A stretch of 64,000 bases of DNA from Ruminococcaceae bacterium YAD3003 (GTDB lineage: Bacteria; Bacillota; Clostridia; Saccharofermentanales; Saccharofermentanaceae). The position numbers were made by a program, and so were the translations under genes. The notes beneath the pieces are model-generated. The model had not been told where the DNA came from. It ran no database searches and was given only the letters and a program-made list of their open reading frames with translations. Below, piece after piece: positions 1 through 64,000 of this stretch (within the stretch, counting starts at the first letter, position 1; the number at the start of each line of letters is the position of its first letter). Location: the NCBI GenBank assembly GCA_900107185.1, contig FNPA01000012.1, positions 56,752-120,751 of the forward strand, in the 5' to 3' direction.

Positions 1-2
1 AC

Positions 3-212
3 AAGGCAGAAGATGTTATGACCAATGTAGATGAGTCTCTCGACGGCATGAATAAGATGATCGCAAATGTTGATACTGTTCTGTCTGATAATACCGAAGC
101 AATGAGTGAGGCGGTAACAAAGATCAGCAATATCGATGTTGATGCCCTTAATGAGTCCATTCAGGATCTTAACGAAGCAGTAGATAGGTTATCCAGATTA
201 TTCGGTGCATAA
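3..212 (+). CDS. C-terminal part of an unknown coiled-coil protein (runs off the window start)
   Basis: The reading frame is open from the first bases of the window, so this is the end of a longer gene whose start lies outside. The visible 69 residues are rich in Asn, Asp, Met, Ser and Leu, with repeats such as NVDESLDGMN and NVDTVLSDN. Hydrophobic residues recur every 3-4 positions, as expected of an extended alpha-helical or coiled-coil segment. No motif is recognised. It ends 8 bp before the response regulator gene, and the AAGGAG ribosome binding site of that gene lies in the gap, so the two are probably co-transcribed. Function unknown. Confidence 0.6.
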   Translation, partial: KAEDVMTNVDESLDGMNKMIANVDTVLSDNTEAMSEAVTKISNIDVDALNESIQDLNEAVDRLSRLFGA

Positions 213-220
213 GGAGCAAT

Positions 221-928
221 ATGCATTACAGCGTACTGATAATTGACGACGAGAAAGAACTCTCTGAATACACCGCGAAGTATTTCAATATGTCCGGTGT
301 AACGGCGCAGTATGCTCTGGACAGCCAATCAGCGATGGAGTTTTTTAAGGGAAATACATGTTCTCTTGTTCTTCTGGACATTAACCTCGGTGACGATTCC
401 GGGTTCGAGCTGTGCCAGAAGATAAGAGCATCTCTGGATATTCCGATTTTTTTTATCAGTGCAAGATCTGCCGAAGATGATATGCTCCTGGCCCTGAGTA
501 TCGGCGGTGACGATTATATCTGCAAACCTTATTCTCTTAGTGTCCTTCTTGCGAAAGTAAAGGCCGAACTCAAAAGATATGAGGCAACTCATAAAGAAGA
601 TGCCAAGTCTGAAGAAGATAATGTATCTGTGTTGGGTGATGCTACTATCGATCTGAAGAAAGCAACGATAACCAAGAACGGCGTAGAGACGCCTCTTAAG
701 GCGATGGAGTATAAGATACTTGTTTATCTTCTCCGTAACAGCGACCGCGTTATCCCAAAGGAAGAAATTTTCGAAAAGATCTGGGATACCACTTATGTCG
801 GAGATGTAACTCTTAATGTTCATATCAGGCATTTAAGGGAAAAGATCGAAGATGATGCCGGCAATCCGCGATTCATTAAGACCGTATGGGGTGTAGGTTT
901 CATGCTCGATTCCAAAGGCAATCCGTAA
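221..928 (+). CDS. Two-component response regulator, OmpR/PhoB family
   Basis: A 235-residue protein with a receiver domain (about residues 1-118) and a C-terminal winged-helix DNA-binding domain (about 140-232). The acidic pocket is visible as IIDDEKE, the phospho-acceptor Asp is in LVLLDINLGDD, and the conserved Lys is in ICKPYS. The winged helix carries the typical VTLNVHIRHLREKIED recognition segment and the terminal KTVWGVGF. It should be phosphorylated by the adjacent histidine kinase (ATG directly after this stop codon) and act as a transcription factor. The likely target is the downstream ABC transporter operon, whose promoter carries direct repeats. The effector signal cannot be read from the sequence. 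Confidence 0.95.
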   Translation: MHYSVLIIDDEKELSEYTAKYFNMSGVTAQYALDSQSAMEFFKGNTCSLVLLDINLGDDSGFELCQKIRASLDIPIFFISARSAEDDMLLALSIGGDDYICKPYSLSVLLAKVKAELKRYEATHKEDAKSEEDNVSVLGDATIDLKKATITKNGVETPLKAMEYKILVYLLRNSDRVIPKEEIFEKIWDTTYVGDVTLNVHIRHLREKIEDDAGNPRFIKTVWGVGFMLDSKGNP

Positions 929-2212
929 ATGAAGATAAGATACCTTATTATCTATATTCTGTTTGTTCTGGCAGCGGGAATTACCGGATGCTATGTTATC
1001 GTGAGCGGAAATCTCTACGAAGATATCCCGTCTCACACGATCGAAATAAACAGACTGATAATAAGCCTTCAGGAGAACTGGACAGACATTGAAGCAAATA
1101 ACGATCTTCTGATATCAAGTGACGAAGAGTTCGATTATTCTGTTATCGATACTGATGGTAACGTCCTCGTATTTACGCGCGATGACATCGCGAAAAGCAT
1201 TTCATCTGCGACTTCAGACTACGACATTATAAGAAATATCGAAGTGGAGGGTAATGTCGCCGGATATCTCATAGTACATAATCCCAAAGCAGAACTCGAG
1301 AAGCAGACAAACATCAAGATAGCTCTGTTTGTGTTTGTTATTGTTGCTGTAACTGTATTAGTTTCAGTGCTCTACTATATCTATCTGAAGAAGAGAGTAT
1401 TAGATCCTTTTAAAAAGCTTAAAAACTTTGCGGTTATGGTGGCCGGAGGCAATCTCGATACTCCTTTGGAGATGGACAGGGGTAATGTTTTCGGACCTTT
1501 TACCGAGAGTTTTGACATTATGCGTGAGGAACTCAAGGCTTCACGTGAACGCGAGGAACAGGCGGTTAAGAGCCGTAAGGAACTTGTTGCCCAGTTGTCG
1601 CATGATATCAAGACACCTGTTGCATCTATCAAGGCCATGACAGATGTTATGAGCCTTACTGCTACAGATGAGACCCGTGATACGATAGCTGCAATCAATT
1701 CCAAGGCAGATCAGATTGACGGCCTTATCTCAAATCTTTTCCACGCAACTTTGGAAGAGCTCGAGCAATTGGAAGTAAGACCTGAAGATGTAAATTCAAC
1801 TGATATTATCCAGATGATAAAAGACGCAGATTATATGCATAAGATTAATATTCTTGAGATAAAGGATGCAGTAGTCTTTGCAGACAGGTTAAGACTTAAC
1901 CAGGTCATAAGTAACATCATCTTTAACTCATATAAATATGCGGATACCGAGATAAATGTAACGAGCAGATTTGAGAATGGTGATCCGAAGTATCTGTTCA
2001 TTAAGATCGCTGACAAAGGCCCTGGCGTTCCTGAAGAAGAAATAGAGGTCATTACCCAGAAGTTCAAACGCGGCAGCAATGCAGGCAACAAAGACGGCTC
2101 CGGTCTCGGCCTTTATATCTCAGATTATCTGATGAAAAAAATGGGAGGCAGTCTTACGCCTCAAAATACTGATGAAGGCTTTGCCGTAGAGATCGGAATA
2201 AAGATCTCTTAA
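929..2212 (+). CDS. Sensor histidine kinase
   Basis: A 427-residue membrane histidine kinase. A first TM helix at about residues 3-25 and a second at about 133-155 flank an extracytoplasmic sensor of about 105 residues. A HAMP-like linker (KKRVLDPFKKLKNF) follows. The HisKA H-box is QLSHDIKTPVASIK, and the HATPase domain shows the N box (ISNIIFNSYKYAD), G1 (DKGPGVPEEE) and G2 (GSGLGLYIS). It autophosphorylates on His and should pass the phosphate to the preceding response regulator. The sizeable external domain argues against the small BceS-type kinases of bacitracin modules, even though an FtsX-type exporter follows. Ligand unknown. Confidence 0.94.
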   Translation: MKIRYLIIYILFVLAAGITGCYVIVSGNLYEDIPSHTIEINRLIISLQENWTDIEANNDLLISSDEEFDYSVIDTDGNVLVFTRDDIAKSISSATSDYDIIRNIEVEGNVAGYLIVHNPKAELEKQTNIKIALFVFVIVAVTVLVSVLYYIYLKKRVLDPFKKLKNFAVMVAGGNLDTPLEMDRGNVFGPFTESFDIMREELKASREREEQAVKSRKELVAQLSHDIKTPVASIKAMTDVMSLTATDETRDTIAAINSKADQIDGLISNLFHATLEELEQLEVRPEDVNSTDIIQMIKDADYMHKINILEIKDAVVFADRLRLNQVISNIIFNSYKYADTEINVTSRFENGDPKYLFIKIADKGPGVPEEEIEVITQKFKRGSNAGNKDGSGLGLYISDYLMKKMGGSLTPQNTDEGFAVEIGIKIS

Positions 2213-2283
2213 AAAGATTTCAAACCGGTTTTAAAAAGATTTAAAAAACAGACAAAGGTTTAAAACGTCCCTAATACTATACT
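2211..2283 (+). promoter_or_regulatory. Promoter with direct repeats upstream of the ABC exporter
   Basis: The 10-mer AAAAAGATTT occurs at 2211-2220 and again at 2233-2242, exactly 22 bp apart (two helical turns). A looser copy, CAAAGGTTT, lies at 2253-2261. A -10-like TATACT sits at 2278-2283 and there is no good -35 hexamer 17 bp upstream of it. Direct repeats with a two-turn spacing in place of a -35 are what an OmpR-family activator needs, so this is a likely site for the regulator at 221-928. That link is an inference. Confidence 0.45.
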
Positions 2284-2326
2284 TGTGCCATAAGGAGATA
2301 GTAATTTCGAAAGGGAGTTTAAACCG

Positions 2327-4681
2327 ATGTTAAAACTTGTTAAGGCACATTTTCATAAAGATAAAGCAGTGCTCTTGGCTTTTCTTCTGATCCTGACAGT
2401 TGCATCAATGCTTCTTCATACAAGTCTTATGGTCGCACGTTACGATTCAATGTATGAAGATAAATTGGAGCAGCAGGGAGTTTCTGATTCTCTGTTCTTT
2501 TGCCTGGGTGATGAAGATGAGATAAATGATGCAATAAATGACATGGACTACGTGGACAGTTCATATCTTGTAGACATTATCATTCCTGACATGGTTACAT
2601 TATCCGTGAACGGTGGCAAGGACACAGAGATTGAAGGCTTGTTCTTTGTAGATGAGGAGAATGAAGCTGTATACCAGAAACTTCACTATGTTGAGAAAGA
2701 TGATTCCATAACCGGTCCATCGATCTGCATAAATGTCTATACAGCATATGCAGAAGGAATAAGAGTAGGAGATAAGCTTAAGGTTTCCAACAAAGATGCC
2801 GGCAGTTATGAGCTTACAGTAAAAGGTATCTACGAAGATCTCTTTTGCGGTCAGATGTACTCATATTATTCAACGATAATTGACCACGGTACTTACGAGA
2901 CTCTCTCTGATGAAACTGAATCCATATCAAGTGTCACAATGCCGTTTCAAATGCAGTTCCTGTGCGTTAAGTTCAAAGCAGGAGAGGATATCAGCATTAA
3001 GACAACTCTACTACAGGATGAATTTACCAAAGCAGGAATGTATTGCAGAGGATACGATAAGACGCTGGCCAAAGCAGGTTATACTGGTATCTCAAATATT
3101 ATCGCTGCATTCATGGCATCTTTTTCTGTGATAATCATGATAATCGCATTCATCATGATCATCTTTACAGTAAACACCAACATCAACCGTGATATTAGAA
3201 ACATTGGAGCTCTCCGTGCAGTTGGATTTACTATTTCCCAGGTAAGGGCCTCTCTTATGGTTGAGTATTCGTTAGTTGCAGCAGTTGCTTGTTTAATTGG
3301 TGTTACGGGATCTTACCTGGTTTTCCCTGTGCTCGAGAACCTGGCACTCAAGCAGTTAACAGGTCTAGTATGGGAAGGCGGATTCCATCCCTTTATGTCA
3401 TTGCCGCTTTTTGCAGGCATGATCGCTGCGATGCTGATCGTAACTTTTGTTGCTACACATCTCATAAGAAATATCCATCCTGCAACTGCATTAAGATTCG
3501 GACTTGAATCGCACAGTTTCAAGAAGAATTATCTTCCTCTGGATAAGACGAATGGCAGCCTTAACGGACTTCTTGCGTTAAAGAGTACATTGCAGAATAA
3601 AGGCCAGAATATTATCGTTGCGGGAGTTATCCTGGCGGTATCCTATCTGACGGCTTTTTCCTCAATCCTTTTCTATAACACAAGGATCGATATAACCAAT
3701 TTCCAAAGGCTCCTTCAGGGTGATGCACCTGACGCTTATGTAAACATCACGTACGATACTCCTGAAGAGATGTACGACATCATAGATAAAATCCAGTCTA
3801 TGGACGTCGTGACCGAAGCTTACGGACTCACAAATGCAGATGCTCACTCAGGCGACTATAACTGTTATCTTCTGTATTCGACTAACCCTCAATATGTCTA
3901 CTGCGGAGTTTACGAAGGCGAGATGGCAATTGAAGCAAATGAAGCCGTTGTAGGCGGACTTCTTGCAGAGAGACAGGGTCTTGGAATAGGTGATGAGATC
4001 AAGGTTAAATATATGGATAAAGAGGTATCTTTCCTCATAACCGGTCTTCAGCAGGCTGTTTACAGTATGGGTGAGAGAATCTATATATCCGAAGAAGGAT
4101 TCAGAAGACTTGATGGCGAGCCTAAATACAGCTATGTCAGAGTAAGGATCGAAGATGCAACTGAAGAGAGGGTAGATAAGTTCCTTGAAGATGCGGAAAA
4201 ACTTTTGGGTGATAACTGCACCAGTACAGAGAACTACTATCATACTCAAAGGAGCACGGATAATGTGCCTGTATTTGCAGTATCACTCGTTATCCTCATC
4301 CTGATAATCCTGAATATCTTTACGGTGCTCGTAGTTATTAGGCTTTTACTTAAGACTGTTTTCATCAAGCGCGAAAAGGAATTCGGCATCAAGAAAGCGG
4401 TAGGATTTACCAGCAGACAGTTAAGGATCCAGCTCGCGTTATCGCTGATACCGATCAGCATTATCGGATCAGTCTTGGGCGGTATCGCTGCATGCCTTAC
4501 AACCAATAAACTCTTCGACCTGATATTCAGCAGTTACGGCATTAAGAATTCAGACCTTCTTATAAATCCAGGTGTGATACCTGTAACTATTTTGCTCGTT
4601 ACGCTTCTGGTATTTGTTATCTCATTTATCATGTCAGGCAGGATGAAGAAAGTATCTGCATATCAGCTTATTTCGGAATAA
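2327..4681 (+). CDS. FtsX-like ABC transporter permease
   Basis: A 784-residue membrane protein with the MacB/FtsX permease layout: an N-terminal TM helix (about residues 14-36), a large extracytoplasmic region, a three-helix FtsX domain (about 255-390), a central TM near 425-445, a second external region, and a final three-helix FtsX domain (about 650-780). The motif NINRDIRNIGALRAVGFT and its second-half counterpart KREKEFGIKKAVGFT are the cytoplasmic segments typical of the family. Such permeases work as mechanotransmission exporters for peptides or lipoproteins with a dedicated ATPase. The ATPase gene starts 3 bp downstream. Control by the upstream two-component system is likely; the substrate is unknown. 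Confidence 0.92.
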   Translation: MLKLVKAHFHKDKAVLLAFLLILTVASMLLHTSLMVARYDSMYEDKLEQQGVSDSLFFCLGDEDEINDAINDMDYVDSSYLVDIIIPDMVTLSVNGGKDTEIEGLFFVDEENEAVYQKLHYVEKDDSITGPSICINVYTAYAEGIRVGDKLKVSNKDAGSYELTVKGIYEDLFCGQMYSYYSTIIDHGTYETLSDETESISSVTMPFQMQFLCVKFKAGEDISIKTTLLQDEFTKAGMYCRGYDKTLAKAGYTGISNIIAAFMASFSVIIMIIAFIMIIFTVNTNINRDIRNIGALRAVGFTISQVRASLMVEYSLVAAVACLIGVTGSYLVFPVLENLALKQLTGLVWEGGFHPFMSLPLFAGMIAAMLIVTFVATHLIRNIHPATALRFGLESHSFKKNYLPLDKTNGSLNGLLALKSTLQNKGQNIIVAGVILAVSYLTAFSSILFYNTRIDITNFQRLLQGDAPDAYVNITYDTPEEMYDIIDKIQSMDVVTEAYGLTNADAHSGDYNCYLLYSTNPQYVYCGVYEGEMAIEANEAVVGGLLAERQGLGIGDEIKVKYMDKEVSFLITGLQQAVYSMGERIYISEEGFRRLDGEPKYSYVRVRIEDATEERVDKFLEDAEKLLGDNCTSTENYYHTQRSTDNVPVFAVSLVILILIILNIFTVLVVIRLLLKTVFIKREKEFGIKKAVGFTSRQLRIQLALSLIPISIIGSVLGGIAACLTTNKLFDLIFSSYGIKNSDLLINPGVIPVTILLVTLLVFVISFIMSGRMKKVSAYQLISE

Positions 4682-4684
4682 AGA

Positions 4685-5461
4685 ATGGAGACTATAAAGA
4701 TGAACAAAGAAGTAATTATCAAAACAGAAAAACTGTCAAAGAGCTTTTCCGTCGGAGGAAAACAGCAGCACGTTATAAAGAACCTCGACATGGAAATATA
4801 TAAGGGAGATTTCACCGTTATCATGGGATCTTCCGGTGCCGGCAAATCCACTCTCCTTTATGCCTTATCAGGCATGGATAAACCGACACTCGGAAGTATC
4901 TCATACAGCGGCAAAGAGATCACATCAATGAACGACGACCAGCTCGCGGTTTTCAGGAGAAAGCACTGCGGTTTCGTTTTCCAGCAGGTCCATCTTGTTG
5001 ACAGCATGAGCATCATGGATAATGCAATCTCAACAGGCATGCTGACAGGACAGAAGCAGAAGGATTTGAAGAATAAAGCAGAGAAGCTCTTTGAGAGAGT
5101 AGGTCTCTCAAATGATCTGTGGGGCAAGTTCCCGGCTCAGTTATCAGGCGGTGAGGCACAGCGAGCAGCAATGGTAAGAGCGGTTATTAACGACCCTGAT
5201 GTTGTTTTCGCTGATGAGCCTACGGGAGCTCTCAACTCGACAGGTGTTAAGTCTGTTCTAGACGTACTTACAGACATAAACCGTTCGGGCCAGTCTATCG
5301 TCATGGTAACTCACGACATAACATCCGCCAGAAGAGCCAACCGAATTATCTATCTCAAGGATGGTGGTATACTTGGCGAATGTGAGCTCGGCGAATACGT
5401 GACAGGTGACAAGGAGCGTCACAGAAAGATCAAGGCTTTCCTGGAGGAGATGGGATGGTAA
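4685..5461 (+). CDS. ABC transporter ATP-binding protein (LolD/MacB-like)
   Basis: A 258-residue ABC ATPase. The Walker A motif is GSSGAGKST (about residue 46), the Q-loop is FVFQQVHLVDSMS, the signature is [14 protein letters not shown], Walker B is DVVFADEPTG, and the switch His is in VMVTHD. This subtype pairs with FtsX-like permeases, here the gene 3 bp upstream. The second possible start (ATG at 4700) would drop the first five residues; the first ATG is taken here. The last 7 bases overlap the start of the following lipoprotein gene, implying coupled translation. Confidence 0.94.
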   Translation: METIKMNKEVIIKTEKLSKSFSVGGKQQHVIKNLDMEIYKGDFTVIMGSSGAGKSTLLYALSGMDKPTLGSISYSGKEITSMNDDQLAVFRRKHCGFVFQQVHLVDSMSIMDNAISTGMLTGQKQKDLKNKAEKLFERVGLSNDLWGKFPAQLSGGEAQRAAMVRAVINDPDVVFADEPTGALNSTGVKSVLDVLTDINRSGQSIVMVTHDITSARRANRIIYLKDGGILGECELGEYVTGDKERHRKIKAFLEEMGW

Positions 5462-5919
5462 ATAAGAGGCTTATCAAGGTTTTCTGCCTGACATTATGTC
5501 CGGTCTTTGGTTTAGGCGTATCTTCATGCGGTTTTGATCCAGATGAACCGGTGACTAAAGTTCAGTATTACACGGAAGATAAACCACTGATGAATCATAT
5601 TGACGGTCTGAATGATTATAAGAGTCTTGAATATGAAGCAGTGGTTCGTACAACCAGGGTATCTATGGGTCCTCACGAGCCGGAATACCGAGGTGTTATC
5701 GTTCTTACAGATGATGCCGCAGAAGAAATATGGAATGAGTACGAATGGGAAGAGGCTGAACCTGAACCGTTTGAGTTTGAGAAGATAGACACAGATAAGC
5801 TTAATTCCGTGACCTGGTATTATTCTGAGGAGTTTGAGAAAGACACCATTAAGTACGGGCATGTTAACTATATCTATTTTGGTGATAACACCGTGATATT
5901 CAGTTTACAGACTTCATGA
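5455..5919 (+). CDS. Small lipoprotein of the ABC exporter operon
   Basis: A 154-residue protein with a lipoprotein signal: basic start MVNKRLIK, a hydrophobic stretch, and the lipobox VSSC, with Cys at about residue 25. The mature part is acidic (EWEEAEPEPFEFEK) and shows no known domain. The start codon lies inside the end of the ATPase gene (7-bp overlap) and a strong terminator follows, so it is the last gene of the permease-ATPase operon. It may be an accessory or target lipoprotein of the exporter; this rests on context only. Confidence 0.8.
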   Translation: MVNKRLIKVFCLTLCPVFGLGVSSCGFDPDEPVTKVQYYTEDKPLMNHIDGLNDYKSLEYEAVVRTTRVSMGPHEPEYRGVIVLTDDAAEEIWNEYEWEEAEPEPFEFEKIDTDKLNSVTWYYSEEFEKDTIKYGHVNYIYFGDNTVIFSLQTS

Positions 5920-5937
5920 ATAATTAAGATCGAAAAC

Positions 5938-5972
5938 AAAAACCCTCTTCAGATTCTGAAGAGGGTTTTTTA
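5938..5972. terminator. Bidirectional rho-independent terminator
   Basis: A 13-bp stem, AAACCCTCTTCAG paired with CTGAAGAGGGTTT around a 3-nt loop, is flanked by A and T runs on both sides. It can end the exporter operon on the plus strand and the tRNA-Thr transcript on the minus strand. Confidence 0.9.
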
Positions 5973-5974
5973 TT

Positions 5975-6049
5975 TGGAGCCAAAGGCGGGAATCGAACCC
6001 GCGACCTATTCATTACGAGTGAATTGCTCTACCCCTGAGCCACTTTGGC
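5975..6049 (-). tRNA. tRNA-Thr (anticodon CGT), CCA encoded
   Basis: The minus strand folds into a full cloverleaf. The acceptor GCCAAAG pairs with CTTTGGC, the D arm is GGCTCAGGGGTAGAGC, the anticodon loop is CTCGTAA (anticodon CGT, reading ACG), and the T arm is GCGGG-TTCGATT-CCCGC. The discriminator is T and the 3' CCA is encoded. Its own promoter lies at 6060-6088. Confidence 0.95.
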
Positions 6050-6059
6050 GTGCCATAAG

Positions 6060-6088
6060 AATATACCTATTTGGCTGATAAGTGTCAA
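6060..6088 (-). promoter_or_regulatory. Promoter of tRNA-Thr
   Basis: On the minus strand a consensus -35 TTGACA (6083-6088) is followed, after exactly 17 bp, by -10 TATATT (6060-6065). It ends about 10 bp before the mature 5' end of tRNA-Thr, a usual distance for stable RNA genes. Confidence 0.8.
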
Positions 6089-6141
6089 GTAAGGCGCCTT
6101 TTAGAATTGTATTCATATTATTCAGGCATTTTTATTAAGAA

Positions 6142-6150
6142 TGATATAAT
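6142..6150 (+). promoter_or_regulatory. Extended -10 promoter of the solute-binding lipoprotein gene
   Basis: TGATATAAT is a perfect extended -10 element (TGNTATAAT), 25 bp before the start codon. No convincing -35 is seen. The same TGNTATAAT form recurs before several other genes in this window. Confidence 0.6.
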
Positions 6151-6174
6151 TATTCTATCGGAGGATAACTGAAG

Positions 6175-7557
6175 ATGGCCCGTAATGTGTTTATGAGAAC
6201 AACCGGTCTTTTACTCTGCGTGTCTATGGCAGGCACGCTGTTATCAGGCTGCAAAAAGGGCGATGACATGTTTCCTTCGATTGATCCTTACAGTAACGGA
6301 TCTGACGTTACGGAAGAGACTGCCGAGACTGACGAAACTGTTGTAATAACAGACATCGAAGAGTTAAGTGTTGCACTTCCTTATTCCGATCTGACAGTCC
6401 AGTGTCTGGCCTCCATGTTCTATTGTAAGAACAACGGCCTTTGGGAGAGCAATGAGAGCGGAATTACGGTTGATGCTGATTATCTTACTTCGATTGCTAC
6501 CAATTACGCTGTAACCAATATCGGTTGCGGCAGCACTGGTGCCAGCCTTGAGAATATCGATTCCTGGAACGAAGGCGGCACTATGCCTGATCTGTTCCTC
6601 GCACAGGACAGTAAAGCTGTATGGGACAGCGGTTATTGTGCTGAATTAAACAGTTTCTTATCAGACGATACTTATTTGAGCAGCCAGCAGATCTATTCGG
6701 GTGCTTTAACAGCTGATTCTGAGAACGGCATTTTCTTTGCAGTTCCGCATTTCTGTTCTGCTGAGATAATTATCGGCAGCAAGGAATTTATACCTTCAGG
6801 AAGCGGAAAACTCCAGACAAAGAATACTACTGAAGAATTGAGAGAATATCTGTTTGAGATCAGGGAAGAGTATCCTGATTGTGCAGGCTTTGCCTCAGCA
6901 TATAACATGATTCCTTATCTTGGATCTGCATTTAATGGCGATGTTCCGACTTCTTTTATGGGCTACGATGAGTATCTCAAAAATCCTGATTCTGCAAAAG
7001 CAGTTATTGCGGATGCTTCTTCATATGTAAGGAATTTCTATTTTGATTCAATAGCAAATGACCTTAGTGCAGGGGCAGATCCCGTTTATTCCAGAACCGC
7101 TGCTTTGTGGGCTGATTCTTCCGCAAACATTAAGGCGTGGGATGAGTACTATCCAAACAGCCTTTATTTCCTGCATCTTCCTTGCAACGATGCTTCCAAC
7201 GTCGGTGTTCCTTATGTAAGCACCTATTCTCTATGCGTTTCAAAGGGTTCGGCGAACAGCAAATTTGCTGCTGAGTTTGCCACCTTTATTTCTTACGATC
7301 CGGATGCACAGCTTCTCATCTACAGACTTGAGAACATGACAGGTCTTATGCCGCTTACCAGAAATGATTCGGTATGGGATCTGATATCTGATGATCCTTT
7401 GTTCGGGCACATGGCAGCTGATTTCCATCAGACAATGGATAATGCCGTATATTGTCCGGCTTCATACGACAGCAAAGTGTTTACCAACACGAAGGTATAT
7501 ACGGCTGAGTTTGTTAAGGGAACAGATGATTTTGATCCGGAGAAGTGCTATGGCTGA
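6175..7557 (+). CDS. Extracellular solute-binding lipoprotein (ABC family 1-like)
   Basis: A 460-residue exported lipoprotein. Signal peptide MARNVFMRTTGLLLCVSMAG is followed by the lipobox LSGC (Cys at about residue 26), then an acidic Asp/Glu/Thr linker. The mature protein has features of family 1 (sugar-type) solute-binding proteins, for example the segment GGTMPDLFLAQDS and a late ASEFATFIS-like helix (AAEFATFISYDPDAQ). No permease or ATPase gene is adjacent, so its transporter partner is elsewhere or it acts as an orphan receptor. Its last 8 bases overlap the following repair gene. The sugar-binding assignment is moderate; the lipoprotein call is firm. Confidence 0.75.
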   Translation: MARNVFMRTTGLLLCVSMAGTLLSGCKKGDDMFPSIDPYSNGSDVTEETAETDETVVITDIEELSVALPYSDLTVQCLASMFYCKNNGLWESNESGITVDADYLTSIATNYAVTNIGCGSTGASLENIDSWNEGGTMPDLFLAQDSKAVWDSGYCAELNSFLSDDTYLSSQQIYSGALTADSENGIFFAVPHFCSAEIIIGSKEFIPSGSGKLQTKNTTEELREYLFEIREEYPDCAGFASAYNMIPYLGSAFNGDVPTSFMGYDEYLKNPDSAKAVIADASSYVRNFYFDSIANDLSAGADPVYSRTAALWADSSANIKAWDEYYPNSLYFLHLPCNDASNVGVPYVSTYSLCVSKGSANSKFAAEFATFISYDPDAQLLIYRLENMTGLMPLTRNDSVWDLISDDPLFGHMAADFHQTMDNAVYCPASYDSKVFTNTKVYTAEFVKGTDDFDPEKCYG

Positions 7558-8632
7558 TAAGATCGACCTTCGAAAGATACATATAGCTGACAGCTCTGAG
7601 CTTCGCAGAAGAGGCCTGATGGCAGGCACCATCAAGTACATTGAAGATGACATCAGATCTCTCGGAACGGGCAGCCAGGGCGAAGCTATGATCGCCGTTA
7701 AGGACGGCGTTATCTACGCGCTTGTAAAATTGTTCAGACCGGATCGAAAGAACTGTAGGGCACATATTGAATTTGTTTTCACCAACGATGCCAATGCTGA
7801 TACACAGAGCGGAGTAGTTGATGAGGTCTTAAGATATTGTTTCCTTAGCGAGTACTATCACAAGGTTACTGTTATCTGTAATCACGGCAATGAAGGCCTC
7901 GAGAGGATTCTTACGGGTGCCGGATTCGTACAGGAAGCTGTTTTAAGAGATGAAGTAAGACTTAAGAACGGCTTTGAGGATGCGGGACTCTATGCGATGC
8001 TGTCTTATGAGTATCGTAAATACAATATCTGCTTTGTTCCTTTCGAGCGTGGTGTTTCAATGGTATCTGGCGGTAAGGATTATATTGATTCCGTCAGACT
8101 CTATCACTACGGCCAGAATCTGGAAGATCCTTTCGCTAAAAATATCGCTGCCGGTCTGGGCCTGTTGGATTCTAACGGCGGATTGGTAAGAAACGATGAC
8201 GGAATATACAACATGGATTCTGAACAGCTCAAATACCTGCCGGATGAACTCTCCAAAGCTTATACAGAGCTCCGTGAGTACTTCGACAGCATGAGAGCGG
8301 GATTTGATCTTAATGTTCAGTTTAATTCAGGTACGCCTTTCCAGAAGAAAGTATGGAACGCTCTCAACACGATCCCGTACGGCGCTACGGCAAGTTATGA
8401 GGACATAGCGCTCAAACTTACTGACGGCGACCTGAAGGAAGCAAGAAAGATAACAAGAGCCGTAGGTGCTGCGTGCTCCGACAACCCTGTTGCAATCGTC
8501 ATCCCGTGCCACAGGGTAATCGGTAAGGACGGCAGCATCGTAGGTTATGCGGCAGGTATCGACATCAAGGACTATCTGCTGTTACATGAGAGTTTTACGG
8601 CGGTAACACCGCTGATATCCAAGGAGGGATGA
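7550..8632 (+). CDS. ogt: GNAT-like / methylated-DNA-protein cysteine methyltransferase fusion
   Basis: A 360-residue protein started at the ATG inside the end of the preceding gene (8-bp overlap); an open frame extends upstream but lies over the previous gene. The C-terminal part (about residues 245-355) is an O6-alkylguanine-DNA alkyltransferase. It shows GTPFQKKVWNALNTIPYG, the helix-turn-helix region, and the active-site motif IPCHRVIGKDG, with the Cys that accepts the alkyl group. The N-terminal part (about 1-165) has a GNAT acetyltransferase look (GNEGLERILTGAGFVQEAVLRDE), but its catalytic role is unproven. The protein repairs O6-methylguanine by irreversible transfer to itself. Confidence 0.85.
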   Translation: MADKIDLRKIHIADSSELRRRGLMAGTIKYIEDDIRSLGTGSQGEAMIAVKDGVIYALVKLFRPDRKNCRAHIEFVFTNDANADTQSGVVDEVLRYCFLSEYYHKVTVICNHGNEGLERILTGAGFVQEAVLRDEVRLKNGFEDAGLYAMLSYEYRKYNICFVPFERGVSMVSGGKDYIDSVRLYHYGQNLEDPFAKNIAAGLGLLDSNGGLVRNDDGIYNMDSEQLKYLPDELSKAYTELREYFDSMRAGFDLNVQFNSGTPFQKKVWNALNTIPYGATASYEDIALKLTDGDLKEARKITRAVGAACSDNPVAIVIPCHRVIGKDGSIVGYAAGIDIKDYLLLHESFTAVTPLISKEG

Positions 8633-8635
8633 TTA

Positions 8636-9262
8636 ATGGCAAAACACGATAAGGTCGAAATCGGGGTATCTACTATCCTTAACCCCGTTCCTGTAGTTAT
8701 GGTTTCTTCATCAGGTAAGGACCCTGAATCTGAAGCAGAACGTCCGAACATCATGACGGTTGCCTGGGCAGGTACGATCAATTCAGAGCCGCCTATGCTC
8801 TCCATCAGTGTACGCAAATCGAGACATTCACATAAGCTCATTACTGAAACAGGTGAGTTTGTTGTAAACCTCGTATCCAAATCACTCTGCAAGGCCTGCG
8901 ATTACTGTGGCGTAAGGGGCGGTGATAAGGAAGATAAGTTCAAGTCCTGCTCGCTCACACCCGTCAAGGCTAAGGGGCTTGATTATGCGTATGCAATCAA
9001 GGAAGCTCCGGTATCGATCTCATGCAAAGTTAGAAGCGTCCAGGAACTCGGTTCACACGATATGTTTATCGCTGAGATAGTTGGAGTTACTGCTGATTCA
9101 TATCTGCTCGATGAGAAAGGCAAACTCTGCCTCGAGAATGCAAGGCTTGTGGCATATAACCATGGAGAGTATTATCTCCTTGGCGAGAAACTCGGTTTCT
9201 TTGGATATTCCGTAGCGCCGGAAGATATTATCAAGAAGAGAATGGGAAAAGATAAGAAATGA
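8636..9262 (+). CDS. Flavin reductase-like, FMN-binding protein
   Basis: A 208-residue protein of the flavin reductase/flavoredoxin domain family, which binds FMN in a split beta-barrel. Diagnostic stretches are NPVPVVMVSS near the N-terminus, the NIMTVAWAGTINSEPPMLSISVRKSRHSHKL region (about residues 36-68, given here as its key segments NIMTVAWAG and EPPMLSISV), and GEFVVNLVSK. Start ATG lies 3 bp after the repair gene with GGAGG just upstream. The stop codon overlaps the next gene by 4 bp. Probable role: flavin-dependent redox chemistry; substrate unknown. Confidence 0.85.
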   Translation: MAKHDKVEIGVSTILNPVPVVMVSSSGKDPESEAERPNIMTVAWAGTINSEPPMLSISVRKSRHSHKLITETGEFVVNLVSKSLCKACDYCGVRGGDKEDKFKSCSLTPVKAKGLDYAYAIKEAPVSISCKVRSVQELGSHDMFIAEIVGVTADSYLLDEKGKLCLENARLVAYNHGEYYLLGEKLGFFGYSVAPEDIIKKRMGKDKK

Positions 9263-9819
9263 AGTTCAAGGGAATAAAGAAGGTCCATGAAGGACGTTTT
9301 ATTGCGGCATACAACGCTGAATATGAGACGAATTTAGGCAATACCAAGATCTATGAGATGAGTTCGAGAGATCACAACATAACGAGTCTCGAAGATCTTC
9401 AGCGTGAGAAGTGTGATGCGGTGGTGCTTATAATCACCAGCCCTGACGGCAGTAAACTCCTGCTCAATAAAGAGTTCAGAATGGCTGTCGGAGGATTTGC
9501 AATCAATTTCCCGGCAGGACTTATAGATGAGGGAGAGAATCCTGAAGAAGCGGCTGCCAGAGAATTATGGGAAGAGACGGGATTGAAGCTCACTTCAATC
9601 GAAGAGATCCTTCCGATGAGCTTTTCAGGTGTCGGTCTTACAAATGAGAGAAGCTGTTGTGTTATCGGCACGGCAGAAGGTGAGTTTGCTCCGAGCACAT
9701 CTGATGAGGAAGAGATCGAAGCACGCTGGTATACAAAGGATGAAGTAAGAGAACTTCTTAAGCAGACAAACTTTGCTGCCAGAACACAGGCTTACTGCTA
9801 TTGGTGGGTTAAGAACTGA
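9259..9819 (+). CDS. Nudix hydrolase, ADP-ribose pyrophosphatase type
   Basis: A 186-residue Nudix protein. The Nudix box GX5EX7REUXEEXGU is fully matched by the segment running from GLIDEGE through NPEEAAA to RELWEETGL (about residues 91-113). The N-terminal strand pattern and length fit the ADP-ribose/ADP-sugar pyrophosphatase group, which hydrolyses ADP-ribose to AMP and ribose-5-phosphate. It overlaps the flavin reductase gene by 4 bp (ATGA), so the 6175-9819 genes form one tightly packed transcription unit. Exact substrate is inferred, not shown. Confidence 0.88.
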   Translation: MKFKGIKKVHEGRFIAAYNAEYETNLGNTKIYEMSSRDHNITSLEDLQREKCDAVVLIITSPDGSKLLLNKEFRMAVGGFAINFPAGLIDEGENPEEAAARELWEETGLKLTSIEEILPMSFSGVGLTNERSCCVIGTAEGEFAPSTSDEEEIEARWYTKDEVRELLKQTNFAARTQAYCYWWVKN

Positions 9820-9938
9820 TTTAACGTCACAAAGTTGCGTGATCGAGATAGAGAACTGTGTTGCTACGAATGATTGTTTTTGTTGTTATAACAGTACTCC
9901 TTTTTAATTACAATGCGAAGAAAACGTGTGATTAAAAA

Positions 9939-10028
9939 GTGTAGTTTTCGAGGGCGTTTACTACACGGATTTCTCACTTTCGAGCGAAAATGCAAAAAAA
10001 GTGTAGTCGGGGAGGGGAAAAACTACAC
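9939..10028. repeat. Two 28-bp inverted-repeat units with GTGTAGT/ACTACAC arms
   Basis: Unit 1 is GTGTAGT (9939-9945) and ACTACAC (9960-9966). Unit 2 is GTGTAGT (10001-10007) and ACTACAC (10022-10028). Both units are exactly 28 bp with a 14-nt centre that differs between them, and they start 62 bp apart. In unit 2 the arms extend outward to a perfect 17-bp inverted repeat (9991-10007 with 10022-10038) ending in A7/T7 runs, which could also serve as a bidirectional terminator between the convergent Nudix and flavodoxin genes. Confidence 0.7.
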
Positions 10029-10077
10029 TTTTTTTGCACTATATATTTTTCCAGGAGAGTGTTTGCTATTGATTTAA

Positions 10078-10497
10078 TCAGTTCAGAGATGACTTTATGT
10101 TTCTAGCGAACTCTCTTGCTGCTTTCAGGTCATCTTCGTTAGGGCGGCCCTTGTTCATGCCTTTGAATTCGCCCTTGCAGTGGAATTCCTTATCGAGTAC
10201 GGGGATGCCGACATTACTTGCAACCGATCTTACTTTCTTATAAGTTGATTTCATCATGGCTGCAGTGCCGAAATTAATTATCTTGCCGACCTTGTCTTTG
10301 CTAAGACTTGATACGAAAGCGCCAACTTCGGGAGCGATCGTGAAAGCGTAGTAAGAGTTGCCGAGAAGAAGCACATCAACTTTCTCACTTATAGGTGTGC
10401 TGATAGGGAGGGCCTCAACACCAAGTTCTTTAGCGATGGCTTCTGCCAGGCGCTTTGTATTGCCTGTTTGTGTATAGTATCTGACTGCAAATGTCAT
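10078..10497 (-). CDS. Flavodoxin
   Basis: A 139-residue flavodoxin-like protein. The N-terminus reads MTFAVRYYTQTGNTKRLAEAIAKEL, in which the TQTGNT loop is the FMN phosphate-binding loop. Further on, VDVLLLGNSYYAF and the FGTAAM strand follow the flavodoxin fold. It should carry electrons through bound FMN in the cytoplasm. It lies 12 bp downstream of the glutathione peroxidase gene and has a GGAGA ribosome binding site, so it belongs to the peroxide-response unit with the OhrR-like regulator. Confidence 0.88.
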   Translation of the reverse strand: MTFAVRYYTQTGNTKRLAEAIAKELGVEALPISTPISEKVDVLLLGNSYYAFTIAPEVGAFVSSLSKDKVGKIINFGTAAMMKSTYKKVRSVASNVGIPVLDKEFHCKGEFKGMNKGRPNEDDLKAAREFARNIKSSLN

Positions 10498-10509
10498 TGT
10501 TCTGTCTCC

Positions 10510-10977
10510 TTATTCATTCAAGAGTTTCTCGATAGCGCCTTCGAGTGTTTCGGGTTTTTCCTGCGGCGAAAACCTCTCTGACACCTGACCGTTTCTATCT
10601 ATAAGGAACTTGGCGAAGTTCCATTCTATGCGCCCGGGCTTCTGCTTCTTAAGGTATTGATAGATAGGAGCAGTATCTCCTCCGTTCACTTTGATCTTCT
10701 CGAAGCGGCGGAATTTGGTATTGTATTTAAGAGTGCAGAAGCTGTCGATCTTCTCGGCACTTCCGGGCGCCTGGAACGCAAACTGATTGCAGGGAAAGTC
10801 AAGGATCTCAAATCCCCTGTCTCTATATTTCTCGTAGAGCTTCTCGAGTCCTTCGTACTGAGGTGTAAGACCGCATTTGGTGGCGGTGTTTACTATGAGG
10901 AGAACTTTTCCTTTGAATTCAGATAAGGACACGCTGTTGCCCTTGTTGTCGTTGACTGTAAAATCGTAAATACTCAT
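10510..10977 (-). CDS. Glutathione peroxidase family thiol peroxidase
   Basis: A 155-residue protein of normal family length. The peroxidatic Cys is in NTATKCGLTPQY, the FPCNQF motif and the Trp-Asn of IEWNFAKFL complete the active site, and the Gln equivalent is in FPCNQFAFQ. Bacterial Cys-type members usually take electrons from thioredoxin and reduce hydrogen peroxide or organic peroxides. The start codon overlaps the stop of the MarR-family regulator gene (ATGA, 4 bp), so translation is likely coupled. Induction by peroxides through that regulator is the natural reading. Confidence 0.93.
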   Translation of the reverse strand: MSIYDFTVNDNKGNSVSLSEFKGKVLLIVNTATKCGLTPQYEGLEKLYEKYRDRGFEILDFPCNQFAFQAPGSAEKIDSFCTLKYNTKFRRFEKIKVNGGDTAPIYQYLKKQKPGRIEWNFAKFLIDRNGQVSERFSPQEKPETLEGAIEKLLNE

Positions 10978-11426
10978 TGTTTTCTTCCTTCCATATTGTT
11001 CAATGCTTTATAAGTAAGTATGTAAAGCATCTTGAACTCTTCTTCATTAAGTCCCACGCAGGATGCTATGCAGGGAGGGATCTTGAGAGCTTCATCCTTA
11101 ATGGCTTCGCCTTTGTCAGTCAGTTCCAGGATCAGGAGTCTCTCGTCTTCGGGATCTCTTTTCCTTGTGATGTATCCGATGGACTCAAGTTTCTTAAGAA
11201 CGGGAGTAAGAGTTCCGTAATCCAGGTGGACCTTCGCTGCCAGATCTCTCGAAGAAACGCTTACGTCTTCCCACATGACCATCATGACGATGTACTGGGT
11301 GTAGGTGAGTCCGAGCTTCTTGAGGTAAGGCGTGTACTGGCTTACGATTTCCTTAGAGCATGCATAGAGCGGGAAACATACCTGGTTTGAGAGCTTGAGA
11401 GAGTCGTACTTTTTTGAATTCTTCAT
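10974..11426 (-). CDS. OhrR-like MarR family regulator
   Basis: A 150-residue MarR protein. The segment LKLSNQVCFPLYACSKEI aligns with the N-terminal region of OhrR, in which a single Cys senses organic hydroperoxides; the Cys in NQVCFPLY is in the right place. The winged helix is seen in VSSRDLAAKVHLDYGTLTPVLKKLESIGYI followed by KRDPEDERL (about residues 56-99; the key segment is LDYGTLTPVLKKLE). It represses its own operon until oxidised. It heads the regulator-peroxidase-flavodoxin unit and has an operator-like palindrome just downstream of its promoter. Confidence 0.92.
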   Translation of the reverse strand: MKNSKKYDSLKLSNQVCFPLYACSKEIVSQYTPYLKKLGLTYTQYIVMMVMWEDVSVSSRDLAAKVHLDYGTLTPVLKKLESIGYITRKRDPEDERLLILELTDKGEAIKDEALKIPPCIASCVGLNEEEFKMLYILTYKALNNMEGRKQ

Positions 11427-11460
11427 ATCCGTTCTTCTTTATGTTTTTCTAAATTTGATT

Positions 11461-11515
11461 TTGCGCAATTTACTTGCGTCAAAGTGATTATCCTATGAAT
11501 AATCTACCTTGTCAA
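11461..11515 (-). promoter_or_regulatory. Promoter and operator-like palindrome of the peroxide operon
   Basis: On the minus strand -35 TTGACA (11510-11515) and -10 GATAAT (11487-11492) are separated by 17 bp. Just downstream lies an imperfect palindrome, TTGACGCAA (11474-11482) with TTGCGCAA (11461-11468) across a 5-nt centre. OhrR proteins bind AT-rich palindromes of this kind, so autoregulation is likely. The exact site is inferred. Confidence 0.65.
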
Positions 11516-11584
11516 TAGGGTAGAGAAAAATTGATACTGCTTATGATTCTATTAAGAGCAGGGCAAAGCAAGAAATTATGCTGA

Positions 11585-12181
11585 TCAAGCTATTTGAAGA
11601 TTCTTAACGACCTTATCTATTTCCTTGAAACTCCCGGCTGTGATCGTGAACAGAACTAGCAATCCGTTGTCTTGGAAAAAATAGATCTGAAGAGATGAGA
11701 CATCATAGCCGTTTTTATCTAATACCATCTTAAGCGCGAAACAGGATTTGCCGTCTATCTTGTAGTTTTCGAAGTATTCTATACTTTTAGCAGGATATTT
11801 CATGCTTTTGTTCCATTCTTCGAGAGTGTGTTCTTTCGTTGCGTCTTCTTTCAAATGTTCATCAAGTACATAATCGATCTTCAAGGATGCGGTGTTACCC
11901 CACACAATCCAGGGACCTGCTATGTCTACTCCGGTGTAGTCGCTCATTACGATATCTCTTTTATCGGCATCGGGCCATTCGACAGTATAATCTCCGGTTA
12001 GCTTAAAGCCTACGCCGCCTGCATGGCTTATATATCTGTCACCCTCGATCGTTCCGGCAATGTCTCCGACTGTTGTGGACTCATTATTGATCGGTACCGT
12101 GGTTATGGGTTCATGAGCTGAACTGCAGCCTGCCATAAGCAGGATAACTGCAGATAGAATAATAGCGATAATCTTTTTCAT
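11585..12181 (-). CDS. Hypothetical lipoprotein
   Basis: A 198-residue lipoprotein: signal MKKIIAIILSAVILLMAGC with the Cys at residue 19, then a Ser/Thr-rich linker (TTVPINNESTTV) and a mature domain of about 150 residues. The mature domain has alternating strands (VGFKLTGDYTVEWPD, SCFALKMVLDKNGYD, GLLVLFTITAGSF) and resembles small PsbP/DUF-type envelope domains only in general shape. No enzymatic motif is seen. A GGGAG ribosome binding site precedes the start. It is transcribed toward the regulator operon but is not linked to it functionally. Confidence 0.75.
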   Translation of the reverse strand: MKKIIAIILSAVILLMAGCSSAHEPITTVPINNESTTVGDIAGTIEGDRYISHAGGVGFKLTGDYTVEWPDADKRDIVMSDYTGVDIAGPWIVWGNTASLKIDYVLDEHLKEDATKEHTLEEWNKSMKYPAKSIEYFENYKIDGKSCFALKMVLDKNGYDVSSLQIYFFQDNGLLVLFTITAGSFKEIDKVVKNLQIA

Positions 12182-12248
12182 AAATAATCTCCCTTATCGA
12201 AAAATCAAATAATTTTTCTAATTCCGTTTTGAGTATAACATATAATAG

Positions 12249-12470
12249 CCCGAAGCTCTGAAAGCAGTAATAGATTATCTTTTCGATGTTGTGGACATGA
12301 ACAGGGTCTGTGCCACTCATGACTCTAACAATCCGAAGTCTGGCCGTGTAGTGCAGAAGGCCGGAATGAAATACGAAGGAACTCTGCGCCAGGCAGGTCT
12401 TAACATGCAGGGCGTATATGATTCTGTTTGTTATTCGCTTATCAGGAGTGACCGCAGTTCTGACAAGTAA
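12249..12470 (+). pseudogene. Remnant: C-terminal part of a GNAT (RimJ/RimL-type) acetyltransferase
   Basis: An in-frame stretch of 74 codons reads EALKAVIDYLFDVVDMNRV, then CATHDSNNPKSGRVVQKAGM, then KYEGTLRQAG and a YSLIRSD end. This is the typical C-terminal third of RimJ/RimL-like N-acetyltransferases, including the N-x-x-S-x-x-V-x-x-K-x-G-M acetyl-CoA region. The frame is blocked upstream by TAG at 12246 and the N-terminal two thirds are absent, so the gene has been truncated. It lies between a lipoprotein gene and the ylxM-ffh promoter. A 58-residue product starting at the ATG at 12297 is possible but unlikely to be active. Confidence 0.75.
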
Positions 12471-12476
12471 AAATAC

Positions 12477-12505
12477 TTGACACTCCTGTTAACCTTTGTT
12501 ATTAT
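12477..12505 (+). promoter_or_regulatory. Promoter of the ylxM-ffh-rpsP-rimM-trmD-rplS operon
   Basis: Consensus -35 TTGACA (12477-12482), a 17-bp spacer and -10 TATTAT (12500-12505). The first gene, ylxM, starts at 12539 behind a GGGGAGG ribosome binding site. Confidence 0.85.
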
Positions 12506-12538
12506 GTGCAGGCTGAAATAGGGGAGGCTTGCCTTTAA

Positions 12539-12865
12539 ATGCGTGAAAAGTCAGTAAGAACAGACCTTTTGCTTGATTTCTACGGCAATCTTCTCACGCC
12601 TAAGATGAGGCGTACCTGTGAGAGTTACTATAACGATGATCTGACATTGGCAGAGATTGCCGAATCGGAAGGAATCTCCAGACAGGGCGTTCATGACACA
12701 GTAAAGAGGGCGGAAAAACAGCTCGAAGAGTATGAAGAGAAGTTAGGCCTTCTGAAACTTTTCGAGATGCAGCAGGCAAAAGCAAAAATAGCTCTGGAGC
12801 ACATTAAGAGCGGTGATACCGATAAGGCTGCTAAAGAGTTAGAAGAATTAATAGAGGAAATGTAA
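12539..12865 (+). CDS. ylxM: YlxM/p13-like DNA-binding protein
   Basis: A 108-residue protein of the UPF0122/YlxM family, which is found directly upstream of ffh in Gram-positive bacteria and has been tied to SRP function in some of them. A sigma-70 region 4-like helix-turn-helix is visible: LTPKMRRTCESYY, then DDLTLAEIAESEGISRQGVHDTVKRAEKQLEEYE, of which ISRQGVHDTVKR is the recognition helix. The C-terminus is a basic and acidic amphipathic helix. It is separated from ffh by 2 bp, so the two are co-translated. Confidence 0.93.
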   Translation: MREKSVRTDLLLDFYGNLLTPKMRRTCESYYNDDLTLAEIAESEGISRQGVHDTVKRAEKQLEEYEEKLGLLKLFEMQQAKAKIALEHIKSGDTDKAAKELEELIEEM

Positions 12866-12867
12866 TA

Positions 12868-14394
12868 GTGTTTGAGAGCTTATCACAAAAGCTTCAGAAT
12901 ATAACTTCAAAGATGCGTGGCAAGGCCCGCGTATCCGAGAGCGACATCAAGGAAATGATGCGCGAGATCCGCATGGCTCTTTTAGAGGCGGATGTTAATT
13001 ACAGCGTTGTAAAAGAATTCGTTGCTGACATGACTGAACAGTGCAAGGGTGCTGCTGTTCAGGATTCTTTCACACCCGGACAGCAGATAGTTAAGATCGT
13101 TCGTGATGCACTAACTGAGTTGTTGGGCGGTGAAGAAGGCGAAGATAAACTCAAGGTATCTGATACAGGATTTAATATTATTATCCTTTATGGTCTCCAG
13201 GGTGCAGGTAAGACAACCACAGCTGCAAAACTTGCAAAGCTCTTAAAAGAGAACGGCAAGAAGCCTATGGTGGTTTCCGTTGACGTTCACAGACCTGCCG
13301 CTGCACAGCAGCTCAAGGTATTAAGTGATGCAGTCGGAGTTGACTGCTATATCGATCCTGAAGAAAAGGACGCTGTTAAAATCGCTAAAGATGGTGAAGG
13401 CAAAGCAAGATACATGCTCTGCAATTACCTTATCATCGATACTGCAGGCCGTACTGTTGCAGACGAGGAGCTCATGGAAGAGCTCAGAGATATCGCTGCT
13501 GCAGTAAATCCTACTGAGAAGCTCCTCGTTGTCGATGCAATGATCGGTCAGGAAGCTGTTAACGTAGCCCAGTTGTTCGAGCAGAACATCGGCATGGACG
13601 GATTCATCATGACAAAGCTCGACGGTGACGCCAGAGGCGGTGCTGCGCTTTCGATCCGAAAACTTACAAATAAGCCTATTAAATATATCTGTACAGGCGA
13701 AAAGGTTGACGCAATCGAGAAGTTCTATCCTCAGCGTATGGCTGACAGAATTCTCGGCATGGGTGACGTTGTAAGCCTGATTGAGAAGGCTCAGCAGAGC
13801 ATTGATGAGGAAGAAGCAAGAAAGACAATGGAACGCATGATGGGCAGTTCCTACAATCTTGATGACCTCTATGACCAGTTCGCACAGATGAAGAAGATGG
13901 GTTCTCTCAAAGATCTCGTCGGAATGATGCCCGGTGCTGCAGGTAAGGTTAACGAAGAAGATCTCGATGACCGTATCGTTGACAGACAGATGGCTATCAT
14001 CACATCAATGACCAAGAAGGAGAGAAGATCGCCTTCTATCCTTAATGCGAGCAGAAGAAAGAGAATCGCTGCAGGTGCAGGCGTTCAGGTTTCTGATGTT
14101 AATAAGCTTATTGCCCAGTATGAGCAGACTGCTAAGTTGATGAAGCAGTTTTCCAACGGTAAGGGCGGATTTAAGATGCCTAAGGGTTTTGCAAAGCAGG
14201 CAGCCAAGATGGGCCTTAAGGGCAACATGGGCGGCTTAGGAAATATGGGTGGCATGGGTAACATGTCCGGTATGGGAACAGGTCTCCCTCAGGGTTTGGG
14301 AAGTCTCTCAGCTCCGAAGGAAGATTACGATGATACACCGTTTACGCCCACAGGAAGGCGCGACCGCAAAAAGAAGCGCAAGGGCAGAAGATAA
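12868..14394 (+). CDS. ffh: Signal recognition particle GTPase Ffh
   Basis: A 508-residue SRP54 homologue starting at GTG (12868) after GAGGAAAT. Domains: N (about 1-90), GTPase G (about 95-300) with [20 protein letters not shown] and [10 protein letters not shown], and M (about 330-440), with the RNA-binding helix [20 protein letters not shown]. The C-terminal tail is Gly/Met-rich ([18 protein letters not shown]), which fits the flexible methionine bristles that bind signal peptides. With SRP RNA and FtsY it delivers nascent membrane proteins to the translocon. It is slightly longer than usual (about 450 residues) because of this tail. Confidence 0.97.
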
Positions 14395-14461
14395 TGTCGA
14401 TCCCGTCATATATGTGACGCAGATTATAAAAAACAAAATATATTTTTGGAGGAAAACAAAA

Positions 14462-14704
14462 ATGGCAGTTAAGATTCGTTTAAGAAGAATGGGTAAGAAA
14501 AAGGCACCTTTCTATCGTGTAGTTGTTGCTGATTCCAGATATCCTAGAGATGGTCGTTTCATCGAGGAGATCGGTTTATATGATCCCATGAAGGAAACAG
14601 ACAGCGTTAAGATCGATGCAGAAGCAGCAAAGAAGTGGATCTCCAACGGCGCACAGCCCACTCCTACAGTAAAGTCTCTTCTTAAGAAGCAGGGCATCAT
14701 CTGA
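14462..14704 (+). CDS. rpsP: 30S ribosomal protein S16
   Basis: An 80-residue protein starting [20 protein letters not shown], the S16 hallmark, followed by [19 protein letters not shown]. The start is the ATG at 14462 with TGGAGGA 12 bp upstream; the frame is open further 5' but only as overlap with ffh. S16 binds 16S rRNA early in 30S assembly. Its position between ffh and the KH-domain gene is the standard Gram-positive order. Confidence 0.97.
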
Positions 14705-14753
14705 TCATTTTCAGATGACTGAACTACTTGAATAATAGGAAGGAGATCTTTAC

Positions 14754-14984
14754 ATGGACGATTTATTGGTATATATCGCCAGGGAATTAGTAAGTAATCC
14801 CGATGAAGTGAACGTAAAGAAGACAGAGCGCGGAAACACTGTTGTTTTCGAGCTGTCCGTTGCTCCCGAGGATACAGGAAAGATTATCGGCAAGAACGGT
14901 AAGAGAGCTCAGGCTATCCGTTCGATAATGAAGGCAAAGTACCTCAAAGAAGGTAAGCGCGTTATCGTCGATATAGTAGGCTGA
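14754..14984 (+). CDS. khpA: KH-domain RNA-binding protein KhpA (YlqC)
   Basis: A 76-residue single KH domain. The GXXG loop is seen as IIGKNGKRAQAIRSIM (about residues 47-62). It belongs to the UPF0109/YlqC family, found between rpsP and rimM in most Bacillota. In streptococci KhpA pairs with KhpB/Jag to bind RNAs and affects cell division. The start has a strong AAGGAGAT ribosome binding site. rimM follows after 5 bp. Confidence 0.95.
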   Translation: MDDLLVYIARELVSNPDEVNVKKTERGNTVVFELSVAPEDTGKIIGKNGKRAQAIRSIMKAKYLKEGKRVIVDIVG

Positions 14985-14989
14985 TTCTT

Positions 14990-15514
14990 TTGGAAAATCT
15001 GATCATTATAGGGAAGATTACCGGCGCGCATGGTGTCCGTGGGGAAGTTAAAGTATTCCCCTTAACGGACGACCCGCGCCGTTTCCTTAAACTTAAGGAT
15101 TGTTTTACTTGCGGGCCGAAGTTTGAGAAGCCCGAAGCTATCGTATGCCAATCTGCAAGAATGGACAGGGGAAACGTTCTTGTAAAGTTTGAAAATGTCC
15201 TTGACCGCGATAAGGCTGAACTCCTGCGCGGCAGGTTTATTGCCGTTACAAGAGATAATGCCGTAAAGCTTAAGAAGGGCAGTTATTTTATTGCAGACCT
15301 TAAAGGTCTTAAAGTTATTGATGATGACAGAGGCGAAGTCGGCGTTGTTGTTGACTGTTTCGAGACAGGACCGCAATTTACTCTGGAAGTAAAGCGTGAT
15401 TCCAGGAAAAATCTCATGATCCCTTTTGTCAAAGTCTACTGCTATGAAGTCAACATCGAAGAAGGCTATATCAAGTGTAAGATGCCTGAAGGATTGTACG
15501 AGTTGTATTCGTAG
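14990..15514 (+). CDS. rimM: Ribosome maturation factor RimM
   Basis: A 174-residue protein with TTG start and the signature IIIGKITGAHGVRGEVKVFPLTDD at its N-terminus (key part GKITGAHGVRGEVKV), then the PRC-barrel domain (about 95-170) with YFIADLKGLKV and IPFVKVYCYEVN. RimM binds S19 and helps mature the 30S head. The TTG has no strong Shine-Dalgarno sequence, so translation probably depends on coupling to khpA, 5 bp upstream. The usual neighbour trmD is displaced by a MutS-like gene. Confidence 0.95.
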   Translation: MENLIIIGKITGAHGVRGEVKVFPLTDDPRRFLKLKDCFTCGPKFEKPEAIVCQSARMDRGNVLVKFENVLDRDKAELLRGRFIAVTRDNAVKLKKGSYFIADLKGLKVIDDDRGEVGVVVDCFETGPQFTLEVKRDSRKNLMIPFVKVYCYEVNIEEGYIKCKMPEGLYELYS

Positions 15515-15582
15515 TTTTCGTGCATCATATCCGCAATTGATTATTCGCGGGTTTTCGTTTGCGAACAACAGGGGAACAGGAT

Positions 15583-17124
15583 ATGGATATTCTATTTAGA
15601 GACGGACAAGATTCAAAATTTGTCCAGTTACCTGAAGAGACCTTTAAGGATATTGCTTTTCAGGAAGTTATTGATTTCATGACAGTTGACCAGGAAGACC
15701 GCGGTATTCTGAGAGATGTTATGACAATGATTCCTGTCGATGCTTCGGATATGATCTACAGACAGGAGATCATAAGAGATCTCATTTCAAATGACGATTT
15801 AAGAAATACTGTTAAGGGCTCGATCGATTCGATCAAGGTTCTCCAGTACTATGGAAACGGCGCGAAAAGAATGCACGACAGGGATAATTCTCTGGCGTCA
15901 CTTCTTGAGAGATTAAGAGAGATCAAGGTTTATGTTGAAGTAGTTGAATCACTTTATAATGCGCTGTCTAATAACGATATAAAATCCGAAGGCCTTATTG
16001 CCCTTCGCGACATGCTCGGGCAGATCGTTGAAGATGAGAAGTTCAAGAATGTTAAACCTGATATAGCCAAAATTACTGAAGATATGTCATCTGCAAAGGG
16101 TGCGGTAATCGGTGTTACGCTGACTTCTGATCTTGATATTGAGAATGTAACTGCGATTGAGTTCGTTGACTATAAACCCAGATCTACATACACGATCATG
16201 GACGTTGCAGTAGGATCTAAACTCAGAAATCCTTTTAATGACATTAAATATCAGGATCCTCTCCTGACTGCGATGACCCCTCATCTGAAAAAGCACCTCT
16301 GGAAACATTTTGGCGAGATAAAACGCCTTATCATTAAGCATTCAAATTACGATACGAGACTGCTGACTTCGCTTCATAAGGGTTTTGTTTTTTATCTTAA
16401 TGCAGCAGGCCTTAGCAAAAAACTCGCATCTTCTGAATATGTTTTTAATTTCCCGGAAATCTCTTCTGACAAGAAACTTGAGATAAAGGGTTTATATAAT
16501 ATCCGTCTGGCGATTGCAGGAGAAAAAGAAATCGTTAAAAATGATTTTTCTTTTGCTGACAATGAGAAAATATTCGTTCTTACAGGTCCTAACAGAGGCG
16601 GTAAAACCATTCTTGAGCAGTCATTGGGTCTCATATCCGTGATGACTGCACTCGGTATGCCTGTTACTGCCGATAAATGTGATGGCATGCCTTTCAAGAG
16701 CATTCTTACACACTTCCCGATAGACGAGAATCTTACTATCAATTACGGAAGACTCGGTGAAGAGGCGGTTAGAATCAAGGAGATCGTAAAGGCGTCTGAC
16801 GATAACACCCTGATACTTTTCAACGAGACGTTCTCAACAACGTCTTCAGCCGATGCATTGTATCTTTGTAAAGACCTTTTGCATGTGCTTAAAGATAAAG
16901 GTTCTTACGTAATATTTAATACCCACATCCATGAACTTGCTGCATGCATTCCTGAGATGAATGGTTGGGATGGCAACGGCGAGATTGTCAGCATCGCCAT
17001 GGAGATTAAAGATAACAAGAATACCTTCAAGGTGGTAAAGAGCGCACCAGATACCAGTTCATATGCCAGAAATATTGCTGAGAAGTACGGCATTACATAC
17101 GAACAGATGAAAGAGATGGAATAA
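15583..17124 (+). CDS. MutS-like ATPase (short MutS family member)
   Basis: A 513-residue protein from ATG 15583 (GGGGAACAGG upstream); a TTG at 15559 is a weaker alternative. The C-terminal half is the MutS ABC-type ATPase: Walker A TGPNRGGKTILEQSLG, the TTSSADALYL signature-like segment, Walker B as LILFNETFS (with Asn-Glu in place of the usual Asp-Glu) and the switch His in FNTHIHELA. The N-terminal mismatch-recognition domain of MutS1 is absent, as is the Smr nuclease of MutS2. Short MutS-like proteins of this kind are of unknown role. The location, between rimM and trmD in a ribosome-maturation operon, is unusual and suggests an RNA- or ribosome-linked role. Confidence 0.85.
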   Translation: MDILFRDGQDSKFVQLPEETFKDIAFQEVIDFMTVDQEDRGILRDVMTMIPVDASDMIYRQEIIRDLISNDDLRNTVKGSIDSIKVLQYYGNGAKRMHDRDNSLASLLERLREIKVYVEVVESLYNALSNNDIKSEGLIALRDMLGQIVEDEKFKNVKPDIAKITEDMSSAKGAVIGVTLTSDLDIENVTAIEFVDYKPRSTYTIMDVAVGSKLRNPFNDIKYQDPLLTAMTPHLKKHLWKHFGEIKRLIIKHSNYDTRLLTSLHKGFVFYLNAAGLSKKLASSEYVFNFPEISSDKKLEIKGLYNIRLAIAGEKEIVKNDFSFADNEKIFVLTGPNRGGKTILEQSLGLISVMTALGMPVTADKCDGMPFKSILTHFPIDENLTINYGRLGEEAVRIKEIVKASDDNTLILFNETFSTTSSADALYLCKDLLHVLKDKGSYVIFNTHIHELAACIPEMNGWDGNGEIVSIAMEIKDNKNTFKVVKSAPDTSSYARNIAEKYGITYEQMKEME

Positions 17125-17131
17125 CAGCCTA

Positions 17132-17872
17132 ATGAATTTCTATGTTGCGACATTATTTCCTGAACAGGTGACATCGTATCTTAATACGAGTATTACCGGA
17201 CGCGGCATCGCGAAAGGAGCGATCTCATTGGAGTGCATTCAGATGAGAGATTATGCGCCCAATAACTATGGCCGTGTAGACGACACTATCTACGGTGGCG
17301 GTACAGGTATGATGATCCGTCCCGAACCTGTTTACGGCGCATATGAGAAGGCTGTTGAACTCTGCGGAGGTAAGAAACCTCATACGGTATATATGTCGCC
17401 CAAAGGACAGGTTTTCAATCAGGCGAAGGCTCATGAGCTCGCTTCATACGAGAATCTGCTGATTATATGCGGTCACTATGAAGGTATAGATGCACGCGTT
17501 ATAAACGAGATATGCGACGAAGAGATTTCAATCGGCGATTATGTTTTGACAGGCGGTGAGACAGCAGCGATCGTTGTCATTGATGCAGTCGCAAGGCTGG
17601 TGCCGGGAGTGCTCCCCAATGAGGAGGCTTATACAAACGAATCTCATACTGACGGAATGCTCGAGGCACCCCAGTATACAAAGCCTCCGGTATGGCATGA
17701 TAAGTCAGTTCCAGAGATTCTCAAAAACGGTAATGATGCTGCAATTGCTGACTATAACCGTATCGCCGCGTTGGTCGACACATGGCATAACAGACCCGAT
17801 ATGCTTGATAAACTGGACATTTCCGAGAGTGATTGGGCAAAAATGCTTGCCTTTGAAAGAGGCATGTGCTAA
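17132..17872 (+). CDS. trmD: tRNA (guanine37-N1)-methyltransferase TrmD
   Basis: A 246-residue SPOUT-fold methyltransferase of normal length. It starts [13 protein letters not shown] and shows [18 protein letters not shown], then the knot region [16 protein letters not shown] and [16 protein letters not shown], which bind S-adenosylmethionine. The C-terminal part has [14 protein letters not shown] sequence ([13 protein letters not shown]). It methylates G37 of tRNAs with a G36 anticodon and keeps the reading frame. It lies 7 bp after the MutS-like gene and is followed by rplS. Confidence 0.97.
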
Positions 17873-17949
17873 AATTCTCGGGTTATCAGGGTGGTCCTCT
17901 GCCATTATCCAGGCAAGAACATCTGCAGGAAAGAGAGGAAACATACAAT

Positions 17950-18291
17950 ATGGATTTAGTAAAAGTAGTCGAGAGCGAGAATATTCGCAATCAGTATCCT
18001 GATGTAGAAGTCGGTGACTTCGTTAAGGCTCACCTCCTTATCAAGGAAGGCGCAAAGGAGCGTATTCAGGTTTTCGAAGGCTATGTCATCGCAAGAAAAG
18101 GCCAGGGCCTTTCAGAGACAATTACAATTCGTCGTGTATCTTATGGTATCGGCGTTGAGAGAATTCTCCCTGTTAACTCACCCAAGATCGATCACATCGA
18201 TGTTATTCGTAAGGGTAAGATCAGAAGAGCAAAGCTCTATTATCTCCGCGATCGTCAGGGCAAGGCTGCAAAGATCACACAGAAGATCTAA
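17950..18291 (+). CDS. rplS: 50S ribosomal protein L19
   Basis: A 113-residue protein starting at ATG 17950 ([13 protein letters not shown]), with GAGAGGAAAC upstream; the frame is open further 5' without a good start. Typical L19 stretches include [27 protein letters not shown] and [19 protein letters not shown]19 lies at the 30S-50S interface. It is the last gene of the operon, and a terminator starts 21 bp after the stop. Confidence 0.97.
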
Positions 18292-18312
18292 TCGCAATCT
18301 TAATTCGATTTC

Positions 18313-18342
18313 AAGAGGTGCTCATTTCGGGCACCTCTTTTG
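18313..18342 (+). terminator. Terminator of the ffh-rplS operon
   Basis: AAGAGGTGC (18313-18321) pairs with GCACCTCTT (18331-18339) across a 9-nt loop and is followed by a T-rich tract. Confidence 0.88.
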
Positions 18343-18366
18343 TTTTGTGTGGAAGTTGAGTTGCTT

Positions 18367-18617
18367 TACCCACTTAACTTCAAAATTCTGAACTTTAGTG
18401 GGTGAAAACATATGGTATTTCGAGTAGAGATACCCACTAATCAGTTGAAAAATAGAGTTTAGTGGGTAATATGATGCTTAAAGAAATGTTATATGGTGTC
18501 ACCAATACCCACTAATCTATATATATTCATGCTTTAGTGGGTAAAATACAGATTTGAGTAATGGCTTTCCTAAATATATTATCCACTAAAAATGTATTTT
18601 CTTGTGTTTAGTGGGTA
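18367..18617. repeat. Four regularly built 38-bp inverted-repeat units (TACCCACTAA / TTTAGTGGGTA)
   Basis: The 320-bp gap between rplS and ylqF holds no gene. It holds eight copies of one 11-bp arm in strictly alternating orientation: left arms at 18367, 18431, 18506 and 18580, right arms at 18394, 18458, 18533 and 18607. In every unit the two arm starts are exactly 27 bp apart, so each unit is exactly 38 bp (18367-18404, 18431-18468, 18506-18543, 18580-18617). The 16-nt centres are AT-rich and unrelated. Spacers between units are 26, 37 and 36 bp. The last right arm lies where a -35 of ylqF would be. The units could be RNA hairpins or paired protein sites; which is not known. Confidence 0.9.
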
Positions 18618-18665
18618 TGAGACTATTGTGATAAAATCTGTAAGAAGATTTTTCTAGGAGTCCTT

Positions 18666-19565
18666 ATGGCAGAGAAAAAGAATGACATCAACTGGTTTCC
18701 TGGGCACATGCGTAAGGCCCTTAATGAGACGGGCGAGAGACTGAAGCTCGTTGATCTTGTTTACGAGACATGTGATGCGAGAATCCCTTTCTCGAGCCGC
18801 AATCCGGAACTCGATAAGATAATCGGAGACAAGCCCAGGATCGTAATCCTGAATAAGGCTGACCTCGCTGACCCTTCGAAAACACCCCTTTGGATAAAGA
18901 GCCTCGAGGCAGAGAAGACACGTTCATGTGCGCTCGAGAGTACGAATAAAAAGGGCTTTGACAAGCTGAACCAGATTACTATGGAACTCATGAAGGATAA
19001 GCTCGAGAAGGCCGCTGAGAAGGGCAGGACCGGACGACCCGTCAGAGTCATGGTTGTCGGTGCACCTAATACCGGTAAGTCCACCATCATTAACGCTCTA
19101 GCCGGAAGAAAAGCCGCTGTTACGGGCGACAAACCTGGTGTTACCAAAGAATTTAAGTGGATCATGACCGGCGGCAGATTGGAACTCATGGATATGGCAG
19201 GCGTTTTGTGGCCGAGAATCGCCAATGCAAAGAGCGGTATATGTCTTACTGCTTTGGGTTCTGTAAAAGAAGAAGTTACCGATGTCGTTAAGGTTGCTTA
19301 TGAGACTTTGAAGATTATGTACGATATTTATCCTGAACTTCTTAAGGCCCGTTATGGTGTTGATATGGAGATTCAGGCCGAACAAGACGAGGATTATTTC
19401 CAGGATCCGTTCTACGATATCTTCCTTGCTATGGCAAAGAAGAGAGGCTGCATCTTAAGCGGCGGAAGGATCGACGAAGAGCGATTTGCCAGGCTCTTTT
19501 TGAACGATCTCAGAGAGGGAAGGACCGGGAGGATCACGTTAGAAATGCCTGAAGATTTTAAGTGA
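18666..19565 (+). CDS. ylqF: Ribosome biogenesis GTPase RbgA (YlqF)
   Basis: A 299-residue circularly permuted GTPase. The motif order is G4 (ILNKADLADP), G1 (GAPNTGKSTIINAL), G3-like (DMAG), typical of the YlqF/YawG family. The N-terminus INWFPGHMRKALNET is diagnostic. RbgA acts late in 50S assembly. It starts at ATG 18666 behind CTAGGAG and is followed 8 bp later by rnhB, the same pair order as in Bacillus. Its upstream region is the repeat array described at 18367-18617. Confidence 0.96.
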   Translation: MAEKKNDINWFPGHMRKALNETGERLKLVDLVYETCDARIPFSSRNPELDKIIGDKPRIVILNKADLADPSKTPLWIKSLEAEKTRSCALESTNKKGFDKLNQITMELMKDKLEKAAEKGRTGRPVRVMVVGAPNTGKSTIINALAGRKAAVTGDKPGVTKEFKWIMTGGRLELMDMAGVLWPRIANAKSGICLTALGSVKEEVTDVVKVAYETLKIMYDIYPELLKARYGVDMEIQAEQDEDYFQDPFYDIFLAMAKKRGCILSGGRIDEERFARLFLNDLREGRTGRITLEMPEDFK

Positions 19566-19573
19566 GGTAAAAC

Positions 19574-20218
19574 ATGCCCAAGCTTACTGCTGAACAGCTT
19601 ATCGCTAAATACGAAGCTATGTATGAATACGAGAACGACTGCTTTGCCAAAGGTTACAAGATGGTAGGCGGTATCGATGAAGCGGGCAGAGGGCCTCTTG
19701 CTGGCCCTGTGGTAGCAGCCTGCTGTATCCTTGATCCTAACGAAAAGATTCTCGGTCTGGATGACTCAAAGAAGCTGTCAGAGAAGAAGAGGGAAGAGCT
19801 CTTCGTGACAATAAAGGAGAAGGCTCTGGCATATGCTGTTTGTTCTTCCAGTCCTGAGGAGATCGATGAGATCAATATCCTCGAGGCAACCAAAAAGGCA
19901 ATGAGAAACTGCGTTAAGGAACTGGCTGCAAAAGGTCAGTCTCCTGATATTCTTCTTATCGACGCTGTTAATCTGTCAGGTACAGGCCTTGATGTCATTC
20001 CGATCATTAAGGGTGACGCTAAATCAGATTCCATCGCTGCGGCTTCTATCCTCGCGAAAGTAACCCGTGACCACATGATGATGGAATACGATGAACAGTA
20101 TCCCGGCTACGGCTTTGCAAAACACAAGGGCTACGGCACCAAGGACCACTATGCCGCTATCCGCGAGAAAGGAATGACACCTATACATAGAAGGTCATTC
20201 CTGAAGGTAATACATTAA
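19574..20218 (+). CDS. rnhB: Ribonuclease HII
   Basis: A 214-residue RNase HII. The catalytic acidic residues are visible in GGIDEAGRGPLAGPVVAA (Asp-Glu), in LLIDAV (Asp), and in the DHMMMEYDEQYPGYGFAKHKGYGT region (about 168-191), with the conserved YGF-x-KHKGYGT. It removes ribonucleotides from RNA-DNA hybrids in the cytoplasm. GAGG precedes the start. It forms a two-gene unit with ylqF. Confidence 0.97.
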   Translation: MPKLTAEQLIAKYEAMYEYENDCFAKGYKMVGGIDEAGRGPLAGPVVAACCILDPNEKILGLDDSKKLSEKKREELFVTIKEKALAYAVCSSSPEEIDEINILEATKKAMRNCVKELAAKGQSPDILLIDAVNLSGTGLDVIPIIKGDAKSDSIAAASILAKVTRDHMMMEYDEQYPGYGFAKHKGYGTKDHYAAIREKGMTPIHRRSFLKVIH

Positions 20219-20236
20219 GTGCTCACGCTATGATTA

Positions 20237-20320
20237 TGCTCAATATTATTGAGCGAGTGCTTCTGCACAAGTGAACGAAGTGAACGCGGAAGCCCCGCAC
20301 TCGCGAAATAATATTAAGCA
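20237..20320. repeat. 84-bp imperfect hairpin element after rnhB
   Basis: The 24-nt arm at 20237-20260 and the arm at 20297-20320 are near-exact inverted copies (20 of 24 positions), and the stem continues inward as GCTTCTGC against GCGGAAGC. The loop holds the direct repeat GTGAAC-GAA-GTGAAC. It could be a strong terminator for rnhB or a small palindromic mobile element; no transposase is present. Confidence 0.65.
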
Positions 20321-20325
20321 GACTA

Positions 20326-20354
20326 TTGACTTTGAGGCAAAACTAAATTATTAT
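20326..20354 (+). promoter_or_regulatory. Promoter of infC-rpmI-rplT
   Basis: -35 TTGACT (20326-20331), 17-bp spacer, -10 TATTAT (20349-20354). A leader of about 185 nt follows before infC. Confidence 0.8.
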
Positions 20355-20361
20355 ATCGCTC

Positions 20362-20508
20362 GTGAAAGAAGAACGTCCGTTTCTCACCTTAAGCGGCTTA
20401 GGCTTGTGAAGAGGTCATAACATAGATAATTAACCTTATATATAGAGGGGTTGCTCGCTTAGGGCAGGGTTGTTATGAGAGAACGGATTTTATCCGTTCT
20501 TTTTTTAT
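20362..20508 (+). promoter_or_regulatory. infC-rpmI-rplT leader with attenuator (probable L20 leader)
   Basis: A structured leader lies between the promoter and infC and ends in an intrinsic terminator: AGAACGGAT (20480-20488), ATCCGTTCT (20492-20500), then a T run. Upstream, GTCCGTTT (20375-20382) can pair with the AACGGA of the terminator stem, giving a plausible antiterminator. In Bacillota L20 binds such leaders and shuts off its own operon. That this is the known L20-leader class is an inference from position and layout. Confidence 0.6.
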
Positions 20509-20545
20509 GCAGGTTATTTAGTTCTTAAATAAGGAGGTGGCTACC

Positions 20546-21070
20546 ATCGCTAAGACCAATGACACTCAGATGATTAACGGAGCTATCAAGTTCCCTCAGG
20601 TTCGTCTTATTGACGCAGAAGGACAGATGGTTGGCGTTGTTTCAATCGAAGAAGCGCTCAAGAGTGCTGAAGATGCTGAATTAGATCTCGTCTGCATTTC
20701 ACCTAATCCAGATAATCCGGTTTGCAGAGTAATGGATTACAACAAGTTCCTTTTCGAAAAGAGCAAGAGAGAGAAGGAAGCAAAGAAGAAGCAGAAAGAG
20801 ACTGAACTTAAGGAAGTCGGATTGAAGCTTACAACAGATGTTCACGACGTTGAAGTTAAGCGCAAGATGGTTGTTAAGTTCCTTTCAGCGGGAGACAGAG
20901 TCAAGGTTAACATCAGGTTCAGAGGCCGTGAGATGGCGTTCCAGAACAAGGGTTACGAAGTAATGAACAGTTTTGCTGAGAGCGTAACCGAATATGGATC
21001 AGTAGACAGACCGCCGAAGATAGAAGGCAGGAACATGGTAATGTACCTGTCACCGGCAAAGAAAAAATAA
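20546..21070 (+). CDS. infC: Translation initiation factor IF-3, apparent AUC start
   Basis: A 174-residue IF-3. The N-domain has INGAIKFPQVRLIDAEGQ and LDLVCISPNPDNPVCRVMDY; the C-domain has LKLTTDVHDVEVKRKMVVKFL (positions about 97-117; key part DVHDVEVKRK) and VKVNIRFRGREM. The strong AAGGAGG (20531-20537) overlaps a GTG at 20537, which therefore cannot be the start it serves. Eight bases downstream is ATC at 20546, in frame. The next ATG (20570) has no ribosome binding site. infC is the classic gene with a rare AUU/AUC-type start, which lets IF-3 repress itself. Confidence 0.93.
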   Translation: MAKTNDTQMINGAIKFPQVRLIDAEGQMVGVVSIEEALKSAEDAELDLVCISPNPDNPVCRVMDYNKFLFEKSKREKEAKKKQKETELKEVGLKLTTDVHDVEVKRKMVVKFLSAGDRVKVNIRFRGREMAFQNKGYEVMNSFAESVTEYGSVDRPPKIEGRNMVMYLSPAKKK

Positions 21071-21087
21071 TTTAGGAGGATAGAAAT

Positions 21088-21285
21088 ATGCCCAAGCAGA
21101 AAACACACACTTCTTCAAAGAAGAGATTTAAGGTTACCGGTACAGGTAAGGTTCTCCATAAGCAGGCTTTCAGAAGCCACATCTTAAGCAAGAGACCTAC
21201 AAAGAGAATGAGACACCTCAGACACAACCAGGTATGCTCAGATCAGAATGCAAGAATCATCAAGAAGATGATTCCTTACGCTTAA
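21088..21285 (+). CDS. rpmI: 50S ribosomal protein L35
   Basis: A 65-residue basic protein starting MPKQKTHTSSKKRFKVTGTG, with KRMRHLRHNQVCSDQNAR near the C-terminus, matching L35. TAGGAGG precedes the start. Standard infC-rpmI-rplT order; likely controlled by the leader attenuator. Confidence 0.96.
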   Translation: MPKQKTHTSSKKRFKVTGTGKVLHKQAFRSHILSKRPTKRMRHLRHNQVCSDQNARIIKKMIPYA

Positions 21286-21312
21286 GGCTTAGAGAATTAG
21301 GAGGACAAGACA

Positions 21313-21666
21313 ATGTCAAGAGTTAAAAGAGGAATCCGCACAAGAGCGCGTCATCATAAGATTTTAAAGGCAGCAAAGGGTTACTGGGGTCACAAGAGCA
21401 AGCTTTTCAAGGTTGCTAACCAGCAGGTTCTCAAGTCTGGTAACTATGCTTACAGAGACAGAAGAAACAAGAAGAGAGAGTTCAGAAGACTCTGGATCGT
21501 TCGTATCAACGCTGCTTGCCGTTTGAACGACATCAACTACTCCAGATTCATGAATGGCCTTAAGAAGGCTGGTATCGAGCTCGATCGTAAGATCCTTTCT
21601 GATATCGCTGTTACAGATGCAGCAGGTTTTGCTTCTCTCGTTGAGAAGGCAAAGGCAGCTCTCTGA
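21313..21666 (+). CDS. rplT: 50S ribosomal protein L20
   Basis: A 117-residue protein of normal length. [29 protein letters not shown] at the N-terminus (key segment [15 protein letters not shown]) and [20 protein letters not shown] in the middle mark L20, which is needed early in 50S assembly. It is also the likely repressor acting on the operon leader. TTAGGAGG precedes the start. Confidence 0.97.
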
Positions 21667-21690
21667 TACAGAGTTAAATTGACTTTTCTA

Positions 21691-21723
21691 ACTGCGTGAG
21701 TTTTATGCTCACGCAGTTTTTAT
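21691..21723 (+). terminator. Terminator of infC-rpmI-rplT
   Basis: ACTGCGTGAG (21691-21700) pairs with CTCACGCAGT (21708-21717) across TTTTATG and is followed by a T run. Confidence 0.9.
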
Positions 21724-21739
21724 TTGTGCATGTCTAATC

Positions 21740-21748
21740 TGCTATAAT
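21740..21748 (+). promoter_or_regulatory. Extended -10 promoter of the RNA methyltransferase gene
   Basis: TGCTATAAT (TGNTATAAT) lies about 32 bp before the TTG start of the methyltransferase gene. No clear -35. Confidence 0.6.
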
Positions 21749-21779
21749 GATTTAGCAAATCGAAAGGAGATATCTTCAC

Positions 21780-22541
21780 TTGGTAATCACGAGCCGCGAC
21801 AATCCGAATGTTAAGCGTATCGCAAAGCTTACTAAAAGAGAGAACGCCAGATCTGAAGGCGTGGTTTTACTCGAAGGTACGAGGCTCTGTGAAGAAGCAC
21901 TTTCGAGTGGTCAGAAGGCGATAGAAGTTATTGTATCTGAAGACAGAATCTCTTGGGCAGAAGAGTTTACTCCTTATATCACCCCTCTGGTTCTGAGCAA
22001 GAACGTTTTTGCGAAGATATCACAGACCGTTAATCCGCAGGGCGTTGCGATCGTTATCAGAGAACCGGAGTTAGCTTCTGATATTCCTTCCAATGGCAGA
22101 GCTGTTTATGTTGTTCTAGAGAACACACAGGATCCGGGAAATCTCGGAACGATAATCAGAATGGCTGACGCGTTCGGTCTTACCGCTGTAATCGTGAGCC
22201 CCACAACATGCGACCCTTATAACGATAAAGTCATCAGGGCAACGATGGGATCTGTCTGGCATATTCCTATCGTCAGAAAGACTATGGATGAGTGTTTTGA
22301 TTTCTTCTCGAAAACAAATACCGAAACGCTCGCCATGCACCTTAAAGGTGAAGAACTGGGCACAGGCGATCTGAAGCTCCCATGTGCTTATTTTATCGGC
22401 AATGAAGGCGACGGTTTAACTGATGAGACTACTGCAAAATGCAGTAAACTCGTTAAGATTCCGATGAAGGGAAAAGCAGAGTCTCTTAACGCTGCCGTGG
22501 CCGCTTCTGTAATCGGTTACGAGCTCTCGAAGCTGATTTAA
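21780..22541 (+). CDS. TrmH/SpoU family RNA 2'-O-methyltransferase
   Basis: A 253-residue protein with TTG start behind AAAGGAGAT. An N-terminal substrate-binding domain (ITSRDNPNVKRIAKL, then LEGTRLCEEAL) is followed by the SpoU knot domain: YVVLENTQDPGNLGTIIRMAD (key part QDPGNLGTIIR), YFIGNEGDGLTDE and IPMKGKAESLNAAVAASV. It methylates a ribose 2'-OH on rRNA or tRNA with S-adenosylmethionine. Such genes often follow rplT in Bacillota. The target nucleotide cannot be told from sequence. Confidence 0.94.
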   Translation: MVITSRDNPNVKRIAKLTKRENARSEGVVLLEGTRLCEEALSSGQKAIEVIVSEDRISWAEEFTPYITPLVLSKNVFAKISQTVNPQGVAIVIREPELASDIPSNGRAVYVVLENTQDPGNLGTIIRMADAFGLTAVIVSPTTCDPYNDKVIRATMGSVWHIPIVRKTMDECFDFFSKTNTETLAMHLKGEELGTGDLKLPCAYFIGNEGDGLTDETTAKCSKLVKIPMKGKAESLNAAVAASVIGYELSKLI

Positions 22542-22691
22542 GGTTTTCTTATAACTAATTTGACAATTAAACCCCTTATAAGCACATAATTCTTTGGAGA
22601 GCGCGAGAGATACAGGACTTATGAAAAGTTCTATAATATCTGTTATTATTATCACGCTGTAAGCAATTACTGACAGGAAGACAGACGGACC

Positions 22692-24059
22692 ATGGAATTC
22701 GAACAGAAAGATCAGTTGATCGAAAAACTTGCTGAAGTAGCAAAAGTTAAATCTCACATTAACAAAGACCTGTACACCAAGTACAACGTTAAGCGCGGAC
22801 TTCGTAACAACGATGGTACCGGCGTTCTTGTTGGCCTTACCGAAGTCGGCGAGGTTATGAGTTATATTGTTGACGATGCTGACCGAATTCCAGTTGAAGG
22901 TAAGTTGTTCTATCAGGGTTACGAAGTAAAGGATCTCGTAAACGGATTCTTCTCTGAAGGAAGATACGGATACGAAGAGACTGCATTCCTTCTCCTTACT
23001 GGTGAGCTGCCTACAGCTTCTGAACTCGAAGAGTTTAACCAGCTGCTCTCTAATGTCAGACCGCTTCCTAAGGACTTTACTGAGGACATGATCATGAAGG
23101 CACCTTCGCCGGATGTCATGAACAAGCTCGCAAGATCCGTTCTCGCTCTCTATTCCTATGACGATAATCCTGACTCAACAGATATCAATAACGTCGTAAG
23201 ACAGTGCACAGAGCTCATCGCAAGATTCCCTGTGCTCATATCTTACGGCTATATGGCCAGAAGACACTATATCGAGCATAGAGACCTCTATATACATGCA
23301 CCTGTTCCTGAGTACAACACCGCTCAGAATATCCTTCATCTCATCAGAGCAGACGGTAAGTTTACTGAGCTCGAGGCACGCATCCTGGATCTCATGCTTG
23401 TTGTTCATGCTGAGCACGGCGGCGGTAACAACTCCACATTCGTAACACATGCAGTATCTTCAACAGGTTCTGATACATATTCTGTAATAGCATCTGCAGT
23501 TGGTTCTCTTAAGGGACCTCAGCATGGTGGTGCTTCCAATAAGGCATACGGCATGATGAAGGAACTTCGTGAGACAGTATCTGACTGGACAGATGAGGAG
23601 CAGATCAAACAGTACCTGAGAGATATCCTGAATAAGAAGGCTTTCGATAAGTCAGGTCTTATCTATGGTATCGGACATGCTGTTTATACTCTGTCTGATC
23701 CTAGAACCGTAGTAATCAGAAAGTACGCTGAACTCCTCGCGAAAGAGAAGGACAACATGGAGCTCTATAATCTCTATCTCCTGGTTGAGAAACTAGCTCC
23801 TGATGTTTTCCACGAGGTAAAGAATTCAGACAAGCTCGTTTGCGCAAACGTAGATTTCTATGCCGGTCTCGTTTATTCGATGCTCGGCATCCCTACAGAG
23901 CTCTATACGCCTTTGTTCGCATGCGGAAGAATTGCAGGCTGGAGCGCACACAGAATTGAGGAGATCGTTTCAGGCGGCCGTATCATGAGACCTGCATTTA
24001 AGTGCGTTAACAAGCGCAGGGCATACATTCCCGCTGATAAGAGGACAGATATCTTCTGA
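22692..24059 (+). CDS. gltA: Citrate synthase
   Basis: A 455-residue citrate synthase. Active-site segments: VVHAEHGGGNNSTFVTH (His), GSLKGPQHGGASNKA (His), and NVDFYAGLVYSMLGIP (Asp in the conserved N-V-D-F). The product is citrate from oxaloacetate and acetyl-CoA, the first step of the route to 2-oxoglutarate; NADP-type glutamate dehydrogenase lies at 59395. It is a single gene flanked by an intergenic region on each side. An extra N-terminal segment of about 60 residues relative to short citrate synthases is typical of the clostridial form. Confidence 0.96.
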   Translation: MEFEQKDQLIEKLAEVAKVKSHINKDLYTKYNVKRGLRNNDGTGVLVGLTEVGEVMSYIVDDADRIPVEGKLFYQGYEVKDLVNGFFSEGRYGYEETAFLLLTGELPTASELEEFNQLLSNVRPLPKDFTEDMIMKAPSPDVMNKLARSVLALYSYDDNPDSTDINNVVRQCTELIARFPVLISYGYMARRHYIEHRDLYIHAPVPEYNTAQNILHLIRADGKFTELEARILDLMLVVHAEHGGGNNSTFVTHAVSSTGSDTYSVIASAVGSLKGPQHGGASNKAYGMMKELRETVSDWTDEEQIKQYLRDILNKKAFDKSGLIYGIGHAVYTLSDPRTVVIRKYAELLAKEKDNMELYNLYLLVEKLAPDVFHEVKNSDKLVCANVDFYAGLVYSMLGIPTELYTPLFACGRIAGWSAHRIEEIVSGGRIMRPAFKCVNKRRAYIPADKRTDIF

Positions 24060-24108
24060 TAAGGGAAAATTGGCCGCAAAACTGAATAGAAATTCGTGCC
24101 CGTTATAC

Positions 24109-24137
24109 TTGCACAGGATATAATCCTATGGTAATAT
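24109..24137 (+). promoter_or_regulatory. Promoter of tRNA-Glu
   Basis: -35 TTGCAC (24109-24114), 17-bp spacer, -10 TAATAT (24132-24137), about 18 bp before the tRNA. Confidence 0.7.
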
Positions 24138-24155
24138 ACTCGGGCAAACGAACAA

Positions 24156-24230
24156 GGCCCCATGGTCAAGTGGTTAAGACGGCGCCCTCTCACGGCGCAA
24201 TCAGCGGTTCGAATCCGCTTGGGGTCACCA
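24156..24230 (+). tRNA. tRNA-Glu (anticodon CTC), CCA encoded
   Basis: Acceptor GGCCCCA pairs with TGGGGTC (one G-T pair). The anticodon arm is GCGCC-CTCTCAC-GGCGC with anticodon CTC, reading GAG. The T arm is AGCGG-TTCGAAT-CCGCT, and A-CCA ends the gene. A terminator follows. Confidence 0.95.
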
Positions 24231-24245
24231 GTTTACACGAGGAAG

Positions 24246-24279
24246 GACGAACATCTTGAACAGGTGTCCGTCTTTTTTA
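24246..24279 (+). terminator. Terminator after tRNA-Glu
   Basis: GACGAACA (24246-24253) pairs with TGTCCGTC (24265-24272), 7 of 8 positions, followed by a T run just before uvrA. Confidence 0.75.
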
Positions 24280-24295
24280 TCATAAGGCGATATTT

Positions 24296-27200
24296 ATGGA
24301 AGAGAACAAATATATAAAGATTAGAGGTGCCAGAGAGCATAACCTCAAAAATATCGATATTGATATTCCGAGAAGAAAGATGGTCGTACTGACCGGTCTC
24401 TCAGGTTCGGGTAAATCTTCACTTGCTTTTGACACTATTTATGCCGAAGGCCAGAGAAGATACGTTGAGTCATTATCTTCATACGCCAGAATGTTTTTGG
24501 GCCAGCTCGATAAGCCGGATCTCGACAGTATCGAGGGTTTGTCGCCGGCTATTTCCATTGACCAGAAATCTACTGTCAGCAACCCCAGATCTACTGTAGG
24601 TACTGTTACAGAGATTTACGACTACTTCAGACTTCTTTATGCCAGAGTAGGTGAACCTTTCTGCCCTAATTGCGGTAAGAAGATTAAGTCCATGGGAATC
24701 GACCAGATCGTCGATAAGCTCAAGTCTTACGAAGAAGGAACCAGAGCGATCGTTTATGCTCCTGTTGTAAGAGGTAAGAAGGGCGAGTTTGGCAAACTTT
24801 TCGAAGGCTTCAGAAAATCAGGTTATGCCAGGGTTAAGGTCGACGGCATTAATTATGAGCTCGATGAAGAAATCGAACTCAATAAGAATATTAAGCATGA
24901 GATTTCTGTCGTAATCGACAGACTCGTTATTAAAGAAGCTAACACTACCAGACTCTATGACTCATGCGAGACAGCTCTTAAGCTCGCTGACGGTCTGTTG
25001 TCTGTAGAGCTCCAAACAGCGACTGTAGATGAGAATGGTGACAAGGTATACGATTCCCAGGAAGAATTCTTCTCGCAGCATTTGGCATGTCCTGACTGCG
25101 GTATTTCTTTCGGTGAGATCAATACCAGGAGTTTCTCTTTTAACAGCCCTGAAGGCGCATGCCCTAATTGTTCCGGTCTCGGTACTCTTACGGCTGTTGA
25201 TCCTGAGCTCTGTATCACGAATCCTAAACTCAGCCTTAATGAAGGTGCGGTAAGGACTGCGGGATGGAATTTTGATGATCCCAAGAGCTGGGGAAGATGC
25301 TTTATCGAAGCACTCTCTAAGAGATATAAGTTCTCTTTGGATGTGCCTTACTATAAGCTGCCTGACGATATTAAGAATCTTATCCTGTACGGTAACGGCG
25401 GAGAAAAGCTTAAGATCGATACCAGGAACTCTATCTATGCCAGAGACGACGATTACTATTCAGCGTGGGAAGGTGTAGTTCCGAGTGTCATGAGACGCTG
25501 GAGAGAGTCTTACAGTGAAGAGGCAAAGGCTTCTTATGAGAAATATTTCAGTGTTGATATCTGTCCTGTCTGCAACGGTGCAAGACTTAACAAGAACAGT
25601 CTGTCTGTTAAGGTTGGCGGTCTTAATATCAGCGAGCTTACAGATATGTCAGTTAAGAACATGAGAGCATTCTTCTCTGATCTGAAGCTCAAGGGTAAGA
25701 ACGCAGAGATTGCTGCTCCTATTTTGAGAGAGGTAAAAGCCAGGATCGAGTTCCTGTATGACGTCGGTCTGGATTACATGACCTTATCCAGATCTTCATC
25801 TACTCTCTCAGGCGGTGAGGCACAGCGTATCAGACTTGCTACCCAGATTGGTGCGGGACTGCAGGGCGTTTTGTACGTGCTCGATGAACCTTCTATCGGA
25901 CTCCACCAGAGAGATAACGATAAGCTGATCAAGACTTTGTTTAAGTTAAGAGACCTGGGTAACTCTATCCTCGTTGTAGAGCATGATGAAGATACCATGA
26001 GATCTGCTGATCACATAATAGATATCGGACCGGGCGCAGGCTCGTTCGGAGGCCGTGTAGTAGCCCAGGGAACTGTTGATGACATCATTGATGAACCTGA
26101 ATCCGTTACCGGCCAGTATCTGTCAGGTAAAAAGTTTATACCTGTACCGGAGAACAGAAGGAAATTAGACAGCAAGAAACTCCTTAAGATAAAGGGAGCC
26201 CATGTAAACAATCTCAAGAATATCGATGTCGATATTCCGATCGGGCTTTTCACAGTTATCACGGGTGTTTCAGGTTCAGGTAAATCGTCACTTATCAATT
26301 CAACTCTCGTTCCGTATCTTAACCACGAACTTAACGGTTCGAGAAAGACTAAGGTTAAGTGTGAGAGAATCACCGGCTATTCCAATCTCGATAAGATCAT
26401 CTGCATTGACCAGAGCCCGATTGGAAGAACTCCGAGAAGTAATCCTGCTACATATATCGGTTTGTTTGATCTTATCCGTAAACTCTATGCAGAGACACCT
26501 GATGCAAAGCAGAGAGGTTATAAGTCAGGAAGATTCTCGTTTAACACCAAAGGCGGCAGATGCGAAGCATGCTCCGGTGACGGTGTAAACAAGATCGAGA
26601 TGCATTTCCTTCCAGATATTTACGTTACCTGTGACGTATGTAAGGGTAAGAGATATAACAGAGAGACTCTTGAGGTAAGGTATAACGGCAAGAATATATC
26701 TGACGTGCTCGAGATGTCTGTTGACGAGGCATGCGATTTCTTTAAGAACCATCCTGCGATCTACAAGAAGGTAAGAACACTTCAGGACGTCGGTCTGGGC
26801 TATATCAAGCTCGGTCAGCCTTCCACAACGCTCTCAGGCGGTGAGGCCCAGAGAATCAAACTTGCCTCAGAATTATCGAGAAGATCAACGGGAAAAACTA
26901 TATACGTATTAGATGAACCTACGACCGGCCTGCACGTCGCTGATGTTCATAAATTGGTTGACATTTTAGAACGCCTAACCGAAAATAAGAACACTGTTGT
27001 CGTAATTGAGCACAATCTCGACGTCATAAAGACAGCGGATTATATAATAGATTTGGGTCCCGAGAGCGGTGACGGAGGCGGCGAAATAGTCACTTCCGGA
27101 ACGCCGGAGCAGATTGCTAAATGCAAGAAGTCTTATACGGGACAGTTCTTGAAGCCTATTCTTGATAAGGCTAAGAAGAATGGCCAGTATAAGGACATAT

Positions 27201-27307
27201 CCGCATTTATTGACACTGCAAGGCTCGAGGAAGAACAATACGATATTCTTACCGGACCTAAGGTAAGACGCAGGATAAGGGAAGATATAGATAACGGAGA
27301 AGAATAA
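24296..27307 (+). CDS. uvrA: Excinuclease ABC subunit A (UvrA)
   Basis: A 1003-residue UvrA. Two ABC modules are visible: Walker [15 protein letters not shown] and [14 protein letters not shown], signatures [14 protein letters not shown] and [14 protein letters not shown], Walker [17 protein letters not shown] and [15 protein letters not shown]. Zinc-binding Cys pairs are in CPNCGKK, CPDCGIS...CPNCSGLG and CEACSGD...CDVCKGK. UvrA scans DNA for bulky damage and loads UvrB. uvrB and uvrC are not in this window. The C-terminus carries about 50 charged residues beyond the usual end. Its stop overlaps the next start by 1 base. Confidence 0.98.
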
Positions 27308-29739
27308 TGGCACTTTGTAGTATTTGTAAAAAAAGGCACGCGATCGTATTCACGAGCCGATATGAGAACGGAAACAGGATAGACGAGGGTTTTTGCCTTA
27401 AGTGTGCATATGAATCCGGAATATCCGGTGTTACCGATATGTTCAATGCAAGCGGTATCAATGCTGATAATATCGAAGAAATGAGTGACAGATTAGAAGA
27501 ACTCGTTTCACAGAATGGTATTTCGGCAGATCCTGCAGATTTCCTGAGATCACTTGCAAATGGTGACGGACTTAATTTCGAAGATGATGACGAGAGTTAT
27601 GAATTCGATGAGGATTCAACTCCAGTAGGTATTTCTGATCCTGAGGATAAGAAGGATGATAAGACCGGCGATGAGAACAAAGGCGATAATCCGTCTTTGT
27701 TTGAGTCTATCTTCGGAAGAAGAAACGGCAGCCAGGGTGATGAAGCAACTGAAGATAAGAACAGTAAGGATGCCAAAAGACCAAGAGGCAAGACCAGACT
27801 TAAGTATCTCAATGAATTTGGTACTAACCTTACTGAACGTGCGGCAGAGGGTAAGATCGACCGTATTATCGGCCGTGATAATGAGATCGAACGCTGCATC
27901 CAGATCCTAAACAGAAGATCTAAGAATAATCCTGTTTTGATCGGTGCGCCCGGTGTCGGTAAGACAGCTGTTGCACAGGGTCTGGCAGTTAAGATCGTTG
28001 AAGGTTCAGTTCCTGAGAAACTCCTCAACATGCAGGTTTGGCAGCTTGACCTTCCTGCGATGGTTGCAGGTACCCAGTTCAGAGGTCAGTTTGAGAGCCG
28101 TATCAAGGGTGTTATCAACGAAGCTATCAAGGCTGAGAACATTATCCTTGTAATCGATGAGCTCCACACGATCATCGGTGCCGGTGATGCTGAAGGATCT
28201 ACTAACGCAGCAAACATCCTGAAGCCTGCTTTGGCCAGAGGTGAACTCCGTATACTTGGTTCAACAACGACTGCTGAATACAAGAGAATCGAGAAGGATT
28301 CTGCTCTCGAGAGACGTTTCCAGAAGGTAATGCTCGATGAACCTTCCGTAGATATGGCTATTGAGATTCTGAAGGGCATTAAGGATTACTACGAGAAGCA
28401 CCATAATGTCACATATTCTGATGAAGTAATCGAGTTTGCCGTTAAGGCATCCAAGAGATATATCACTGACAGATACCTTCCAGATAAGGCTATTGACCTT
28501 ATCGATGAGGCAGGTTCTGCTGCAAACCTTAAGAATGTTAAGCTCGTAAAGCTCGCTAACACAAAGAAGGCTCTGGCAAAGGCTAAGGCTGAACACCAGC
28601 AGCTCATTGATGCTATGGAGAGTGCTTCACCCGAGGAGCGTGAAGGTGAATACGAGAAGGTTGCAGAGCTCAAGGCTAAGGTTGATAAGCTCCAGAATGA
28701 GTTAGACCAGCTCGAGAATGATATCGCACCTGATCCGATTCAGATTGAAGATATCGCACGCGTTGTAGAGATGTGGACAGGAATTCCGTTGAAGTCCATT
28801 TCAGAGACTGAAACAGAAAAGCTCTCACACCTTGAAGATAAGCTCCATGAGCGTGTTATCGGCCAGGAAGAAGCTGTTCATGCAGTAGCTAGTGCTGTAA
28901 GACGTAACAGAGCCGGATTTACAAAGAAGCATAAGCCGACATCTTTCATTTTCGTTGGACCTACAGGTGTAGGTAAGACAGAACTTGTTAAGGCATTGGC
29001 TGAGGCTATGTTTGATACTGAAGAAGCTTTGATTAGAGTAGATATGTCAGAGTACATGGAAGCTCACTCTGTTTCAAAACTCATCGGTTCTCCTCCGGGA
29101 TATGTCGGATTCGATGATGCCGGACAGCTTACAGAACAGGTTAGAAGAAAGCCTTATTCTGTTATTCTCTTCGACGAGATCGAGAAGGCACACCACGACG
29201 TATTCAACCTTCTTTTGCAGATGTTGGATGACGGTGTGCTCACGGACAGCCACGGACTTCATGTTAACTTCGAGAACTGCATTATCATCATGACATCTAA
29301 TGCAGGAAGCTCTGCAAAAGCTAATACGATCGGTTTCTTCAACGAGACGCACGAGGCATTGGAACAGCACGTTAAGAGCGCACTCAAGGAGACATTCCGT
29401 CCCGAGTTCCTTAACCGTGTTGATGAGACTATCATCTTCAAGTCATTGAAGCCTGAGGAAATCCGTCAGATCGTTAATATCATGATCAAGGATGTATTCT
29501 CATCTCTTGACGATAAGCACATCAAGGGATCGATCACAAAGGCTGCAGGCGATAAGTTGGCTGAGGTCGGTTACGATGAGAAGTATGGTGCGAGACCTTT
29601 GCGTAAGGCTATCAGGTCCAACATTGAAGATCCGCTCTCTGATATGTTCCTCTCAGGTGCTCTGAAGGATGTAGCGACACTTAAGATCGATTACAGAAGA
29701 GGTAAGTTTGTTTTCGATACGACTAAGAAGAGCGAATAA
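27307..29739 (+). CDS. clpE: ClpE-like AAA+ unfoldase with N-terminal zinc finger
   Basis: An 810-residue Clp ATPase. Instead of the double N-domain of ClpC it starts with a four-Cys zinc finger (CSICKKRH and CLKC, about residues 4-37), as in ClpE, then an acidic linker of about 110 residues. Two AAA+ modules follow: Walker A GAPGVGKTAVAQGLA and GPTGVGKTELVKALA, with ILVIDELHTIIGAG and VILFDEIEKAH. It should unfold substrates for ClpP. The start (TAATG) overlaps the uvrA stop, which links protein quality control to DNA repair in one transcript. The longer linker makes it larger than Bacillus ClpE. Confidence 0.9.
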   Translation: MALCSICKKRHAIVFTSRYENGNRIDEGFCLKCAYESGISGVTDMFNASGINADNIEEMSDRLEELVSQNGISADPADFLRSLANGDGLNFEDDDESYEFDEDSTPVGISDPEDKKDDKTGDENKGDNPSLFESIFGRRNGSQGDEATEDKNSKDAKRPRGKTRLKYLNEFGTNLTERAAEGKIDRIIGRDNEIERCIQILNRRSKNNPVLIGAPGVGKTAVAQGLAVKIVEGSVPEKLLNMQVWQLDLPAMVAGTQFRGQFESRIKGVINEAIKAENIILVIDELHTIIGAGDAEGSTNAANILKPALARGELRILGSTTTAEYKRIEKDSALERRFQKVMLDEPSVDMAIEILKGIKDYYEKHHNVTYSDEVIEFAVKASKRYITDRYLPDKAIDLIDEAGSAANLKNVKLVKLANTKKALAKAKAEHQQLIDAMESASPEEREGEYEKVAELKAKVDKLQNELDQLENDIAPDPIQIEDIARVVEMWTGIPLKSISETETEKLSHLEDKLHERVIGQEEAVHAVASAVRRNRAGFTKKHKPTSFIFVGPTGVGKTELVKALAEAMFDTEEALIRVDMSEYMEAHSVSKLIGSPPGYVGFDDAGQLTEQVRRKPYSVILFDEIEKAHHDVFNLLLQMLDDGVLTDSHGLHVNFENCIIIMTSNAGSSAKANTIGFFNETHEALEQHVKSALKETFRPEFLNRVDETIIFKSLKPEEIRQIVNIMIKDVFSSLDDKHIKGSITKAAGDKLAEVGYDEKYGARPLRKAIRSNIEDPLSDMFLSGALKDVATLKIDYRRGKFVFDTTKKSE

Positions 29740-29754
29740 AAAAACATTGAATTA

Positions 29755-29788
29755 AAAAGCGGTTGTCTCAGATGAGGCAACCGCTTTT
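29755..29788. terminator. Bidirectional terminator between clpE and the membrane protein gene
   Basis: AAAAGCGGTTG pairs with CAACCGCTTTT with a further CTC/GAG inside; A and T runs on both sides serve the two convergent genes. Confidence 0.9.
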
Positions 29789-29808
29789 AGTTTGAACTGA
29801 TTGAGTGA

Positions 29809-32007
29809 TTACTTAACCCAGTCGAAGTAAGCGTAATTATATCCGTATGCAGATACGTTACCGCTTGTTGATACATAAACTGTGAATGTATATGTATCAC
29901 CGCCGGCAATGGATACTTCGTTCGGAGTACCACGGAATGATGTGCCATCACCTTCGAATGTTAATGCTTCAGAAGAAACTTCTGTGATCGTCTGATCGCA
30001 GTATAGCTTGATATCAAGACCATAGAGTGACTTAGGAAGGCTGGCTGTATAACCGCTCTTGTTCTTCAATGAGATATCAAACTTAAATCCGCCTGAAGTA
30101 GGAGCGAAGTTTGTAATCTTCATATCGAAATCATTGATGCTGGAACCTTCGGCAGTAGAAGATGTAGGTCTCTTAACGGTTGTTTCAGCAACAGTAGTTG
30201 TTGTAGTAGCTTCCGTTGTTGCCTCGGTAGTTGCTTCAGTAGTAGTGGTTGTCGTAGCTTCTGTCGTTTCCTCTGTTGTAGTAGTTGTTGTAGCTTCTGT
30301 TGTTTCAGAGGTTGTGGTAGTAGCTTCCGTAGTAGTTGTAGTTGCTTCTGTAGTTGTCTCTGTTGTTTCAGTTTCAGCTTCCTTAGAAGATTCAGTAGGC
30401 TTATCAGTAACAACTGTAACAATTGTTTCTACTTCCTTCTTACCGAAAAGTGCCTTAAGTCCGGAAGTATAATCCAACGCCCAGAGAACACCGATAGCTA
30501 CAACGATGATTGCAAGGAAAGTAATGAGACCAACGAGTCCAGGATCTTTCTGAGACTTCTTAACCTTATTCTTCTTCGGCTTTTTAACAGGTGTTACAGG
30601 CTGGATTGCCTTGTTGTCATGTGAAACAGCAGGGGTAGTTTTTACGCCTCTTGTAGCAGTAGCGGGCTGCTTGCTCTTCGGCTCGAAAGGAGAATAAACT
30701 TCAGTCTTTGCGGGAGCCGGTTTAACAGGCTGTGTAGATGCACCGGGTCTTGCGTTCTGGACAGGTGCCGGAGCGGGAGCAGGTGCTGCTTTGGGCTTAG
30801 CTTCAGATGCAGGTCTGTGAGGTCTCTCTGTCTCGGCAGGAGCCTTAACCGGCTGTGTTGATTTAACAGGAGCCGGAGCAGGAGAGGGAGCAGGTGCAGC
30901 AGGTCTTGTTGCTGCTGTAGCAGCAGTAGCAGCTGTTGTGACTGCTGCAGCAGTTGCAGCGGTCTTGATTGTATCTGAAGTCTTAGGTGCTTCTGCCTTT
31001 GCTGTAACAGGAGCGACAGGCTTTGCAGGTTCAACTTTTGCTGCAGGAATAACCGGTTTAGCAGGTTCTGCCTTAGGAGCTGCAGACGCATCCGGCTTAA
31101 CGGGTTCTGCCTTTGCAGTAGGAGCCGGTGAAGGAGCGGGAGCAGAAGCAGGTGTAACAACCTTTGCTTCTTCCTTCTTTATTTCGGTCTTATCTTCCTG
31201 TTTTGCAGTAGTGAAAGCATCACCTTTTGTTGCAGACGGGTAGGGTCTGTATCCTGTAGCTGCAGTAGCCTGAGGCTTTACTACGGGTGTTTCCGGCTTA
31301 GCAGGCTCGGGTGCCTTAAATGCTGCGGGAGCAGGTGCAGGTGCGGGTGCAGGTGCAGACTGCTTCTCAGCTCTGGGAATATCGACTTCGTCAGGTGCCG
31401 GAATATCAGGTTTTGCTGCATTCATGAAAGGGCTTGTCTTCTTGTCATGTTCAGATGTGGCAAAATCAAGACCACTTCCTGATTTGAAGATCTTTTCGTC
31501 AGCAGGCTTAGCTTTATTGCTGCCCAGATCACTGAACTTCGGAACAGATTCCTTAGCAATCTCAGGTGATTTAGGCATTTCAGCAGGTTTATCAAATGTA
31601 CCACCATTCTTAGGGAAAACAGGGTCAGTTGATGTAGCTGCAGGTTTAACTTCTGTTGCTTTAGGAGCCTCTGCAGGCTTAACCGGTTCAGGTTTAACTT
31701 CCGGTGCAGCAGGTGCTTCTGTATTAGGTGTTGCGCTTAACGGTTTAAAAGCTGAGATAGAAGAATCGAATTCAAAGTCATCGAATTCATCCTTAAATCT
31801 GTCTTTGAAATTATCATTAATTTCCTTTTTGAAAGGATCGAAACCTTTATCAAGATTTGCCTTGCTCTCTTTGAGTTTATCAGATACAGACTCGGTCTTA
31901 TCACCGGGTTTGAACTGAACAGCAAAAGAAGAGTCAACAAAATCGTCCTTGTTATCTGCGCTGTTAAAACCGTTATTCTTGTTAAAATCTTCAGGATCGT
32001 TAGGCAT
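29809..32007 (-). CDS. Low-complexity single-pass membrane protein of unknown function
   Basis: A 732-residue protein. An acidic start (MPNDPEDFNKNNGF) leads into a cytoplasmic region of about 470 residues, dominated by Pro, Ala, Lys and Val (for example PAPAPAPAAF and KAEPVKPD). One TM helix follows (GLITFLAIIVVAIGVLW, about residues 503-520), then an extracytoplasmic Thr/Glu linker (TTTTEATTTTSE-like, about 550-610), then a compact C-terminal domain of about 120 residues with beta-strand pattern (FDISLKNKSGYTASL, YTFTVYVSTSGNVSAYGYNY). Ribosome binding site AAGGAG precedes the start. No known domain is identified; the layout suggests an envelope-spanning scaffold or sensor. The Pro/Ala repeats make long antisense open frames. 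Confidence 0.75.
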   Translation of the reverse strand: MPNDPEDFNKNNGFNSADNKDDFVDSSFAVQFKPGDKTESVSDKLKESKANLDKGFDPFKKEINDNFKDRFKDEFDDFEFDSSISAFKPLSATPNTEAPAAPEVKPEPVKPAEAPKATEVKPAATSTDPVFPKNGGTFDKPAEMPKSPEIAKESVPKFSDLGSNKAKPADEKIFKSGSGLDFATSEHDKKTSPFMNAAKPDIPAPDEVDIPRAEKQSAPAPAPAPAPAAFKAPEPAKPETPVVKPQATAATGYRPYPSATKGDAFTTAKQEDKTEIKKEEAKVVTPASAPAPSPAPTAKAEPVKPDASAAPKAEPAKPVIPAAKVEPAKPVAPVTAKAEAPKTSDTIKTAATAAAVTTAATAATAATRPAAPAPSPAPAPVKSTQPVKAPAETERPHRPASEAKPKAAPAPAPAPVQNARPGASTQPVKPAPAKTEVYSPFEPKSKQPATATRGVKTTPAVSHDNKAIQPVTPVKKPKKNKVKKSQKDPGLVGLITFLAIIVVAIGVLWALDYTSGLKALFGKKEVETIVTVVTDKPTESSKEAETETTETTTEATTTTTEATTTTSETTEATTTTTTEETTEATTTTTTEATTEATTEATTTTTVAETTVKRPTSSTAEGSSINDFDMKITNFAPTSGGFKFDISLKNKSGYTASLPKSLYGLDIKLYCDQTITEVSSEALTFEGDGTSFRGTPNEVSIAGGDTYTFTVYVSTSGNVSAYGYNYAYFDWVK

Positions 32008-32125
32008 GAGTCTAATCTCCTTTATATATTTAATTACTTAATTTTAACCATAATGATTTTTCAATCAAGTAAAAAAATATTACGGTTTTGGGACTTTTCG
32101 CCTTTATACTTTGTGTTGTTTAGCC

Positions 32126-32154
32126 TTGACTTTGATAAAGCATGATGATAATAT
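32126..32154 (+). promoter_or_regulatory. Promoter of the tRNA-Leu / tRNA-fMet pair
   Basis: -35 TTGACT (32126-32131), 17-bp spacer, -10 TAATAT (32149-32154), 21 bp before tRNA-Leu. Confidence 0.8.
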
Positions 32155-32175
32155 TCTTTCGCACTTAACGGATAG

Positions 32176-32262
32176 GCTCGTGTGGCGGAATTGGCAGACG
32201 CAACGGACTTAAAATCCGTCGGAGTAAAATCCGTACCGGTTCAAGTCCGGTCACGAGCACCA
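32176..32262 (+). tRNA. tRNA-Leu (anticodon TAA), CCA encoded
   Basis: A class II tRNA of 87 nt with a long variable arm (CGGAGTAAAATCCG). Acceptor GCTCGTG pairs with CACGAGC. The anticodon loop CTTAAAA gives TAA, reading UUA. A-CCA ends the gene. Confidence 0.96.
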
Positions 32263-32295
32263 TTTATTCCTTATTTAAGTGCAGCGATCAGATAT

Positions 32296-32372
32296 CGCGG
32301 AGTGGAGCAGTTGGTAGCTTGCCGGGCTCATAACCCGGAGGTCGTGTGGTTCGAGTCCCGCCTCCGCAACCA
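32296..32372 (+). tRNA. Initiator tRNA-fMet (anticodon CAT), CCA encoded
   Basis: The acceptor CGCGGAG with CTCCGCA leaves the unpaired C1-A72 typical of the bacterial initiator. The anticodon stem has three G-C pairs next to the CTCATAA loop (CCGGG...CCCGG). A-CCA ends the gene. It is 33 bp downstream of tRNA-Leu and probably in the same transcript. Confidence 0.96.
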
Positions 32373-32377
32373 GTTAT

Positions 32378-32412
32378 AAGAGTTGTCTCAGATTTGAGGC
32401 AACTCTTTTTGT
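32378..32412 (+). terminator. Terminator after the tRNA pair
   Basis: AAGAGTTGTCTCA (32378-32390) pairs with TGAGGCAACTCTT (32395-32407), followed by T5 and more T-rich sequence. Confidence 0.9.
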
Positions 32413-32529
32413 TTTTGTTCAATTGAAATCTGAATGTCTAATTTCTGCCATTTATTAATATTTTTTATTTTTATATGGTTTGTGTATAATGTATGCGGAT
32501 TATAGGCTGAAAATGGAGGCTTCTTTCTA

Positions 32530-35500
32530 ATGGCTAATCTTCAGAATGAACGAACGGCTGAACGCAACGATGTTGCAGGAAGAATAGTTCGTATCTGTAT
32601 ATTAATCATCGTTTCATTTGTCGTTGCAATTGCAGCGGTTTCTTTCGCTGTGCATCACATGAGACTGCAGTTTGAGGACGAATTCAAAAAGATATCCGAC
32701 ACAAAAATGCAGCAGGTTACTGATGTAGTAAGGATGTGTGTTGACGGTGATGATCTGGTTACCAACACTGTTAATGCTCCTGCAAAATACAGTGCACTCT
32801 TAGACCTTATGCTCGCAGATACTTCTACAGAGAATCTGTCTGCTGAAGGTTACGGATTGTTCGGATATAGTCAGGGTCAGTTATCACTTCTCGTAAGCAG
32901 GGGCGTTAACGATCCTTCCGAGTTCGCTGTTGCTGGCAGAGATATTTCCGAGTGGCTCGGTACTGCTGATTCTACTGTCTTAATAGGCGAGAATTATGAG
33001 AGTATCATTGTTCCTATTACTGACAGCACAGGAATGTGTGTTGGTGTATTTGAATATAAGTGCACATTCGGTGAGCTCTATGCGATCGGCGATAAACTCG
33101 AGAGCAGAATCCTTACAGCTGTTATGATCGCCGTTGTTGCTGGCGTTCTCCTTTTCGCTGTACAGGAGATCGTAATCAGAGTAGTCGGCAGCCGTCAGAA
33201 TGGTTCAGGCGGTAAGAAGAATACTGAAACACCTCAGAACCGTGACAGAAGACTCATTTCTTCTACTATCGGTTATTGCTTTACGATCATTCTCGTCGTA
33301 CTGCTCGTTATGGCAACACAACTCTCGAAAACATATATCAAGGCGCTCGAGAGTGAGCGTGCAGATATGATGGAGAGATGCGCAGTTACATGCGCAGCAG
33401 CTCTTACATATTCCGAAGTAAAAGAGAACATGTCATACATGCTCCCGATCTATAAATATGCTGCGGATAAGCCTTATGAGGTCAACATCTATACAATGGC
33501 CGGAGATTCTTTCTTAAGGCTCTATTCATCAACTGCAACAGGTAATGTTCAGCAGTATTATCTTACAGGCGCAGGCAATCAGTATGTTGATTGTTTCGGT
33601 TTGCAGCAGTCTGCATTTACTTCACGTAATGATGGCGGCGTTTCTTACGTATGCGCAATTGCACCTATCATTTCTTCATCAAATACCGTAGCAGGCGTTT
33701 TGGAAATCATGATGCCCCGTTCTGATTTTGAGAGTTCAGTAAACGGAATGAGCTTGTCATGGATTTTCACGATTATCTCAATCGCGCTCTCTATGGGTAT
33801 CATGATCTTCGAACTTAACCTTTTGATCTCAACAATTTCAAAGGGTATTTCCGGCAACGCACCGATACTCGTAATGTATGGTGAGAATGCAAACAGATTC
33901 CTCTCATTCTTTACGGCATTTGGCTCGATAATGATGCCGATAAGTTTTGCTAATTATTTCAAAGACCAATTGAGTAATCTTCCAATGCCTGTAGTCCAGG
34001 CAATAATCTGTGTTTCTTTGCTCCTGTTTATCTGGGGTTTCCTCGGTTTCTCAGGAATCAGAAACAGCCTTAAGATGAAGTTCACGAGCAGGATCGCTCT
34101 TATCGCAGTTACATGTGCAGGTTATTTCTTTGCTCTTGTAGCAGGCGTTTTGAATTTTGCTTATATCACTGCAGTTTTGGCTCTTCCTATCGGTTTCTGT
34201 TTCGGTATGGCTTTTGATTATTTGAGAGACTACAGAATCAATGCAGGCAGATTAGGATATAAGGATTATAACGACAGAGTAATTCATAACGTCCAGGCAT
34301 CATCATACTTCCTCGGAGCATCTGTCGGTGCCGTAATTGCAGGTATCTGTTATGAGAGATACGGACTGTTTGTAGTAACCATCATCAGTGGTGCTGCACT
34401 CGTTCTTACAGCAATCGGAATGATCTACTTCATGCAGAACAATACACAGGTTAGGGAAGCGCCTTTGTCTATCAGCAGTTTCCTTTCTGTATTCAGTGAT
34501 TCAAGAACAGCAAGTTTCCTTAATTCTTCGTTCCTGATGCTCGGTGTTGCATTGTCATTCATCCTTTTGTTCATTCCTAACTTCCTAAAGAATGTAGGAA
34601 TCTCTCTGGCAACAACATCGTTCTTCTTCCTTGTAAGCGGATTCATGGCATGTTTTGTATGCGGTTTCTTTAAGAACAAATTCGCGCATCTGCTTACATC
34701 AAGAACAAGAGTATTGATTCAGGCAGTTTCAACCGTAATTGGTCTTTTGCTCTTCGCGTTGATGCCGTCAGCAAAGATGCTCGTACTAACTTGTGCATTC
34801 CTTGGAATCGCACTGGGCATTCATGACTATTACTACATTTACGTTCTTTATCTTATCTGCAACGGAAAGCTTAAGACTAACCTCAGAAAGCTCGCTGAGT
34901 ACGCGGTCTATCTTGGCGTTGGTGTAATGCTTCCTATATTTATGGTTGCATTCATGGTTAAGAATGTAAGAATCACATTCCTTATCCTGACATTGCTCGT
35001 TGCTATACTGGCATTCATTTATCCTCTGTCACCGTTCTCAGGAAAGATCGATGAGAGAGATTTATCTTTGAAGCCTCAGAAGAAGCAGCGTGAGAATCCT
35101 GCTCCTAAGGCTAAGAAGGCACCTCAGGCTTCACGTCCTGCTATGCCTCAGCCTGCATTTGATGTAGCAGGTGCAGAAGGTGTTCCTGCAGAAATGACTG
35201 ATAATGTTAACGAGCAGATCCCTCAGATGGAATCCGTAGTAACTGAAGAAGCTTATGGTACAGAGCCTGCTCCTGCTGAAGCATATGCTCAGCCTCAGCA
35301 GTATCAGTCACAGCAGTACCAAGCTGAACAGTATCAGGCTGAACAGTATAAGCAGTATCAACAGCAATACCAGCAGCCTCAACAGTATCAGGATCAGGCA
35401 TATCAGCAACAGTACCAGCAGCAGTATCAGCAGCCGGTTGATCCTTATGTTGGCGCTGAGAATTCTGCTTTTGGTGTACAGGAACCGCAGGCACCTTATG

Positions 35501-35556
35501 ATCCTATGGCGTTCCTGAATGATGAAGGTAATGATGGAGGAAATCAAAATGGCTGA
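32530..35556 (+). CDS. Large membrane protein: two external sensor-like domains, MFS-like bundle, Gln/Tyr-rich tail
   Basis: A 1008-residue protein. TM1 (about residues 20-45) and TM2 (about 195-215) flank a first external domain; TM3 (about 245-265) and a TM near 410-435 flank a second one. Both have the helix-strand look of Cache-type sensors (LLVSRGVNDPSEF, YMLPIYKYAADKPYEVNIYTM). About 11 further TM helices (460-835) look like a major-facilitator bundle, with a family-like SVGAVIAGICYERYG. The cytoplasmic tail is Pro/Ala-rich, then a run of QYQ/QQY repeats (about 920-980). TMs and tail are plain; sensor and MFS assignments are moderate. It overlaps the next gene by 8 bp. Function unknown. 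Confidence 0.75.
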   Translation: MANLQNERTAERNDVAGRIVRICILIIVSFVVAIAAVSFAVHHMRLQFEDEFKKISDTKMQQVTDVVRMCVDGDDLVTNTVNAPAKYSALLDLMLADTSTENLSAEGYGLFGYSQGQLSLLVSRGVNDPSEFAVAGRDISEWLGTADSTVLIGENYESIIVPITDSTGMCVGVFEYKCTFGELYAIGDKLESRILTAVMIAVVAGVLLFAVQEIVIRVVGSRQNGSGGKKNTETPQNRDRRLISSTIGYCFTIILVVLLVMATQLSKTYIKALESERADMMERCAVTCAAALTYSEVKENMSYMLPIYKYAADKPYEVNIYTMAGDSFLRLYSSTATGNVQQYYLTGAGNQYVDCFGLQQSAFTSRNDGGVSYVCAIAPIISSSNTVAGVLEIMMPRSDFESSVNGMSLSWIFTIISIALSMGIMIFELNLLISTISKGISGNAPILVMYGENANRFLSFFTAFGSIMMPISFANYFKDQLSNLPMPVVQAIICVSLLLFIWGFLGFSGIRNSLKMKFTSRIALIAVTCAGYFFALVAGVLNFAYITAVLALPIGFCFGMAFDYLRDYRINAGRLGYKDYNDRVIHNVQASSYFLGASVGAVIAGICYERYGLFVVTIISGAALVLTAIGMIYFMQNNTQVREAPLSISSFLSVFSDSRTASFLNSSFLMLGVALSFILLFIPNFLKNVGISLATTSFFFLVSGFMACFVCGFFKNKFAHLLTSRTRVLIQAVSTVIGLLLFALMPSAKMLVLTCAFLGIALGIHDYYYIYVLYLICNGKLKTNLRKLAEYAVYLGVGVMLPIFMVAFMVKNVRITFLILTLLVAILAFIYPLSPFSGKIDERDLSLKPQKKQRENPAPKAKKAPQASRPAMPQPAFDVAGAEGVPAEMTDNVNEQIPQMESVVTEEAYGTEPAPAEAYAQPQQYQSQQYQAEQYQAEQYKQYQQQYQQPQQYQDQAYQQQYQQQYQQPVDPYVGAENSAFGVQEPQAPYDPMAFLNDEGNDGGNQNG

Positions 35557-36325
35557 TGAACTCTGGAATCAAAAACTGACAAGAGAGAACATTCGTGATT
35601 TCTATATGTCTACTGTAGTTATGGTTTATTCATCCTGCTACGGTATCACTAAGGAAGCTACTAGATGTGAGAATGCAATCGTTAAATCGTATTTGGATAT
35701 TTATTCCAAGAGAAATAACGTACCTGCAGACAGAGTAATCTATGAGTTTGGTGATATCCTTTTGGAGAACTCCAAAAACATCGTTGCCCAGTATCCGCTT
35801 CCTGCTGATCTCTCATTTGAGGAGAGAGTACTTGATGAATATACACGTAACTCAATGCTCGAGAAGATCCTTTCGAAAATCGATTCAAAGAGCTTCAGAG
35901 CTTTGGAATTCATCAATACTGATGTAAAGAATAAGGCTAGACGTCCGAGACAGATGCGTAAGCTTAATGATCTGTTCCAGGTAACACCTCTGCTGGTTCT
36001 TGAGATCATTGTTCTTGCTGTTGTTATCTGGGCTGTAAGTTATCTTGCAATTACTCTCCCTTACAGACATTCAGAACTGATCAACGAAAAGAGTATTTTC
36101 GAGACTGCTTCGATTCAGGAACAGTACATTGCAGCGCTGCCTTTCTATCCGGTCAAGGTTCAGACCAATAAGACAGCAGAAGAAGGATTCCTTCCTGCAC
36201 CTACTGTTGCTACCGAGGTTACAGAAACTTCAGCCGAGAGTCAGTCTGAGACAACAGATGACGGACTTCCGAAGGCATCACTTGCTGAAACAACGATACC
36301 TGAAGTATCTGCTACAAGCGGCTGA
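35549..36325 (+). CDS. Single-pass membrane protein coupled to the sensor-MFS gene
   Basis: A 258-residue protein. The start is ATG 35549, with GGAGG 8 bp upstream and inside the end of the preceding gene; an open frame begins 30 bp earlier but lacks a ribosome binding site. A cytoplasmic helical N-domain (about 1-150; MADELWNQKLTRENIRDFYM) is followed by one TM helix (LLVLEIIVLAVVIWAVSYLAI, about residues 158-178; key part LEIIVLAVVIWAVSYL) and an external Thr/Ser/Glu-rich tail. The N-domain recalls an anti-sigma or sigma-like helical bundle in size only. Coupled translation points to a complex with the upstream protein. Function unknown. Confidence 0.75.
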   Translation: MADELWNQKLTRENIRDFYMSTVVMVYSSCYGITKEATRCENAIVKSYLDIYSKRNNVPADRVIYEFGDILLENSKNIVAQYPLPADLSFEERVLDEYTRNSMLEKILSKIDSKSFRALEFINTDVKNKARRPRQMRKLNDLFQVTPLLVLEIIVLAVVIWAVSYLAITLPYRHSELINEKSIFETASIQEQYIAALPFYPVKVQTNKTAEEGFLPAPTVATEVTETSAESQSETTDDGLPKASLAETTIPEVSATSG

Positions 36326-36363
36326 CGTATATCAGACAAAATAACAATTAATTGCATAAGAAT

Positions 36364-36397
36364 CTGTCCTAATCGTGTTATGATTAGGACAGTTTTT
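36364..36397 (+). terminator. Terminator of the sensor-MFS pair
   Basis: TGTCCTAATC pairs with GATTAGGACA across a GTGTTAT loop, followed by T6. Confidence 0.9.
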
Positions 36398-36410
36398 TGT
36401 GAGGTTAGAC

Positions 36411-37040
36411 ATGGACAAGCGTTTTAAAGTGTTAATGATCAACGGCAGCCCCAGAGAAAAGGGAAATATTACTTTGGCATTCAGCGAGATGGAGAAAGTA
36501 TTCGACGAAGCAAATGTTGAATACGAGAATATCCAGATAGGCAGAATGGATATCAGAGGATGCATTGCCTGTGAAAAATGCAGAGAAACAGGTAAGTGTG
36601 TATTTAACGATATCGTAAATGAATTGTCTGCAAAACTCGAAGAAGCTGATGGCCTGGTTATTGGCGGACCTGTTTACTATGGTTCTGCAAACGGTACTCT
36701 GATGTCTTGCCTGCAGAGAATGTTCTACAGTAATCATTCGGATAAGAGCAATAAGGTAGGCGCTTCAGTTGTAAGTGCGAGACGTTCCGGATGCACTGCT
36801 GCTTTCGATGAGTTAAACAAGTTCTTTACAATGTCTAATATGCCCGTAGCCACTAGCCAATATTGGAATAATATTTACGGCTGGGAACCGGGAGAAGGCA
36901 GTGTTGATGACGAAGGCAGACAGGTAATGCGTGTATTGGCAAGAAATATGGTTTTCCTTATGAAGAGTATTTCATTGGGAAAAGAACAGATCGGACTTCC
37001 AGAAGAAGAGGATCGTGTTTGGACAAACTTTACCAGATAA
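36411..37040 (+). CDS. NADPH-dependent FMN reductase / flavodoxin-fold oxidoreductase
   Basis: A 209-residue protein starting at ATG 36411 (GAGG upstream; GTG at 36399 is possible). The flavin phosphate loop is VLMINGSPREKGNI, and the family motif GPVYYGSANGTLMSCLQR follows. A CxxCxxxxKC-like cluster (CIACEKCRETGKC) is seen, as in iron-sulfur flavoprotein-type NAD(P)H oxidoreductases, where it sits near the N-terminal third. The protein likely reduces quinones or other small acceptors with FMN. It stands alone between a terminator and an unrelated membrane protein gene. Confidence 0.9.
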   Translation: MDKRFKVLMINGSPREKGNITLAFSEMEKVFDEANVEYENIQIGRMDIRGCIACEKCRETGKCVFNDIVNELSAKLEEADGLVIGGPVYYGSANGTLMSCLQRMFYSNHSDKSNKVGASVVSARRSGCTAAFDELNKFFTMSNMPVATSQYWNNIYGWEPGEGSVDDEGRQVMRVLARNMVFLMKSISLGKEQIGLPEEEDRVWTNFTR

Positions 37041-37098
37041 AGCGGTATCAGTTTTCTTATGTTACAATTGTTGGCATAACAGTGGGGAGAATTAGCTA

Positions 37099-38010
37099 AT
37101 GGATGCAAGAGATTTCTTAATTGAACTGAACAGCAGTCTGAATTTTCACTTTGCCGGACAGTCTGTTATTACAGGAACCTACGGCGGATATATTTACGAG
37201 ATTTCATTTGAACCTGACGGAAGACTGAAGGCTCATACAAATGTCCGTTTGTTTGGCGATCTGCCGGTTGAAGAACATATCGCTGAAGCATATCGTAAAC
37301 TAAGCTGTTTCAGTTCATATACTCTTGTAGAAGATTCTATTGACCTGTTCGCTGATGCTGAATCATTAGATGAAGACAAGGTGTTTTCTATTACTGTAGA
37401 TATTTCATCTTTCTCCGGCACATTGAATTCTTTAGGTTATAAGACTGTTGTTGCTCCCGAACCTGAGACAGAGCCTGTCCAGCAGCCTGCTGCTTATCAG
37501 AATCCGGTTATATCACAGATCGAAACTGATGAAGAAGAACCGCATTTGCCGCGTAAGATCGGCCTCGGAATCTTAGGTGCTCTTATCGGTACGGTTGCTT
37601 CAGTAGGTCTTTGGATCCTTTTGTCTTTGACCAATTATATGTGGCCTTTTGTACTCGGAGCAGTTGTTGTACTTATTGCACCTATCCTCTTGTATGAGAC
37701 TTTTACTAAAGAGAAAACCTCAGCAGTCCAGATTACCATCTCTTTATTCTTTTCTGCGGTTGGGCTCATATTAGGTGACAGGCTTATATGGACTTTCGAT
37801 ATTATGAGGAATTTTGACGATGTTACCTTTGAACAGGCTTATTGGGAAATCCCTTATCTGGTAGAAGATGGTATCGTTAATTCAACAGATTACTATCAGG
37901 ATTACATTGTAATAGTTATTGCTCTTGTATTGTTTACGATTATTTTCTTCGGAAACTACATTAAGGGCGGTATGTCTGTATCGAAGCTGTTAAGCAAGAG
38001 AGCCAGATAA
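37099..38010 (+). CDS. Hypothetical four-TM membrane protein
   Basis: A 303-residue protein. A soluble N-domain of about 145 residues (MDARDFLIELNSSLNFHFA; later IYEISFEPDGRLK) ends in a Pro/Glu linker. It is followed by TM helices at about 155-180, 185-205, 210-235 and 270-290 (GILGALIGTVASVGLWILL, PFVLGAVVVLIAPILLY, ITISLFFSAVGLILGDRL, YIVIVIALVLFTIIFFG). GGGGAG precedes the start. No motif identifies a function. The next gene is convergent, with a 3-bp gap. Confidence 0.8.
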   Translation: MDARDFLIELNSSLNFHFAGQSVITGTYGGYIYEISFEPDGRLKAHTNVRLFGDLPVEEHIAEAYRKLSCFSSYTLVEDSIDLFADAESLDEDKVFSITVDISSFSGTLNSLGYKTVVAPEPETEPVQQPAAYQNPVISQIETDEEEPHLPRKIGLGILGALIGTVASVGLWILLSLTNYMWPFVLGAVVVLIAPILLYETFTKEKTSAVQITISLFFSAVGLILGDRLIWTFDIMRNFDDVTFEQAYWEIPYLVEDGIVNSTDYYQDYIVIVIALVLFTIIFFGNYIKGGMSVSKLLSKRAR

Positions 38011-38013
38011 ATC

Positions 38014-38991
38014 TTATTTCTTATCAGGATCGAAATTAGCCAAAGGATTACTCTCGATAGCCTTTTGTAAGGCTTCGTCATCTACATGGGTGTAAATCTG
38101 AGTAGTGGAGACGCTCTGGTGTCCTAATATCATTTGGAGATTTCTGATATCGACCTTACCATATTTATACATGAGTGTAGCCGCGGTATGTCTTAATTTA
38201 TGGACAGAATAGACGTTGGTATCTATTCCGGCTTCGGCTAAAAGACGCTTTATCGTTATTTGGATCATGTCATCAGACAATCTCGTGCCGCGCTTTGAGA
38301 CGAATAATGCTTTTTCTGCTTCCGGCTTGATCTTAAGAGTTGCTCGCTTTTGCATCCAGTCGTCTATGGCTTCAAGACACGCGTCGTTAAGATAGATCGT
38401 GCGTTCTTTATTACCTTTACCGATAACGGTCAGAGTAGTGTCGTGTATATCGTTGATGTTGATACCGCGAAGTTCTGATAAACGCATTCCACAGTTAAGG
38501 AACAGCGTGAGCATACAGTAATCACGTTCGTTGGATTCCTTGGGTGAATCGTAAGCCGTTCTAAGAAGTGCCTGACTCTGTTCGAGTGTCAGATATTTAG
38601 GATTGCGTTTACCTATTTTAGGAGATTCCAGATCGTATGCCGGATTATTATCGATTACTCTTCTTTTTGAATGAAGATATTTAAAAAAGCTTCTGAGGGA
38701 AGCGATATGTCTGGCCCTTGCAGCATTTGACTGTTTTCTGGATCTGGACAGCCAGATAACGAATGCCAGCAGATCGTCAGTTGTAACCCTGTTAAGAGTT
38801 TTTACATCTATATCAGATATGTCAATTTCTTCCAGAGGAGTATCTTCGGGCACCAGTCCGCGGTCGATCTTAAGAAATCTCGCGAAAAGAATGAGATCAT
38901 ATTTATATTCCTTTACTGTCAGTTCCGAACGGCCGAGAGCTGCCAGCATATAGCTGCAGTAATTCTCAAGTAACGGAAAAGACGGTGACAT
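38014..38991 (-). CDS. xerD: Tyrosine recombinase (XerC/XerD-like)
   Basis: A 325-residue site-specific recombinase. An N-terminal core-binding SAM-like domain (about 1-110; LGRSELTVKEYKYDL, NAARARHIASLRSFFKYLHS) precedes the catalytic domain with Arg in NCGMRLSELRG, Lys near VIGKGNKERTI, HxxR in SVHKLRHTAA, the second His in LGHQSVSTTQ and the Tyr nucleophile in QIYTHV. Size and motifs match the XerC/XerD family, which resolves chromosome dimers, but a phage or plasmid-type integrase is possible. No dif-like site is obvious in the 150 bp upstream. No other mobile-element genes are next to it. Confidence 0.88.
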   Translation of the reverse strand: MSPSFPLLENYCSYMLAALGRSELTVKEYKYDLILFARFLKIDRGLVPEDTPLEEIDISDIDVKTLNRVTTDDLLAFVIWLSRSRKQSNAARARHIASLRSFFKYLHSKRRVIDNNPAYDLESPKIGKRNPKYLTLEQSQALLRTAYDSPKESNERDYCMLTLFLNCGMRLSELRGININDIHDTTLTVIGKGNKERTIYLNDACLEAIDDWMQKRATLKIKPEAEKALFVSKRGTRLSDDMIQITIKRLLAEAGIDTNVYSVHKLRHTAATLMYKYGKVDIRNLQMILGHQSVSTTQIYTHVDDEALQKAIESNPLANFDPDKK

Positions 38992-39139
38992 AAGATCTCA
39001 AACCTCCGGTGGTAATGACTAAATTATATTACAAATATCGGGATTCAAGTGTTTTTTGAAAGTTTATATGTTTATGAGGGAATAATAATGTTAGATTGTA
39101 TTGAGGATGAAGTATTAATTAGAAATTAGGAGCACAACT

Positions 39140-40087
39140 ATGTTCTTGACTAATGAAGAATTAAAGAAGATATATTTCGGAGCATATGAATTCGAGGAGA
39201 CTGATGACGGATATCTCAAAGCAAACCAGTATTCAAAAGCGCAGATGGAATATTTTAAGGGCGCTTTTGAAATGTGGTATGAGAGGTGCGATGCATCCAC
39301 AGCAAAGACTTTGGAACTGAGGACAGATGCATCGAAAATATCATTCGACTATAAATTCCTGTGGAAATGCTCGGAGGATTCCGTTGAGCTATATGTTGAC
39401 GGGCTCGCACATCAAATATATTACGTTAAGGATATGAAGGAAGAGGGAAGACTGGAATTTGATCTCCCTGAAGGTGTTCATGATGTTGTTATCTACCTTG
39501 CAGCTGATGCAACTCTCGTTATAAAAGATTTTTCTGTTGATTCTTCTTATGAGATACCCGTAAAGGATACTAAAGTTCTCTGGCTCGGTGATTCGATCAC
39601 TCAGGGCTATGGACCTCTGCGTTCATCAGAAACCTACGTCAGCATAGCTAACCGCGAACTTAACTGGGACATAATAAATCAGGGAATAGGCGGATATATC
39701 TACGATAAGAAATCGCTGATGAAGATGCCGGGGTACGATCCTGACAAGATAGTTGTGGCTCTGGGTACAAATCAATACGGTGATGGTACTGAAGCAGTTG
39801 AAGAATACTATGAGGCACTTACAAACATTTATGGCACGGATAAACCTGTCCTTTGTATATCTCCAATCTGGAGGGGTGATAACCTTGAGGCGCTTCCCGT
39901 ATTTTACGGTTTCTGCAAAAAGGTAAGGGAGATAGCAGGTAGATATCCCAACATCAAAGTGATAGACGGACTTAGTCTTGTTCCTCACCTAGAAGAATAC
40001 TATCTCGACAATCTTCACCCTAACTGCGTGGGAACAGAAACTTATGCCGCTAATCTCGTAAAGGCGATAAGAAAAATCGGTTTCTGA
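39140..40087 (+). CDS. SGNH/GDSL hydrolase, probable carbohydrate esterase
   Basis: A 315-residue protein without a signal peptide. The N-terminal part (about 1-135) is a beta-rich module like that of CE2/GDSL-type acetyl-xylan esterases. The catalytic SGNH domain follows: block I LWLGDSITQGYG (nucleophile Ser), block III ALGTNQYGDG (Gly-Asn/Thr-Asn), and block V DNLHPNCVGTETYA with the Asp-His pair. It likely removes acetyl groups from sugars or small esters in the cytoplasm. TAGGAG precedes the start. Substrate is unknown. Confidence 0.9.
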   Translation: MFLTNEELKKIYFGAYEFEETDDGYLKANQYSKAQMEYFKGAFEMWYERCDASTAKTLELRTDASKISFDYKFLWKCSEDSVELYVDGLAHQIYYVKDMKEEGRLEFDLPEGVHDVVIYLAADATLVIKDFSVDSSYEIPVKDTKVLWLGDSITQGYGPLRSSETYVSIANRELNWDIINQGIGGYIYDKKSLMKMPGYDPDKIVVALGTNQYGDGTEAVEEYYEALTNIYGTDKPVLCISPIWRGDNLEALPVFYGFCKKVREIAGRYPNIKVIDGLSLVPHLEEYYLDNLHPNCVGTETYAANLVKAIRKIGF

Positions 40088-40187
40088 TATGTTTTATCAA
40101 AATGGTACAAACATAACATAGTAAAATGGCTTAAAAGACCTGCATTTGTTGACTATTAACAATAATTCGGCATTTTGTTTTTCGCAC

Positions 40188-40216
40188 TTGTTATATAAAA
40201 AGTGTTGTGCTAATAT
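40188..40216 (+). promoter_or_regulatory. Promoter of the asd gene
   Basis: -35 TTGTTA (40188-40193), 17-bp spacer, -10 TAATAT (40211-40216). The roughly 90-nt leader that follows contains a short hairpin (CACGG...CCGTG, near 40271-40288). I do not recognise it as a known riboswitch. Confidence 0.55.
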
Positions 40217-40311
40217 GTGTTTGCTCGAAAGACAATTGTACGCGATACGCGGACAAGCGAGCTGATAATACCACGGTGAAAGCCCGTGAAGAAACAATGG
40301 AGTATTTAGAA

Positions 40312-41397
40312 ATGGAACAGAAACTGAAAGTCGGCATTATCGGAGCAACAGGTTATGTCGGACAGAGATTTATCACACTTCTCGCTAACCATCCTTGGTT
40401 TGAGATCGCTGCTTTATGCGCTTCACCCAGATCAGCTGGTAAGACATATGAAGAGGCAGTAGAGGGAAGATGGAAGCTTGAGATTCCTTGCCCTGAATCC
40501 GTTAAGAAGATGGTTGTTTTCGGCACTGACAATATTGAAGAATATTGCAGCAAGATCGACTTTACTTTCTGTGCTGTAGATATGAAGAAGGATGAGATCC
40601 GTGCTCTTGAAGAGAAGATCGCAAAGCTCGAGTGCCCGGTTGTATCTAACAACTCAGCTAACAGATGGACAGAAGATGTTCCTATGATCATCCCTGAGAT
40701 TAACGCAGATCACGCTCAGCTCATTGAGGCTCAGAAGAAGAGACTCGGTACACAGAGAGGTTTCATCGCTGTTAAGCCTAACTGCTCAATCCAGAGCTAT
40801 GTACCTGCTCTTACACCTTTCCTTGGAAACGGTATTAAGGCTATCTCAGTTTGCACATATCAGGCTATCTCAGGTGCCGGCAAGACGTTCAAGGACTGGC
40901 CTGAGATGATTGAGAACGTTATTCCTTACATCGGTGGTGAAGAGGAGAAGTCTGAGAAGGAGCCTCTCAAGGTTTGGGGTAAGTTCGCAGGCGATCATAT
41001 CGAACTTGCTGAAAAGCCAGTTATCTCTGCTCAGTGCTACCGCGTAGCAGTTCAGGAAGGACATACAGCTGCAGTAAGCGTTTCTTTCGAGAATAAGCCT
41101 TCTAAGGAAGAAATGATCAATGTATGGAAGAATTACGAGAGCGAAGCAGTAAAGCTCGGTCTTCCTTCAGCTCCTAAGCACTTCCTCCAGTACATTGATG
41201 AAGACAACCGCCCTCAGCCTAAACTCGATGCTAATTTCGAGAATGGTATGGGTGTATCTGTAGCAAGACTCAGAGAAGATAATCTCTTTGATTACAAGTT
41301 CGCATGCCTCTCACATAACACATTAAGAGGTGCTGCAGGCGGTGGAGTCCTCACAGCTGAACTCCTCGTTGCTAAGGGATATATCAAAGCAAAATAA
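40312..41397 (+). CDS. asd: Aspartate-semialdehyde dehydrogenase
   Basis: A 361-residue enzyme from ATG 40312, which has TGGAG 9 bp upstream; ATG 40297 is a weaker alternative. The NADP-binding GIIGATGYVGQRFITLL, the catalytic Cys in VKPNCSIQSYVPALTPF and the substrate-binding CYRVAVQEGHTAAVS (His) are visible. It converts aspartyl phosphate to aspartate semialdehyde, at the branch to lysine, threonine, methionine and isoleucine. The sequence is of the archaeal/fungal-type subfamily, which also occurs in some Clostridia, not the usual Bacillus type. A terminator follows. Confidence 0.93.
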   Translation: MEQKLKVGIIGATGYVGQRFITLLANHPWFEIAALCASPRSAGKTYEEAVEGRWKLEIPCPESVKKMVVFGTDNIEEYCSKIDFTFCAVDMKKDEIRALEEKIAKLECPVVSNNSANRWTEDVPMIIPEINADHAQLIEAQKKRLGTQRGFIAVKPNCSIQSYVPALTPFLGNGIKAISVCTYQAISGAGKTFKDWPEMIENVIPYIGGEEEKSEKEPLKVWGKFAGDHIELAEKPVISAQCYRVAVQEGHTAAVSVSFENKPSKEEMINVWKNYESEAVKLGLPSAPKHFLQYIDEDNRPQPKLDANFENGMGVSVARLREDNLFDYKFACLSHNTLRGAAGGGVLTAELLVAKGYIKAK

Positions 41398-41403
41398 GAA
41401 ATT

Positions 41404-41443
41404 TTACCGGTTGAGGATAATTTTTCCTCAGCCGGTATTTTTC
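41404..41443 (+). terminator. Terminator of asd
   Basis: ACCGGTTGAGGA (41406-41417) pairs with TCCTCAGCCGGT (41425-41436), 11 of 12 positions, then a T-rich tract. Confidence 0.88.
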
Positions 41444-41445
41444 TC

Positions 41446-41474
41446 TTGACTTAATAACAACAAATTACTATACT
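41446..41474 (+). promoter_or_regulatory. Promoter of the tRNA-Met / tRNA-Tyr pair
   Basis: -35 TTGACT (41446-41451), 17-bp spacer, -10 TATACT (41469-41474), 39 bp before tRNA-Met. Confidence 0.8.
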
Positions 41475-41513
41475 AATCAAGCGCTTTGAAAAAAGCATGT
41501 GTAGTGTGGATGT

Positions 41514-41590
41514 GGGCCTTTAGCTCAGTTGGTCAGAGCTCCCGGCTCATAACCGGTTGGTCCTGGGTTCGAGTCCCCGAAGGCCCACCA
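41514..41590 (+). tRNA. Elongator-type tRNA-Met (anticodon CAT), with two stem mismatches
   Basis: Acceptor GGGCCTT pairs with AAGGCCC, the D arm is GCTC...GAGC, anticodon loop CTCATAA, A-CCA at the end. The anticodon stem CCCGG/CCGGT has a C-U mismatch at 27-43 and the T stem CTGGG/CCCCG has a U-C mismatch at its second pair. Elongator Met fits best, but tRNA-Ile2 with modified CAT cannot be excluded from sequence alone. Confidence 0.85.
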
Positions 41591-41610
41591 TACACAACAA
41601 TTTAATATAT

Positions 41611-41695
41611 GGGAAGATTCCCGAGCGGCCAAAGGGAACAGACTGTAAATCTGTCGTCACTGACTTCGGTGGTTCGAATCCACCTCTTCCCACCA
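41611..41695 (+). tRNA. tRNA-Tyr (anticodon GTA), CCA encoded
   Basis: A class II tRNA of 85 nt. Acceptor GGGAAGA pairs with TCTTCCC, the anticodon loop is CTGTAAA (GTA), the long variable arm is CGTCACTGACT and the T arm GGTGG-TTCGAAT-CCACC. A-CCA ends the gene. Confidence 0.95.
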
Positions 41696-41699
41696 TAGA

Positions 41700-41730
41700 G
41701 GGTTTACCAGGTTCGGTAAACCCTTTTGTT
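41700..41730 (+). terminator. Terminator after tRNA-Tyr
   Basis: GGGTTTACC (41700-41708) pairs with GGTAAACCC (41715-41723), followed by a T-rich tract. Confidence 0.9.
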
Positions 41731-41811
41731 TTGCCTTGAAACTCCCGTGGTTGAGCGGTTTCTTACAATTGGCCAATTTAAGGGCAAAACAAGTTAGTTG
41801 GGAGATAATGC

Positions 41812-41834
41812 GCTTAAAAACCACTGGTTTTTAA
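41812..41834 (-). terminator. Hairpin at the 3' end of the lipoprotein gene
   Basis: CTTAAAAACCA and TGGTTTTTAAG form a perfect 11-bp inverted repeat with a 1-nt centre, just past the stop of the minus-strand lipoprotein gene. It has internal T runs in both directions and could terminate that transcript. Confidence 0.5.
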
Positions 41835-41839
41835 GGGAA

Positions 41840-42220
41840 TCAGAACAATTTCCGGTAATACACATAGCCTAATCCGCCGACTAAATCAGGGTAATCTTCG
41901 TAATACCTCTCGACATGCATGCCGCCGTCAGGACGGAAATAGTACTTGTAGGATTTGGTCTCGCCGTCAACAACAGTTGTGAAGATATCACCGTCAACTG
42001 TATAAGAGCCAACCTTATACTTGGAATGTGTTTCTTCGATAAAGACTCCGCTGGCATAGAAAGTCATGCTCCGTTTCGGTGACTCACGCCATCTGCCGAC
42101 AAGAGGCTGGTCCTTTCTGGGAATGGGCGCGCAGGCGCTTAAGAACAGGCACAGAATCAATGCTGTTGTGATAACGATTGTTCTATAGTGTTTCTTTGAG
42201 CTGACTGTCATGGTGTTCAT
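41840..42220 (-). CDS. Small hypothetical lipoprotein
   Basis: A 126-residue lipoprotein. The signal TIVITTALILCLFLSAC has the lipobox LSAC with Cys at about residue 30. The mature part, about 95 residues, starts PLVGRWRESPKRSMTFYASG and has a small lipocalin-like beta pattern (SYTVDGDIFTTVVDGETKSYKYYF), as in short DUF5640-type proteins. ATG 42220 or ATG 42211 may be the start. Function unknown. The sequence just upstream decays into pseudogene remnants. Confidence 0.72.
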   Translation of the reverse strand: MNTMTVSSKKHYRTIVITTALILCLFLSACAPIPRKDQPLVGRWRESPKRSMTFYASGVFIEETHSKYKVGSYTVDGDIFTTVVDGETKSYKYYFRPDGGMHVERYYEDYPDLVGGLGYVYYRKLF

Positions 42221-42241
42221 TACCTTATGCCTTTGCGGGTT

Positions 42242-42358
42242 CTATTTTTCGAGCTGGGTCTCGGAAAAACGAAGCAGGTATCCGTCAGGATCCTGGATCA
42301 GGACTTCCTTCTCCTTATAAGTTACACCATTGCATTTGTAACTGCCAATATAATGTAC
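42242..42358 (-). pseudogene. Remnant: C-terminus of a VOC/glyoxalase family protein
   Basis: On the minus strand about 38 codons read VHYIGSYKCNG then VTYKEKEVLIQDPDGYLLRF and SETQLEK before a TAG. The V-L-I-Q-D-P-D-G-Y-L-L-R-F strand is the hallmark C-terminal strand of VOC (glyoxalase/bleomycin-resistance) proteins. The rest of the gene is missing upstream. Confidence 0.75.
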
Positions 42359-42361
42359 CAA

Positions 42362-42390
42362 GACCGTGTCCTAATGGGCACGGTTTTAAT
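42362..42390 (+). terminator. Terminator-like hairpin inside the decayed region
   Basis: ACCGTG (42363-42368) and CACGGT (42379-42384) flank a 10-nt loop and are followed by TTTTAATTT. No active plus-strand gene is seen upstream of it. Confidence 0.45.
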
Positions 42391-42517
42391 TTGCTTCCTT
42401 CCACTGAAAAAAGCTGTCTCTAATATGCTTTAAGTCTTCAGAAGATGGTGTTTTAGGGAATACAGATACTGTAGCAAAAGCCTTGCGGACTCGGGTGATG
42501 ATTTCCTCTTCAGGAAG
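42386..42517 (-). pseudogene. Remnant: unidentified C-terminal fragment
   Basis: On the minus strand 43 codons run from just after a TAG (42518-42520) to a TAA: LPEEEIITRVRKAFATVSVF, then PKTPSSEDLKHIRDSFFQWK, then EAN. It looks like a protein C-terminus with charged helices and has no start codon of its own. I do not recognise the family. Together with the VOC fragment it marks a decayed stretch. The rest of 42221-42814, about 600 bp, holds no intact gene. Confidence 0.5.
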
Positions 42518-42540
42518 CTAAATATCTAAAAAGCAAAAAA

Positions 42541-42578
42541 TGCCGGGCACAAGAATATGTACCCGGTAATTTTTGTTG
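42541..42578. terminator. Terminator-like hairpin
   Basis: TGCCGGGCACA and TGTACCCGGTA form a stem with a 6-nt loop; A-rich sequence on the left and TTTTTG on the right allow termination in either direction. Confidence 0.6.
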
Positions 42579-42814
42579 TTGGTTCCCCTATGTAATAAAA
42601 ATCGTGGTTTAAGTTTGGTTTAAGCCCTAAATCCTATAAAATTATAAATTGCAACATTTGTCACTTAATTTCTGTATATATAACAATTATTCTTCTAATG
42701 GGATAACTATGCGCAGACTATTTTTGAAAACTGTTTTGATAAAATGGCCCTCGACTATAACCAAAGGATGTTGTTCGGTATTCAAAGTTATTGATAAGAA
42801 TTCGGAGTGAAGAA

Positions 42815-43117
42815 ATGAGAAAAGTATTATTATTCTGCCTTATATGCATTGTCTCTTGCAGTGTTATAGCGTGCAGTAACCGTAAAGAAAAATATTCCTC
42901 ACCCAACGGGGAGAATACAATAATTGTCGAATATGATTTTGTCAGCAGACCTCATGTAATCTATAACGGTGATGTGATCTGGAAATACGAAGGCAGAGGA
43001 TTCAATGAAGAGGCTTTTTTCCAAGTCGAATGGATAGATGAAGACACGGTAAAGCTAATTTACAATGATGAGAGTCACGGTGGTAAGTATTACGAAGAAT
43101 TCGAGATAGACTTGTAG
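42815..43117 (+). CDS. Small hypothetical lipoprotein
   Basis: A 100-residue lipoprotein from ATG 42815 (CGGAGTG upstream); a TTG at 42791 is less likely. The signal MRKVLLFCLICIVSCSVIAC has lipobox VIAC. The mature part (SNRKEKYSSPNGENTIIVEY) begins with the S-P-N-G-x-N-x-I pattern seen in small DUF5412-type lipoproteins of Bacillota, and ends in acidic strands (EWIDEDTVKLIYND). Function unknown. Confidence 0.7.
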   Translation: MRKVLLFCLICIVSCSVIACSNRKEKYSSPNGENTIIVEYDFVSRPHVIYNGDVIWKYEGRGFNEEAFFQVEWIDEDTVKLIYNDESHGGKYYEEFEIDL

Positions 43118-43296
43118 AGCAAATGTTATAAGTGCATTTATAGATATTCCGATTATATTCATCGCTAGATTTCTGGTATAACTATCAACAAAACTATTGG
43201 ATTATAAAAACTTAAAGACGATTTGCTTATTTTATGTAACCAGTCGAGAAATGATTTAATTAGCTTCACGTATCGTAAAAGAATAAAGATACGCTA

Positions 43297-43346
43297 AATA
43301 GTACTATATAGAACCTTGACTAAAGATAGTTCTATATAGTACTATT
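43297..43346 (+). promoter_or_regulatory. Promoter embedded in a perfect 18-bp inverted repeat (MarR operator candidate)
   Basis: AATAGTACTATATAGAAC (43297-43314) is repeated in exact inversion at 43329-43346, with a 14-nt centre. The centre holds -35 TTGACT (43316-43321), and -10 TACTAT (43340-43345) lies inside the right arm after an 18-bp spacer. A dimer or two dimers bound here would block the promoter of the MarR-family gene 33 bp downstream. The rest of 43118-43378 shows nothing else clear. Confidence 0.7.
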
Positions 43347-43378
43347 CTTTTGAAGACCTTATATGCTCCGGAGGCTAT

Positions 43379-43825
43379 ATGGAATCAAGAACAGGCTTCT
43401 TAATATCACAGATCAAGCAGGTGCAGTCACGTATTTTTCAGCGACTTCTTCAGGATTGCGGTGTTGAGGAATTCAACGGCCCGCAGGGTCACATACTTTA
43501 TGTCCTTTGGCAAAAAGATGAAGTCCCGATCGTAGAGTTATCCCAGAAAACCGGATTAGCAAAAAACACGCTTACTGCTATGCTCGGGCGCATGGAAGAT
43601 GCCGGTCTGATTGAGAGAAAGACAGCCGAATCTGACAAAAGACAGTCACTGATCGTACTGACTGAAAAGGCTAGAGATCTTCAGCAGAAATATGATGAAG
43701 TATCACAGAAGATGAATGAAGTCTTCTACAAGGGTTTTTCCGGTGATGAAGTCCTGATGATGGACAGTTATCTTGATAGGATCCTTGCAAATCTTGAACA
43801 GTCTGAACGCAGTGCTAAAAAGTGA
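43379..43825 (+). CDS. MarR family transcriptional regulator
   Basis: A 148-residue MarR protein. The winged helix is visible in VPIVELSQKTGLAKNTLTAML (about residues 53-73, key part GLAKNTLTAMLGRME), followed by the wing TAESDKRQSLIVLT. There is no Cys in the sensing position of OhrR (one Cys, LQDCGVEE, lies elsewhere), so a small ligand is more likely. It heads a two-gene unit with the PPOX-domain gene (overlap or 11-bp gap depending on start). The perfect inverted repeat upstream suggests autorepression. Confidence 0.92.
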   Translation: MESRTGFLISQIKQVQSRIFQRLLQDCGVEEFNGPQGHILYVLWQKDEVPIVELSQKTGLAKNTLTAMLGRMEDAGLIERKTAESDKRQSLIVLTEKARDLQQKYDEVSQKMNEVFYKGFSGDEVLMMDSYLDRILANLEQSERSAKK

Positions 43826-43836
43826 AAGGAAGAATT

Positions 43837-44310
43837 ATGACTAAAGACGAAATGATGAATCTGATAAACCGTTCGCTGTTTGCTACTATCGGTTATTCCG
43901 ATGAGATGGGAAGACAGAATGTACGCAGGGTTTTCTGCACGTGGCACAAAGGCTTAGGCAGACACCTGATCTCTACAAATACTAGTTCAGCGCATATACA
44001 GAGTCTTTTAAAGGATGGAAACGCATGCCTGTACTTTTCCGATGATTCGACATTTGAAGGTTTATGTCTGTTCGGAAAAGCCGTAGTACATTTCGAAAAG
44101 GAATACAGGCAACTCCTCTGGAACGAAGGCGATGAGAAGTATTATCCCAATGGTGTTGAAGACGAAGATTATTGTATTCTTGAATTCGTTGCCGAGAGCG
44201 GGCGATTCTATCGCTACGACGGTAAGGGCGACATATCAGCATCAGAAATCGCTGCATTTGATACAGGCAGAGAATTTGAGAATAGATATGATGCCGTGAA
44301 CGCTGACTAA
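43837..44310 (+). CDS. Pyridoxamine 5'-phosphate oxidase-like (PPOX) flavin-binding protein
   Basis: A 157-residue protein from ATG 43837 behind AAAGGAAG; a GTG at 43822 overlapping the regulator is possible. The split-barrel fold of the PPOX family is suggested by LFATIGYSDEMGRQNVRRVFC, where the first strand is followed by a turn, then CTWHKGLGRHLISTN, and by VHFEKEYRQLLWN. It likely binds FMN. Co-transcription with the MarR gene suggests it handles the ligand or stress that the regulator senses. No substrate can be given. Confidence 0.8.
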   Translation: MTKDEMMNLINRSLFATIGYSDEMGRQNVRRVFCTWHKGLGRHLISTNTSSAHIQSLLKDGNACLYFSDDSTFEGLCLFGKAVVHFEKEYRQLLWNEGDEKYYPNGVEDEDYCILEFVAESGRFYRYDGKGDISASEIAAFDTGREFENRYDAVNAD

Positions 44311-44365
44311 AAGATAAAGACTAAGTCTGATTATCAGAATAATTGGTTGAGATAAATCAGACTTT

Positions 44366-44695
44366 ATGGGGGTAATCGTAGTGAATGAATTTAACGAATA
44401 TGTACGTGAGCGTTTTTCCGCTGCCGGCGATATTGTTATAAGAGCCATGATGGGCGGATACCTTGTATATTTCAACGGTAAGCTCATAGGTGATATTTGC
44501 GATAACGAACTGTTTTTGAAGAGAACACCGACATCGGACAGACTTCTTGCAGACTCAGAACTGCGTTATCCTTATGAAGAATCAAAAACACTGATGCACG
44601 TATTCGACAGATTTGAGGATACGGATTTGATTGTGGAATTGCTGGAAAGCATGTATTTGGAACTCCCGGAAAAGAAACCAAAGAAAGCTAAATAA
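44366..44695 (+). CDS. TfoX N-terminal domain protein
   Basis: A 109-residue protein; the GTG at 44381 (GGGGG 8 bp upstream) may be the true start, giving 104 residues. The TfoX_N core is seen in FSAAGDIVIRAMMGGYLVYFNGKLIGDI (about residues 18-45; key part AMMGGYLVYFNG) and ELFLKRTPTSDRLL. The C-terminal TfoX domain of the competence regulator Sxy/TfoX is absent. Stand-alone N-domains are common and of unknown function. The C-terminus is Lys-rich. Confidence 0.82.
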   Translation: MGVIVVNEFNEYVRERFSAAGDIVIRAMMGGYLVYFNGKLIGDICDNELFLKRTPTSDRLLADSELRYPYEESKTLMHVFDRFEDTDLIVELLESMYLELPEKKPKKAK

Positions 44696-44725
44696 CGACA
44701 ATATATTCAGAGCAGGGGGATAAAT

Positions 44726-45133
44726 ATGAAATATTACAGAGTGCACATGAAAGACTGTGCTTACATCACTAAACAGCCCAGAGGGATTTTTACGGCTGTA
44801 GGCAAGCTCGTAGACAGCAAGACATTAACTGAAGAAGAGAAAAAGGAATATTGGCGCAATAGAGAATATTTCGAAAGAGTTTTACCGGTCCCTCCGTTTT
44901 ATGAGAAGAATAATCCTGATGGAGCTATCACATGGTTCAAGGACAATAAGGAAGCAAAGGAAATCTGGAATCAGATGACGTTCTACCGTGATATGTGCAA
45001 TAAATATGGAGTGAAACTCTATGTTTCCGAATGCGATGAGATACCGGGTGAACTCATATATGAGGATGATTTCCAGATAGCAGTTAAGAATCAGCCGGAA
45101 GATATTGTAATTATCACTAAGGAACTTAATTAG
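44726..45133 (+). CDS. Hypothetical protein
   Basis: A 135-residue soluble protein. It starts MKYYRVHMKDCAYITKQPRG behind a GCAGGGGG ribosome binding site. It is rich in aromatic and charged residues (EEKKEYWRNREYFERVLPVP, WFKDNKEAKEIWNQMTFYRD) and has no TM segment or signal peptide. No family is recognised. It follows the TfoX-domain gene by 30 bp. Confidence 0.7.
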   Translation: MKYYRVHMKDCAYITKQPRGIFTAVGKLVDSKTLTEEEKKEYWRNREYFERVLPVPPFYEKNNPDGAITWFKDNKEAKEIWNQMTFYRDMCNKYGVKLYVSECDEIPGELIYEDDFQIAVKNQPEDIVIITKELN

Positions 45134-45248
45134 ACAGTTTATAGAAAGATAATGCGTTCACAGAAATGTAGGATCTTAATATATAATTGCTTGTGGGAAA
45201 TAACTGTTTTTTTGAGTTGAATATCTCCGGGGATAAAAGGATTCGCTT

Positions 45249-46889
45249 ATGAAGAAAAGAAACAAGAAAGCTATAGTCATCACGGCAATTGTAATGCTGA
45301 TTGGAATCTTGCTGATATTGACAGGATTTTTCGGCGGTTGGTTTGCAGGCCTGTTCGTCAAGGATATTGATTATAAGAACATTAAGCCTGAGGATTTAGG
45401 CAAAACCATCAATACGGATATTCAGGTCTTTTATGAAGATATTGATCTTCCGGATAAGGCATTACAGGTTCTTGGAGATATATCAGGTGATGATATGGCA
45501 TTGATCTTGGTTGACCTGTCAGCCCTAAGTGAAGTGGATAAGAGTGCGTATTATTCGAAATCTCTTCAGTACATCACCGTTTCAGGAACGTTGAGAGCTG
45601 TGGATGAAGCAGAACTCAAAGATGTTTCTGACAGTCTTTTCAGATTTTACGAAGATTTATACTACGACACTTTAGAAAAACGAGGACTCGAAGATACACA
45701 GGAAAACAGGGATAATTTTTGTGAGTTAGCGATGACTCCGGTAATTCCATATTGCTTAGAGATCAAATCAATTGAATCGTTCAACTGGATTCCGTTTATT
45801 CCGGCAGGAGTATTTGTATTTATTGTTGCGTTGATCCTTGAGATATGTCTGGTGTTTAAACTTAAGAAGAGGATTGTACTGCCAATTGTTTACGGCCTTA
45901 TGGTAATAATTCCTGCGGTCATGCTCTTTAATCATATTAGAGCTATGCTCTCTGTGGAGAAGCAGGCAGACGGTCTCTATGTAATGAAGAATTATGTATG
46001 TACCGATACCAGGGAAATGATGGATTCAGGTTCTGCAACTACAGATGAGCTTTTAGATTGGATCTTTGATAACCACTTATACGGTGTGCCGAATTTTTTC
46101 AATATCGACAAGAGTCATGCGGGTTTCGGATGTGCGACTTTTGCTGCTGACACGCCTGACGGTAAACACTTATTCGGAAGAAATTTCGATTTTATGGAAA
46201 CAGACGCTCTATTGGTTTATTCACATCCTGAAGGTGCTTATGAATCAATAGGCGTTGCAGATATCGGTATCTTTGGAGTCAGTCAGGGCTCTTCTGTAAG
46301 TCCCGATTCGCCTTTTGGCAAACTCATCATGACTGTTACTCCTTATTTTGTTGTGGATGGCATGAATGAAAAGGGCGTTGGTGCAGGAATTCTCCAGCTC
46401 GATATCGATGAGCCCCATCAGGACAATGGTAAACCTGATCTCCTTGTTTTCTGTGCCATTAGAGGAATTCTCGATTACTGCGCTTCTGTTGATGAAGCAT
46501 TGGCTCTGCTCGAGTCTTACGACATTCATTCTGACCTTGGCAACTACCATCTGTTTATTACTGACTCTACGGGAAGATATGTTGTAGTTGAGTGGCTCGA
46601 CAATGAAATGGTCGTAACAGAGTATCAGTGTTGTACCAACAGCGTTATTGCTCCCGGCGAGTTCTATGACATGGGTGATCCCGATGACAGAAAAGATACC
46701 ATTAATAGTTGTCTTACAAATGATCGTGAGGTTACTGCCGAGGAAGCAATGGCAATCCTTGATGAGGTACACAATAGAAAAATGACCGAATGGTCATGTG
46801 TATATAATCTGGAGGACTTTACAGTCAGCATCTGTCTTGATGCCGATTATTCTAAGGTCTATACATTCAGTGTTGAAGAATTTAGGTAA
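45249..46889 (+). CDS. Membrane-anchored Ntn hydrolase (choloylglycine hydrolase / C45 family-like)
   Basis: A 546-residue protein. An N-terminal TM helix (about 7-36, ILLILTGFFGGWFAGLF) and two more (about 180-203 and 209-228) bracket an external segment. The hydrolase domain (about 280-540) shows HAGFGCATFAADTPDGKHLFGRNFDFME, where the Cys is the expected nucleophile and RNFDF the conserved block (key parts GFGCATF and FGRNFDF). VDGMNEKGVGAGILQ and GNYHLFITDSTGRYVVVEW follow. Family members cleave linear amide bonds in bile salts, penicillins or acyl-homoserine lactones. The Cys is internal, so maturation by cleavage is not assumed. Substrate unknown. Confidence 0.82.
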   Translation: MKKRNKKAIVITAIVMLIGILLILTGFFGGWFAGLFVKDIDYKNIKPEDLGKTINTDIQVFYEDIDLPDKALQVLGDISGDDMALILVDLSALSEVDKSAYYSKSLQYITVSGTLRAVDEAELKDVSDSLFRFYEDLYYDTLEKRGLEDTQENRDNFCELAMTPVIPYCLEIKSIESFNWIPFIPAGVFVFIVALILEICLVFKLKKRIVLPIVYGLMVIIPAVMLFNHIRAMLSVEKQADGLYVMKNYVCTDTREMMDSGSATTDELLDWIFDNHLYGVPNFFNIDKSHAGFGCATFAADTPDGKHLFGRNFDFMETDALLVYSHPEGAYESIGVADIGIFGVSQGSSVSPDSPFGKLIMTVTPYFVVDGMNEKGVGAGILQLDIDEPHQDNGKPDLLVFCAIRGILDYCASVDEALALLESYDIHSDLGNYHLFITDSTGRYVVVEWLDNEMVVTEYQCCTNSVIAPGEFYDMGDPDDRKDTINSCLTNDREVTAEEAMAILDEVHNRKMTEWSCVYNLEDFTVSICLDADYSKVYTFSVEEFR

Positions 46890-46922
46890 GAGTTTGCTGC
46901 TGAATCGGATAAAGTCAAATAT

Positions 46923-47405
46923 TTGATATATAGAGTGGATAACTACAGGACAGCTGCAACCGATGGGGTTTTGCTTGGGCAGTCTATGACAATAGATTTT
47001 CATGCCAAGAGTCTTCCTACGGCCAGACTCATCTGGCATTGCCCGTTCGTATGTATTTTTACTTCCTCAAACGGTAAAGTCACAGATAAGGACTACAAAG
47101 AGTTTGCACTCGTAAGATTGGACGGAGAAGTTTGGGAGACAGGTAATTTCGCTTCGAATGAAGTCATCATCAGTAAAAATGACCATTTCGACGGATGGGA
47201 TGGCTGGAAAAAGTTAAACCATGATGGTTTTGACTGTCATGTTTCGGTCAAACGTGAAGGCAATAAGATAACTGTTATTACCGAGAATGGCGGTATTCTG
47301 TTAAAAAGCGTTACCAAGATCAAGACTGATGATGACGTTATATACGTTGCTCTGACTGGCGATCAATGTGCTCTGACTAAGATTTACTTTAATAATATTG
47401 AATAA
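46923..47405 (+). CDS. Hypothetical protein, possibly a 5'-truncated gene
   Basis: The frame is open from directly after the stop of the hydrolase gene and is in the same frame. TTG 46923 is the first usable start and has no good ribosome binding site; the first ATG is at 46986. The product, about 160 residues, reads YRTAATDGVLLGQSMTIDFH, then LIWHCPFVCIFTSSNGK, then WDGWKKLNHDGF. It has a beta-rich look and no TM or signal. It may be a detached domain of a larger protein. I do not recognise the family. Confidence 0.5.
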   Translation: MIYRVDNYRTAATDGVLLGQSMTIDFHAKSLPTARLIWHCPFVCIFTSSNGKVTDKDYKEFALVRLDGEVWETGNFASNEVIISKNDHFDGWDGWKKLNHDGFDCHVSVKREGNKITVITENGGILLKSVTKIKTDDDVIYVALTGDQCALTKIYFNNIE

Positions 47406-47454
47406 TTCCTGAATTCGTGCGGAAGAGTAATCCTGTTATCCTAGGCTGTTTTTC

Positions 47455-47483
47455 TTGACGTATCAGTCAGTGTTATTTATGAT
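47455..47483 (+). promoter_or_regulatory. Promoter of the membrane protein and Fur-family genes
   Basis: -35 TTGACG (47455-47460), 17-bp spacer, -10 TATGAT (47478-47483), 36 bp before the start codon at 47520. Confidence 0.7.
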
Positions 47484-47519
47484 TTACTATGTTGGAAATC
47501 CACGAATGGGGAGCATGTA

Positions 47520-48011
47520 ATGAGTTATAACAATGATTATCAAGAGCGTGAAGAAAACGTCGGTGCCGGTATTTTAGGCGCTTTTTTGTTGGCTCTTATC
47601 GGCGGATTGGTCTATATCGGACTTTATTGGATCAATGTTTTTCCGCCCATTTGCGGTGTTCTCATTATTGTTTTGGCAATAATCGGTTTCAGGTTATTTG
47701 GCAAGAAACCCAGTCTTAAGAGTGTGTTTATCTCTTTGGCAGTTTCTTTTGTCGTGCTCATCATTACAATATATTTTACTTTGGCTATAGATGCTTACCT
47801 GGCTTATGCTGACTGGTATGCAAACGGAGAGACCGAATCTGCGATATCTTTTGGACAGGCCATTTTATACGGATATCAGTTTTTATCTGAGCCATCACTG
47901 TTTTTGTATTACCTTAAGCAGTTTGGCCTGGCAGTATTGTTCAGTTTAGCAGGTTCAACTCTGTTTATTGTTGATGGCGTTAAGTTATATAAGCAGCTGA
48001 AAGAGTATTGA
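47520..48011 (+). CDS. Hypothetical four-TM membrane protein
   Basis: A 163-residue membrane protein with TM helices at about 19-37, 40-58, 68-92 and 133-153 (GILGAFLLALIGGLVYIGLY, ICGVLIIVLAIIGFRLF, SVFISLAVSFVVLIITIYF, FGLAVLFSLAGSTLFIV). The N-terminus is charged (SYNNDYQEREENVG). GGGGAG precedes the start. It is 13 bp upstream of the Fur-family gene and likely co-transcribed, which may tie it to metal or oxidative stress; no motif says so. Confidence 0.78.
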   Translation: MSYNNDYQEREENVGAGILGAFLLALIGGLVYIGLYWINVFPPICGVLIIVLAIIGFRLFGKKPSLKSVFISLAVSFVVLIITIYFTLAIDAYLAYADWYANGETESAISFGQAILYGYQFLSEPSLFLYYLKQFGLAVLFSLAGSTLFIVDGVKLYKQLKEY

Positions 48012-48024
48012 TTGGAGATTAATA

Positions 48025-48444
48025 ATGCCGAGAGGTAGCGGATCTTATAATACAAAGCAGTCTTGCGAGATACTTAATTTCCTTAAGGAGAACTCGGGTT
48101 CCCACTTTACCAGTCAGGAGATTTCAGACCATTTCAGGTCAGAGGGAATCAATATCGGACAGGCTACTATCTATAGACGTCTGGACCGCCTTACTACCGA
48201 AGGCCTGGTCAACAAGTATATTATCGATGAGAAATCGCCCGCATGCTACGAATATATCGGCACATCTCACTGCAACAGTGGTAAGTGCTATCACATGAAA
48301 TGCGAGAATTGCGGTAAGCTCATTCATTTAAGCTGCGAAGAGATAAACGAGTTCTTCGAGCATGTGGAAAAGGAGCACGGATTTGTGCTCGATCCCAAGC
48401 GTACTGTTTTCTACGGTATTTGCGATAGCTGTAAGGATTCCTGA
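48025..48444 (+). CDS. Fur family metalloregulator
   Basis: A 139-residue Fur-type repressor. The winged helix is in TSQEISDHFRSEGINIGQATIYRRLDRL (about 33-60, key part GQATIYRRLDRL). The zinc site Cys pairs are CENCGK (about 92-97) and CDSC near the C-terminus. The usual H-H-x-H-F-x-C stretch is altered to YHMKCENCG. The metal (iron, zinc or peroxide-sensing manganese/iron) cannot be told from this. GGAG precedes the start. It sits behind the four-TM gene with a shared promoter. Confidence 0.9.
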   Translation: MPRGSGSYNTKQSCEILNFLKENSGSHFTSQEISDHFRSEGINIGQATIYRRLDRLTTEGLVNKYIIDEKSPACYEYIGTSHCNSGKCYHMKCENCGKLIHLSCEEINEFFEHVEKEHGFVLDPKRTVFYGICDSCKDS

Positions 48445-48456
48445 TAACAGGTTTAT

Positions 48457-49881
48457 TTAGAGCATATTTGCTCTTTTTGTTACTTCGTCTCTGCGGCGTT
48501 TGATTACGTGTGCTCTGAATATCAGAAGGATAATTACAAGCAATAAGATCAATCCTGACAATACAGCGAAAGTAATCAGGATACTGCGTACATTGGTAAG
48601 ATTTGTTTTCTTTTCAGGGTTGATCTCAACAACTCCGGCCTTTTTCTCGATTTCGACGATTAGGGTGCCGATCAGATATGTCTTATCTGAATAGACCTTA
48701 CATAACGGGATCTCCAGTGTTTGTCTGTCAGCAGCTGTATCTATCAATGCATTGGATAAATCGATACGGTTAGTACTGCCGAGTTGTGCTCTGGAAGATG
48801 TGGTCGTAATGTACTGGTCGAGAATTATACGCTGGTCAGAAATATAAAGGTTGGTATCTGAGAGCAGGTCGTTCATCTGTGCGCGTGCCTCCTCGATTAA
48901 CGGAGAAAACTCGCTCTCTGTAATCTCAACTGTCGTGAATGTTGAATATCCGTATTCGAAAAGCTTGATGAGGTCTGAATATCTGATATCAGCATCAGTA
49001 GCGTTGAAAACTACGCCTATAAGAGTTCTATTGTTTTTCTTGGCAGCGGCGCAAAGAGTGTAACCTGCGGAGTTGGTAAATCCTGTTTTACCGCCGGCAT
49101 AGTATTCGTAACCATAAGTTGTCGTATTAACAAATCTGTTGCTGTTTGTGATCTCACGGTCACTGCTGTACTTGTTTGTTGCGCTTATGGTGTAGTTCAG
49201 TGTTTTCGCGATTTCAGAATATGAAGTGCTGCTGACAGCCTCATTGAGGATCAGCGCCATATCGTAAGGAGTAGTGACGTTATCAGGTGTTGAATAACCG
49301 AATGCGGAAGAAAAGTGCGTGTTCTGGCATCCGAGTTCCTGAGCCTTCTCGTTCATGATGTCGCAGAAAGCTGACTCAGTACCGCCCATTTGGATACCGA
49401 GAACGAGGCTGGCATCGTTAGCTGACTTGAGGACTGCAGCATAAACCAGGTCTCTTACGCTGATTTCTTCGCCTTCCTGGAGGCCGAGCTTAACGTAGTC
49501 AGAAGTAATGGCATTAACAGCTTCTGCCATCTCGGGTGAAATGGTGATTATGTCGTCAAGATTAAGGCGCTCCAAAGCAAGAAGGACGGTCATAACCTTA
49601 GTCATTGAGGCAGGTTCCTTCTGGACGTTGTAATCGTTTCCTAATAGGATCGAGCCGCTGTCGGCATCGTAAAGAATGTAAGATGCAGCGGAAATAACAG
49701 GAGCGTCCTCGTGTACTTCGTTAAGGAGATCCGTTTTGCGCTCTGTGGCGGTAATAATGCCGTCATTGGGGTCATCTGGAACAGTATCGGCATCTACAAC
49801 GTTCGTAAACATGTAAAGCGATGTCATTGTAAGAAGCATCGCTGCAATAAAAGCTGATATCTTTTTCCAAATAACTTTCAT
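48457..49881 (-). CDS. D-alanyl-D-alanine carboxypeptidase (PBP5/DacF type)
   Basis: A 474-residue penicillin-binding protein from ATG 49881 (TTTGGAG upstream); a longer open frame starts at 49959 but has no ribosome binding site of its own. A signal peptide (MKVIWKKISAFIAAMLLTM) is followed by the catalytic motifs: SxxK in ASMTKVMTV, SxN in LKSANDAS, and KTG in AGGKTGFTNSAG. The C-terminus has a TM helix (ILITFAVLSGLILLLVIIL) and a basic tail, so it is anchored outside the membrane. It trims the terminal D-Ala from peptidoglycan stem peptides. It is convergent with the Fur-family gene. Confidence 0.93.
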   Translation of the reverse strand: MKVIWKKISAFIAAMLLTMTSLYMFTNVVDADTVPDDPNDGIITATERKTDLLNEVHEDAPVISAASYILYDADSGSILLGNDYNVQKEPASMTKVMTVLLALERLNLDDIITISPEMAEAVNAITSDYVKLGLQEGEEISVRDLVYAAVLKSANDASLVLGIQMGGTESAFCDIMNEKAQELGCQNTHFSSAFGYSTPDNVTTPYDMALILNEAVSSTSYSEIAKTLNYTISATNKYSSDREITNSNRFVNTTTYGYEYYAGGKTGFTNSAGYTLCAAAKKNNRTLIGVVFNATDADIRYSDLIKLFEYGYSTFTTVEITESEFSPLIEEARAQMNDLLSDTNLYISDQRIILDQYITTTSSRAQLGSTNRIDLSNALIDTAADRQTLEIPLCKVYSDKTYLIGTLIVEIEKKAGVVEINPEKKTNLTNVRSILITFAVLSGLILLLVIILLIFRAHVIKRRRDEVTKRANML

Positions 49882-50022
49882 AAGATCTCCAAAATCCGAA
49901 TATAACCCTAACATTTTATATCTTTTCTTATGAAAAACAAAATTATTGTCCGCACCCAATTTTATTAAAAATAATAAGCATTTTACTGTATAATTAGCGG
50001 GTATTAGGAAATGAGGCTTTAA

Positions 50023-51486
50023 ATGGCGATTATTAAGACTACAGAAAAAGACCAGACAGAATTTAGTTCTTCCATGAGCGAGCTCACTGAATATTTCTCT
50101 CAGCTTAGTGCCCGCAAGGGAAGAGCGCTTACATATAACGTACTCACATATGGTTGCCAGCTCAATGAATCCGATTCAGAGAAACTCTCCGGAATGCTCT
50201 CCGGAATGGGCCTGGAAGAGACCTCGGGCGGTGAGTTGGACGATGCAGACGTAATTGTATTTAACACATGTTCCGTTAGAGAAAATGCGGACAGACATCT
50301 GTACGGCAACCTGGGCGTGTTTAAGACACTCAAGAAGAATGACCGTGATGTAATTATCGCCATCTGCGGCTGCATGATGAAGGTTCCTGAAAATGTAGCC
50401 AAGATTAAAAAGTCTTATCCTTTTGTTGACCTGGTCTTCGATCCTCAGCAGCTCCATAGATTCCCGATGCTCTTAAGAGATTCCTTAAGGACCAAAAAGC
50501 AGCTCGTAAATATCGCTGTTGACGACTATATTGCAGAAGACAGCTATTTCCCGATCGAGAGAAAGAGAAAATTCAGAGCCCTGGTTCCCATTATGTACGG
50601 ATGCAATAATTTCTGTACTTACTGTATCGTTCCTTATGCCAGAGGCAGGGAGAGATCCAGAAGCTTTGATGAGATCGTCAGGGAATTGGAAGAACTCGCA
50701 TCCAAGGGCTATAAGGAAGTCATGCTCCTGGGCCAGAATGTTAATTCCTACAAGGGAGAGGATGGAAAGACATTCGCCGATATATTGAGAGCAGCATCTG
50801 ATATTAGGGAATTCTCCAGAGTCAGATTTATGTCCTCGCACCCTAAGGATCTGTCTGATGAAGTAATCGAAATTATGGCCACCAGACCAAATGTCGAAAA
50901 GCATCTTCACCTTGCTATGCAGTCAGGTTCCGATAAGGTTCTTAAAGACATGAACCGTCCTTATACGATTGCCAGATTCCTTGAGATCGCTGATACATTC
51001 AGAAAAAAGGTTGAAGGAGGCTCTCTTACTACTGATATCATTGTCGGTTTCCCGGGAGAAACTGAAGAAGATTTCCAGCAGACTCTTGATGCCGTTGCCA
51101 AGGCGAAGTTCGATGCTGCATTTACTTTCCAGTATTCGGCAAGGCCCGGTACAAAGGCAGCAACATATGAGAATCAGATTCCCCAGGACGTTGTAACTGA
51201 ACGTTTTGGAAGACTTATGGAATATACGAACCGCTATGCTGAAGAATCCAACGGAAGACTCGTTGGCAAGACAATGGAGGTTCTTATCGAGGGCATCAGC
51301 AAAGCCGGTGACATGACCTTCAGTGGAAGGACAATAACAAACCACCTGGTCAATTTTACGATTCCTGAAGAATTGGGAATAGATATCGGGCCGGACTATC
51401 TCGAAGGAAGACTTTGTGAAGTCAGGATAGACCACGCGAGACCTTATTCTGTTGACGGTGTTCTCGTCAGCCTGAAGGGAGAATGA
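50023..51486 (+). CDS. miaB: tRNA-2-methylthio-N6-dimethylallyladenosine synthase MiaB
   Basis: A 487-residue radical-SAM methylthiotransferase. The N-terminal cluster Cys are in TYGCQLNESDSEK, FNTCSVRENA and CGCMMK; the radical-SAM CxxxCxxC is YGCNNFCTYCIVPYARGRERSR (key part CNNFCTYC). A TRAM domain closes the protein (about 420-487). It adds the methylthio group to i6A37 of tRNAs, acting after MiaA, whose gene is in the same operon. Its stop overlaps the mutS start by 4 bp (ATGA). Start behind ATGAGG. Confidence 0.97.
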   Translation: MAIIKTTEKDQTEFSSSMSELTEYFSQLSARKGRALTYNVLTYGCQLNESDSEKLSGMLSGMGLEETSGGELDDADVIVFNTCSVRENADRHLYGNLGVFKTLKKNDRDVIIAICGCMMKVPENVAKIKKSYPFVDLVFDPQQLHRFPMLLRDSLRTKKQLVNIAVDDYIAEDSYFPIERKRKFRALVPIMYGCNNFCTYCIVPYARGRERSRSFDEIVRELEELASKGYKEVMLLGQNVNSYKGEDGKTFADILRAASDIREFSRVRFMSSHPKDLSDEVIEIMATRPNVEKHLHLAMQSGSDKVLKDMNRPYTIARFLEIADTFRKKVEGGSLTTDIIVGFPGETEEDFQQTLDAVAKAKFDAAFTFQYSARPGTKAATYENQIPQDVVTERFGRLMEYTNRYAEESNGRLVGKTMEVLIEGISKAGDMTFSGRTITNHLVNFTIPEELGIDIGPDYLEGRLCEVRIDHARPYSVDGVLVSLKGE

Positions 51487-54221
51487 GCGTGGTAGATAAC
51501 AACGGTTTTGATGAGAATAATGTAAAATCGGCCGGCCAGTTTCCGATGAGCCTTTCAGACTTAAAGCCTGAAGAACTCTCTCCCATGATGCAGCATTATG
51601 CCGAGATGAAGGCTAAGTGTGAGGATTCATTCCTGCTGTACAGACTGGGCGACTTCTATGAAATGTTTTTCGACGATGCCGTTAAGGCAGCAAAGATATT
51701 GGAACTCGCACTCACGAGAAGGGACTGCGGTTCAGGATACAGAGCGCCTATGTGCGGTATTCCTTTCCATGCTTATTCAACATATGCCAACAGACTGGTT
51801 CAGGCAGGATATAAGGTTGCTATCTGCGAACAGTTAGAAGATCCGTCTGTTGCTACCGGCCTTGTTAAAAGAGGCATTATCAAGATCCTGACACCCGGTA
51901 CTATTACCGAATCAGGCGGCCTCGAAGACCGTAAGAACAATTTCCTTATGAGTATTTATTGTGTCGGAACGCAGTTTGGCGTTGCGTGTGCAGATATTTC
52001 CACAGGCGATTTTGAGGCCACACAGTTAACTCTTACGGATAACGGCGAACACCTTATCAATCTCATTGGCAAGTATTCTCCTTCGGAGATTATCTATAAT
52101 TCAAATTTCGAAGGTACACCTGAGATGTCTGCCATAAGAGCAGGAACGGATATCGCCCTTACCAGAAGAAATGACAGGGATTTTTCTGAGAGCCTGTTCA
52201 AAAGCAGCGGCGCTGCGGTTCAGGATGCAAAGCTCTTTACCAATCCCGAAATGATGTTTTGTGCCTGTTCTGCTCTTATCCTTTACGCAGAAGAGACCCA
52301 GACGGATAAGGTCACTTATCTTGACGTTGTAAGATGCTATAAGATCTCCGATACGATGGAACTCGATATCGCTACCCGTACTGGTCTTGAACTTACATCA
52401 ACGATAAGAACAAAGCAGAAGAGAGGTTCACTCCTCTGGGCTATCGACAGAACGAAGACTTCCATGGGTGCAAGACTGCTCCGTAAATGGGTAGAAGAAC
52501 CTCTTATCTCAGTTAAGGCTATCAACAGAAGACTTGATGCAGTCGAAGAAGCTAAAGAGAAATATATGGCCCGTCAGCAGATAATTGAAGGTCTGTCCGG
52601 CCTTTACGATATTGAAAGACTCGCAGGCAAAGTATCTCTCGGTACATGTAATGCCAGAGATTTATTGGCATTGAGAAATTCTCTCCGTAAGATTCCATTC
52701 GTAAGAGACGGTCTTGAAGAGTTCGGTAAGGGAATGTTCAAGGAGATAAAGACTTCGATGGATCCGCTCACAGATATTTGTGAGCTGTTGGAGAAATCCA
52801 TTAATGAAGATGCTCCTGTTACGGTTAAGGACGGTGACATAATCAAGCGTGGTTATAACGCCGAATGTGATGAACTCTATGATCTCGCAAAGAATGCGAA
52901 AGAATATATTTTGCAGTTAGAGAATAACGAACGCGAGAGAACAGGTATCAAGACACTTAAGATCGGATACAACAAGGTATTCGGCTATTTTATAGATATT
53001 CCCAGGAGCCAGTCGGATAAGGTTCCTGAAGAGTATGTAAGAAAGCAGACTCTCGTTAACAACGAGCGTTACATTACTCCTCAGATCAAGGAGCTCGAAG
53101 ATAAGATCGTATCCGCTTCATCACGCAGAATCGCATTAGAGTATGAGCTGTTTACTGAGGTAAGGGAAAAGGTTTCTTCAGTATCACAGAAGCTCTTTGA
53201 TACAGCGCGTTCAATTGCACAGACTGACGTAATTACCTCTCTGGCTGAACTTGCCGAAGTAGAGAATTACGTAAAGCCCTCGATTGACGATTCTGAGTAT
53301 ATTGATATCAAGGGCGGCAGACATCCTGTTGTTGAGCAGATGATGAGATCGTCACATGAGACCTTCGTTCCAAATGATATTACGATGGATGAAGAGAAGA
53401 GACTGATGGTGCTCACAGGTCCTAACATGGCCGGTAAATCAACGTTCATGCGACAGACTGCTCTTATTGTTCTCATGGCCCAGATAGGTTCTTTCGTTCC
53501 TGCGCAGAGTGCCAGGATCGGTCTTGTCGATCACATATTTACCAGAATCGGTGCATCAGATGACATCTCCACAGGCCAGTCAACATTTATGGTCGAGATG
53601 AGGGAAGTGTCTTATATCCTGAAGAATGCTACACGTAAGAGTTTGCTGCTCTTAGACGAGGTCGGCAGAGGTACGAGTACATACGATGGCCTTTCAATCG
53701 CATGGGCAGTTATCGAATACATAATCGACCCTAATATTTTGTACAGCAGAACGATTTTCGCGACTCACTATCACGAACTTAACCAGCTCGAAAGGCTTAA
53801 CCGCGGTGTATATAACAACCACGTAGAAGTTAAGGAAGAAGGAGACAGCGTTACGTTTCTGCATAAGATTTCTGATGGCGGTACATCAGACAGTTACGGT
53901 ATCGAAGTAGCAAGACTCGCTGGCCTTCCTTCAGATGTATTGAAGCGTTCGAGAGCTATTTTGTCAGAGCTCGAGAGAATCGGTAAGTTCAAGGTTAAGG
54001 GCAACCGCGAGACCATGGGTAATGACGAAGAGTTATCCAAAGATGTAATGCCCGGTCAGGAATCTTTCTTCAATCCTGATAACGTCGTTTACAGAAAAGA
54101 AGATAAGATCCGTCAGACATTAAGAGACCTGGATCCTACAAGACTTACACCTATTGAAGCTATGAATATCCTTTATGAATTGAAGCAGAAGTGTTCGGAG
54201 GAAGACATTGGGCAGGATTAA
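51483..54221 (+). CDS. mutS: DNA mismatch repair protein MutS
   Basis: A 912-residue MutS1. The N-terminal mismatch-recognition motif is LLYRLGDFYEMFFDDA (family G-x-F-Y-E-x-F, with the Phe and Glu that contact the mispair), with PMCGIPFHAY nearby. The ATPase shows Walker A TGPNMAGKSTFMRQTAL, signature DDISTGQSTFMVEM, Walker B LLLLDEVGRGTSTYDG and FATHYHEL. The C-terminal tail is Glu/Lys-rich. Its GAGAATG start overlaps miaB, and its last 14 bases overlap mutL, so the repair proteins are made together. Full length, no missing domain. Confidence 0.98.
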   Translation: MSVVDNNGFDENNVKSAGQFPMSLSDLKPEELSPMMQHYAEMKAKCEDSFLLYRLGDFYEMFFDDAVKAAKILELALTRRDCGSGYRAPMCGIPFHAYSTYANRLVQAGYKVAICEQLEDPSVATGLVKRGIIKILTPGTITESGGLEDRKNNFLMSIYCVGTQFGVACADISTGDFEATQLTLTDNGEHLINLIGKYSPSEIIYNSNFEGTPEMSAIRAGTDIALTRRNDRDFSESLFKSSGAAVQDAKLFTNPEMMFCACSALILYAEETQTDKVTYLDVVRCYKISDTMELDIATRTGLELTSTIRTKQKRGSLLWAIDRTKTSMGARLLRKWVEEPLISVKAINRRLDAVEEAKEKYMARQQIIEGLSGLYDIERLAGKVSLGTCNARDLLALRNSLRKIPFVRDGLEEFGKGMFKEIKTSMDPLTDICELLEKSINEDAPVTVKDGDIIKRGYNAECDELYDLAKNAKEYILQLENNERERTGIKTLKIGYNKVFGYFIDIPRSQSDKVPEEYVRKQTLVNNERYITPQIKELEDKIVSASSRRIALEYELFTEVREKVSSVSQKLFDTARSIAQTDVITSLAELAEVENYVKPSIDDSEYIDIKGGRHPVVEQMMRSSHETFVPNDITMDEEKRLMVLTGPNMAGKSTFMRQTALIVLMAQIGSFVPAQSARIGLVDHIFTRIGASDDISTGQSTFMVEMREVSYILKNATRKSLLLLDEVGRGTSTYDGLSIAWAVIEYIIDPNILYSRTIFATHYHELNQLERLNRGVYNNHVEVKEEGDSVTFLHKISDGGTSDSYGIEVARLAGLPSDVLKRSRAILSELERIGKFKVKGNRETMGNDEELSKDVMPGQESFFNPDNVVYRKEDKIRQTLRDLDPTRLTPIEAMNILYELKQKCSEEDIGQD

Positions 54222-56133
54222 TATTTTAGATACCAAGACTGCTAATGCCATTAAGGCAGGCGAAGTCATCGAGCGTCCTGTATCAGTTGTTAAGGAGCTT
54301 ATAGATAACGCTATAGACAGCGGCGCTACGAGGGTAACCGTTGAGTTTGCCGGAGGCGGTATCACATTAATACGTGTATCTGATGACGGATGCGGAATGG
54401 ACAGGGAAGATGCTGAAAAGGCTTTCCTTATCCACGCGACATCGAAGCTCCATTCAATCGAAGATATTTATTCCCTGTCTACAAACGGATTCAGAGGTGA
54501 GGCTCTGGCATCTATTGCAGCATGTTCTGATGTAACTCTCACGACCTGTCTTAAGGGTGAGAATGAGGGAACCAGAGTTGTTTATGAAGATGGTTCTCTT
54601 AAAGGTGTTTACGATAATCCTGCTTGTACAGGTACTACAGTAGAAGTAAGAAACCTGTTTAAGAATCTTCCTGCAAGATATAAGTTCCTCAAAAAGGATT
54701 CCACAGAAGGAATGTATATAACAGGTCTCATTGAAAAGATTGCTATTATTGCACCTGAGATCTCAATCAAGCTGATCAAGGATGGAACAACTTTATTTAC
54801 AACTCCGGGTAACGGTTCTTCTCTTGATGCCGTATATGCAGTTTATGGTAAAGATACAGCTAAAGCTCTGGTTCCTGTCAGCTTTAAATATGAAGGCGGG
54901 AGAATAGAAGGCTTTACTGGTCTTACATCTTTTGTAAGAGGTAACAGAGGTCTTCAGTGCGTATTCGTTAACGGAAGACTCATTCACAGTAAGACTGTTT
55001 CTGCAGCTATAGATGAAGCATATAAGAATGCGGTAATGAAGAATAAATTCCCCATCTGCTTCCTTATGATCTATTGCGAACCCGGAACGGTTGATGTTAA
55101 TGTTCATCCGCAGAAGTCAGAAGTTAAGTTCAGCAATGACGGTGATATATTCAGACTTGTTTATCACGGAATAAAAGATGCATTGAATAAGAGCGGTGAG
55201 GCGGGACTGTCGTTCGGAGGTATCGTATCAAAAGAAGAGGAACCTGATACGGGTACGCAGCTTCGTTATGATTTCTCAGCAACTGCACCTGTAAAGTCTG
55301 CATCAAAGACGCAAACGTCTTCTGCTGCTTCACATAAGATCGGACCGCAACAGGGTGACCCTGCTGCAGCTAATAAACTGCTGCAGATTCTGGCTGACTT
55401 TAAGCCGGATCTGAATGCATTAAAAGAGACTTCTGATGAGCCAGCTTCAAACGAAGAGCCGGTTGCTTTGGAATCAACTGAAACAGAAAGCATTGTATCT
55501 GCTCCTGCGATTATCGAAGACGTACAGGAGAACAGAACGCTTACTGATATTGAGAGACTGGCAGCTGCTGATTTTGTAGGCATTATATTCTCGACATATA
55601 TCATTCTTCAGAATGAGGATGTGTGCTTCATTGTTGACCAGCATGCAGCTCACGAGAGGGTTCTCTATGAGGAGTTTATGGTTAAGAAACAGCCTGGCGG
55701 CGCACCTGTTGTTGAACAGGTTTTAACACCTCAGGTGTTGACTCTCTCATGGGAAGACTACAGCTTTGTTGAAGATAATCTCAAGCGTTTTGAAGAGAAC
55801 GGTTTTGAACTGGAATTGTTAGGCGACAGGCAGATTGCTGTAAGAACAGTTCCTCTTGGTAAGGCGGGCAAACAGTCTGAAGTATTCAGCAATATACTTA
55901 CTGATCTTAAGCGTGACGTTCCTTCCAAATCAGAGATATGGTACCAGCTCATCCAGACAACTGCTTGTAAGGCGGCTATCAGAGCGGGAGATAAGATAAC
56001 ACAGCAGGAAGCAATGAAACTTATAGAATCATTGTCAAAGCTCGAAGATCCTTATCACTGTGCTCACGGAAGACCGACATTCTTTACGGTTTCCAAAAAG
56101 GATTACGAGAAGAACTTTAAGAGAATAGTCTGA
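54208..56133 (+). CDS. mutL: DNA mismatch repair protein MutL
   Basis: A 641-residue MutL with TTG start at 54208 behind GGAGGAAG, overlapping mutS by 14 bp. The GHKL ATPase is marked by IKAGEVIERPVSVVKELIDNAIDSGA (about residues 13-38; key part VVKELIDNAIDSGA), DDGCGMDREDAE and TNGFRGEALASI. The C-terminal dimerisation domain (about 450-640) contains VDQHAAHERVLYEE, which is the D-Q-H-A-A-x-E-R motif of endonuclease-type MutL, as expected in Gram-positives. The central linker is variable. Its stop overlaps miaA by 1 bp. Confidence 0.97.
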   Translation: MGRINILDTKTANAIKAGEVIERPVSVVKELIDNAIDSGATRVTVEFAGGGITLIRVSDDGCGMDREDAEKAFLIHATSKLHSIEDIYSLSTNGFRGEALASIAACSDVTLTTCLKGENEGTRVVYEDGSLKGVYDNPACTGTTVEVRNLFKNLPARYKFLKKDSTEGMYITGLIEKIAIIAPEISIKLIKDGTTLFTTPGNGSSLDAVYAVYGKDTAKALVPVSFKYEGGRIEGFTGLTSFVRGNRGLQCVFVNGRLIHSKTVSAAIDEAYKNAVMKNKFPICFLMIYCEPGTVDVNVHPQKSEVKFSNDGDIFRLVYHGIKDALNKSGEAGLSFGGIVSKEEEPDTGTQLRYDFSATAPVKSASKTQTSSAASHKIGPQQGDPAAANKLLQILADFKPDLNALKETSDEPASNEEPVALESTETESIVSAPAIIEDVQENRTLTDIERLAAADFVGIIFSTYIILQNEDVCFIVDQHAAHERVLYEEFMVKKQPGGAPVVEQVLTPQVLTLSWEDYSFVEDNLKRFEENGFELELLGDRQIAVRTVPLGKAGKQSEVFSNILTDLKRDVPSKSEIWYQLIQTTACKAAIRAGDKITQQEAMKLIESLSKLEDPYHCAHGRPTFFTVSKKDYEKNFKRIV

Positions 56134-57086
56134 TGAATACAAATTTCCCTGTTTTCGAAAAGTATTCTTATATACCGATTATTGCCGGACCTACGGCAAG
56201 CGGTAAGAGCGCGCTGGCATTGGAAATCTGCAAGATGGCGGACGGAGAGTTAGTTTGTGCAGATTCAATGCAGATCTATAGAGGCCTTGATGTAGGCACA
56301 GCGAAAGATACTAAGGAAGAAATCGGCGATATACCGCATTACATGACAGACATTATTGATCCCGGTACGGATTTCTCTGTCTATGATTATGTGAGTACGG
56401 CACTTCCGATAATTAAGGATATTCTCGAAAGAGGAAAACTTCCTGTTGTATGCGGCGGAACAGGCCAATACATTTCATCACTTTTGTATGGTCTTGATTA
56501 TGGTACAGGTGACGAAGAAGCCGAACTCGCTGCGACCAAAGAGCTCGAAGAAGAACTCGAGAGAGTCGGCATAGATGTTTTATACGAGAGACTCCAAAGA
56601 GAAGATCCTGAAGCAGCAAAACTCATTCATCCAAATAACAACAGACGTGTAATAAGAGCACTTGCAGTACACAAGGCTCTCGGTATAACGTTCAGCGAAA
56701 AGAATAAGAGATCCAAGGAAAAAGGACCTGAGTACCCGTTCAAGGTCTTTATGATCGATTGGAACAGAGAAGAACTCTACGACCGCATAAACAGAAGAGT
56801 CGGCATAATGGTAGAGAATGGCATTGTTGATGAAGCTAAAATGCTCATGTCATTAAATGTGGACAGGACATCTACTTGCTGGCAGGCAATCGGTTATAAA
56901 GAGATGCTGAATTACCTGGAAGGCCAGGAAACATTAGACCAGGCATGTGACAGAATCAGAATCGGAACGAGACACTATGCGAAGAGACAGTTAACATGGC
57001 TCAGGAGCATGGGTGAAGACGTAACTAAACTCTGTCCGGACAAATCTGAAGTAAATGCCAAGCTGGTTCTGGAAATGTGCAAATAA
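56133..57086 (+). CDS. miaA: tRNA dimethylallyltransferase MiaA
   Basis: A 317-residue enzyme. The P-loop is IAGPTASGKSALALEI; DSMQIYRGLDVGTAK and PHYMTDIIDP follow, then the VVCGGTGQYISSLLYG segment. It transfers dimethylallyl to A37 of tRNAs that read UNN codons; MiaB then methylthiolates the product. The start overlaps the mutL stop by 1 bp. It closes the miaB-mutS-mutL-miaA operon. hfq, often next in this order, is absent; lexA comes instead on the other strand. Confidence 0.96.
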   Translation: MNTNFPVFEKYSYIPIIAGPTASGKSALALEICKMADGELVCADSMQIYRGLDVGTAKDTKEEIGDIPHYMTDIIDPGTDFSVYDYVSTALPIIKDILERGKLPVVCGGTGQYISSLLYGLDYGTGDEEAELAATKELEEELERVGIDVLYERLQREDPEAAKLIHPNNNRRVIRALAVHKALGITFSEKNKRSKEKGPEYPFKVFMIDWNREELYDRINRRVGIMVENGIVDEAKMLMSLNVDRTSTCWQAIGYKEMLNYLEGQETLDQACDRIRIGTRHYAKRQLTWLRSMGEDVTKLCPDKSEVNAKLVLEMCK

Positions 57087-57263
57087 CTGAATCGCACAAA
57101 AACACGGCCTTCTGTTCAATAAGCAGGCCAAAATTTCTGACTAGATAAAAGCAAATTTACAATAAGTCTCAACTTTTCAGCAAAAGTGCGATTTTACTTG
57201 AAAATCCCCAAACAGCACCGATAATAAAGGTATAACAACACATTCTTATCGGAAAGGAGGCAG

Positions 57264-57920
57264 TTAATCTATAGTGTATCGATGGAGACCAACTACTTTA
57301 CCGAGAATTCTGCAACCTTCCGTATTAAACGGAATGGGTGAGTAATCGTCATTCTCAGGGAAGAGATAAGGGATTCCGTTTTTCTTGCCAAAACGCTTAA
57401 CTGTAGCTTCCTCATCAATTAAGGCGGCAATAATATCACCTTCTTCACAAGTGTTCTGTTTGCGGACAATGATGAGGTCACCATCAAGAATATGGGCATT
57501 TATCATACTGTTGCCGCGAACCTTAAGCATGAAGGCTTCGGAATCACCAATAATAGATTTATTAACTAAGAAAGAGTCGCTGTAATCTTCGTGAGCAAAG
57601 ATCGGGATACCGGCGGTGATCTTACCAACTACAGGAACCTGTCTGTAAGAGGATAAATTGGTTACATCAGATTTTTCCGGTGTTTCCTGATAGGTATCAG
57701 CAGATGATTGCTTAATTACAATGGCTCTTCTGAGTCCGGGTCTGTATTCGATAACACCCTGGCTGTCAAGTTGTTTTAGATAAGTATGTACGGAAGATGT
57801 GGACTTAAGTCCTACGCCTGCGCAGATATCTCTGACAGAAGGTGATATCTGGTTCTGTTCAATATAGTTACGAATATAGTTATAAACGCGATCGATAGTT
57901 TTATTATCTCCGTTCGACAT
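57264..57920 (-). CDS. lexA: SOS repressor LexA
   Basis: A 218-residue LexA from ATG 57920 with GGAG upstream; the frame is open 57 bp further 5'. The N-terminal winged helix is in SPSVRDICAGVGLKSTSSVH, then TYLKQLDSQGVIEY. The autocleavage site Ala-Gly is in KITAGIPIFA, the catalytic Ser in RGNSMINA and the Lys in EATVKRFGK. RecA filament-promoted self-cleavage relieves repression of SOS genes. Its own promoter carries a LexA-box-like palindrome. Confidence 0.97.
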   Translation of the reverse strand: MSNGDNKTIDRVYNYIRNYIEQNQISPSVRDICAGVGLKSTSSVHTYLKQLDSQGVIEYRPGLRRAIVIKQSSADTYQETPEKSDVTNLSSYRQVPVVGKITAGIPIFAHEDYSDSFLVNKSIIGDSEAFMLKVRGNSMINAHILDGDLIIVRKQNTCEEGDIIAALIDEEATVKRFGKKNGIPYLFPENDDYSPIPFNTEGCRILGKVVGLHRYTID

Positions 57921-57949
57921 AAGTACATCTCCAAACATATTTTCTTTTA

Positions 57950-57988
57950 ATATTAGCACTATTTTTGTCCGTGTCAAACAATTGTTTG
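57950..57988. promoter_or_regulatory. lexA promoter overlapped by an SOS-like box
   Basis: On the minus strand -35 TTGACA (57972-57977) and -10 TAATAT (57950-57955) are 16 bp apart. The perfect palindrome CAAACAATTGTTTG (57975-57988) overlaps the -35. It follows the Gram-positive SOS-box pattern C-x-AAC-N4-GTT-x-G, with A/T in place of the usual G/C at the second and second-last positions. It lies between lexA and the divergent HTH gene, so both could be under LexA. Confidence 0.75.
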
Positions 57989-58027
57989 GAATTTGCGGAT
58001 AGTAATAAATTAAAGGAGGAATTCAAA

Positions 58028-58612
58028 ATGAATGATCCACGTAAGAAGAAACCTGACGATAGTTTAGTAAACTACGGTGCAGCAGATGATGTTAAGACTT
58101 TCAGCGAAGCGAAAGATATCATCAAAACCAGGCTTAAGTATCTTAGGGTAGACCTTGGTAAACATTCACCTATAGAAGATTCTCTTGTTGCAGAGATTAC
58201 CATGGCTCATGAGGATAAGAGACTTAGCCTTATGGATTTCTACTCGCATTTATATTCTCCTTGCAAGGTGAGCGATCTCGCCTTTGTACCTAAAGGTCAG
58301 GGTGATATGAATGACGTGATGATCGATTTCTCGGAAGGTTATGATAAATTCATCAAGTCTATGGAAGAAGAATATGTAGCGCAGCTCATCAGAAGAAGAA
58401 ACGCCACTATTCTTTTGAGCAAGATGCTCTCTATCAAGTATCCTTATTCTAAAATAATGTATCTCTATTACTATAAGGCTATGACGGATATAGAGATAGC
58501 TGATTCACTTTATATCAGCAGGGCGACTTTCTACAGAATCAAAGATGCCGGTCTTACTATTCTTACGAGTATGTATTATCCGACCCTGGAGATTCCACGT
58601 AAGAAGAAATAA
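58028..58612 (+). CDS. HTH protein divergent from lexA (sigma region 4 / ArpU-like)
   Basis: A 194-residue protein from ATG 58028, behind a strong AAAGGAGGA. The N-terminus is charged (MNDPRKKKPDDSLVNYG). A C-terminal helix-turn-helix is clear: YYYKAMTDIEIADSLYISRA then TFYRIKDAGLTIL, in the manner of sigma-70 region 4 or ArpU-type proteins. A region of about 120 residues before it is helical and unassigned. It shares the intergenic palindrome with lexA and may be an SOS-controlled regulator. Function otherwise unknown. Confidence 0.75.
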   Translation: MNDPRKKKPDDSLVNYGAADDVKTFSEAKDIIKTRLKYLRVDLGKHSPIEDSLVAEITMAHEDKRLSLMDFYSHLYSPCKVSDLAFVPKGQGDMNDVMIDFSEGYDKFIKSMEEEYVAQLIRRRNATILLSKMLSIKYPYSKIMYLYYYKAMTDIEIADSLYISRATFYRIKDAGLTILTSMYYPTLEIPRKKK

Positions 58613-58662
58613 CCATATAAATAACTAACTTCCAAACTTTTTCGTTTTGATAATTAATGCTA

Positions 58663-58671
58663 TAATCCCTC
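58663..58671 (+). promoter_or_regulatory. Extended -10 promoter of the single-TM protein gene
   Basis: TGCTATAAT is a TGNTATAAT extended -10 within 25 bp of the start codon at 58687. No clear -35. The short leader leaves room only for an AGGTG ribosome binding site. Confidence 0.55.
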
Positions 58672-58686
58672 CATTAGGTGATTTAT

Positions 58687-59163
58687 ATGGCTACAAATCA
58701 AGGTGATAAGAGTACAGTTTCAACTTCAGGCAGTTACGGTAAGAGCAGTGCCGTAATGGACTTTTTGGGCTGTTCTTATCGTGCAACAGTTAGACTGTTC
58801 AAAGGTCTGCCTTCCAGAATTGCGAATTATATCAAGCGTAAAATCAAGGAATACCGTAACAGACCTAAGAGAACAGACATCAGCCGTGTCTATGTGGTTG
58901 TCGGTTATACAACAAAGAAACGTGTAGATGAAAAGTTCAATGCTGAGAGACGTATGATGATTATCAGAAGAGGTCTTTTAGCACTTATCTTTATACTTAT
59001 TCTCTTTATTGCTATTAACCGTTTTACTGAAATGATCAACTACGGTGAGCTCTCTCAGATCTTTGGTGTTAACTCCTGGGATGAGGTAGTTGAGAACGAT
59101 CCTTTCGCTGATAGGACCACTCCGAGTACAGTTGCTGTAACTGAGATGACGGAAAGCACCTGA
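58687..59163 (+). CDS. Hypothetical single-pass membrane protein
   Basis: A 158-residue protein from ATG 58687 (AGGTG 7 bp upstream; a GTG 9 bp earlier is possible). A basic cytoplasmic part (ANYIKRKIKEYRNRPKRTDI) is followed by one TM helix (GLLALIFILILFIAIN, about 98-114) and a short external acidic/Thr-rich tail. No motif is recognised. It could be a small envelope or division-related protein; this is only a guess from layout. Confidence 0.7.
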   Translation: MATNQGDKSTVSTSGSYGKSSAVMDFLGCSYRATVRLFKGLPSRIANYIKRKIKEYRNRPKRTDISRVYVVVGYTTKKRVDEKFNAERRMMIIRRGLLALIFILILFIAINRFTEMINYGELSQIFGVNSWDEVVENDPFADRTTPSTVAVTEMTEST

Positions 59164-59209
59164 TTAATTTCTTATCATACCTAAAAAGTATAGTTTTTAT
59201 GCGCAAAAT

Positions 59210-59245
59210 GAAAGTTCAGATTTCTGAACTTTCATTTTCTATTTT
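59210..59245 (+). terminator. Terminator after the single-TM protein gene
   Basis: GAAAGTTCAGA (59210-59220) and TCTGAACTTTC (59223-59233) form a perfect 11-bp stem with a 2-nt loop, followed by ATTTTCTATTTT. Confidence 0.8.
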
Positions 59246-59249
59246 CCTA

Positions 59250-59278
59250 TTGAAATTAAGAAAATGTTGTAATACTAT
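59250..59278 (+). promoter_or_regulatory. Promoter of gdhA
   Basis: -35 TTGAAA (59250-59255), 17-bp spacer, -10 TACTAT (59273-59278). A leader of about 110 nt follows, with a GAAC...GTTC hairpin (near 59350-59372) before the GAAAGGTGG ribosome binding site. Confidence 0.65.
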
Positions 59279-59343
59279 ACATAACGATTGGTTTAAACTA
59301 GGTTGTTTTACCTAAGCTTTCAGTCTACAAAATGAAATTTTAG

Positions 59344-60759
<1,416 letters not shown>

Positions 60760-60783
60760 TCTAACGATAAAAAATGAAGTTTT

Positions 60784-60818
60784 TAGAGGCTGTGACTTAT
60801 GTCGCAGCCTCTTTTTTG
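60784..60818 (+). terminator. Terminator of gdhA
   Basis: AGAGGCTGTGAC (60785-60796) pairs with GTCGCAGCCTCT (60801-60812), 11 of 12 positions, followed by T6. Confidence 0.92.
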
Positions 60819-60953
60819 CCTCAAAATTGATTATGACATTTATACAAAAGCCGAAGTCAGACGGTTAATATATTGTGGTTAGTATTAAAAATGGCATTAA
60901 TTGAACTGATGATATAATTTAATGACTTTTCGAAAAGCTATATATGGAGATAA

Positions 60954-62063
60954 GTGAATACCATGAGTAAACATGACCATGGCTCTGAAGGGAATAATCC
61001 CCGTAAGAAGTCAAAGGCCCCCAAATATTTTGTTAGATTCTTGGCAGCCGTTTTAGGTCTTGCCGTCGGTTTTTCTTTATATTGGTTCTATATTTTCGGT
61101 GGAACTTATGTTGCTGTCCCTGTTGTAAATCAGGAAGATTATTCAACTATGGATATTGCTGAAAGTGGCAGCACCACCGGTGGTGATGTTACATCATCCT
61201 GGAGTAATGGTGGACATACAAGACTTTATTATGATCCTTCACATCCGATCATTGAGGTAAAGCAGAAGGATCCCGATATTGAGAATATTCTTGTTTTCGG
61301 TATTGATTCAAGAGGTACAGATGACTATGCATGCCGTACGGACTGTATGATGATTCTCTCAATTAATAAGCGCAATAATTCTTTAAAGATTATTTCACTT
61401 ATGAGAGATACAGCAGTTTTGATCGGCGATACTCCCGATACCCTTGGTACAAATCTCAATAAACTTAATTCCGCATATCATTATGGTGGTGTAGGTGAGA
61501 TGATCAACACCATCAATGTTATCTTTGGTTTGGACATCCAGCGTTTTGTAATGTTCGATTTCGGCAGTGCTGCTGAAATGATCGACCTCGTTGGCGGTGT
61601 TGATATTGAAGTTAAGCCCGAAGAGATTTCTTATGCAAATAAGTATCTTGATGAGATGTATGCCCTTGACGGTAATACTTCACCTCATCTTACAAGAGGC
61701 GGACTTCAGACTCTCGACGGACACCAGGCAGTTGCATGGTCCAGAATCAGATATCTGGATTCCGACTTCGTCAGAGCATCAAGACAGAGAACAGTCGCTA
61801 CAGCTCTTATGACAAAAGTTAACGGTATGTCTTATGCCCGTAAATTGCAACTTTTGAACGATTCTGCGGGTGTTTTCGAGACAAATATGCGTACTGCTGA
61901 TATAATGCGTGTGGCTATGAGCTGTTTTGAGTGTTTAGATAACAGGGAAGAATACAGATTCCCTGAGGATGGAACATATACGATTCAGAACAATCCTTGG
62001 ATGATGATAGTGGATTTTGACCAACAGAAACAACGAATTAACGATTATATTTGGGGTGAATAA
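60954..62063 (+). CDS. LytR-CpsA-Psr (LCP) family cell-wall glycopolymer transferase
   Basis: A 369-residue membrane protein; GTG 60954 or ATG 60963 may be the start (GGAG at 60946). A basic cytoplasmic N-terminus is followed by one TM helix (FLAAVLGLAVGFSLYWFYIF, about 29-48) and the external LCP domain (about 110-330). Key residues are visible: ILVFGIDSRGTDDYACRTDCMMIL, with the DSR and RTDCM elements (key parts GIDSRG and CRTDCMM), SLMRDTAVLIG with the conserved R-D, and AWSRIRYLDSDFVRASRQR. It should join teichoic acid-like or capsular polymers to peptidoglycan. The next gene starts 2 bp later. Confidence 0.92.
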   Translation: MNTMSKHDHGSEGNNPRKKSKAPKYFVRFLAAVLGLAVGFSLYWFYIFGGTYVAVPVVNQEDYSTMDIAESGSTTGGDVTSSWSNGGHTRLYYDPSHPIIEVKQKDPDIENILVFGIDSRGTDDYACRTDCMMILSINKRNNSLKIISLMRDTAVLIGDTPDTLGTNLNKLNSAYHYGGVGEMINTINVIFGLDIQRFVMFDFGSAAEMIDLVGGVDIEVKPEEISYANKYLDEMYALDGNTSPHLTRGGLQTLDGHQAVAWSRIRYLDSDFVRASRQRTVATALMTKVNGMSYARKLQLLNDSAGVFETNMRTADIMRVAMSCFECLDNREEYRFPEDGTYTIQNNPWMMIVDFDQQKQRINDYIWGE

Positions 62064-62065
62064 AG

Positions 62066-63916
62066 ATGAGTAAGACAGTTGCTACGTGTATAGCGGAGAC
62101 AAATCTGGTTCAGGGTGAACCTCAGGAGAACGTATTCTTTCTTACACTTTCACGTAAGATCGAAGACTTCCCGAATGAGTTCCTGAGAACTGCCAAGTCA
62201 ACATCTCCTATTCAGATTTGCGCAATTTTCTCTACAATCGGACCTGACAATCTTTCTGCGGTATTGAACCTTGAGCTCAATGCAGAGCTCGAGAAGATCG
62301 CAGCTTCCTGCTCTAACCAGGCAGTACTTGATTTCGAAGGATTTGCTAATCAGGTAATCAATAACCTCAACGTTAAGGTATGCAATTTTGCAGCTAATAA
62401 GGGTACACAGTTCAAGACGTCCATGTCTATGTTCGTTATTGAAGGCGACATCTTGAGAGTTATTCATGTTGGTATCACTAAGGCTGTTTTGTTTAGAAAT
62501 AACCGTATTATGCTCCTCACTGAAGAGCAGACTGTAGCTCACAGATATGTTCAGATGGGCGCTATCCAGGCTTCTGAAGAGCTCACTCACCCCGAGAATA
62601 TGAACCTTACCCAGTATCTTGGAAAGATGCCTCAGGAAGGTCCCGTTAACGCAGATAAGAAGGTTCACTTAAAGCTTCAGGATAATGACGAGTTGTTCCT
62701 CATGGGTGTAGGACTCTCAAGAAAACTTCCTTCACAGATGCGTAACTCCATTATTGCTAAGCCTTTGTCTACAGAGGTTAAGGCAAAAGAGATCATCAAT
62801 TCAGCATTGAGCTATGGACTTAAGTCAGGCCTTACACTCATCGATATCAAGGTTGAGTCAACATTCCTTCTTCCCGGTGATGCTGTAATCAACAGCAACC
62901 TGAAAAGTGATGCCCAGGTATCTCCTAAGGCCGGAAGCGGTAAGGCTCAGGAAGAAAATGCATTTAATAACTTCGATTCAGGAGCTGATTCTTCCGATAC
63001 TATTAACTTTGTACCCGGTGAATCATCTAATGGTATATCTGATGACGAAGAAGAGCCAATCGTAAATGAGAAAAGAGAAAAAGTTAAGACAATTGTTATT
63101 CCTATTGTCATCTTCATCGTTTGTATTTTGTTGGGCTTCGGCGTTACATTCATGATCTTCAACATGAAGAATCTTATCAGCTTTGATGAGACAACAACGG
63201 TTCTTCCTGATGCAGTCGGTTCCGTTCTTTATGCTGCAAGTGATGGAGTTCCCGTATATTCACAGAATTCTTTAGATTCAACAATTATCGGTTCTCTTAA
63301 GCGTGGCGATGTTGTTACACTTCAGGAGATTACAGATGACACTTTCTCAAAGGTTGTAACAGCTAATAATGTAACCGGATATGTATTGAGCGCACAGCTC
63401 CTGCAAGAGGATCCTACATATAACGATCCTACGACAGCGATGCTCTCAGATCCTACACCTGTACCTTCATCTTCAAGTGCTCAGGAATCAACTCACATTA
63501 CTACAACAGCTGTTCAGACAGATAATTGGGGCGGTGGAACCAAAGCAACAACAACTGCTACTGAAGCTACAACCACTACAACTTCTGAGTCTACAACTGA
63601 ACCTCCTGAATCAGAGACTACAACTGTTAGTCCTACTCCTAATCCTGACAACGGCGGTGGAAATGGCGGTAATGAAGGCGGAAACGGTGGAAACGAAGGC
63701 GGAAACGGTGGAAACGAAGGCGGAAATGGCGGCAATGAAGGCGGAAACGGTGGAAACGAAGGCGGAAACGGCGGCAATGAAGGCGGAAACGGTGGAAACG
63801 AAGGCGGAAACGGCGGAAATGAAGGCGGAAATGGCGGCAACGAAGGCGGCAACGGCGGAAACGAAGGCGGCAACGGCGGCAACGAAGGCGGCAATGAAGG
63901 TGGCTCAGGTAACTGA
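62066..63916 (+). CDS. Degenerate PP2C-like domain, TM, SH3-like domain, Gly-Gly-Asn repeat tail
   Basis: A 616-residue protein coupled to the LCP gene (2-bp gap). The N-terminal domain (about 1-270) resembles a PP2C/SpoIIE phosphatase: GDILRVIHVGITKAVLFRNNRI and ELFLMGVGLSRKL match the late strands. The metal-binding DGMGG-type and G-D-S residues are not seen, so it is probably inactive. One TM helix (VIFIVCILLGFGVTFMIF, about 350-370) is followed by an external SH3b-like domain (about 385-450; GVPVYSQNSLDSTIIGSLKRG), a Thr/Glu linker and 11 copies of GGNGGNE. The layout suggests a cell-wall contact protein with an internal signalling domain. Confidence 0.72.
   Translation: MSKTVATCIAETNLVQGEPQENVFFLTLSRKIEDFPNEFLRTAKSTSPIQICAIFSTIGPDNLSAVLNLELNAELEKIAASCSNQAVLDFEGFANQVINNLNVKVCNFAANKGTQFKTSMSMFVIEGDILRVIHVGITKAVLFRNNRIMLLTEEQTVAHRYVQMGAIQASEELTHPENMNLTQYLGKMPQEGPVNADKKVHLKLQDNDELFLMGVGLSRKLPSQMRNSIIAKPLSTEVKAKEIINSALSYGLKSGLTLIDIKVESTFLLPGDAVINSNLKSDAQVSPKAGSGKAQEENAFNNFDSGADSSDTINFVPGESSNGISDDEEEPIVNEKREKVKTIVIPIVIFIVCILLGFGVTFMIFNMKNLISFDETTTVLPDAVGSVLYAASDGVPVYSQNSLDSTIIGSLKRGDVVTLQEITDDTFSKVVTANNVTGYVLSAQLLQEDPTYNDPTTAMLSDPTPVPSSSSAQESTHITTTAVQTDNWGGGTKATTTATEATTTTTSESTTEPPESETTTVSPTPNPDNGGGNGGNEGGNGGNEGGNGGNEGGNGGNEGGNGGNEGGNGGNEGGNGGNEGGNGGNEGGNGGNEGGNGGNEGGNGGNEGGNEGGSGN
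63656..63901 (+). repeat. 21-bp tandem repeat encoding GGNGGNE
   Basis: About 11 in-frame copies of a 21-bp unit of the type GGCGGAAACGGTGGAAACGAA, with third-base variation (GGC/GGT/GGA, AAC/AAT), plus one partial copy. The variation is mostly synonymous and points to selection on the protein rather than recent slippage alone. Copy number could vary between strains. Confidence 0.9.
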
Positions 63917-63950
63917 TATTTCAACTTCCTGCATTTTTAACTGATTTTTA

Positions 63951-63982
63951 AGGTCCGGTACTTATGTGCCGGATCTTTTATT
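63951..63982 (+). terminator. Terminator of the LCP operon
   Basis: AGGTCCGG (63951-63958) pairs with CCGGATCT (63969-63976) with one G-U pair, followed by TTTTATTT. Confidence 0.8.
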
Positions 63983-64000
63983 TACAAATGTGCATTCCGT

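Follow-up and report, generated by a model that had tools for sequence, protein, structure and literature searches.

Dispersed, helically phased inverted-repeat arrays in Ruminococcaceae bacterium YAD3003 and their likely PD-(D/E)XK-like partner proteins

Between rplS and ylqF in a 64,000-nucleotide stretch of the Ruminococcaceae bacterium YAD3003 genome (the stretch is hereafter the window, and the genome G000) lie four inverted-repeat units. They form one array of a repeat that is dispersed over the genome in nine copies, and a partner protein of predicted PD-(D/E)XK type, encoded elsewhere in the genome, likely reads the arms, an explanation to which we give a probability of about 0.7. Since many relatives of this partner are found beside arrays with other motifs, the whole looks like an undescribed, likely mobile repeat-plus-protein system. 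The geometry of the units, their dispersal, the pairing of genes with arrays in two phyla as labelled and in a large family, the gene-specific arms and the copying of whole arrays in two sets were all observed directly.

Table 1. Features of the rplS-ylqF region, in window positions.
Feature	Coordinates	Strand	Details	Basis
Unit 1	18367..18404	.	arms 18367-18377 and 18394-18404	
Unit 2	18431..18468	.	arms 18431-18441 and 18458-18468; starts 64 bp (~6 turns) after unit 1	
Unit 3	18506..18543	.	arms 18506-18516 and 18533-18543; starts 75 bp (~7 turns) after unit 2	
Unit 4	18580..18617	.	arms 18580-18590 and 18607-18617; starts 74 bp (~7 turns) after unit 3	
Entire array	18367..18617	.	251 bp; one of nine arrays of the genome; several congeners lack an array in the same gap	
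rplS (50S ribosomal protein L19)	17950..18291	+	upstream neighbour of array	NCBIfam TIGR01024
Probable rho-independent terminator of rplS	18313..18343	+	5' of array; similar in congeners	read from sequence
TGTGATAAAAT, probable extended -10 of ylqF	18627..18637	+	similar in array-less congeners	read from sequence
ylqF (ribosome biogenesis GTPase)	18666..19565	+	downstream neighbour of array	NCBIfam TIGR03596

The four 38-bp units were re-found at all of their coordinates, together with the 27 bp from arm start to arm start in every unit and the strict alternation of arm orientation along the array. Three of the eight arms are exactly TTTAGTGGGTA and five carry one mismatch; two units in the window show the paired pattern exactly, where shuffles predict 0.00. 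The spacers between units, described in the original prediction as unequal and not conserved, are indeed unequal (26, 37 and 36 bp), but they are not free, the unit starts lying 64, 75 and 74 bp apart.

A candidate -35 (TTTAGT at 18607) and -10 (GATAAA at 18630), on which control of ylqF by the array had been suggested, stand at the predicted positions. In seven congeners the rplS-ylqF gap is short (112-129 bp) and holds a terminator-like hairpin and a similar -10 (by eye, TGTG.TA.AAT in six and TATGTTAAAAT in one), with no array visible on inspection. Because these short-gap congeners keep a similar -10, the -10 of ylqF is independent of the array, which sits between it and the rplS terminator; an effect of the array on ylqF is thus conceivable, but regulation of ylqF is probably not the reason for its existence. 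Congeners have either other arms in this gap or none at all. In G033 it is filled by another, nested GGCGCCGCCTGGAA-type repeat (L078), and in G081, G002 and G064 (L089-L091) by nested inverted repeats in L-L-R-R order, not alternating, in which both arms seem by eye to have changed together (TTATAAAAAA/TTTTTTATAA vs TTATCGGAAA/TTTCCGATAA).

When a 36-bp core is searched with up to three mismatches, G000 contains 35 units, all of them in the nine arrays, which have three to five each, and the reversed control pattern gives 0 units. Exact units of the ACCCAC type occur only in G000 and G027 among 59 genomes (its own, 34 congeners and 24 of the order), while the wider pattern ACC[C/G/T]ACTAA is present genome-wide as 17-49 exact units in G000, G027, G070, G079 and G080, as one to three in four further genomes and not at all in 50; exact units of the TACC[A/G/T]ACTA type were absent from G000. 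Scanning the species collection yielded 43 stretches, of which 34 (four being single units) come from seven assemblies: RUG13324, SIG422, RUG13559, RGIG2731, CAMYXF bin.45, a Fibrobacter sp. MAG from horse feces and BH.7_4. The other nine are isolated units in other taxa and were discounted as chance occurrences. The original prediction had named remnants of a known repeat family as a case that would speak against it; the units do belong to a dispersed repeat family, but no described one was found and the arms are maintained. At L039:4388-4907, L062:4470-4956 and L048:1851-2351, arrays with unlike arms (AGTGGGTA, AGTAGGTA, ACCGACTA) directly adjoin, as if a single intergenic site gathered successive specificities. 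In RGIG2731, an array with ATACCGTA arms and near-even 32-33-bp spacing lies beside a ACCCACTA array (L058:2188-2759, L063:6987-7516), and an inverted TCGTCACA array has steps of 21 and 42 bp (L027:653-869).

The gene of the candidate partner, a protein of about 269 aa (G000:C11:172700-173509), immediately follows another copy of the array in G000. No Pfam or NCBIfam family was found for it, nor any Pfam family at E 0.01 among 29 members of its protein family, and its C-terminal fold appears PD-(D/E)XK-like in structure prediction, with an N-terminal half predicted as a helical hairpin with a beta tip. The acidic catalytic triad (E165, D196 and E211) and a histidine are invariant in 93 alignment rows; the canonical (D/E)xK lysine is absent from the family, and E-H-x-G stands in the alignment instead. 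The same pairing of array and gene recurs in a goat-omasum Clostridia assembly and in the Fibrobacter assembly (two phyla as labelled), and the Fibrobacter protein has ACCCAC arms in common with G000 despite only 27-32% identity.

The partner belongs to a large family, with up to 14 matches per genome and matches in all 59 genus genomes; G000 itself has 14, seven of them strong. Upstream of nine G000 paralogs, repeated arms were seen by eye to differ before most (TTTACCCC, TGTATTC, GGATGCAT, GTAGTTTTT, CAGACATTTTTG and TTGTCGG), and two arrays looked decayed; on later scoring L100, L102 and L104 pass and L103, L105 and L106 fail, L101, L108 and L109 having been left out of the scoring. Among 64 distinct family genes (of 200 aa or more, with sufficient sequence upstream, and from loci with a successful gene call that were chosen by match rank and genome rather than at random), 40 score above the 99% level of 960 shuffles in their upstream 400 bp, against two of 62 in the downstream 400 bp. 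A AGTCTCAACTTTTT-like motif is common to the upstream regions of several paralogs (L101, L103-L106), and TTTCGAGA recurs in the spacers of several arrays (both by eye); these are possibly a common promoter or a putative second binding site.

Although the arms of the upstream arrays are mostly different, the geometry is not. Median periods of 37 arrays (two sister-genome duplicates and one mixed-spacing array being left out) are about 52 and 73-74 bp, except for 69, 79 and two of 104, with a Rayleigh R of 0.82 at 10.5 bp (p ~1e-11), a period that is only loosely fixed because R is still 0.79 at 11 bp. In the 17 arrays of the 73-74 class, the A/T fraction at the centre of the short gap is 0.89 vs 0.52 in the long gap, with 16 of 17 in the same direction (p 3e-4). 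The arms therefore differ, while geometry and an A/T dyad are common to the family. Beyond the genus, a match was found in 16 genomes of a 299-genome phylum sample, with full-length members only in four (its own, G213, G286 and G308); nine full-length genes of the latter three, which belong to one other family, have a strong upstream array in three cases and a downstream array in two. The array scores of long PDC-S68-like matches in this sample were excluded, as the start used lies within the frame. The TTAGCCTA arms of one of these genes form eight exact units, three at the gene and five at three other places. Likewise, a search with the TTACCCCAA arms of L102 turned up 18 exact units in G000, distributed over seven places, and none in the controls; the six of these places that were inspected hold four or five units each, spaced 53, 51 and 53 bp.

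The orthologs of the G000 partner illustrate how arms may change at one locus. An ortholog lies between the same neighbours in G079, G027, G070, G076, G032 and G008, and in RGIG2731 the two sides of the syntenic locus are on two contig ends. Upstream arms are ACCCAC in G000 and G080, ACCGAC in G079 and G032, ACCTAC in G027 and G070, GCATACC in G008, and degenerate in G076, the array of which is weak (score 3.8 vs 3.4 in shuffles). The N-terminal half of the G000 protein is less conserved against five congeners (0.36-0.44) than the C-terminal half (0.65-0.75), so that arm specificity, judged from the protein sequences, is probably N-terminal. The idea that arrays decay where the gene has a stop was dropped, as G032 has an in-frame stop and yet a clear array (6.5, with shuffles at most 3.8). 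Agreement between the arms in the rplS-ylqF gap and those of the genome's own paralog is clear only for G000 and G067 and was negative for G065.

Two sets of arrays bear signs of having been copied as wholes. In Fibrobacter, seven arrays among 11 loci, the gene-side array included, have an exact 95/53 layout, and their non-arm positions are similar in 21 of 21 pairs (45-74%, z 3.9-12.1), while the 60-bp flanks give z of -0.6 to 2.5, with one at 3.6, and agreement drops within ~10 bp outside the array. For the 15 pairs of TTACCCCAA arrays in G000, each compared in both orientations, z is 5.1-8.0 for four pairs (48-62%) and 3.2-3.7 for two more, with flanks of 0.17-0.33; the gene-side array reaches only 2.8. 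This pairwise similarity between dissimilar flanks indicates that entire arrays are the copied units in both sets, and similarity ending at the element ends, a MITE-like feature, is found in both, with no target-site duplication noticed by eye in the flanks. At the level of single units, pairs above the 99% null number five of 36 in Fibrobacter, two of 36 in RGIG2731, one of 15 in RUG13324 and one of 15 in the TTACCCCAA family. In the G000 family of the window array itself, cross-locus copying was seen in none of 36 pairs, perhaps because this family is older.

These results bear on whether the proteins could instead be ordinary, nuclease-dead transcription factors, with the arrays as their operators and the dispersed arrays as a regulon. 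Such an explanation would suit the arrays that abut the start of their own gene, where the last arm is often 25-45 bp upstream, the abutment of the window array on the ylqF promoter, the missing catalytic lysine and the arrays lying between divergent ORFs (L028, L044, L066, and two of the six TTACCCCAA places). It is nonetheless unlikely, given that the eight dispersed G000 arrays of the window family lie four between convergent and four between co-directional genes (mechanical ORF calls), that the rplS-ylqF gap has other arms or none in congeners, that arrays are copied as blocks in Fibrobacter and that the acidic residues and the histidine are invariant.

A defence or restriction-type role, in which the protein would cut foreign DNA bearing the arms and chromosomal arrays would store or restrain it, draws on the many diversified paralogs per genome and on the phage-defence candidate PDC-S68 of PADLOC, the end of which matches the C-terminal domain of three proteins (best E 1e-21 to 9e-25). 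The PDC-S68 models are, however, ~1,200 aa long and match in their last ~120 aa alone, the G000 gene is flanked by a ComEC-like gene and an unassigned conserved one, both kept around orthologs, and the self sites on the chromosome would be left unaccounted for, which makes this role quite improbable. The partner protein is matched in part by two phage records, over 77% and 39% of its length, and by eight plasmid records, over 25-44% (six of the eight annotated as AAA family ATPase), and three viral contigs have one array unit each; with viral units single and phage or plasmid matches partial, an origin from phages or plasmids was rejected. Few, dispersed and phased as they are, the arrays might also be thought to organise the chromosome as centromere-like or domain-boundary sites, but arms and array presence vary between congeners, several paralogous systems occur together in one genome and arrays are copied, so we hold this to be very improbable.

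The geometry of the units themselves points to double-stranded DNA. Distances between successive units (n=120, from 163 units at 43 loci, not independent since some loci are orthologous copies, a dependence that affects the family-wide phasing test less) were 40-41 (4), 53 (14), 63-64 (50), 74-75 (39) and 95-96 bp (9), with one each at 105, 147, 201 and 206 bp; most lie near whole multiples of ~10.6 bp, the 40-41 class falling 1-2 bp short and 206 being a misfit. Centres had been called unconserved, and they do differ far more than the arms (0.600 vs 0.103 differences per site within G000 arrays, a contrast that is partly selection, units having been picked by arm match with at most 5 of 18 mismatches), but their middle dinucleotide is constrained: of 143 distinct centres, 126 have AA or TT, 14 AT or TA and only three another, so that 140 conform. 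Helical phasing is meaningless for RNA, and together with the AA/TT middle it makes the units look like double-stranded protein sites. The candidate status of a selected paired protein-binding site is accordingly strengthened by low arm variation, strong phasing and a candidate cognate protein family, and the geometry fits a protein dimer on a single DNA face. The other option that had been offered, a hairpin with a length-fixed loop, was not borne out: symmetric pairing in the centres shows no excess in any of five genome sets, and in 34 of 49 imperfect units the change is confined to one arm. An RNA element of tandem hairpins or terminator-like structures, in favour of which a possible 11-bp stem can be read in the sequence of every unit, is thus highly improbable in view of phasing, one-sided arm changes and unpaired centres. 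That the array is no CRISPR, terminator or known RNA was upheld, the alternating inverted 9-11-bp arms with 53/64/74/95-bp spacings standing against the constant direct repeats and equal-length unique spacers of a CRISPR, and Rfam at gathering thresholds giving six tRNAs in the window and no match at the array.

In the mechanism that we propose for an array and its partner, each unit would probably be occupied by a dimer of the protein on a single face of the helix, with contacts to the arms in the major groove about three turns apart and a narrow minor groove at the dyad; the variable N-terminal part would read the arms, the conserved C-terminal domain would lie over the dyad AA/TT, and adjacent dimers would then be lined up with each other throughout the array, all on one face. 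The protein bound to the array of its own gene would probably exert autoregulation. Arrays elsewhere would be non-autonomous elements that depend on the partner both for being copied and for staying recognisable, much like REPINs with their RAYTs, except that the protein is unrelated and the sites are double-stranded and phased. A further step, which we hold to be only somewhat more probable than its opposite, is that these constitute a new class of mobile DNA, a fast-diversifying PD-(D/E)XK-type family of which each member reads, is regulated by and copies in trans a private phased array, with specificity shifting by single bases (ACCCAC, ACCGAC, ACCTAC) to match the arms at a conserved locus.

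If true, this would be a second route to repeat-protein partnerships, on an unrelated nuclease-type family and with several private pairs per genome in two phyla as labelled, and it would account for repeats between the genes of gut and rumen bacteria that are as yet uncharacterised. Specificity that shifts along with the arms would turn the family into a natural table relating protein sequence to DNA specificity, and its roughly 40 natural protein-site pairs might yield a code of DNA recognition. To our knowledge, bacterial extragenic repeats with a known partner rest on HUH transposases acting on single strands, and a literature search, with most subscription papers outside its reach, found no description of a system like the present one. 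Lambda operators, plasmid iterons and sopC centromere arrays are repeated protein sites with regular spacing at a single locus; the present arrays are, in contrast, dispersed, copied and paralog-specific. The nuclease domains of Bax1, VRR-Nuc and TnsA differ in that the N-terminal half here is the predicted helical hairpin with a beta tip and in the array of its own that accompanies each of 40 among 64 genes, and PDC-S68, like the partner in its closing domain, is unlike it in size. The closest likeness is to REPIN-RAYT, in which extragenic inverted repeats are dispersed in one genome and tied to a specific partner gene, with spacers less conserved than the REPIN ends (PMC3116915). An array copy beside the partner gene is also found here. 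The system nevertheless departs from REPIN-RAYT in its partner, predicted to be PD-(D/E)XK-like and not an HUH tyrosine transposase, in its double-stranded phased sites of mostly three to eight units, in the lack of hairpin pairing through the centres and in the several paralogous pairs within one genome. As proposed, it works like REPIN-RAYT, yet lacks two tested features, the HUH transposase and the hairpin, and a REPIN-RAYT-like partnership on an unrelated protein, with inferred binding, cutting and mobilisation, is our best reading.
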